Below, in pieces: positions 1-32,200 of a stretch of DNA of 32,200 nucleotides. The DNA is from Gammaproteobacteria bacterium (GTDB taxonomy: Bacteria; Pseudomonadota; Gammaproteobacteria; Steroidobacterales; GCA-2729495). The stretch is taken from positions 1 through 32,200 of the forward strand of contig JAHDYM010000025.1 of the NCBI GenBank assembly GCA_023383705.1. Direction: 5' to 3'. The notes under the pieces are model-generated. The model saw nothing but the letters and a program-made list of their open reading frames with translations. It did not search any database and had not been told where the DNA came from. Both the position numbers and the translations under genes were made by a program. Every line of letters starts with the position of its first letter. The first letter of the stretch is position 1.

Positions 1-1098
1 CAGGAACTCACCTTCCGTGCCGCACGCGAGTGCGAGGCCAACCTGCTGATCCAGCCGGTGGTCGGCCTGACCAAGCCGGGTGACGTCGACCACTACACCC
101 GCGTGCGCTGCTACGAGCATGTGCTCGAGCAGTACCCGGAGCAGACCACCACCCTGTCGCTGCTCAACCTCGCCATGCGCATGGCCGGCCCGCGCGAGGC
201 GATCTGGCACGCCATCATCCGCAAGAATTACGGCTGCACGCACTTCATCGTCGGCCGCGACCATGCCGGCCCGGGCAACGACTCCAAGGGCGAACCCTTC
301 TACGGCCCCTACGACGCGCAGGAACTGATGGCGCAGTACGAGACCGAGCTCGACATCACGATGGTGCCGTTCAAGGAAATGGTCTACATCGAAGACCGCG
401 CCCAGTACGTGCCGGCGGATGAAGTCGGCAAGGACGAGAAGGTGCTCAACATCTCCGGCACCGAGTTCCGCCGCCGCCTGAACGAGGGCCTGGACATTCC
501 CGAGTGGTTCTCCTTCCCGAAGGTGGTGGAAGAACTGCGCAAGACCCATCCCGCCCGCCACAAGCAGGGCTTCACGATCTTCTTCACGGGGCTGTCGGGT
601 TCCGGCAAGTCAGCGGTCGCCCGTGCGCTGCTGTCCAAGCTGCTCGAGAACGGCAGCCGCCGCGTGACCCTGCTCGACGGCGACCTGGTGCGCAAGAACC
701 TGTCGAGCGAACTCGGCTTCTCCAAGGAGCACCGCGACCTCAACATCCTGCGCATCGGCTACGTGGCATCGGAGATCACCAAGAACGGCGGCGTGGCGAT
801 CTGTGCGCCGATCGCCCCCTATGCGGTGACGCGGCGCAAGGTACGCCAGTCGGTCGAGCCGCTCGGCGGCTTCATCGAGGTGTATGTGTCCACGCCGATC
901 GAGGTCTGCGAGCAGCGTGACCGCAAGGGGCTCTATGCCAAGGCGCGGGCCGGTATCCTCAAGGAATTCACTGGTATTTCAGACCCTTATGAGGTGCCCG
1001 AGAATCCCGAAGTGGTGATCGACACGCAGGGGATCACGCCCGACCAGGCCGCCCACCGGATCCTGGTGAAACTGGAGAGTATGGGCTTCATCCGCTAG
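1..1098 (+). CDS. cysC: Bifunctional sulfate adenylyltransferase/adenylylsulfate kinase, 3' part
   Basis: The frame is open from base 1 without a start, so the 5' end lies outside the window. The first half matches the C-terminal part of ATP sulfurylase (sulfate + ATP to APS), including the GRDHAGPG signature at 253-276 and the ISGTEFRRRL stretch. The second half is a full APS kinase domain (APS to PAPS), with P-loop GLSGSGKS at 589-612 and then LDGD, a conserved RKNL segment and a DPYEVPENPEVVIDT tail. This Sat-CysC fusion is known from many Gammaproteobacteria and supplies activated sulfate for assimilation or sulfation. The stop at 1098 is 19 nt before miaB, so co-transcription is possible. 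No truncation is seen in the visible part. Identification is firm; only the gene name of the fusion is a matter of convention. Confidence 0.96.
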   Translation, partial: QELTFRAARECEANLLIQPVVGLTKPGDVDHYTRVRCYEHVLEQYPEQTTTLSLLNLAMRMAGPREAIWHAIIRKNYGCTHFIVGRDHAGPGNDSKGEPFYGPYDAQELMAQYETELDITMVPFKEMVYIEDRAQYVPADEVGKDEKVLNISGTEFRRRLNEGLDIPEWFSFPKVVEELRKTHPARHKQGFTIFFTGLSGSGKSAVARALLSKLLENGSRRVTLLDGDLVRKNLSSELGFSKEHRDLNILRIGYVASEITKNGGVAICAPIAPYAVTRRKVRQSVEPLGGFIEVYVSTPIEVCEQRDRKGLYAKARAGILKEFTGISDPYEVPENPEVVIDTQGITPDQAAHRILVKLESMGFIR

Positions 1099-1117
1099 GT
1101 GATAGCCTGTCCAGCCT

Positions 1118-2458
1118 ATGCCGGGCAAGGTTTACATCAAGACATTCGGGTGCCAGATGAACGAGTACGACTCCAGCCGCATGCTGGACGTACTCCGCGT
1201 CAGTCACGGGATGGAGTCCACCGACCGGCCTGAAGAGGCCGACGTGCTGCTGCTCAACACCTGCTCGATCCGCGAGAAGGCCCAGGAAAAGGTCTTCTCG
1301 CACCTCGGGGTGTGGCGCGAACTGAAGGAGCAGCGCCCCGGTGTGCTGATCGGCGTGGGCGGCTGCGTGGCCAGCCAGGAAGCCGACGCGGTGCGCAGTC
1401 GCGCACCGTTTGTCGACATGGTGTTCGGCCCGCAGACGCTGCATCGCCTGCCCGGTTTCATCGATGAGATCCGGGCCCGTGGCCGTGCCGTCGTCGATGT
1501 GAGCTTTCCGGAAATCGAGAAATTCGACCGTCTGCCCGAACCCCGGGCAGACGGTCCGACTGCCTTCGTGTCGATCATGGAAGGCTGCAGCAAGTACTGC
1601 AGCTTCTGTGTCGTGCCCTACACGCGTGGCGAGGAGGTGAGCCGGCCGCTCGACGATGTGGTTGCCGAGGTTGCCGGGCTCGCTGCGCAGGGCGTGCGTG
1701 AGGTCACGCTGCTCGGCCAGAACGTCAACGGTTTCCGCGGTCCCACCCACGATGGGAAATTCGCCGACCTGGCCCTGCTGATCGACTATGTCGCGCTGAT
1801 CGATGGCATCGAGCGCATCCGCTTCACCACCTCGCATCCGCGTGAGTTCAACGAGCGCCTGATCGATGCCTATGCGCGCGTGCCGAAGCTCGCCAATCAC
1901 CTGCACCTGCCGGTGCAGAGCGGTTCCGACCGGATCCTCACGCTGATGAAGCGCGGCCATACCGTGGCCGAGTACATCGAGAAGATCGCTGCCCTGCGTG
2001 CGGTGCGGCCGGATATCAGCATCTCCACCGACCTGATCGTCGGCTTCCCCGGCGAGACCGAAGCCGATTTTGCCGCCACCATGCAGCTTATCGAGGCCAT
2101 CGGCTTCGACCAGTCGTTCAGCTTCGTCTACAGTCCGCGCCCCGGCACACCGGCTGCCGCGCTCGCCGATCCGGTGCCCGAGACGGAAAAGCTGCGCCGG
2201 CTGGCCGAGCTGCAGGCGAAGATCACTGCGCACGCGCAGTCGATCAGCCGCGACATGATCGGTACCGTACAGCGCGTGCTGGTCGAGCGGCCCTCGCGCA
2301 AGAATCCGCACCAGCTTGCCGGCAAGACCAGCAACAACCGCTGGGTGAATTTCGACGGGCCGCCGGAGTGCATAGGGCGCAGCGTCGACCTGGTGATCAC
2401 CGAGGCGCTGGCCAATTCCCTGCGCGGCCGGCTCGTGTCGGCAGCCGTGGCGGCCTGA
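1118..2458 (+). CDS. miaB: tRNA-2-methylthio-N6-dimethylallyladenosine synthase MiaB
   Basis: A 446-residue radical-SAM methylthiotransferase that adds the methylthio group to i6A37 of tRNAs reading UNN codons. The N-terminal UPF0004 domain carries the three cysteines for the auxiliary 4Fe-4S cluster (C12, C49, C83). The radical-SAM cluster motif is C157-x3-C161-x2-C164, followed by VVPYTRG. A C-terminal TRAM-like region ends the protein, with the [19 protein letters not shown] stretch at its start. The length equals that of characterised MiaB proteins. The gene precedes the phoH-ybeY-corC-lnt cluster, the usual gammaproteobacterial order. The start codon ATG at 1118 gives the expected N-terminus directly before the [12 protein letters not shown] motif. 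Confidence 0.97.
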
Positions 2459-2473
2459 GGATCGCCTGCTCCC

Positions 2474-3505
2474 ATGCCTGCTCCCGACAACCGGCCTGAA
2501 ACTGCTGCGGAAACGCAGGAACTGCTGCTCGAGTCGCCCGACAATGCGGCGCTAGCCAACCTGTCCGGCCAGTTCGATGAGAACCTGCGCGAGATCGAGC
2601 GCCGGCTCGACATCCTCATCAGCAATCGTGGTGGCCGCTTCCGGCTCACGGGGGCGCCGGCGGCAGTGCAGGCCGGCAGCCGCATCCTGCACGAGCTGTT
2701 CCGGCTGGCCGCCACCGCACCGGTGGATGCACAGCGCCTGCACATGACGATCCAGGAGAACCTGATGGAACATGCCGCAATACCGGCTGGCGAATCCGCC
2801 GATGATGGCGGCCTGACCATGAAGACGCGGCGCCTGCATATCCGGCCCCGTGGCAGCAACCAGCGCGCCTATCTCGAGGCCATCCGCAGTCACGATCTGT
2901 GCTTTGGCATCGGTCCGGCCGGTACCGGCAAGACCTACCTGGCGGTGGCCAGCGCGGTGGCTGCCCTCGAAGAGGAGCGCGTGCGGCGTATCGTGCTGGT
3001 GCGGCCGGCCGTCGAGGCCGGCGAGCGGCTCGGTTTCCTGCCCGGCGACATGTCGCAGAAGGTGGATCCCTATCTGCGGCCGATGTACGACGCGCTCTAC
3101 GAGATGATGGGCTTCGACCGCGTCGCCCGTCTGATCGAGCGCAACATCATAGAAGTGGCGCCGCTGGCCTTCATGCGCGGCCGTTCGCTCAACGAGAGCT
3201 TCGTGATCCTCGATGAGGCCCAGAACACCACCATCGAACAGATGAAGATGCTGGTCACGCGGCTGGGCTTCGGTTCGCGCGCGGTGATCACCGGCGACCT
3301 GACGCAGATCGACCTGCCAAAACACCAGCTTTCCGGTCTCAAGCACGCGACACAGGTGTTGCAGGGCGTGCCGGGCATCGCCTTCACGCAGTTCACGGCC
3401 GGCGATGTCATCCGCCATGCGCTCGTGCAGCGCATCGTCGAGGCTTACCAGCGTTTTGAAGCGGCCGCGAGCCCCAGGGCAGATGAGGGCAACCGTGCCG
3501 GCTGA
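2474..3505 (+). CDS. ybeZ: PhoH-like ATPase (YbeZ)
   Basis: A 343-residue PhoH-family P-loop ATPase. Walker A GPAGTGKT lies at residues 147-154 and Walker B VILDEAQ at about 244-250. In enterobacteria YbeZ is a partner of the endoribonuclease YbeY, and its exact activity is unsettled; an RNA helicase or ATPase role is inferred from related proteins. The N-terminal about 110 residues look like the RNA-binding-type leader common to this subgroup. It starts 15 nt after miaB and its end overlaps the start of ybeY by 23 nt, which suggests translational coupling. All catalytic motifs appear intact. Confidence 0.94.
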   Translation: MPAPDNRPETAAETQELLLESPDNAALANLSGQFDENLREIERRLDILISNRGGRFRLTGAPAAVQAGSRILHELFRLAATAPVDAQRLHMTIQENLMEHAAIPAGESADDGGLTMKTRRLHIRPRGSNQRAYLEAIRSHDLCFGIGPAGTGKTYLAVASAVAALEEERVRRIVLVRPAVEAGERLGFLPGDMSQKVDPYLRPMYDALYEMMGFDRVARLIERNIIEVAPLAFMRGRSLNESFVILDEAQNTTIEQMKMLVTRLGFGSRAVITGDLTQIDLPKHQLSGLKHATQVLQGVPGIAFTQFTAGDVIRHALVQRIVEAYQRFEAAASPRADEGNRAG

Positions 3506-4010
3506 ACCTCCGCGACCGCAGCTCGAAATCGACGTGCAACTGGCCACCGGCGAGACGCTGGTGCCGGCGGGTGCCGACTTCGAGGCCTGGGTGGGCGCGG
3601 CCATGCTGGCAGCCGGCAGCCGGCGCGACGGCGAACTGGCGATCCGGCTGGTCGGCACCGACGAGGGCACCGAGCTGAACCGGAACTGGCGCGACAAGCC
3701 GGGGCCGACCAATGTGCTCGCCTTTCCGCCGCCCGACCTGGCCACAGCCGGTTTGCCGGAGGGACTGCCCGCAGAGTTCGGTGACCTCGTCATCTGCCTG
3801 CCGGTCGTGGTTCGCGAGGCGGCTGAACAGCAAAAGGCACCGCTGGCGCACCTGGCCCACCTGGTCGTGCACGGCACCCTGCATCTGCTCGGCCATACCC
3901 ACGATGGCGAGGCCGATACAGCGCGCATGGAAGGCCTGGAGTCCGCGGTACTGGCGGGCCTGGGCTTCCCGGACCCCTGGGCAGCCGACGCCGGGCCTGG
4001 AACGAAGTAG
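3483..4010 (+). CDS. ybeY: Endoribonuclease YbeY (rRNA maturation factor)
   Basis: A metal-dependent endoribonuclease acting in 16S rRNA 3'-end maturation and late ribosome quality control. The family signature HGTLHLLGHTH is present, with zinc-ligand histidines at residues 130, 134 and 140. The RDKPGPTNVLAFP stretch upstream is also typical. ATG at 3483 is chosen, giving 175 residues; the frame is open further upstream to 3405, but that part lies inside ybeZ and looks unlike YbeY. GTG at 3495 is an alternative start. The family often has Asp in the GHDH part of the motif, where Thr stands here; the three histidines are kept. It lies between ybeZ and corC, the standard neighbourhood. Confidence 0.95.
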   Translation: MRATVPAEPPRPQLEIDVQLATGETLVPAGADFEAWVGAAMLAAGSRRDGELAIRLVGTDEGTELNRNWRDKPGPTNVLAFPPPDLATAGLPEGLPAEFGDLVICLPVVVREAAEQQKAPLAHLAHLVVHGTLHLLGHTHDGEADTARMEGLESAVLAGLGFPDPWAADAGPGTK

Positions 4011-4022
4011 AATAAGGCCATC

Positions 4023-4895
4023 ATGACCGACGACGATTCCGACGAACGATCAGGCGGTACCTGGTTTGGCCGCCTGCGGCAGGTGATCAGGGGCGATACC
4101 GCCACCCGCGAGGACTTGCTCCAGTTGTTGCGCGACGCGCACAACCGCGAGGTGCTCGATGCCGACGAACTGGCGATGCTCGAGGGCGTGCTGGCCGTTT
4201 CCGAGATGCAGGTGCGCGATGTGATGGTGCCGCGCTCGCAGATGGTGGTGCTGGAGCGCGATGCCTCGCGTGAAGAGATACTCAAGACCATCGTCAAGAG
4301 CGGCCACTCGCGTTTCCCGCTGATTGGCCCCGATCGTGAGGAGGTGGTCGGCATCCTGCTGGCCAAAGACGTTTTGCGTCACTTCGTCGAGACGCCGGAC
4401 CAGGACTTCGATGTCACCCGCTGGGCGCGCCCGGCGACCTTCATCCCGGAAAGCAAACGCCTCAACAGGCTGCTCAAGGACTTGCGCATGAGCCGCAATC
4501 ATCTTGCCGTGGTGGTGGACGAGTACGGCGGCCTGACCGGCCTGATCACCATCGAGGACGTGCTCGAGGAGATCGTTGGCGAGATCGATGACGAGTTCGA
4601 CCCCACCGAGGCGGGTCCGATCCAGCAGCAGGATCCCGGTTGTTATCACCTGCGCGCGCTCACCCGCATCGACGAGTTCAACGAGTTCTTTGACACCTCG
4701 CTGGACGATGAGAACTACGACACGGTGGGCGGGCTGGTGATGCACGAACTGGGGCACCTGCCGCGCCGGGGCGAGACCGTCACGGTCGGCGACTTCCGTT
4801 TTCGCGTCCTGCAGGCCGACCGGCGCCGCATCCACAGCATCGAGGTCACGCGGCGTGCCTCGTCCGCCGACGATGGCGACACTGCGGCCGCCTGA
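4023..4895 (+). CDS. corC: CorC/YbeX CBS-domain protein
   Basis: A 290-residue soluble protein with two CBS domains (about residues 65-125 and 130-195) and a CorC/HlyC C-terminal domain (about 205-285). Typical segments include MVPRSQMVVL, GHSRFPL and VVVDEYGGLTGLITIEDVLEEIVGEI. No DUF21 membrane domain is present, so this is the short CorC/YbeX type. It was named for magnesium/cobalt efflux in Salmonella, and YbeX has more recently been linked to ribosome metabolism. It starts 12 nt after ybeY and is followed 15 nt later by lnt, forming one operon. Nothing is missing from the family pattern. Confidence 0.95.
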   Translation: MTDDDSDERSGGTWFGRLRQVIRGDTATREDLLQLLRDAHNREVLDADELAMLEGVLAVSEMQVRDVMVPRSQMVVLERDASREEILKTIVKSGHSRFPLIGPDREEVVGILLAKDVLRHFVETPDQDFDVTRWARPATFIPESKRLNRLLKDLRMSRNHLAVVVDEYGGLTGLITIEDVLEEIVGEIDDEFDPTEAGPIQQQDPGCYHLRALTRIDEFNEFFDTSLDDENYDTVGGLVMHELGHLPRRGETVTVGDFRFRVLQADRRRIHSIEVTRRASSADDGDTAAA

Positions 4896-4910
4896 CGCCA
4901 GCGCAAATCC

Positions 4911-6428
4911 GTGGTGAGTCGTCGCCTGTTGCTCAGCCGCGGTGCTTCGCTCGCGCTCGGCGCCGGCCTGCCGCTCAGCTTTGCGCCCTTTGCCTTCTGG
5001 TGGACCGCGCCCCTGCTGTTTGCCGGCCTGTTCCTGCTGCTCGACGCCGAGTCCACCCGCGAGCGCGCCTTGCGCGCCTTCAGCTTCGGTTTCGGTACCT
5101 TCGTGGCCGGGACCTGGTGGCTCTACATCAGCATCCACGATTTCGGCGGGCTGGCCGGGCCCATCGCCGGCAGCGTGGTGCTGCTGCTGATCCTGATCAT
5201 GGGCCTCTATCACGTGGCCTGGATCCTGCTCTGCAGCCTGGTGCGGTGCGAACAGCGGGGCTGGCAATTCCTCGCCATCCTGCCGGCCGGGTGGACGCTG
5301 ATCGAATGGTTGCGGGGCTGGTTGTTCAGCGGTTTCCCGTGGCTCAGCGTCGGCTATGGTCAGATCGACGGCCCGCTCGCGGCCTGGGCGCCGCTGCTCG
5401 GCGTGCACGGCATTTCACTGCTGGTGCTGCTCGGCGCCGGTGCGCTGGCCGTGCTGGTTGCCGGTACGTTCAGGGCACGGCTCGCCGGGCTGATGGTGCT
5501 GGGCCTGCTGGCTGCCGGAACGGCGGTGCTCGGCGGTCAGCAGTGGACCACGCCGGCGGGGGAACCGCTGGAGGTGGCGCTGGTCCAGGGCGGCATCACC
5601 CAGGACCGCAAGTGGCTGGCCGAAGAACTCGCATCGACCATGGCGCTTTACAGCGACCTCACCATCGGCCTCGACAAGGCCGATCTCATCATCTGGCCGG
5701 AAGCCGCCATCCCGGCGCTCGCGCATGAGGTGGAGGATTACCTCACCGCCTTCGACGAACTCGCCAAGGCGCGCCGGCAGACCATCGTGCTCGGCATCCT
5801 CACCTACGAGTTCGATACCGATGCCTTCTACAACTCGCTGCTGATGATCGGCCAACGTGCCGAAAAGGGCGCCGCCCTCTACAACAAGCGCCACCTCGTG
5901 CCCTTCGGTGAATACTTCCCGGTGCCGGGCTTCATCCGCAACATGCTGCGCCTGATGAACCTGCCCTACCAGGACATCAACGCCGGCGCGGCCCGGCAGT
6001 CACCGCTGCAGATGCCCGGCGTCGCGCTCGCCCCGACCATCTGCTACGAGGACGTATTCGGTGCCGAGCTGCGCAGCTTCCTGCCGGCTGCCGGCCTGCT
6101 CATCAATGTCAGCAATGACGCCTGGTTCGGCGATTCCATCGCCCCCCACCAGCACCTGCAGATGGCACGGTTTCGCGCCCTGGAAACCGGCCGCTACATG
6201 TTGCGCAGTACGAATACCGGCATCACTGCGGTCATCGACGAGCAGGGCAGGGTGGTCAGTCGCGGCAAGCAGTTCGGCGTGGCGGTCGTGAGCGCTGCCG
6301 CCCAGCCGCGCACCGGGGCCACGCCGTGGGTAAGGTTTGGCAATACCCCGGTCCTCGCGGCCTGCGGGCTGCTGTTGTTGCTGCCCGTATTCGTACTAAA
6401 CTTGCGCGCCAAATCCCCGAGTGTCTGA
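4911..6428 (+). CDS. lnt: Apolipoprotein N-acyltransferase
   Basis: An inner-membrane enzyme that adds the third acyl chain to the N-terminal cysteine of lipoproteins, a step needed for Lol sorting to the outer membrane. It has 505 residues, with several hydrophobic helices in the first about 205 and again at the C-terminus around a periplasmic nitrilase-fold domain. The catalytic triad is visible: E264 in WPEAAIP, K326 in YNKRHLVPFGEYFP and C378 in TICYEDVFG, close to E267/K335/C387 of the E. coli enzyme. The start is taken as GTG 4911; GTG 4914 follows immediately. It is the last gene of the ybeZ-ybeY-corC-lnt operon. The lipoprotein LptE is encoded nearby. Confidence 0.96.
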   Translation: MVSRRLLLSRGASLALGAGLPLSFAPFAFWWTAPLLFAGLFLLLDAESTRERALRAFSFGFGTFVAGTWWLYISIHDFGGLAGPIAGSVVLLLILIMGLYHVAWILLCSLVRCEQRGWQFLAILPAGWTLIEWLRGWLFSGFPWLSVGYGQIDGPLAAWAPLLGVHGISLLVLLGAGALAVLVAGTFRARLAGLMVLGLLAAGTAVLGGQQWTTPAGEPLEVALVQGGITQDRKWLAEELASTMALYSDLTIGLDKADLIIWPEAAIPALAHEVEDYLTAFDELAKARRQTIVLGILTYEFDTDAFYNSLLMIGQRAEKGAALYNKRHLVPFGEYFPVPGFIRNMLRLMNLPYQDINAGAARQSPLQMPGVALAPTICYEDVFGAELRSFLPAAGLLINVSNDAWFGDSIAPHQHLQMARFRALETGRYMLRSTNTGITAVIDEQGRVVSRGKQFGVAVVSAAAQPRTGATPWVRFGNTPVLAACGLLLLLPVFVLNLRAKSPSV

Positions 6429-6444
6429 GCAAAGGATCAAGCCC

Positions 6445-6930
6445 ATGAGTTCAACCAAAGCCTCCCAGTACATGACCGCCAAGGTGCTGCACTGGATCGC
6501 CGGTGTCTTTATCGGCTTCAACCTGATGTCCGGCTGGCGGATTTCCAACTTCGAACTGGACATCAAGCAGGTCCTCATCATGATCCACTCGGGCGTGGGC
6601 GTGGTGGTGTTCACCCTCATGATCGTCCGCTGGTGGTGGCGCAAGAAGAACGATCTCTATACCCCGCCGAACTGGTGGAAACGGCCGCCGATGCTGCTGC
6701 AGTGGATCTTCTACCCCTTGCTGCTCATACAGCCGGTGCTCGGATTCTGTGTGGCCATGTACAACGAGTACGAGGTCAAGGCCTTCGGCTTCATCCACAT
6801 CTCCGCGCTGGCCGACAGCAACCCGGCGCTGCGGGAAATGTTCCTCAATTTCCATACCTGGCTGGCGGTCGTGCTCATCGTGCTCGTGCTCACGCACGGT
6901 GCTGACCGGCTGCGGGGGCTGTTCAGCTAG
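6445..6930 (+). CDS. Cytochrome b561-type membrane protein
   Basis: A 161-residue protein with four predicted membrane helices, matching the bacterial cytochrome b561 / Ni-hydrogenase b-subunit family (PF01292). Histidines at the expected haem-ligand places are H16 (KVLHW), H48 (IHSG), H137 (FHTW) and H151 (THGAD). Such proteins pass electrons between quinones and partner proteins in the inner membrane; the partner here is unknown. The frame is open from GTG 6421 inside lnt, but ATG 6445 is preferred because AAAGGA at 6431-6436 sits 8 nt upstream. No dedicated partner such as a c-type cytochrome or YceI is adjacent. Family assignment is good, function is not known. Confidence 0.85.
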   Translation: MSSTKASQYMTAKVLHWIAGVFIGFNLMSGWRISNFELDIKQVLIMIHSGVGVVVFTLMIVRWWWRKKNDLYTPPNWWKRPPMLLQWIFYPLLLIQPVLGFCVAMYNEYEVKAFGFIHISALADSNPALREMFLNFHTWLAVVLIVLVLTHGADRLRGLFS

Positions 6931-6954
6931 CGGCTGGCACGGCTGCCCGGTGCC

Positions 6955-10628
<3,674 letters not shown>

Positions 10629-10649
10629 GCTGGCCGGCAGCTTCCGCGC

Positions 10650-11354
10650 ATGGCCCGCGCCAGATTTCGCCAACGGATCCTGCGTTTCCTGCTGCTGGCG
10701 GTGGCGGGCTGCGTGTTGCTGACCCTGCTGCTGGTACTGCCCCTGCGCTGGCTGCCGCCGCTGACCAGCAGTTTCATGCTGCAGAACTGGGCGGGACAGG
10801 CCAGCCTGTCGGCACGCATACGTTATGACTGGGAGCCGCGCGCGCAGATCAGCCGGCGCGCGGCACTGGCGGTGATGGCCGCCGAGGACCAGAAGTTCCT
10901 CGACCATGCCGGCTTTGATTTCGAGTCCATCCGCAAGGCCTGGGAGCGCAATGCCCGCAGCAAGCAGGTCCGCGGTGCCTCGACGATCAGCCAGCAGGTG
11001 GCGAAGAACCTGTGGCTGTGGCCGGGCCGCAGCTGGCTGCGCAAGGGGCTCGAAGCCTGGTTCACGCTCTGGCTGGAGATCTGCTGGCCGAAGGAGCGCA
11101 TCCTCGAGATCTACCTCAACACCGCGCAGTTCGGCCCGCATGTGTTCGGCGTCGAAGCCGCATCCCGGCTGTATTTCAACAAGCCGGCGGCCCGCCTGAA
11201 CGAGCTGGAGGCGGCCTTGCTGGCGGCCGTGCTGCCGAACCCGCAGCGTTTCAGCGTGCGCAATCCCTCGCGCCACGTGCGAGCCCGCCAGGAATGGATC
11301 CGCGTACAGGCCCGCCGCCTCGGCGACGAGTTGCCGGCTGCGCGCTGGCACTGA
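10650..11354 (+). CDS. mtgA: Monofunctional biosynthetic peptidoglycan transglycosylase
   Basis: A GT51 glycosyltransferase that polymerises lipid II into glycan strands at the periplasmic face of the inner membrane. The 234-residue protein has one N-terminal membrane helix (about residues 10-32) and a GT51 domain. Motif 1 is [12 protein letters not shown] with the catalytic glutamate at E79. Further motifs are [16 protein letters not shown] and [10 protein letters not shown]. No transpeptidase domain follows, which separates it from bifunctional PBPs. It begins 21 nt after lptE. Its end faces hisI on the other strand across 27 nt. Confidence 0.95.
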
Positions 11355-11360
11355 GGCCTT

Positions 11361-11375
11361 GCCGGTTGCGCCGGC
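11361..11375. terminator. Possible short hairpin between convergent mtgA and hisI
   Basis: GCCGG at 11361-11365 and CCGGC at 11371-11375 form a 5-bp stem with a 5-nt loop in the 27-nt gap between the two convergent stops. No T-run follows on either strand, so a classic intrinsic terminator is not shown. The call rests on position and symmetry only. Confidence 0.2.
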
Positions 11376-11381
11376 TGCGGT

Positions 11382-11870
11382 TCAGAGCTTGGTGGGGTTG
11401 GGCTGGCCGGGGTAGACGAGCTCGGGGTCGAAGACCTTCTCGGTCATGGTGAATTCCAGCGGCAGGGGGCTGCCGTTGCTTGCACCCTGGCCGACCGCCG
11501 GGATGCGTCGGTAGAAACAGCTGCGATAGCCGACATGGCAGCTGGCGCCGCCGGTGACATCGACGCGCAGCCAGATGCAGTCCTGGTCGTCGTCCACCAG
11601 CAGTTCGCGCACCTTCTGCACCAGTCCGCTGGTCGCACCCTTGTGCCACAGCACCTGGCGGCTGCGGCTCCAGTAGTGAGCCTCGCCGGTGCTGATGGTG
11701 CGACTCAGCGCCTCGGCATTCATGTAGCCGACCATCAGCAGTTCACCGCTGCTGTAATCGGTGGTGACGGCCGTGATCAGGCCCTGCGGGTCGAATTTCG
11801 GGGCCAGCTCGTGGCCTTCCTCGACCTGTTCGATGCTCTTGCGCGGGGCGAATGGTGCTGCCGGGTTCAT
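11382..11870 (-). CDS. hisI: Phosphoribosyl-AMP cyclohydrolase
   Basis: A stand-alone HisI that opens the purine ring of phosphoribosyl-AMP, the third step of histidine synthesis. The conserved WHKGATSG stretch, the metal-binding DDDQD cluster (D93, D95, D97) and the [11 protein letters not shown] signature (C111, C118) are all present. The protein has 162 residues, longer than the core domain because of N- and C-terminal tails; there is no HisE domain. AAGGAA sits about 7 nt before the ATG at 11870. It is divergent from cysS and isolated from other his genes, a scattered arrangement seen in several proteobacterial groups. Confidence 0.95.
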
Positions 11871-11890
11871 CGCATGTTCCTTGGGGCAAA

Positions 11891-11946
11891 CGGTCCTGCG
11901 GGCAGGACTGGCTTGGTATTATAGCCAGCCTTCCGCACGGTCCTGC
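11891..11946. promoter_or_regulatory. Repeated heptamer and AT-rich promoter-like element between hisI and cysS
   Basis: The 78-nt divergent gap holds an inverted repeat, GTCCTGC at 11893-11899 and GCAGGAC at 11902-11908. A second direct copy of CGGTCCTGC lies at 11938-11946 (first copy 11891-11899). Between them is an AT-rich patch. Read on the minus strand it gives a perfect TATAAT at 11923-11918 suited to hisI, and on the plus strand TATTAT at 11917-11922 suited to cysS. No good -35 box is seen for either. A shared promoter region with a protein-binding repeat is plausible but not proven. Confidence 0.4.
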
Positions 11947-11948
11947 CC

Positions 11949-13325
11949 ATGACCCTCAGCCTGTACAACACGCGAACGCGCCAGAAAGAGCCTTTTGTCC
12001 CGCTGCAGCCGGGGCGGGTGACGATGTACGTCTGCGGGCCGACCGTATACAGCCATCCGCACATCGGCAATGCCCGGCCGGCGGTGGTCTTCGACGTGCT
12101 GGCGCGCCTGCTGCGGACGCGTTACCAGCTGTGCTACGCGCGCAACATCACCGACATCGACGACAAGATCAACCGGGCGGCAGCGGCCGAGGGCGTGCCG
12201 ATCGGCGAGATCGCCGCCCGCTATGCCAGGGCCTATCACGCCGACATGCGCGCGCTGGGGGTGCTGGCGCCGGATATCGAGCCGCGGGCGACGGAGCACC
12301 TGGCCGGCATCATCCGCATGATCAGCAGGCTGATCGACAGCGGCCATGCCTATGCTGCGGAAGGCCATGTGCTGTTCCGGGTCGGCTCGTTCCCTGACTA
12401 CGGCGCACTGTCGCGGCGCGACCAGCGCGAGCTGCTGGCCGGTGCACGGGTCGAAGTGGCGCCCTACAAGGAAGGCGCCGGCGATTTCGTGCTGTGGAAA
12501 CCCTCCACCCCGGATCTGCCGGGCTGGGACAGCCCCTGGGGACGCGGCCGGCCCGGCTGGCATATCGAGTGTTCGGCGATGGTTGCCGAACACCTCGGTC
12601 CCACCATCGACATCCACGGCGGTGGCAACGACCTGATCTTCCCGCATCACGAGAACGAGATCGCGCAGAGCAGTTGCGCCAACGGTGGTGCGCTGTTCGC
12701 CCGCTACTGGCTGCACAACGGCTTCGTGAATGTCGACCACACCAAGATGTCCAAGTCGCTGGGCAATGTGCTGCTGGTGCGTGAGCTGCTCGAGCAGGCG
12801 CCGGGCGAGGCGATCCGGCTGGCGCTGCTCGCCGCGCACTACCGGCAGCCGCTGGACTGGACCAGCGAGGTGCTGCCCGAGGCGCGGCGCAAGCTCGACC
12901 GTCTCTACGGTGCGCTGCGCGATGTGGAAGGCTGGCAGGGACTGGCAGCCGTGCCCGATCCGGCCTTCATCGCCGCGCTCGACGACGACCTGAACACGCC
13001 ACAGGCGCTCGCCGTGCTCTTCAACCTCGCCCGCGATGCCAACCGCAGCACCGATCCGGCCGAGCGTGCTGCACTTGCCGCGCGCCTGCAGGCGAGCGCC
13101 GCGTTGCTCGGCCTGCTCGGCGCCGATCCCGAGGCCTGGTTCAAGACCGAGGTCAGCGATGGTCTCTCCGCCGAACAGGTCGAGAGCATGCTCGCGGCCC
13201 GGCGGGCCGCCCGTGCGAATCGCGACTTCAGGCTGGCGGACCAGATCCGCGACCAGCTCGTCGAGGCCGGCATCCTGATCGAGGACAGTGCCGAGGGCAC
13301 GCGCTGGCGGCGGACGACCGGATGA
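11949..13325 (+). CDS. cysS: Cysteinyl-tRNA synthetase
   Basis: A class Ia aminoacyl-tRNA synthetase of 458 residues. HIGN at residues 38-41 is the HIGH motif, and the KMSKSLGN loop is present. The zinc ligand C29 in YVCGPTVY and the GWHIECS and [14 protein letters not shown] segments that complete the zinc and amino-acid site are also visible. The C-terminal anticodon-binding part ends in the usual R-x-x-R-DF-x-x-AD-x-IRD-x-L stretch. Its stop overlaps the sufE start by 4 nt (ATGA), so the two are likely co-translated; both enzymes use cysteine. Confidence 0.97.
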
Positions 13326-13756
13326 GTACCCCGGCAGAGCAGTCGATCGCGGAAGCCCAGCAGGAGCTGATCGGCGACTTCGCGCTGTTCGACAACTGGG
13401 TGGACCGCTACCAGTACATCATCGACATGGGCCGGAAGCTGCCGCCCTTTCCGGAAGCCGAGAAGACCGAGGCGCGCAAGATCAAGGGCTGCCAGTCGCA
13501 GGTCTGGCTGCTGACGCAGGCCGAGGGCGAGCGACTGGCTTTCCAGGCGGTCAGCGATTCGGCGATCGTCTCGGGACTGATCGCGATCCTGATGCGCATC
13601 TACAACGGCCGGCGGGCACAGGAAATCCTCGACACGCCGCCGGACTTCATCGCGGCGATCGGTCTGGACCAGCACCTGAGCCCGACGCGCAGCAATGGCC
13701 TGCATTCGATGATCAGCGCCATCCGCCGCGCTGCAGCCGAATGTGTGGTGAGCTGA
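13322..13756 (+). CDS. sufE: Cysteine desulfuration protein SufE
   Basis: A sulfur acceptor that takes persulfide sulfur from the cysteine desulfurase SufS and hands it to the SufBCD scaffold for Fe-S cluster assembly. The 144-residue protein shows the family core [10 protein letters not shown] with the acceptor cysteine C57, and the [14 protein letters not shown]-terminus. No other suf genes lie nearby. The 4-nt overlap with cysS suggests coupled expression rather than a suf operon. Its own end overlaps yidD by 16 nt. Confidence 0.93.
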
Positions 13757-14034
13757 AAAAGCCGGCCGGCCTGCCGACGCGGGCTGCGCTCGCGCTGATC
13801 CGTGGCTACCAGCTGCTCCTGTCGCCGTGGCTGGGCCCGCGCTGTCGCTACTATCCCAGCTGCTCCTGCTATGCCGCAGAGGCCATCGGCCGTTTCGGAC
13901 TGCTGCGCGGTGGCTGGCTCGGGCTGCGTCGCATCGGTCGCTGTCACCCCTGGGCTGAAGGCGGGCCGGATCCGGTCCCGGAGCGTTACGTTGCCTGGGG
14001 ACGTGGGCAGGAGCCGCGTACCCCTGTGCTATAG
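13741..14034 (+). CDS. yidD: Membrane protein insertion efficiency factor YidD
   Basis: A 97-residue small protein that aids YidC/Sec-dependent membrane protein insertion. The family pattern is clear: [36 protein letters not shown] and [11 protein letters not shown] 13741 is chosen; the frame is open to 13288, but the upstream part overlaps cysS and sufE and is not YidD-like. The residue after TCS, usually Glu or Gln, is Cys43 here (SCSCYA). yidD normally sits between rnpA and yidC near the origin, so this location behind sufE is unusual. Confidence 0.9.
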
Positions 14035-14035
14035 T
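14027..14035 (+). promoter_or_regulatory. Possible extended -10 element before the Trm112-like gene
   Basis: TGCTATAGT at 14027-14035 matches an extended -10 box (TGn followed by TATAGT). It lies 13 nt before the ATG at 14049 and overlaps the yidD stop. No -35 box is evident, and a start this close would leave a very short leader. Confidence 0.3.
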
Positions 14036-14048
14036 TTCCGCGCATCGA

Positions 14049-14306
14049 ATGGACAAAAAACTCCTAGACATCGTCTGCTGCCCGCTCACCCGGTTGCCCC
14101 TGCAGTTGCTGGACGGAACCCGTCTGGCGCGCCTCAATTCGGCGATTGAAAACGGCAGTATCCAGGCCCGCTCGGCGGCTCCGGTTGCGGAAAAACTGAG
14201 CGAAGCGCTGGTCACCCGCGACGGCCGGCTGGTGTATCCCGTCCGCGCAGGCATCCCGATCCTGCTCGAAGAGGAGTCGATCGACTGGACGCAGCTCGGC
14301 GAATGA
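14049..14306 (+). CDS. Trm112-family small protein (YcaR-like)
   Basis: An 85-residue UPF0434/Trm112-like protein. MDKKLLDIVCCPLTRLPL at the N-terminus and DGRLVYPVRAGIPILLEEES at the C-terminus are diagnostic. In eukaryotes and archaea Trm112 activates methyltransferases; the bacterial role is not settled. In many Gammaproteobacteria it lies between lpxK and kdsB, whereas here it lies between yidD and holA. The middle part (residues 30-55) is somewhat longer than in E. coli YcaR. The lone CC pair takes the place of the zinc cysteines of larger family members. Confidence 0.85.
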   Translation: MDKKLLDIVCCPLTRLPLQLLDGTRLARLNSAIENGSIQARSAAPVAEKLSEALVTRDGRLVYPVRAGIPILLEEESIDWTQLGE

Positions 14307-14315
14307 CGGTAGTGC

Positions 14316-15359
14316 ATGCAACTGCGCGCTGAGCAGTTGGGCGCACATCTTTCTGCCCCGCCGGGTGGAAGCCTGCCAGGCTGTTACCTGTTTTCCGGTG
14401 ATGAGCCGCTGCTGGTCAACGAGGCGCACGATGCGCTGCGTGCGGCCGCGCGCAAACAGGGTTGCGATGAACGTGAATCCCTCATTGTCGAGCGCAGTTT
14501 CGACTGGTCCGCCCTGACCGCATCTCTCGGCATGCCGTCGCTGTTTTCAGCCGGCAAGTTCGTCGTCCTGCGCCTGCCGACCGGAGCGCCCGGCGAGGAA
14601 GGCGCGCGCACGCTGCGTGCACTGGCCGCCCGTCCGGCGGATGGCAACGTCCTGCTGGTGCTCACGCCGACGCTCAACCGCAAGACTGCCGAATCGGCCT
14701 GGGTCGGTGCCCTGCAGAAGGGCGGGGTGTGGGTGGAATTCCGCTCGCCGTCCCTGGCTGAATTGCCGCGCTGGATTGCCCGGCGCCTGAAGAGCGCCGG
14801 CCTTGCCTGCGAGGACGAGGCGGCGGAACTGCTGGCAGCGCGTGTGGAAGGCAACCTGCTGGCGGCCCAGCAGGAGATCGACAAGCTTGCCCTCGTGTAT
14901 CGGGCCGGCACGCAATTGAGTGTGGCGCAGGTGCAGGCGGCGGTTGCCGACGGTGCGCGCTTCGATGTCTTCCAGCTGGGCGATACCGCGCTGGCCGGTG
15001 ACGTGCCGCGGGCCATCCGCATGCTCAACGCCCTGCGCGAGGAAGGTGTGGCCGCACCGCTGGTGCTCTGGGCGCTGGTCCGTGAAGTGCTGGTACTGGT
15101 AGAAGCGGGTATGCGTGCTGGTCGTGACCTGCCGCTCGAGCAGGCCATACAGGCAACCGGCGCCTGGAAGTCGCGCGTCAGCCTGTATGCGCGGGCGCTG
15201 CGTGGCCGGAAGCCTTCGTCGTTGCGCCGCCTGTTGCGCATGGCCAGTGAGGCCGACCAGATCGTCAAGGGCGCCCGCAGGGGCGAAGCCTGGAATGCGC
15301 TGCTCGAACTGACCCTGGCGCTGGGCGGCGAGCCGCTGCCGGCGGCTGAACTCGGCTGA
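14316..15359 (+). CDS. holA: DNA polymerase III subunit delta
   Basis: The clamp-loader delta subunit, which opens the beta clamp. The 347-residue protein begins with the CYLFSGDEPLLVNEA segment that corresponds to the degenerate nucleotide-binding region. It continues through PSLFSAGKFVVLRLP, EGNLLAAQQEIDKLAL, DGARFDVFQLGDTALAGD and the C-terminal collar domain, all typical of HolA. It shares a 1-nt TGATG junction with nadD. The usual lptE-holA-nadD order is broken here by mtgA, hisI, cysS, sufE, yidD and the Trm112-like gene. Confidence 0.94.
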   Translation: MQLRAEQLGAHLSAPPGGSLPGCYLFSGDEPLLVNEAHDALRAAARKQGCDERESLIVERSFDWSALTASLGMPSLFSAGKFVVLRLPTGAPGEEGARTLRALAARPADGNVLLVLTPTLNRKTAESAWVGALQKGGVWVEFRSPSLAELPRWIARRLKSAGLACEDEAAELLAARVEGNLLAAQQEIDKLALVYRAGTQLSVAQVQAAVADGARFDVFQLGDTALAGDVPRAIRMLNALREEGVAAPLVLWALVREVLVLVEAGMRAGRDLPLEQAIQATGAWKSRVSLYARALRGRKPSSLRRLLRMASEADQIVKGARRGEAWNALLELTLALGGEPLPAAELG

Positions 15360-16030
15360 TGGTCGCCCGTCCCGCGCCCGTCGGACTGTTCGGTGGTTCT
15401 TTCGATCCGGTACATGTCGGTCACCTGCGCACGGCCTGGGAACTGCTCACCGGCCTCGGGCTTGCCGAAGTGCGCTTCATCCCCAGCCGCCTGCCGCCGC
15501 ATCGGGCGGCGGCCATCGCGCCAGCTGCAATGCGCCTGCGCATGCTCGAGGCGGCGGTTGCCGGGCAGCCGGGCTTCGTGGTCGATGACTGCGAACTGCG
15601 CCGCGAGGGGCCTTCCTACACGGTCGATACGCTCACCGGACTGCGGGCCGGCCAGCCGCAGCGACCGCTGGTCCTGATCCTCGGCATGGATGCGTTCCTC
15701 GGCCTGCCCGGCTGGCATCGCTGGCGGGAAATTCCGGCGCTGGCGCACATCGTGGTCGTACAGCGCCCGGGCTGGACACAGCGATTCGAGGGCGAACTCG
15801 GGCAGCTTTTTGCCGACCATGAGCTGCATGAGCCGGCGGCCCTCGCGGCGGCACCGGCTGGCGGCATCCTGTTGCGCCAGGTGACCCAGCTCGAGATCGC
15901 TTCCTCGTCGATCCGCAGCCTGGTCGCTGCCGGCGGCGACCCGCGTTACCTGGTTCCGGACGGGGTCCGGGAACTCATGCAAAGCAATCGTATCTATCAG
16001 CGCCCAAAGGAGGTGCAATCCCGTGCATAG
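15359..16030 (+). CDS. nadD: Nicotinate-nucleotide adenylyltransferase
   Basis: It makes nicotinate adenine dinucleotide from NaMN and ATP in NAD synthesis. The 223-residue protein has the nucleotidyltransferase motif GGSFDPVHVGH at residues 12-22 and the late SSSIRS motif in EIASSSIRSLVAAG, followed by YLVPDGVREL. The start overlaps the holA stop by one base, and the 3' end contains the strong ribosome-binding site of rsfS. This holA-nadD-rsfS-rlmH order is common in Gammaproteobacteria. Confidence 0.96.
   Translation: MVARPAPVGLFGGSFDPVHVGHLRTAWELLTGLGLAEVRFIPSRLPPHRAAAIAPAAMRLRMLEAAVAGQPGFVVDDCELRREGPSYTVDTLTGLRAGQPQRPLVLILGMDAFLGLPGWHRWREIPALAHIVVVQRPGWTQRFEGELGQLFADHELHEPAALAAAPAGGILLRQVTQLEIASSSIRSLVAAGGDPRYLVPDGVRELMQSNRIYQRPKEVQSRA
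16006..16015 (+). promoter_or_regulatory. Strong Shine-Dalgarno site that fixes the rsfS start
   Basis: AAAGGAGGTG at 16006-16015 is a near-perfect anti-16S match lying inside nadD, 7 nt before the GTG at 16023. It supports the GTG start and coupling of rsfS to nadD. It is clearly stronger than the sites before neighbouring genes. Confidence 0.75.
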
Positions 16031-16361
16031 CAAGAAGCTGTTGAGCCTGGTGACCGCAGCCCTGGAAGAACTGAAGGCCCGCGATGTCCGGGTGCTGGAC
16101 GTGCGCGGGCAGACCGCCGTCACCGACTACATGGTCGTGGCCAGCGGCACCTCGGACCGGCACGTCCGGTCGATCGCCGACTGGCTGGTCCAGCAGGCTG
16201 AAGCCGCCGGCGTCCCGGCCCTGGGGGTCGAGGGCACCGCCAGCGGCGAGTGGGTGCTGGTGGACCTGGCCGACGTGGTGGTCCACGTCATGCAGCCCCG
16301 CGCCCGTGATTTCTACAAGCTGGAAAGCCTCTGGGACATGGAGAGCGTCGCCACCGCCTGA
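16023..16361 (+). CDS. rsfS: Ribosome silencing factor RsfS
   Basis: A 112-residue RsfS/Iojap protein that binds ribosomal protein uL14 and blocks subunit joining when nutrients are scarce. The family core is visible: ARDVRVLDVRGQTAVTDYMVVASGTSDRHVRSIAD and GEWVLVDLADVVVHVMQPRARDFYKLESLW. The GTG start is backed by a strong Shine-Dalgarno site and overlaps nadD by 8 nt. It is followed by a 91-nt gap before rlmH that may carry a separate promoter; a TATCAT at 16406-16411 is the only candidate -10 seen. Confidence 0.95.
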   Translation: MHSKKLLSLVTAALEELKARDVRVLDVRGQTAVTDYMVVASGTSDRHVRSIADWLVQQAEAAGVPALGVEGTASGEWVLVDLADVVVHVMQPRARDFYKLESLWDMESVATA

Positions 16362-16452
16362 GGCCGCTCCGGCTGGCGCCTGACCAGCCCGGGCGTGCGG
16401 CCGTGTATCATCCTCACCCCTGCCGGAAGCGGGGATACCGGGTCCGCGCAGC

Positions 16453-16923
16453 ATGAAAATCAGACTCCTGGCAATTGGCAGCCGCCCCGACGACTGGGTA
16501 CGCAGCGGTGTCGACACCTACCTGGAGCGCCTGCCGGCCCACCTGAAGCCTGAACTGGTCGAGATCCCGCTGTCGCTGCGTTCCTCGGGTGGTGACCCCG
16601 CGGTCGCCAGGGCCAAGGAAGGGCAGCGCATCCTGGAGCGGCTGAAACCGGACGAGTTCGTGATCACGCTGGATGAGCGCGGCAAACCGTGGTCCTCGGT
16701 CGAGCTGTCGCGGCAGCTGGCGCGCTGGCAGGCGGAGGAAAATGCCGTCGCGCTGGTCATCGGCGGCCCCGAGGGGCTGGCCGATGGCGTGCGCAAGCGC
16801 GCCAACCAGAGCTGGTCGCTGTCGGCGCTGACGTTCCCGCATGGCATGGTGCGGGTGATCGTGATCGAACAACTGTACCGGGCGTGGACCATCCTGCAGG
16901 GCCACCCCTATCACAAGGTCTGA
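16453..16923 (+). CDS. rlmH: 23S rRNA (pseudouridine1915-N3)-methyltransferase RlmH
   Basis: A SPOUT methyltransferase that modifies pseudouridine 1915 in helix 69 of 23S rRNA. The 156-residue length fits the family. Conserved parts include MKIRLLAIGS at the start, the trefoil-knot SAM-binding segment VIGGPEGL and the C-terminal RVIVIEQLYRAWTILQGHPYHK. It sits in the standard place behind rsfS. ATG 16453 directly gives the conserved N-terminus. Confidence 0.96.
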   Translation: MKIRLLAIGSRPDDWVRSGVDTYLERLPAHLKPELVEIPLSLRSSGGDPAVARAKEGQRILERLKPDEFVITLDERGKPWSSVELSRQLARWQAEENAVALVIGGPEGLADGVRKRANQSWSLSALTFPHGMVRVIVIEQLYRAWTILQGHPYHKV

Positions 16924-16939
16924 GCGAGGTTTGAATGTC

Positions 16940-17545
16940 GTGACGGCCAGGGCTTTTGTCTACCTCGCATCGGGTTCACCGCGCAGGCGTGAATTGCTGG
17001 CCCAGCTCGGCATCGCCTGCGAGGTGCTGCGCGTTGCCGTCGATGAGACGCCGCGCCCCGGCGAAAGCGCAGCCGACCTCGTGTGCCGGCTGGCAGCGGC
17101 CAAGGCGCGGGCCGGACTGGAATTGCCGCGTGCGCGGACTGCGCCGGTGGTAGCCGCCGACACGGCGGTGGCGCTCGGTGCCGAGCTGTTCGCCAAGCCG
17201 GCTGACCAGGCCGACGCGGTGCGCATGCTCTGCCGTCTCGGCGGCCGCACGCATGAGGTCTGGACGGCGGTTGCCATCGCCGATGCCGGGCGCGAGCGCG
17301 TCGAGCTCAGCCGCAGCGAGGTGAGCTTCCGGGCCATCGATGCGCGTGAAGCAGCGGCGTACTGGCGGACCGGCGAACCGGCTGACAAGGCCGGCGGCTA
17401 TGCGATCCAGGGCCTCGGTGCACTGTTCATCTCTGCGCTCAAGGGCAGTTACTCGGGCGTGATGGGCCTGCCGCTGTTTGAAACCGCGCGCGTGCTGGAA
17501 TCCTTCAGCGGTCCGCTGCTCGAGGTGGATGCCGCCGATGAGTGA
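16940..17545 (+). CDS. maf: Maf-family nucleoside triphosphate pyrophosphatase
   Basis: A house-cleaning pyrophosphatase hydrolysing non-canonical or excess nucleotides; the YhdE-type members prefer dTTP/UTP. Motifs are ASGSPRRRELL near the N-terminus, VAADTAV, and the GGYAIQGLGALFI and GSYSGVMGLPLFET segments. GTG 16940 is chosen, giving 201 residues, because CGAGGT ends about 9 nt upstream. TTG 16931 is also in frame but sits directly on that site. The end overlaps rng by 8 nt, and the maf-rng-yhdP order matches enterobacteria. Confidence 0.92.
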   Translation: MTARAFVYLASGSPRRRELLAQLGIACEVLRVAVDETPRPGESAADLVCRLAAAKARAGLELPRARTAPVVAADTAVALGAELFAKPADQADAVRMLCRLGGRTHEVWTAVAIADAGRERVELSRSEVSFRAIDAREAAAYWRTGEPADKAGGYAIQGLGALFISALKGSYSGVMGLPLFETARVLESFSGPLLEVDAADE

Positions 17546-19004
17546 GGAAATCCTCATCAACGTGACCGGGCATGAAGTGCGTGCCGCCGTGGTGGAAAAC
17601 GGTGCGTTGCAGGAGATCTTCATCGAGCGCAATTCCCGCCGCGGGCTTACCGGCAACATCTACAAGGGTCGGGTGATGCGTGTGCTGCCTGGCATGCAGG
17701 CAGCTTTCATCGACATCGGCCTCGCGCGTACCGGCTTCCTGCACGCCTCGGACATCCAGCTGCCGGCCGGTGCCGCGCTGCCGGCCGGTGCCGAGCCGAA
17801 CATCCGCCAGCTGCTGCGCGAGGGCGATACGGTGCTGGTGCAGGTGGCCAAGGACCAGCTCGGCAGCAAGGGTGCACGGCTGACGACTTTCATCACCCTG
17901 CCGTCGCGCTACCTGGTGCTGCTGCCGAACGAGACCAGCCTCGGTGTGTCCGGGCGCATCGAGGAGGAAAGCGAACGGCAGCGGCTGAAGGCGGCCATGA
18001 CGGAGATCCTGGCCGGGTCAGCCCCGGACTGCGGCTGTATCGTACGCACGGCGGCCGAGGGCATGTGCAGCGAGTCGCTGCGCGCCGACCTGCTGTTCCT
18101 GCGTCGCCTGTGGGAACTGGTCAGCACGCGGGCCCGGGAAGCCAGCGTGCCGGCGCTGGTGCATGAAGACCTGCCGCTGGCGATGCGCGTCCTGCGTGAT
18201 CGCGCCGGACCGCAGACCGAGCACGTGCGTGTCGACGAGCAGAGAACCTATGCGCAGCTGGTCGAGTTTGCCGGCAATTTCATGCCGGAGCTGGCGTCGC
18301 GCATCGAGTTCTACTCCGGTGCGCGCCCGGTCTTCGACCTCTATGGCGTGGAGGACGATATCCGCAAGGCGCTGGAGCGGAAGGTGGAGCTCAAGTCGGG
18401 TGGTTACCTGATCATCGACCAGACCGAGGCGCTGACCACCGTCGACGTCAACACGGGGGGCTACGTCGGCCACCGCAACCTGGAAGAGACCATCTTCCGT
18501 ACCAATCTCGAGGCCTCGGTCACGGTGGCGCGCCAGCTGCGGCTGCGCAACCTCGGCGGAATCATCATCATCGATTTCATCGACATGCTCGAGGCCACGC
18601 ACCGGCGCCAGGTGATGGACGCGCTGTCGGCGGCGCTTGCCGGTGACCATGGCCGGGCCCTGATCGCCAGTGAATCGCCGCTTGGCCTGGTTGCCATGAC
18701 GCGCAAGCGCACGCGGGACAGCCTGGAGCGGCTGCTGTGCAAGCCCTGCCCGACCTGTAATGGCCGCGGTCAGGTCAAGACGGCCGAGACGGTCTGCCAC
18801 GAGATATTCCGCGAGATACTTCGCCAGCACGGCCAGTTCAATTTCAAGGAATACGTCGTGCTGGCACAGCCGGATGTCATCGAGCTGTTGCTCGATGAGG
18901 AAGCCTCGAGCATCGCCGAGCTCGAGGAGCGCACCGGCAAGACGATCCGTCTGCAGACGGAGGGGCTGTATGCGCCCGACCAGTTTGACGTGGTGCTCGT
19001 CTAG
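17538..19004 (+). CDS. rng: Ribonuclease G
   Basis: A single-strand-specific endoribonuclease that matures the 5' end of 16S rRNA and degrades some mRNAs. The 488-residue protein is nearly identical in length to E. coli RNase G. An S1 domain (about residues 37-125) is followed by the catalytic DNase I-like region with TTVDVNTG and IIIDFIDM, which carry the metal-binding aspartates. The zinc-link CKPCPTCNGRGQ follows. ATG 17538 is chosen; the frame is open back to 17478, but that part lies inside maf. No long RNase E-type C-terminal tail is present. Confidence 0.96.
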   Translation: MSEEILINVTGHEVRAAVVENGALQEIFIERNSRRGLTGNIYKGRVMRVLPGMQAAFIDIGLARTGFLHASDIQLPAGAALPAGAEPNIRQLLREGDTVLVQVAKDQLGSKGARLTTFITLPSRYLVLLPNETSLGVSGRIEEESERQRLKAAMTEILAGSAPDCGCIVRTAAEGMCSESLRADLLFLRRLWELVSTRAREASVPALVHEDLPLAMRVLRDRAGPQTEHVRVDEQRTYAQLVEFAGNFMPELASRIEFYSGARPVFDLYGVEDDIRKALERKVELKSGGYLIIDQTEALTTVDVNTGGYVGHRNLEETIFRTNLEASVTVARQLRLRNLGGIIIIDFIDMLEATHRRQVMDALSAALAGDHGRALIASESPLGLVAMTRKRTRDSLERLLCKPCPTCNGRGQVKTAETVCHEIFREILRQHGQFNFKEYVVLAQPDVIELLLDEEASSIAELEERTGKTIRLQTEGLYAPDQFDVVLV

Positions 19005-19016
19005 ACTGGTGGTGCC

Positions 19017-22000
19017 GTGAAGAACCGCAGCATCATCAGCCGTTGGCTGGGCTGGCTGGCGAGCATCGGCGCAGCCGCCCTCATCGTGCTGGCCATACTG
19101 GTCGGCATCACGCGCCTGTTGTTGCCGATGGCGCCCGAATACCAGGACGACATCCGCCGTTTTGCCAACGAGGCCACCGGTTTTGATGTGCAGTTCGGGC
19201 GACTGAGCGCGAGCTGGCCCCTGCACGGCCCCGAGATCCGCTTTCTGGATGTGCACATCCGCACCCGCGACGGCCGCCAGCCGGTGCTGGATGCCGCGGA
19301 ACTCAGCGTCGGCATCAATATCCTGCAATTGATCACCGAACGCCGGCTGTTGCCGGGGCGGGTCGCCGTGCGCCGTGCCGATGTGCGCATCGAAAGGCAG
19401 GCTGACGGCAAGGTGCTGGTCAACGCCGTACCGCTCGAAGAACTGCTGCGACGGCCCCGCAGCCCGCAGCTGCCGCGCCTCGATCTTGAACTGCGGGACA
19501 TCGGCGTGCTGCTGCACGGGACAGGCCGCATGGTCCCGGATGTGAGCCTGGTGGCGCAGCAACTGAATCTCAGGCTGACACCCGACAGCATTGGCTTCGA
19601 CGGGGAGGTCGAGGGCCGCGACGAGCTCGGCCGCAGTTTTGATTTTGCGGGCACTTTGCCGGCCGTAGTGCTGCCTGGCGCCGTCAGGGCAGAGGGAGCG
19701 CCGGCACCCGACTGGTCTGTCAGCCTGGTGGCTGGCGATATCGAAATGGGCCGCCTGTTGCTTTTGCTCGCCAATCAATGGACGCCGCTGGCCTCGGGCC
19801 GGGGGCAGCTGGAAATCGAGCTGGTGATGAGCGGCCTCGTGCCGCGTGAAATGAATCTCGATCTCGAGCTGGGCGAAACGCGTATCGAGAGTGCGCCGGA
19901 GGTGCTGGACACCAGCTATCGCCAGCTCGCGCTGGGTGCGCGCTGGAAGCGTTCGGCAGGCGGCTGGCAGGCGAGTATCGACCGGCTGACCACACAGCGG
20001 GGCAGCAAGGCGCGCAAGGCGGGCAGCGCGCAGCTCAGCCAGGTCCTGCAGAACGACGGTACGGTCCGGTACGAGGCCCGTGCCGAGGCCCTGCGGCTGG
20101 CTGATATCTGGCCACTGGTCCGCTCGCTCGCATCCACCGGACTGCGCAAGGGTCCGCTGCCGGAAAAACTGCTGGGCGAGTTGCAGGAGTTCAGTCTTGC
20201 GGCAGAGCTGACGCCCGGCAAGCCGGCCAGCTGGCAGGTCGAGGCCGCGCTGAAGGATCTCGGTCTGGTGATGCCGTCGCCCGGCTGGGCGCTGGCCGGC
20301 GTCAGCGGCAAGTTGCGCGCCAGCGAGAAGGGCGGGACGATCGACGTCGATGCGGGCGATGGGCTGTTGCGCCTGCCCTGGCTGTTCCGCACCGACCTGC
20401 GCACCACACGCACGCAAGGCATCTTTGGCTGGCGGCCCACTGCGGCGGGCCTGCAGCTGTATGCGGATGACCTGCGCATCAGCAATGCCGAGATCGAGAC
20501 CCGCACACGCCTGGCGGTGACCCTGCCGCCTTCCGGTTCGCCCTTCGTCGACGTGAAGGCACGCGTTGTCGCCTCGTCGGCGCCGGCGGTCGTCAAACAC
20601 CTGCCGCTGGTGCTGTTTGGCAAGCCGCTGGTGAAGTGGCTTGACGAGGCGATCATCACCGGCCGGGTGCCGAAGGGCGAACTGGTCTGGCGTGGTCCCT
20701 TGCGTGCATTTCCCTACGATGAGGGCGACGGCGAGTTCCGGGTTGAATTCTCGGTCGCAGATGGCGTGCTCGATTACGCACCGGGCTGGCCGCGGCTCGA
20801 GAATGTCAGCACGACCGTGGTGATCGACCACAACAGCCTCAGTACGATGGAAAACAGCGGCACCATAGCCGGTGTGCCGTTCCGCGATGCGCAGGTGCGG
20901 GTCGCTGACCTGATGCACAAGCCCGAGCTGCAGCTGGTTGCGGCCGATGAGATGCAGGTCGGGCAGGTGCTGGCTTTCCTGCGCGCCAGCCCGATCGCGC
21001 GGGCACTTGGCCCGACCCTGAACACCGTGACCGGCCGCGGCAACGTGACGACAGATGTGCAACTCAGTATGCCGATCGCCCGTCCGCAGGATTTCCGGCT
21101 GACCGGCAATTTCGAGACCAGCGGCGCGAGCCTCGGCCTGAAGGGCGTGGCCTATCGCCTCACCGACCTGAAGGGGCTGGTCCGGCTCGACAATACCCGG
21201 CTGTCGGCGGAGAAACTCGGCGGACGGTTCCTCGACGAGCCGGTCGCCATCACGCTGCGGCCGGCCGGCAAGACGGAACCGGAGCTCAGCCATATCGCAA
21301 CCTTGCGTGGTACCACGCCGGCCGGCAAGCTCGCGGCCGCCTTCTCGCTCCCCTATGCCGCGCGGCTCGATGGCGTGGTGGGCTGGACGGCGACTGCGCG
21401 GGTGCCGGTGAACAAGGACAAGCAGCCGTTTCGCATCGATGTCGAGTCCGACCTGGTCGGGCTGGTCAGCACGCTTGGCGCGCCGCTGAAAAAGGCCGCG
21501 GGCAGCAGCGAAGCGCTGCAGCTGTCGGTAGTGTTCCCCGAGCGTGAGCTGATGGAAATATCCGGCCGCATCAAGCGTGACGTCAGCTGGGCGCTGCGCT
21601 TTGCTTCGCCGGCCGGTGCGCCGTGGCTGCTCGAGCGGGGGACCTTGCGCGGTGGCAGCCCGCAGGCAAGCCTGCCGGGTGCGCCGGGAATAGAGATCAC
21701 CGGCAGCTTCCGCAGCCTGCGTTTCGAGGACTGGTTCCCGGCCTCCGGCAGCGGTACCGAAGCCGCCACGGCAGCCCCGGGTGCAAACGTCGGGATTCGG
21801 CAGATCCTCCTCGAGGTCGAGCGTTTCTCGATCTTCGGCCAGTTGTTTCGCGATGCTTCCATCAAGGCCGCGCATGCCGGCAAGCTCTGGGCAATCGGGG
21901 TGCGTGCCCTCAATGCCGAGGGCTCGGTGTCGGTACCTGATGTGCTGTCTGCCGATGCGCCACTGCGGCTCGACATGCAGCGCCTCTGGTTGCAGGAGAC

Positions 22001-22940
22001 GGATCCGGCCAGCGGCAAGGGACGGGCGGACCCGCGCGAGATGCCGCCCGTGCGCGCCGAAATCGCCGATTTCCGTCTTGGCGACATGAAGCTCGGTCGC
22101 CTCAAGGCCGATTTTGCCCAGCGTGGCGATGGCGTGGTGGCCGAACCCCTGAGCATGCAGGCGGAAAGCTTCAGCGTCAGTGGCAACGGCACCTGGGTGG
22201 TCGTCGATGGCAATGTCGAGCAGCAACGCAGCGAACTCCGGCTGCAGCTCGATTCCGGTGATATCGGCTCGACCCTGGCTGGCCTGGGCTACGATCCGGT
22301 CATCCAGGGCGAGAAGGTCGGCGTTGCCCTCGATCTGTTCTGGCCGGGCGGTCCCAGCGGCGACTTTCTCACCATTGCCGGAGGACGGGTCGTGATCAGC
22401 ATGGAAAACGGGCAGGTCCTGCCGGTCGATCCGGGCGGCGGTGGCCGCCTGCTCGGTTTGCTGAGCGTGGCGACGCTGCCGCGGCGCCTCGGCCTCGACT
22501 TCTCGGATGTCACCGACAAGGGACTGGCCTTCGACAAGGTCAACGGCGAGTTCCGCTTTGACAACGGTACGGCCTTCACCTGCAACCTGACCCTGGATGG
22601 CCCGGCGACAGAACTCGGCATCGTCGGTGCAGTCAGCTTCCCCGATCGCAGCTACAACCAGGTTGCTGTCGTGCGTCCGCACGTCACCGACGTGCTGGCG
22701 CTGGGTGCCGTCGCCGGTGGCCCGGTGATTGGCGGTGCCGTGGTGCTGGTCTCGCAGATTTTCCGCAAGTCACTCAGCTCCTTCGGCGAGTCCTACTACC
22801 GGATTTCCGGCAACTGGGACAAACCCGATGTGCTGAAGGTCCAGCGCAACCAGGTCGACCTTAGCCCCTTCAGTGACTGCGAACGCTATTACGCGGAAAT
22901 GTTCCGTCAGATGCCGCCGGAGGGTGAGCTGGGGAGGTAG
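19017..22940 (+). CDS. yhdP: YhdP/AsmA-like intermembrane phospholipid transport protein
   Basis: A 1307-residue protein with one N-terminal membrane helix (about residues 12-36) and a very long periplasmic region. It ends in the conserved C-terminal domain of the family (PGGGGRLLGLLSVATLPRRLGLDFSDV and PVIGGAVVLVSQIFRKSLSSFGESYYRISGNWDKPD). YhdP, TamB and YdbH are AsmA-like bridges that move phospholipids to the outer membrane. The start is GTG 19017, 12 nt after rng. The 3' end overlaps the convergent M48 protease gene by 34 nt. In many relatives nitrilase and tldD follow; here they do not. Confidence 0.93.
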   Translation: MKNRSIISRWLGWLASIGAAALIVLAILVGITRLLLPMAPEYQDDIRRFANEATGFDVQFGRLSASWPLHGPEIRFLDVHIRTRDGRQPVLDAAELSVGINILQLITERRLLPGRVAVRRADVRIERQADGKVLVNAVPLEELLRRPRSPQLPRLDLELRDIGVLLHGTGRMVPDVSLVAQQLNLRLTPDSIGFDGEVEGRDELGRSFDFAGTLPAVVLPGAVRAEGAPAPDWSVSLVAGDIEMGRLLLLLANQWTPLASGRGQLEIELVMSGLVPREMNLDLELGETRIESAPEVLDTSYRQLALGARWKRSAGGWQASIDRLTTQRGSKARKAGSAQLSQVLQNDGTVRYEARAEALRLADIWPLVRSLASTGLRKGPLPEKLLGELQEFSLAAELTPGKPASWQVEAALKDLGLVMPSPGWALAGVSGKLRASEKGGTIDVDAGDGLLRLPWLFRTDLRTTRTQGIFGWRPTAAGLQLYADDLRISNAEIETRTRLAVTLPPSGSPFVDVKARVVASSAPAVVKHLPLVLFGKPLVKWLDEAIITGRVPKGELVWRGPLRAFPYDEGDGEFRVEFSVADGVLDYAPGWPRLENVSTTVVIDHNSLSTMENSGTIAGVPFRDAQVRVADLMHKPELQLVAADEMQVGQVLAFLRASPIARALGPTLNTVTGRGNVTTDVQLSMPIARPQDFRLTGNFETSGASLGLKGVAYRLTDLKGLVRLDNTRLSAEKLGGRFLDEPVAITLRPAGKTEPELSHIATLRGTTPAGKLAAAFSLPYAARLDGVVGWTATARVPVNKDKQPFRIDVESDLVGLVSTLGAPLKKAAGSSEALQLSVVFPERELMEISGRIKRDVSWALRFASPAGAPWLLERGTLRGGSPQASLPGAPGIEITGSFRSLRFEDWFPASGSGTEAATAAPGANVGIRQILLEVERFSIFGQLFRDASIKAAHAGKLWAIGVRALNAEGSVSVPDVLSADAPLRLDMQRLWLQETDPASGKGRADPREMPPVRAEIADFRLGDMKLGRLKADFAQRGDGVVAEPLSMQAESFSVSGNGTWVVVDGNVEQQRSELRLQLDSGDIGSTLAGLGYDPVIQGEKVGVALDLFWPGGPSGDFLTIAGGRVVISMENGQVLPVDPGGGGRLLGLLSVATLPRRLGLDFSDVTDKGLAFDKVNGEFRFDNGTAFTCNLTLDGPATELGIVGAVSFPDRSYNQVAVVRPHVTDVLALGAVAGGPVIGGAVVLVSQIFRKSLSSFGESYYRISGNWDKPDVLKVQRNQVDLSPFSDCERYYAEMFRQMPPEGELGR

Positions 22941-24868
22941 TCCGCGTCCTGCTCCAGCAGCGGTGGCAGCGGACAGTGCAGTACGGCGCAGATGGCGCGC
23001 AGCAGTTCGGCTTCCGTGCGCATGAGCTGCCCGTCATGCGCGACCGTCATCCCCAGGGCTTCGACAAGGCGTGCTTTCTCCTCCGGTGCCAGCCCGTCGA
23101 GACAGTGCAGGGCGCGGTCCAGCGCGCCGCTCCAGCCCGGCACCGGACTGTATGCCGGCGCCTGTGCCAGTCCCAGCCGTGTCATGCCGGCGTTACAGGC
23201 CTGCTCCGCCACCCCCGCTTTCTCATGACCCTGTGCAGCGAGGGTGGAGAACACGATCTGCAGTTCCGCCACGGTGCTGGCAAGCGTGACCGGCCGGGCT
23301 CGCCGGGTGGGGGCGAGCGACTCGCTGATGTAGCTGCGGGCGAGGGTGCACAGCGCGTACTCGAACACGCTGGTCACGCCGTCGGTGCGGCACAGCGCGT
23401 CGAGGCACTCGAGGATCTCGTGCCGGGCGGCGGCCGGCAGCTGGCGGAGTACCGGCACGATCTCGCCGAGCAGGGCCAGGTGCAGGCCGGGCGCCATGCG
23501 CAGGACCCGCTCGCCCTGTTCGCTGACATGCGCCTCGAGCCTCGCACCGAAGCTCGCGCGTATTTTCTGCAGCTGCCGGCTGCGGATGGCCGGTGCCGCA
23601 TCCAGGACCAGGGCAAAGAGCAGTGCGGTGGCGCGGCCGGGATGATCGCCGTCATCGCCGGCATATTTGTCGCTCAGCGATTCACGCAATGCGCGGGCTG
23701 CCGTCACCTCGCGGGCGCCGGGATTGCCGACCAGTCCGGGAAGTGCCGGCGGATTCAGCCGCATGGACCGGTGGGCCGGAACCGCGTGCGTATAAAAGGA
23801 CCGCGGCAGGCGATCCGTGCTGACCACTTCCACGACGCCGAGTGGCTGCGGCTTCACCTCCAGCCGCAGCCCGTCGAACTGCGCCGGATCGAAGCCCGGA
23901 TCCAGTGCGCGGATCCGCGTCAGCAGCGGCGGATGGGTGGCAAACCAGCGGGTCATGCCCGGTGCAAACAGCATGTGCGCCACTTCCTCGGCCTCGGGAT
24001 GACGGAGCCGCGAACCGCGCAGGTTGCCGATCTTCAGCAGCGCATCGCGCAGGCCGGTGGTCTCGCGCGTGAACTGCACTGCCGAGGCATCGGCGAGCAG
24101 CTCGCGCTGGCGTGATACGGCTGCCTGGATCAGGCGTCCGAAGAAAACGCCCACGTAGCCGAGCGCCATCACCAGCACGCCGGCAAGGATCAGCAGGCCG
24201 CCGCCGCCGCGCCGGCTGTCGCTCCGGCGTGGCGCATACCACGACACCGTGCGCCCGGCGATGGCGATTGCCAGCAGCCCGAACAGCAGGCCCATGATGC
24301 GTATGTTGAGCCGCATGTCGCCGTTGAGGATGTGGCTGAACTCGTGCCCGATCACGCCCTGCAGTTCGGCGCGATTCAGGTTCTGCAGCGCACCGCGGGT
24401 GACGGCAATGGCGGCATTGGCGGGCGTGTGGCCCGCGGCGAAGGCGTTGATGCCGTCTTCCTGCTCCAGGATGTAGACCGCCGGCACCGGCACGCCGGAA
24501 GCGATGGCCATCTCCTCGACGATGTGCACCAGCCGCTGCTGCAGCGGGTCGGTGGTGTCGGCCTGTACCCGCGAACCGCCCAGCGATCTCGCCACCGCGC
24601 CGCCGCCGGCCGACAGCGACATGGTCTTGTAAAGATTGGCGATGCCGATGATTGCCAGCACCACCAGCGTGGTGATCGCCGCAGCCTGCGGATGACGCGC
24701 CAGCCACAGCGTGTCCGTGACCACCGGTTGCCCGGCCTCGAGCAGCGCAAACAGGCTGAGGACGACGAAGTTGACGGCCAGCACGATGGCCAGCACGGCG
24801 GTGATGAATATCGCGATGAGCCAGCGGCTGCGCTGGCGGGCCTCGGCCTGGTGGGTCCAGAAGTCCAT
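22907..24868 (-). CDS. M48 (HtpX-like) membrane metalloprotease with long C-terminal extension
   Basis: A 653-residue inner-membrane zinc protease. The first about 330 residues resemble HtpX. Hydrophobic helices lie at about 16-43 and 65-85, the zinc motif is H175-E-F-S-H179, two further helices lie at about 189-207 and 222-245, and the third ligand is E256 in RELLADASAV. The last about 300 residues are soluble, helical and alanine-rich, and I do not recognise a domain there. LemA is encoded 29 nt upstream in the same direction; LemA plus this longer M48 type is a recurring pair. Its stop overlaps yhdP. Substrates are unknown, and quality control of membrane proteins is inferred from HtpX. 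Confidence 0.9.
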   Translation of the reverse strand: MDFWTHQAEARQRSRWLIAIFITAVLAIVLAVNFVVLSLFALLEAGQPVVTDTLWLARHPQAAAITTLVVLAIIGIANLYKTMSLSAGGGAVARSLGGSRVQADTTDPLQQRLVHIVEEMAIASGVPVPAVYILEQEDGINAFAAGHTPANAAIAVTRGALQNLNRAELQGVIGHEFSHILNGDMRLNIRIMGLLFGLLAIAIAGRTVSWYAPRRSDSRRGGGGLLILAGVLVMALGYVGVFFGRLIQAAVSRQRELLADASAVQFTRETTGLRDALLKIGNLRGSRLRHPEAEEVAHMLFAPGMTRWFATHPPLLTRIRALDPGFDPAQFDGLRLEVKPQPLGVVEVVSTDRLPRSFYTHAVPAHRSMRLNPPALPGLVGNPGAREVTAARALRESLSDKYAGDDGDHPGRATALLFALVLDAAPAIRSRQLQKIRASFGARLEAHVSEQGERVLRMAPGLHLALLGEIVPVLRQLPAAARHEILECLDALCRTDGVTSVFEYALCTLARSYISESLAPTRRARPVTLASTVAELQIVFSTLAAQGHEKAGVAEQACNAGMTRLGLAQAPAYSPVPGWSGALDRALHCLDGLAPEEKARLVEALGMTVAHDGQLMRTEAELLRAICAVLHCPLPPLLEQDADYLPSSPSGGI

Positions 24869-24897
24869 GCGCGGATCGGCAGCCCGGCTGGCGCCGT

Positions 24898-25482
24898 TCA
24901 GCGGAAGCTGAGCTTTGGCGCCTCGCGCATGGCCACGTTCTCGATCTCGAGCAGCTTCATCGCCTGGAAGTCAAAGGTGGATGCCACGAGGTTGTTGGGG
25001 AAGACTTCGCGTGCGTTGTTGTAGCCCATCACCCCGTCGTTGTAGGCCTGCCGGGCGAAAGCCACCTTGTTCTCGGTGGTGGTCAGTTCCTCGGACAACT
25101 GCATCATGGTCTGGTTGGCCTTGAGGTCCGGGTAGGCCTCGGCCAGCGCAAACAGCCGGCCAAGTGCCGTGCTGAGCTGGTTTTCGGCGCCGGCCAGTGC
25201 CGCGACGGCGGCTGCATCGGTCGGGTTGGCTGCCGCCGCCTTCAGTCCGGCCGCGGCGGCGTTGCGTGCCTGGATCACCGCTTCCAGGGTGTTTTTCTCG
25301 TGTGCCAGATAGCCTTTGGCGACCTCGACAAGGTTCGGGATCAGGTCATGCCGACGCGTCAGCTGCACATCGATCTGTGCGAAGGCATTGCGTGCAGCGT
25401 TGCGGGCGGTCACCAGCCGGTTGTAGACGGCGATCAGGTACAGCGCCAGCGCGGTGAACAGGACAATAATGAACAGACCCAT
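24898..25482 (-). CDS. lemA: LemA family protein
   Basis: A 194-residue protein with one N-terminal membrane helix (GLFIIVLFTALALYLIAVYN) and a helical LemA domain. Family marks are RNAFAQIDVQLTRRHDLIPNLVEVAKGY and AEAYPDLKANQTMMQLSEELTTTENKVAFARQAYNDGVMGYNNAREVFPNN. The function is not established; LemA proteins often pair with M48 proteases or TPM-domain proteins. GGGGAA lies about 6 nt before ATG 25482. It forms an operon with the downstream protease and probably the upstream four-helix membrane protein. Confidence 0.94.
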   Translation of the reverse strand: MGLFIIVLFTALALYLIAVYNRLVTARNAARNAFAQIDVQLTRRHDLIPNLVEVAKGYLAHEKNTLEAVIQARNAAAAGLKAAAANPTDAAAVAALAGAENQLSTALGRLFALAEAYPDLKANQTMMQLSEELTTTENKVAFARQAYNDGVMGYNNAREVFPNNLVASTFDFQAMKLLEIENVAMREAPKLSFR

Positions 25483-25525
25483 GGCTATTCCCCGTAAATG
25501 TCTGGTCCGGCACCGGCTATGAGAA

Positions 25526-25948
25526 TCAGCCGCGGCCCCAGGGCGTGAGGGCCAGCACGCCAGCCATGGCCAGCGTATAGAAAATGGCCGCCTGCAGTGG
25601 CGAGTCTTTCTTGCGGGCCCGCAGGGCGCCGATGTGTATGAGTACCGCCGCGACGATCATTATCAGCGAGTGTTCGGCGACGTAGAAGCGTACGCCCGCG
25701 TCCTTCATGGCTGCGCCCATGTCCCGGAACGCGCCGGTGGTGATGGGGCTGAGCCATGCGTAAAGCAGCACGCCGACCAGCGCCTGCGTATCGAAGGCGA
25801 TGGTGGCCAGGCGACCGGTCAGAAGCTGCTGCGGAGTCCAGCGGGCGCGCGAGAAAACCCCGGCCCAGGCCATCAGCACCGCGATGACGCCGATGATCAC
25901 GACTGCCCAGCGCAGGTAGCTGTGCAGGTTCAGCATGAAGTTATACAC
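25526..25948 (-). CDS. Four-helix membrane protein of unknown function (cytochrome b-like)
   Basis: A 140-residue protein with four hydrophobic helices. It resembles small membrane proteins, common in Bacteroidetes and loosely annotated as cytochrome B: an N-terminal LHSYLRW, then GAAMKDAGVRFYVAEHSLIMIVAAVLIHIG. Histidines in LHS, AEHS and IHIG could bind a haem or metal, but this is inference. The start is GTG 25948, supported by AAGGGGAG 7 nt upstream; the next ATG is only five codons in. It is followed 43 nt later by lemA. Its upstream region is shared with the divergent S11 peptidase gene. Confidence 0.75.
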   Translation of the reverse strand: MYNFMLNLHSYLRWAVVIIGVIAVLMAWAGVFSRARWTPQQLLTGRLATIAFDTQALVGVLLYAWLSPITTGAFRDMGAAMKDAGVRFYVAEHSLIMIVAAVLIHIGALRARKKDSPLQAAIFYTLAMAGVLALTPWGRG

Positions 25949-26085
25949 GTGCTTGCTCCCCTTTTTAATTCACTTCGTGATACGTGGCATCTGCCGCATA
26001 CAGCATAGTACAACGTCGATGCCGGGCGCTCGCTCGCGTACGGCGAGAGTGAGACGGTGTGCAGACTTCGGGCGGCCTCTTTGCG

Positions 26086-26091
26086 TATGAT
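26086..26091 (+). promoter_or_regulatory. Possible -10 box for the S11 peptidase gene
   Basis: TATGAT at 26086-26091 would place a transcription start near 26098, about 28 nt before the chosen ATG at 26126. No convincing -35 hexamer lies 16-18 nt upstream. The 177-nt divergent gap 25949-26125 holds nothing else that I can name. Confidence 0.25.
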
Positions 26092-26125
26092 GCGGCCCGG
26101 GGTGGTTTACCAGGGATGGCAGGGG

Positions 26126-26995
26126 ATGACACGAACGCTGCCCGCAGCGCGCGCGCTCACGGCGCTGCTCTCTTTGCTGCTGTTGTTCATGTTGCCTGCG
26201 GCAGTCCATGCCGCCCAGCCTTCAGCCCGATCCGGGACCATAGCCCGACCCGATGTGCGTTCGGCCACCGCCCTGGTGGTCGATGCCAATGACTCCTCGG
26301 TGATCTTCGCCCAGCGTGACGATGCCGTGCGGCCCATCGCCTCGATAACCAAGCTGATGACGGCGCTGGTGGTGCTGGATGGCGAGCAGCCCCTGGATGA
26401 AATCATCACCATCACCAATGCAGACCGGAATGGTGCGCGCGGTTCCGCTTCCCGCCTCGGCGTCGGTACCCGCCTGAGCCGTGGCGAGTTGCTGCAGCTT
26501 GCGCTGATGTCGTCCGAGAACCGTGCTGCCCAGGCACTGGGACGCAGCTATCCGGGTGGCTTGCCGGCCTTCCTGCGGGCGATGAATGACAAGGCCGCAG
26601 AGCTCGGCATGACCCGTTCCAGATTTGCCGATCCGACGGGCTTGTCGAGCGGGAACGTGGCCAGCGCCCGTGATCTCGTCAAGCTGGTGCAGGCCGCCTC
26701 GGCCCACCCGCTGATCCGCAGCTATTCGACCGGCGAGCGTCATACGGTAAAAGCCGGCAAGCAGGCGCTCGAATATCGCAACACCAATGCGCTGGTCACC
26801 AAGCCCGACTGGAGTATCGCCGTGCAGAAGACCGGCTATACGCAGGCGGCCGGCCAGTGCCTGGTGATGCACACGCGCATCGATGGCCGCTCGGTGGTGA
26901 TTGTGCTGCTCAACTCCTTCGGCAAATACACCCGCATCGCCGATGCCCGCCGCATCCGCAAGTGGATGGAGTCAGCGGGCCGTACCGCGAGCTGA
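26126..26995 (+). CDS. pbpG: D-alanyl-D-alanine endopeptidase, S11 family (PBP7/PbpG type)
   Basis: A periplasmic penicillin-binding serine peptidase that cleaves D-Ala-mDAP cross-links in peptidoglycan. The 289-residue protein has a signal peptide ending near VHAA (residues 26-30). The three active-site motifs are present: S73-I-T-K76, S130-E-N132 and K235-T-G237. The YRNTNALV stretch is also typical of PBP7. ATG 26126 is chosen because it opens directly onto the signal peptide; the frame is open from 26057. Its end overlaps the convergent NnrS-like gene by 24 nt. Confidence 0.9.
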   Translation: MTRTLPAARALTALLSLLLLFMLPAAVHAAQPSARSGTIARPDVRSATALVVDANDSSVIFAQRDDAVRPIASITKLMTALVVLDGEQPLDEIITITNADRNGARGSASRLGVGTRLSRGELLQLALMSSENRAAQALGRSYPGGLPAFLRAMNDKAAELGMTRSRFADPTGLSSGNVASARDLVKLVQAASAHPLIRSYSTGERHTVKAGKQALEYRNTNALVTKPDWSIAVQKTGYTQAAGQCLVMHTRIDGRSVVIVLLNSFGKYTRIADARRIRKWMESAGRTAS

Positions 26996-28075
26996 GTCCG
27001 ACGCACCCCGCGCCACCGACACCACGACCCCCAGCACGAACAGCGCCAGCGCGGCCGCGTTGAGCGCGCCGCCGTAACTGCGCAGTTGCGCCGCCTCCAG
27101 CAGAGTTCCCGCCACACGCAGCAGCAGCGACAGGTGCAACAGCGCCAGCGGCAGGTAAAAGAGCCGGTGGTATGGCAGGCGCACGCCGAGGATGGCCGGG
27201 AAGATGATCGGTGCGTGACCGAACACCATCGCAAAGACAAAGCCGAGCAGGATCGAGTGCAGGCCCGCGCCGTATGCCGAGCTGTCTGGCACGGTACCGC
27301 CCGCCGACAGCAGGATGAGCGCGCCGATACCCAGCCAGACGTAACCCGACAGCAGGCACACGGCGATGAAGCGCGTCAGTCCCTGCTGGTGCACCGTGCG
27401 GCGCGCAATGTCCTGCCTGAGCAGCCAGCCGGCGAGCGCGAGCAACATGGCGGGGAACAGCAGGCCGGTGCCGGGCAGGCCGCTGGTGCCGCTCACGGTG
27501 CCGAGGAGCAGCAGCGCGATGATGACGGCGAAGACCCGGCTGGCCAGCGGCGAGGGCGGCAGGAAGCGCGAGAGCTCCAGGCGTTCGCCGGCGATGGTCA
27601 GGACCAGGAATGCCATCCACAGCGGTGCGACCGCCGGAATGCCGAAACCGGCCAGCCACAAGGCATTGCCGGTTGCCCAGCTCGCTGCGCCGAGGCCCAG
27701 CGTCAGGGTGTGCAGCGCGCGCTGGCGCCGGTACACCCGTATCGATCCGGCCACCATCACCAGGCTGCCGGCGGCCAGCAGCGCCGCTCCGGTCGGCGTG
27801 CCGAAGCCGGCGAGCAGTGCGAGGCCGCCGAGTCCGGCCAGCAGCGGTGCGCCGTATGCCCAGCGCGCGCCGAGCGCCACGGCCCGTTCGAGGCTGATGA
27901 CCGTGCCAAAGAAGGCGCCGATCATCAGCGGCCCGTGGTCGAGCACGGATGCGGAATCGGGCAGCGGGAAATTCCAGCCGAGGCGCAGCAGCCCTGCGGC
28001 AGTTCCGCCAAACAGCGAGACCATGCCAAGGACCAGCAGCGGTACCCGCCACGGACGCGGCAGATCCCCGCTCAT
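26972..28075 (-). CDS. 12-helix membrane protein, NnrS-like
   Basis: A 367-residue protein with about twelve hydrophobic helices, the number seen in NnrS, a haem- and copper-binding membrane protein linked to nitric-oxide tolerance. Histidines sit in membrane segments: LDHGPLMIGAFFGTVISLERAVALG near residue 47, and LHSILLGFVFAMVFGHAPIIFPAILGVRLPYHRLF later. Similarity to NnrS is by topology and these patterns only, so the call is tentative. The start overlaps the stop of the DUF59 gene by 4 nt (ATGA), which strongly suggests co-translation. The 3' end overlaps pbpG on the other strand. Confidence 0.65.
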   Translation of the reverse strand: MSGDLPRPWRVPLLVLGMVSLFGGTAAGLLRLGWNFPLPDSASVLDHGPLMIGAFFGTVISLERAVALGARWAYGAPLLAGLGGLALLAGFGTPTGAALLAAGSLVMVAGSIRVYRRQRALHTLTLGLGAASWATGNALWLAGFGIPAVAPLWMAFLVLTIAGERLELSRFLPPSPLASRVFAVIIALLLLGTVSGTSGLPGTGLLFPAMLLALAGWLLRQDIARRTVHQQGLTRFIAVCLLSGYVWLGIGALILLSAGGTVPDSSAYGAGLHSILLGFVFAMVFGHAPIIFPAILGVRLPYHRLFYLPLALLHLSLLLRVAGTLLEAAQLRSYGGALNAAALALFVLGVVVSVARGASDSARGTAR

Positions 28076-28395
28076 CGCCAGCCGAAGTGTTCCCGGGCGC
28101 GGTCGCTCATCATGCTGGCGTCCCAGGGCGGATCCCAGACCAGGTTGACGATGACCTCAGTGCTGGCGGCAACGTCGGCCATGATGACCTCGCGTGCCTG
28201 CTCGGCAATCATCGAGCTCATCGGGCAGGCGGGCGTCGTCATGGTGATGTCGACTTCGATGCGCTCTGCTGCGATGCGAATTTCATAGACCAGGCCGAGG
28301 TCGACGATGTTCATGCCGACTTCCGGGTCGATGACCTGGGTGAGCGCGCTGCGCAGGCTATCCGGATCCGGTGGCGGTGTGCTTGGGTGTTGCAT
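28072..28395 (-). CDS. MIP18/DUF59-family metal-sulfur cluster assembly factor
   Basis: A 107-residue protein of the DUF59 (MIP18, SufT/PaaD-like) family, involved in late Fe-S cluster assembly or delivery. Family marks are VIDPEVGMNIVDLGLVYEI, the cysteine in TMTTPACPMSSMIAEQ, and VNLVWDPPWDASMMSDRAREHFGW at the end. ATG 28395 is chosen; an upstream ATG at 28431 adds twelve residues of no known similarity. Neither start has a good Shine-Dalgarno site. It is coupled to the NnrS-like gene and divergent from the ferritin-like gene, so a shared role in iron or NO stress is possible. Confidence 0.88.
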   Translation of the reverse strand: MQHPSTPPPDPDSLRSALTQVIDPEVGMNIVDLGLVYEIRIAAERIEVDITMTTPACPMSSMIAEQAREVIMADVAASTEVIVNLVWDPPWDASMMSDRAREHFGWR

Positions 28396-28476
28396 GCGGT
28401 TTTCGGCGTTTGCGAGCCGTGACGATAGCATGACCGCGTCGTTTCCGGCTGCACGCGCCGGATCCCGGGATCTGGG

Positions 28477-28482
28477 TACAAT
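28477..28482 (+). promoter_or_regulatory. Possible -10 box for the ferritin-like gene
   Basis: TACAAT at 28477-28482 lies 35 nt before the GTG at 28517, within the short divergent gap. The region 16-18 nt further upstream is GC-rich with no clear -35 box, so an activator-dependent or weak promoter is possible. Confidence 0.35.
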
Positions 28483-28516
28483 CAGGCCCTGGCTGAATCA
28501 ACCGGGAGTGGCGACA

Positions 28517-28957
28517 GTGGCAGAAAAAGGCATCGACAAGAAGAAGGTACTCGCAACGCTCGACCGGATCCTCGAGGCCGAGCTGGCCGGCGTGGTCCGC
28601 TATACCCACTACTCATTCATGATCTTCGGCTACAGCCGCATTCCGATCATCTCGTGGTTTGAATCGCAGGCCAACGAGTCCCTGGCACATGCGCGGCAGG
28701 CTGGCGAAATGATCACCCACCTGGGCGGCCAGCCTTCGCTGGCGATCGGCAAGCTGCTGGACGATCACCAGACCGACATGAGCGAGATCCTGCGCGGTTG
28801 CCTCGAGCATGAGCGCAGTGCACAGGCCCTGTACCGGAAGCTGCTCGCGCAGACCCAAGGCCGCTCGATCATGATCGAGGAATATGCGCGCACGCAGATC
28901 GCCACCGAAGAGCTGCATTCGGGCGAGATCGAGAAGATGCTGCGCCGGCCTGGCTGA
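28517..28957 (+). CDS. Ferritin-like diiron protein (bacterioferritin-type)
   Basis: A 146-residue four-helix ferritin-like protein. Likely iron ligands are E22 in AELAGVVRYTHY, E54 and H58 in NESLAHA, the glutamate of CLEHERSAQALY, and the EELHSGE group in the last helix. This pattern fits bacterioferritin/Dps-like oxidases that store iron or detoxify it. GTG 28517 is chosen with GGGAG 8 nt upstream; GTG 28508 is possible, and the frame is open to 28307 inside the divergent gene region. The stop shares one base with the next ATG (TGATG), so the two genes are coupled. No haem-binding methionine can be assigned by eye. Confidence 0.82.
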   Translation: MAEKGIDKKKVLATLDRILEAELAGVVRYTHYSFMIFGYSRIPIISWFESQANESLAHARQAGEMITHLGGQPSLAIGKLLDDHQTDMSEILRGCLEHERSAQALYRKLLAQTQGRSIMIEEYARTQIATEELHSGEIEKMLRRPG

Positions 28958-29742
28958 TGTACCAGCACCTCGCCGATGCAGTCCTGGTGCTGCATTTCGG
29001 CGTGGTCAGCTTCGTGGTGGGTGGCCTGCTGGCAATCGTTGCCGGCAACCTCGCACAGATCGAGTGGGTAAATCGTCCCGCGTTTCGCTGGGCGCACCTT
29101 TGCGCCATCGGTTTCGTGGTGCTCCAGTCCTGGCTGGGCGCAATCTGTCCGCTCACGGTGCTTGAGAACCGGCTGCGGGCGCAGGCCGGCGGGACCGCCT
29201 ACGAGACGAGCTTCATCGAGCACTGGGTCGCAAGGCTCATGTACTACGAAGCGCCGGCATGGGTTTTCGCCTCGCTGTACACGCTCTTCGGCCTGGCGGT
29301 GGTGGCTGCCTGGCGGTACTGGCCGCCAGCGCCCTGGGGCGGCGAGGGGAGGCGGCGCTTGCGCTTCCTGAAGTTCCTCTGGGCCGCACCCTGTTCTGTC
29401 GTCGGGATCGTGCTGGCCGTCGTGCCGCTGGCATTCGGCGGCAAGGCGAGGTGGTCAGCCGGCGCGCTGGAAGTGACATGGCGCGAAACGCTGGCCAGCT
29501 GCGGCCAGTTGGCTGGCCGGTTGCCCATTCGCGGCGTTGTGTTCGGCCATGTCATCCTCGCCGTCACGGATGACGACCTGCGAGCCATCGGCCCGCATGA
29601 GCGGGTGCATGTTGCGCAATACGAACGCTGGGGGCCGCTGTTCTTCCTGGTGTATGCCGCATCCAGCCTGTGGCAGCTCATCAACGGGCGTAACCCGTAC
29701 TGGCACAATCATTTCGAAGTGCAGGCGCGCGAGCGCAGGTGA
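28957..29742 (+). CDS. DUF2784 fused to a domain with an HExxH motif
   Basis: A 261-residue two-part membrane protein. Residues 1 to about 125 match DUF2784: hydrophobic helices, then the marks GAICPLTVLENRLRAQAG and SFIEHWVARLMYY. After a basic linker (about 129-139) comes a second unit with one or two hydrophobic stretches, GHVILAVTDDDL, and H214-E-R-V-H218 in HERVHVAQYERWGPLFF, ending NPYWHNHFE. I recall this second unit as a separate family of unknown function in other bacteria. HExxH plus the late E254 could be a zinc-protease-like site, but that is inference. The gene is coupled to the ferritin-like gene by a 1-nt overlap. No frameshift is needed to join the parts. Confidence 0.75.
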   Translation: MYQHLADAVLVLHFGVVSFVVGGLLAIVAGNLAQIEWVNRPAFRWAHLCAIGFVVLQSWLGAICPLTVLENRLRAQAGGTAYETSFIEHWVARLMYYEAPAWVFASLYTLFGLAVVAAWRYWPPAPWGGEGRRRLRFLKFLWAAPCSVVGIVLAVVPLAFGGKARWSAGALEVTWRETLASCGQLAGRLPIRGVVFGHVILAVTDDDLRAIGPHERVHVAQYERWGPLFFLVYAASSLWQLINGRNPYWHNHFEVQARERR

Positions 29743-29794
29743 TGCTGCAGTAAGGGAGCGGGTCGGGAAGTTCTTTGCGTTCGCTGGATCCGTG

Positions 29795-30112
29795 TCAGAA
29801 CTCGAGCACCAGAAAGTCGAGTGCCGCGATTATCTCCGTCCGCTTCGCAGCAAGATCTGCGACCTGCGGACCAAGAACCCGTCTGGGTACGCCTGCAAGC
29901 TGAGGCGTCAGCATTACGAACTGCTTGCCGTCAACGTCGAGTATCGGCATCAGGTTGCTGACAACCTTGCCCTTCATTGATGAGGCGGGGCATAGCGGTA
30001 CAACGACCCGGGTTCCCAATTCTTCGATCAGGTTGGACTGCACATCCAGAAGGTATGGAATGGCCGTCCTGGTAGCAGGACTGGCGTTCTGGTGCACTGA
30101 AAACTGACCCAT
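29795..30112 (-). CDS. ccdB: CcdB-family gyrase toxin
   Basis: A 105-residue homologue of the F-plasmid CcdB toxin, which traps DNA gyrase on DNA. Shared features are the N-terminal QFSVHQN strand, PYLLDVQSNLIE, RVVVPL, the central LMPILDVDGKQFVMLTPQLAGVP and the ADLAAKRTEIIAALDFL tail. E. coli CcdB needs its last three residues for poisoning (WGI); this protein ends LEF, so potency cannot be judged. The start shares one base with the ccdA stop (TGATG). The pair is less GC-rich than the backbone and lies at the edge of the accessory region. Confidence 0.9.
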   Translation of the reverse strand: MGQFSVHQNASPATRTAIPYLLDVQSNLIEELGTRVVVPLCPASSMKGKVVSNLMPILDVDGKQFVMLTPQLAGVPRRVLGPQVADLAAKRTEIIAALDFLVLEF

Positions 30113-30357
30113 CAGAAACTCCGAAGCTCGTCACTGAAGACGCCGTGCTTCTCGACATGGTCGTTATACGCAGCCATTGCCGCCTTGTTTTCGGCGAGCC
30201 AGGCAGCCTGTTGGCGCTCCCTCAAAGCGGCGCCGAGGGCTTGCTCCAATGTGGCGGAAAGGTTGATTTCCAGTTCCTTGGCCTTGTTCAGGAGATCGGA
30301 GTTGATGCTCAGGTTCGCAGGCCGCTTGGGGGCCTGGGGGTTATAGACCGGCTGCAT
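30112..30357 (-). CDS. ccdA: CcdA-family antitoxin
   Basis: An 81-residue antitoxin. A ribbon-helix-helix DNA-binding part (PANLSINSDLLNKAKELEINLSATLEQAL) is followed by the toxin-binding tail, which resembles CcdA: AAWLAENKAAMAAYNDHVEKHGVFSDELRSF compared with the FADENRDW-type end of F CcdA. ATG 30357 is chosen because AGAGGAAG lies about 6 nt upstream; the frame is open to 30465, and ATG 30381 is an alternative without such a site. It precedes ccdB with a 1-nt overlap, as expected for an autoregulated module. The palindrome at 30393-30412 lies just upstream. Confidence 0.9.
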   Translation of the reverse strand: MQPVYNPQAPKRPANLSINSDLLNKAKELEINLSATLEQALGAALRERQQAAWLAENKAAMAAYNDHVEKHGVFSDELRSF

Positions 30358-30392
30358 CCGGGCTTCCTCTGGGGGTGACATGCGTGTAGTGT

Positions 30393-30412
30393 ATACGCAT
30401 ACCGATGCGTAT
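30393..30412. promoter_or_regulatory. Palindromic operator candidate upstream of ccdAB
   Basis: ATACGCAT at 30393-30400 and ATGCGTAT at 30405-30412 form a perfect 8-bp inverted repeat with a 4-nt spacer, 36 nt before the ccdA start. GTATAC at 30391-30396 overlaps it, and a TATACA on the minus strand could serve as a -10 box. CcdA proteins bind such palindromes through their ribbon-helix-helix domain, so this is the likely autoregulatory site. Confidence 0.6.
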
Positions 30413-30420
30413 GGATACCC

Positions 30421-30466
30421 CATGTCGCTAAACTCTCCTGCGCCCGCCGGGCGCTTGAACGACATG
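30421..30466. repeat. Nested inverted repeat
   Basis: CATGTCG at 30421-30427 and CGACATG at 30460-30466 form a perfect 7-bp outer repeat. Inside it GCGCCC at 30440-30445 and GGGCGC at 30449-30454 form a tight hairpin. There is no T-run. It lies upstream of the ccdA operator; a second regulatory site or a structural relic is possible. Confidence 0.45.
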
Positions 30467-30655
30467 AATCCGTCGCGGTACCAGTATCCTCAGGGGGCCA
30501 TATTTATCTCCAGCAGACAAACCGACGATTTCGGGGTGATACTTCGCTCCGTTTGAATCCCACAACTAATAGTTCCCCCGACGCCGGCAATGTCAACGCG
30601 AGTTTCCAGTGAGTGCCACGAGATAGTGAAGATGAGCGACGTCGAAGGACGTGGT

Positions 30656-30719
30656 ATTTCTGAGACCAAAACGGATCGATCAAGCACGCTTGGTTCGAGT
30701 CCGTTTTGGTCTCAGAAAT
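30656..30719. repeat. 64-nt near-perfect palindrome
   Basis: The 20-nt arms at 30656-30675 and 30700-30719 are exact reverse complements (left arm ATTTCTGAGACCAAAACGGA). Pairing continues inward through TCGA (30676-30679 with 30695-30698) and CAAGC/GCTTG (30681-30685 with 30688-30692), broken only by small bulges. A transcript or single strand would fold into one long hairpin. It carries no gene and no T-run. Its position at the left edge of the integron array suggests a small insertion-like element or a folded recombination relic, but the identity is unknown. Confidence 0.85.
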
Positions 30720-30806
30720 GCTCCGTTCCTATCGAGCGCGGCCTCCTGGTTTTGCACGCCTCCCTTCCCTCGAATGGATCCGGGGAGCCACTGCCGTGGC
30801 AGCGCA

Positions 30807-30894
30807 GGAGAACCAATCACCAGAGCGGTCGGGTCGATCTGCCTGAGCGTGGGCCGCGCTCGTGGCGACCCGCCGCTCGGTTCAATAGTTAGGC
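30807..30894 (+). repeat. attC recombination site 1
   Basis: The core GTTAGGC at 30888-30894 fits GTTRRRY. L boxes GAGCGG (30823-30828) and CCGCTC (30873-30878) pair, and CGGGTCG (30830-30836) pairs with CGACCCG (30866-30872). T30829 is left as an extrahelical base. The inverse core is GGAGAAC at 30807-30813, with only AAC matching the consensus. Spacers between core and L box are 9 nt on both sides. An inner hairpin GAGCG/CGCTC completes the fold. Confidence 0.8.
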
Positions 30895-30898
30895 GCCG

Positions 30899-31333
30899 AT
30901 GAAGAGATTGCTGATTTCAGCTCTCGCGACAGTGGGCGCGCTTGTGGTGCTTCTTGTGGCTGGGGTTGTCGTCTTCGTTTGGGTATTCGACGGCGGTAGT
31001 GACTACGAAGTCAAAAGTTCAGTGGCATCACCGGATGGTGGGCACACTGCTACGCTGTATCAGGGAATGGGTGGTGGCGCTGCGGGCTGGTGCTCCCAGG
31101 TTATCGCTGTCAATACACCAAATGCCCCGTTTTCTCTAGAGCATGAGAAGGACTCTGGGGACTTTCAGGTGTTCCGAGCGAACTGCAGCGCAGACATTCA
31201 GGTTCGTTGGCTTTCAAATTCACTTCTTCACATCGAGTTCTCTGAATCGGAGCCGGGCGATGGCTTGTCTGTTTACATGCAGCAAAGTGACGATAGCGGC
31301 CAAGTTAAGGTGGAATACTCGTTTGGCGCCTAA
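30899..31333 (+). CDS. Cassette gene 1: membrane-anchored protein of unknown function
   Basis: 144 residues. A strong N-terminal hydrophobic helix (about residues 4-30, LLISALATVGALVVLLVAGVVVFVWVF) is followed by a soluble domain with SSVASPDGGHTATLYQGMGGGAAGWCSQVIAVN and two cysteines in WCSQ and ANCSAD. The SPDG-x-ATLY and GGAAGWC pattern resembles a family of small exported proteins of unknown function that I have seen annotated as DUF5412-like; this is recollection, not a search. The ATG lies 4 nt after the attC core with no Shine-Dalgarno site, and the TAA stop is embedded in the next attC (GCCTAAC). Orientation is the usual one for cassettes. Confidence 0.8.
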   Translation: MKRLLISALATVGALVVLLVAGVVVFVWVFDGGSDYEVKSSVASPDGGHTATLYQGMGGGAAGWCSQVIAVNTPNAPFSLEHEKDSGDFQVFRANCSADIQVRWLSNSLLHIEFSESEPGDGLSVYMQQSDDSGQVKVEYSFGA

Positions 31334-31429
31334 CAACGCGCTGCACGCGGACGCGCCTGGTCTGTCACGCCCTTTGCAGGGCAAAGGCCGCGCCAGCCTG
31401 CGGCGCGCCGGTAAGCGCGAGCGTTAGAT
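31328..31429 (+). repeat. attC recombination site 2
   Basis: The inverse core GCCTAAC (31328-31334) and core GTTAGAT (31423-31429) both fit the consensus. Paired segments are CGCGCT (31337-31342) with AGCGCG (31414-31419), CGG (31348-31350) with CCG (31408-31410), and CGCGCC (31352-31357) with GGCGCG (31402-31407). A31351 remains as an extrahelical base. The terminal structure contains a further CCTTTGC/GCAAAGG hairpin at 31371-31387. This is the clearest of the three sites. Confidence 0.93.
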
Positions 31430-31432
31430 CTC

Positions 31433-31975
31433 ATGGTCGTGCGAATCCTTATCATTGCATCTGCACTGGCCTCACCCGTCGTATTTGCGACCGATTTCGG
31501 TGTTGCCGACCTGGAATCTGGTTGCGACTCCATTTCGGAGCGTGAGATCGCAAGGGGCTCGTTACCGGTTCCGTTGCAGGCTGGTGATGCCGATGGGCGA
31601 CTTGCATTCAGAGGCCGTGCGTTTGATCGCGACGTCACATTGGTCTATATGTGCCGGGAAGGAAGCTTGGTAGCCGGCAACTATCTCTTGCCAATAGAGT
31701 CACTGGCTGACGCTTCGAAAAGCTTCACGTCGGTGTATGGAGAGCTCGTATCGATATACGGGGAGCCGCTCTTCAACAGTGCTCCAGAAATCCTGCCGGC
31801 ACTTCGCAGGGATCCGCAGTCAGTTCCGGCCGATAAGGTTAGGGTCGTAGCGCAGTGGCGTATCGGCGACATCTCTGTATCTCAGTCATTGATGCAAAAT
31901 CTTCCAGCAGAACATGGTGGTTGGCGCGTGTTCATTGTGGTTGGCCCGAAGCGCCCTTGGCCTCGCTTTAACTAG
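31433..31975 (+). CDS. Cassette gene 2: exported protein of unknown function
   Basis: 180 residues beginning with a signal peptide (VRILIIASALASPVVFA, likely cleaved after residue 19). The mature part has two cysteines, one in ESGCDSIS and one in VYMCREG, that may pair in the periplasm. I do not recognise the family. The ATG is 3 nt after the attC core and has no Shine-Dalgarno site. The TAG stop overlaps the beginning of attC 3. Codon use is clearly less GC-biased than in the core genes, in line with cassette origin. Confidence 0.8.
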   Translation: MVVRILIIASALASPVVFATDFGVADLESGCDSISEREIARGSLPVPLQAGDADGRLAFRGRAFDRDVTLVYMCREGSLVAGNYLLPIESLADASKSFTSVYGELVSIYGEPLFNSAPEILPALRRDPQSVPADKVRVVAQWRIGDISVSQSLMQNLPAEHGGWRVFIVVGPKRPWPRFN

Positions 31976-32052
31976 CGATAGGAGCGGACCGTGCGTGATC
32001 TGATGTGCTTGTTGCGCAGCGTTGCAACGGCCGCTCAATCGAGACGTTAGGA
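31966..32052 (+). repeat. attC recombination site 3 (core slightly degenerate)
   Basis: The inverse core CTTTAAC (31966-31972) and core GTTAGGA (32046-32052) each differ from the consensus at one end base. L boxes GAGCGG (31982-31987) and CCGCTC (32031-32036) pair, CCG (31989-31991) pairs with CGG (32028-32030), and A31988 is extrahelical. CGAT/ATCG pair in the spacer. Both core-to-L spacers are 9 nt, the same geometry and L-box sequence as in attC 1. Confidence 0.75.
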
Positions 32053-32058
32053 GGCTCG

Positions 32059-32146
32059 GTGCGCCGCTTCTACCGATGGCCGTCGGCGATACTCGCAAGC
32101 GCAGCCTTTGGCGTGGCGGTCGCCGCTGATCCAAGCGGCAGCCTCT
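32059..32146 (+). CDS. Start of a third cassette: short signal-peptide-like reading frame
   Basis: GTG 32059, six nt after the attC 3 core, opens a 29-residue frame (MRRFYRWPSAILASAAFGVA, then VAADPSGSL) that reads like a signal peptide with a cleavage site near VAA, and then stops at TGA. The same frame continues open after the stop to the window end. It may be a very short peptide, a gene broken by a nonsense change, or chance. No Shine-Dalgarno site is evident. Confidence 0.35.
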
Positions 32147-32200
32147 GAGTTTCCCAAGGTTTCCCGGACACCCGCCTAAGCAAGACCGAACTGCTTCTCG

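Follow-up and report, generated by a model that had tools for sequence, protein, structure and literature searches.

Clusters of attC sites that lack an integron integrase are referred to as CALINs, and degraded integrons as such are well known. The CALIN was defined for IntegronFinder (PMC9024848). In Xanthomonas the integrase gene (intI) has often been deleted or truncated and the cassettes have been retained (PMC12444791), and Vibrio cholerae carrying an inverted array undergoes rapid integrase inactivation (PMC11023631).

The window, that is, the whole stretch of DNA analyzed here (32,200 nucleotides), represents an entire contig (C50) of a draft genome (G000; 2.93 Mb, 162 contigs, 96% complete). 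At the right-hand end of the contig lies a cassette array, which we consider, with a probability of about 0.93, to be a sedentary chromosomal integron minus its integrase. The array resembles a CALIN (PMC9024848) in having at least two attC sites in one orientation, short cassettes and no intI nearby, but differs from a plain CALIN by its surviving attI leader and vestigial intI, which make its origin visible. With the Xanthomonas integrons (PMC12444791) it shares the chromosomal location, the inactivated intI and the retention of lineage-specific cassettes. Unlike them, it lies, as far as can be seen, not beside ilvD but between ccdAB and an HlyD/ABC exporter operon, and its genome has two such arrays, with different attI sites. 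Overall, the locus fits the degraded-integron picture drawn from Xanthomonas and V. cholerae.

The family itself provides another comparison. We surveyed 40 genomes of the same bacterial family for IntI using a curated cut-off, and 20 of them had an IntI above it. Complete integrons of the family (on G002:C61 and G004:C115, in G027, G029 and others) have the same attC design as the array in the window, and that of G002 also has the same attI leader; unlike this array, they keep an intI above the family cut-off. The features of the locus are listed below, with attC scores from a covariance model (R1) described further on.

28957-29742, plus strand: DUF2784 gene (Pfam PF10861), flanking the array on the left, with an ortholog beside ccdAB in G005
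29795-30112, minus strand: ccdB toxin gene (Pfam CcdB, E 5e-35) next to the array, one half of a type II toxin-antitoxin pair
30112-30465, minus strand: ccdA antitoxin frame, of which only residues 47-117 match Pfam CcdA (E 2e-29); the intI stub forms its upstream end (30418-30465)
30418-30465, minus strand: intI remnant, about 16 codons, residues MSFKRPAGAGEFSDMG
30419-30575, plus strand: attI leader, with the crossover GTT starting at 30572
30573-30888, plus strand: first cassette, between the attI and attC1 crossover points, without a convincing gene
30807-30894, plus strand: attC1, 21.3 bits
30889-31423, plus strand: second cassette, between the attC1 and attC2 crossover points
30899-31333, plus strand: ORF1, 144 amino acids, second cassette
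31328-31429, plus strand: attC2, 31.0 bits
31424-32046, plus strand: third cassette, between the attC2 and attC3 crossover points
31433-31975, plus strand: ORF2, 180 amino acids, third cassette
31966-32052, plus strand: attC3, 33.0 bits
32059-32145, plus strand: 5' part of the fourth-cassette gene, interrupted by an insertion sequence, with the remainder on contig C134
32146-32200, no strand assigned: insertion-sequence end, 55 bases running to the contig end; target duplication CTC at 32143-32145

As regards the parts of a complete integron, an attI leader ending in GTT is present and an intI coding for the IntI-specific domain is missing. The leader is 85% identical to a stretch of G004:C373 and 78% identical to the one directly upstream of the intact intI on G002:C61. 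In all three genomes the likeness stops at TAATAGTT, the expected attI crossover point. On the minus strand, MSFKRPAGAGEFSDMG matches the IntI N-terminus of G002 and that of a stub on G004:C373. The reading frame of this remnant continues into ccdA, which thus shares a frame with the intI start codons. The rest of the gene is missing at about 30410-30418, and tblastn recovered nothing of it on the array contigs apart from the approximately 16 start codons. The search for intI around the array, which the first-pass annotation had proposed, returned none on C50, on C134 or elsewhere in the genome; the best matches to TIGR02249 were Xer-type recombinases far below the cut-off. Since the draft is 96% complete, an intI could still lie elsewhere. 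Moreover, the stub is short, and the case for it leans on the likeness of the adjoining DNA. A consensus scan of 30360-31000 for the cassette promoter Pc gave no sigma-70-like match.

The same annotation had described the locus as a CALIN with no integrase in view. It is indeed an attC cluster without an integrase, but the attI leader and the intI stub make it a decayed integron rather than a free-standing cluster. The bounds given at that time were too narrow, leaving out the leader, the stub, the first cassette and the continuation of the array beyond the insertion sequence.

In the course of events that we favor, IntI would once have inserted cassettes at attI (GTT at 30572), and these insertions would have built an array of at least six cassettes. 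The loss of intI, which would postdate cassette capture, is most likely due to a deletion, one that would have taken the gene from about codon 17 on and brought the stub up against the ccdAB operon on its upstream side. The array would have kept its attI site, its attC sites and its cassettes but no recombinase of its own. The array is presumably frozen now; its sites are predicted to be recombinable in trans, in principle, by another integrase.

A palindrome, GTATACGCATACCGATGCGTATGGATAC, is located at 30391-30417, upstream of ccdA and directly at the intI deletion junction; it is perhaps the ccdAB operator. In G004, which also has an intact intI on C115, contig C373 (L101, 4206-4475) codes for an 89-residue IntI N-terminal stub with a cassette and an attI of the same type beside it; decay there is at an intermediate stage.

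The genome contains a second array, in which C125 (reversed) joins C25 through a 55-base overlap, suggesting an assembly word size of about 55 bases. This array has three attC sites and no intI. Its leader (C125:1261-1111) shows 85% identity to DNA upstream of the intI of G004:C115, so this array has another attI type than the one in the window. Beyond the leader, C125 has a ParDE-like pair, identified by inspection. The second array spans L078 (G000:C125) 18-1261 and L079 (G000:C25) 1-1060; its first cassette codes for a RelE-like toxin and an HTH protein, and its last gene, which is without attC, precedes fumarate hydratase. Elsewhere in the genus, G001:C92 (L098, 1954-4653) has several attC sites at a contig end in a genome without IntI above the cut-off.

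Two integrons with different attI types in one genome, each lacking intI and each with its junction close to a toxin-antitoxin operon (ccdAB on C50, the ParDE-like pair on C125), are the basis for another reading of how intI was lost. Instead of decaying passively, intI may have given way to toxin-antitoxin operons that take over the position and the promoter of the integrase and lock the array. A takeover of position and promoter is suggested by the intI start codons being in frame with ccdA. We regard this reading as unlikely.

The array itself does not finish with the window. The terminal 55 bases of C50 begin with TGAGTTTCCC and the first 55 bases of C134 end with GGGAAACTCA; these 55-mers are inverted repeats, identical at 22 of the 25 terminal bases, and each lies beside CTC. 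A further copy of the insertion-sequence end is found at the end of C74. The simplest reading is that the assembler halted at both contigs because it met an insertion sequence that occurs in more than one copy and had duplicated 3 bp of its target; the element has no match among plasmids. The fourth-cassette gene is in phase across the insertion, and the R' box of attC3 matches the R'' box of attC4 on C134 at 7/7 bases. Following the fourth cassette, C134 carries a BrnT/BrnA toxin-antitoxin cassette, a 5'-nucleotidase-like cassette and the last attC (1543-1608). The HlyD/ABC exporter operon and a methyltransferase gene come next and are followed by three genes that by inspection are SDR, nitrilase and TldD. 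In G005, where the array is absent, DUF2784, ccdB and ccdA are directly followed by SDR, nitrilase and TldD genes, and the likeness to G005 stops at C50 30409 and resumes at C134 7301. Evidence for the link between C50 and C134 comes from the insertion-sequence ends, the duplicated target, the reading phase and synteny rather than from reads. As the first-pass annotation had proposed, the array is chromosomal and adjoins core genes, and its junction, as had been anticipated, is a variable point between related genomes: the array is missing in G005, and ORF1 and ORF2 are missing from the 7 other genomes of the genus.

As a separate observation, the distal end abuts the same HlyD/ABC exporter operon in G000:C134 (L068, 1806-6755) and in the complete genome G027:C1 (L107, 609677-614566), with the arrays at opposite ends of the operon in the two genomes. 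The shared neighbor may be a trace of an old common integron locus.

One rival reading is that an intact integron was simply cut by contig ends, with its intI present beside the array but unassembled. Arrays in these drafts do finish at contig ends, and CALINs are overstated in draft genomes (PMC9024848). However, the attI side of this array is inside the contig, where the remaining 16 or so intI codons are followed without a break by ccdAB and 30 kb of other genes, and the distal end on C134 is also without intI. A cut of this kind is therefore very unlikely. We attach an equally small probability to C50 being chimeric, that is, to a false join between the ccdAB region and an integron's attI end, with intI located elsewhere. 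The draft is of the metagenome type and the junction at 30410-30418 is abrupt, yet a false join usually requires the two sequences to share a repeat about as long as the assembly word, and 30395-30600 matches the genome at a single place. Moreover, the other side of this G005 locus is present on C134, as one true insertion site predicts, and no IntI was found anywhere in the genome. Even less probable is the dispersal of cassettes in trans from another integron to a secondary site, in which case the cluster would never have owned an intI. Some Xanthomonas CALINs do lie far from the integron locus (PMC12444791), but at the proximal end of the present array there are an attI leader and intI start codons.

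Sites for the covariance model were collected from the stretches around the IntI genes of the family. They share a common design: an R'' box, 9 nt, a 6-bp L box, one extra base, a variable center, L', 9 nt and R'. Because the variable center made a whole-site MAFFT alignment unusable, model R1 was built from the two conserved arms, using 21 attC sites from relatives and excluding those of the window. All three sites claimed by the first-pass annotation are present on the plus strand with high scores, the next-best match in the window reaching 9.3 bits. Genome-wide, the model picks up only nine sites, each close to a contig end: C50 and C134 have three apiece, C125 two and C25 one. The array counts three attC sites in the window plus three on C134.

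The R'' and R' boxes, the paired L boxes and the extrahelical base could be assigned in attC1 and attC3 from the boxes themselves and in attC2 from the model alignment. Both attC1 (R'' GGAGAAC, 9 nt, L'' GAGCGG, extra T, then L' CCGCTC, 9 nt, R' GTTAGGC) and attC3 (R'' CTTTAAC, 9 nt, GAGCGG, extra A, then CCGCTC, 9 nt, GTTAGGA) conform exactly to the family design. They had been said to share the L box and identical 9-nt spacers; the L box and the spacer length are indeed common to both, but the spacer sequences differ. In attC2 the boxes are GCCTAAC (R'') and GTTAGAT (R'), and the extra base is at position 17 after R''. A strict descriptor matches attC1 and attC3 in the window, both within its last 1.4 kb; in 10 Mb of random sequence from a first-order Markov model with matching dinucleotide composition, the same descriptor gave five matches, or about 0.016 expected per window. 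Compared with shuffled sequences, attC1 (z -3.2) and attC2 (z -4.8) fold well as single strands. The fold of attC3 is not significant (z -0.3), and therefore the case for this site rests on the covariance model.

In a circular cassette, R'' and R' form one site, and after insertion R'' should match the R' at the 5' end of its own cassette, not the one that comes after it. Within the nine cassettes of the two arrays, R'' and R' agree at 59 of 63 bases; permuted pairs reach 44.8 (p 2e-5), and pairing R'' with the R' of its own attC gives 42. The same rule accounts for the unusual R'' of attC1, which fits RYYYAAC at just 4/7 positions: the 5' end of the first cassette is GTTCCCC, to which GGAGAAC is complementary at 6/7. 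The view that the sites are chance hairpins or terminators between small genes could appeal to the fold of attC3, no better than that of shuffles, and to Rfam giving zero matches in the window, but against the model and descriptor statistics, the cassette-wise R''/R' matching and the attI leader its probability is negligible.

The two short genes fit exactly between attC sites, as had been noticed, with ORF1 and ORF2 stopping inside or beside the next R''. As to their products, no function was indicated by Pfam, NCBIfam, PADLOC, plasmids, viral contigs, solved structures or folds, in agreement with the earlier view that the cassette functions are not yet described: neither protein matches a family in the libraries searched. 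ORF1 has a probable N-terminal membrane anchor (from its N-terminus) and, in a moderate-confidence structure model, a beta-rich domain; its fold matches were weak propeller fragments and were set aside. ORF2 starts with a signal-peptide-like N-terminus, and its structure model was too poor for a fold search. Judging by these N-termini, and for ORF1 also by the model, both proteins look exported or membrane-anchored; our best guess, of low confidence, is that they are envelope proteins. Both are rare in the order, and no attC sites flank their relatives in another family. The first cassette contains a near-perfect palindrome (30656-30720) with arms of about 24 bases and a fold z of -10; neither the rest of the genome nor 396 genomes of the order yielded another copy. 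A terminator label for this palindrome was dropped, as the T run is missing.

The locus is a fresh example of a degraded integron with a clear trace of its origin; otherwise it is ordinary, and it is not a new type of system. It offers a clear case, from an uncultured lineage, of how an integrase-less array arises. Within one genus there is a decay series, from an intact intI (G002) through an 89-residue stub (G004:C373) to about 16 codons (C50), and this series lends support to the idea of many CALINs as dead integrons. Searching next to a CALIN for an attI leader can prove such an origin.
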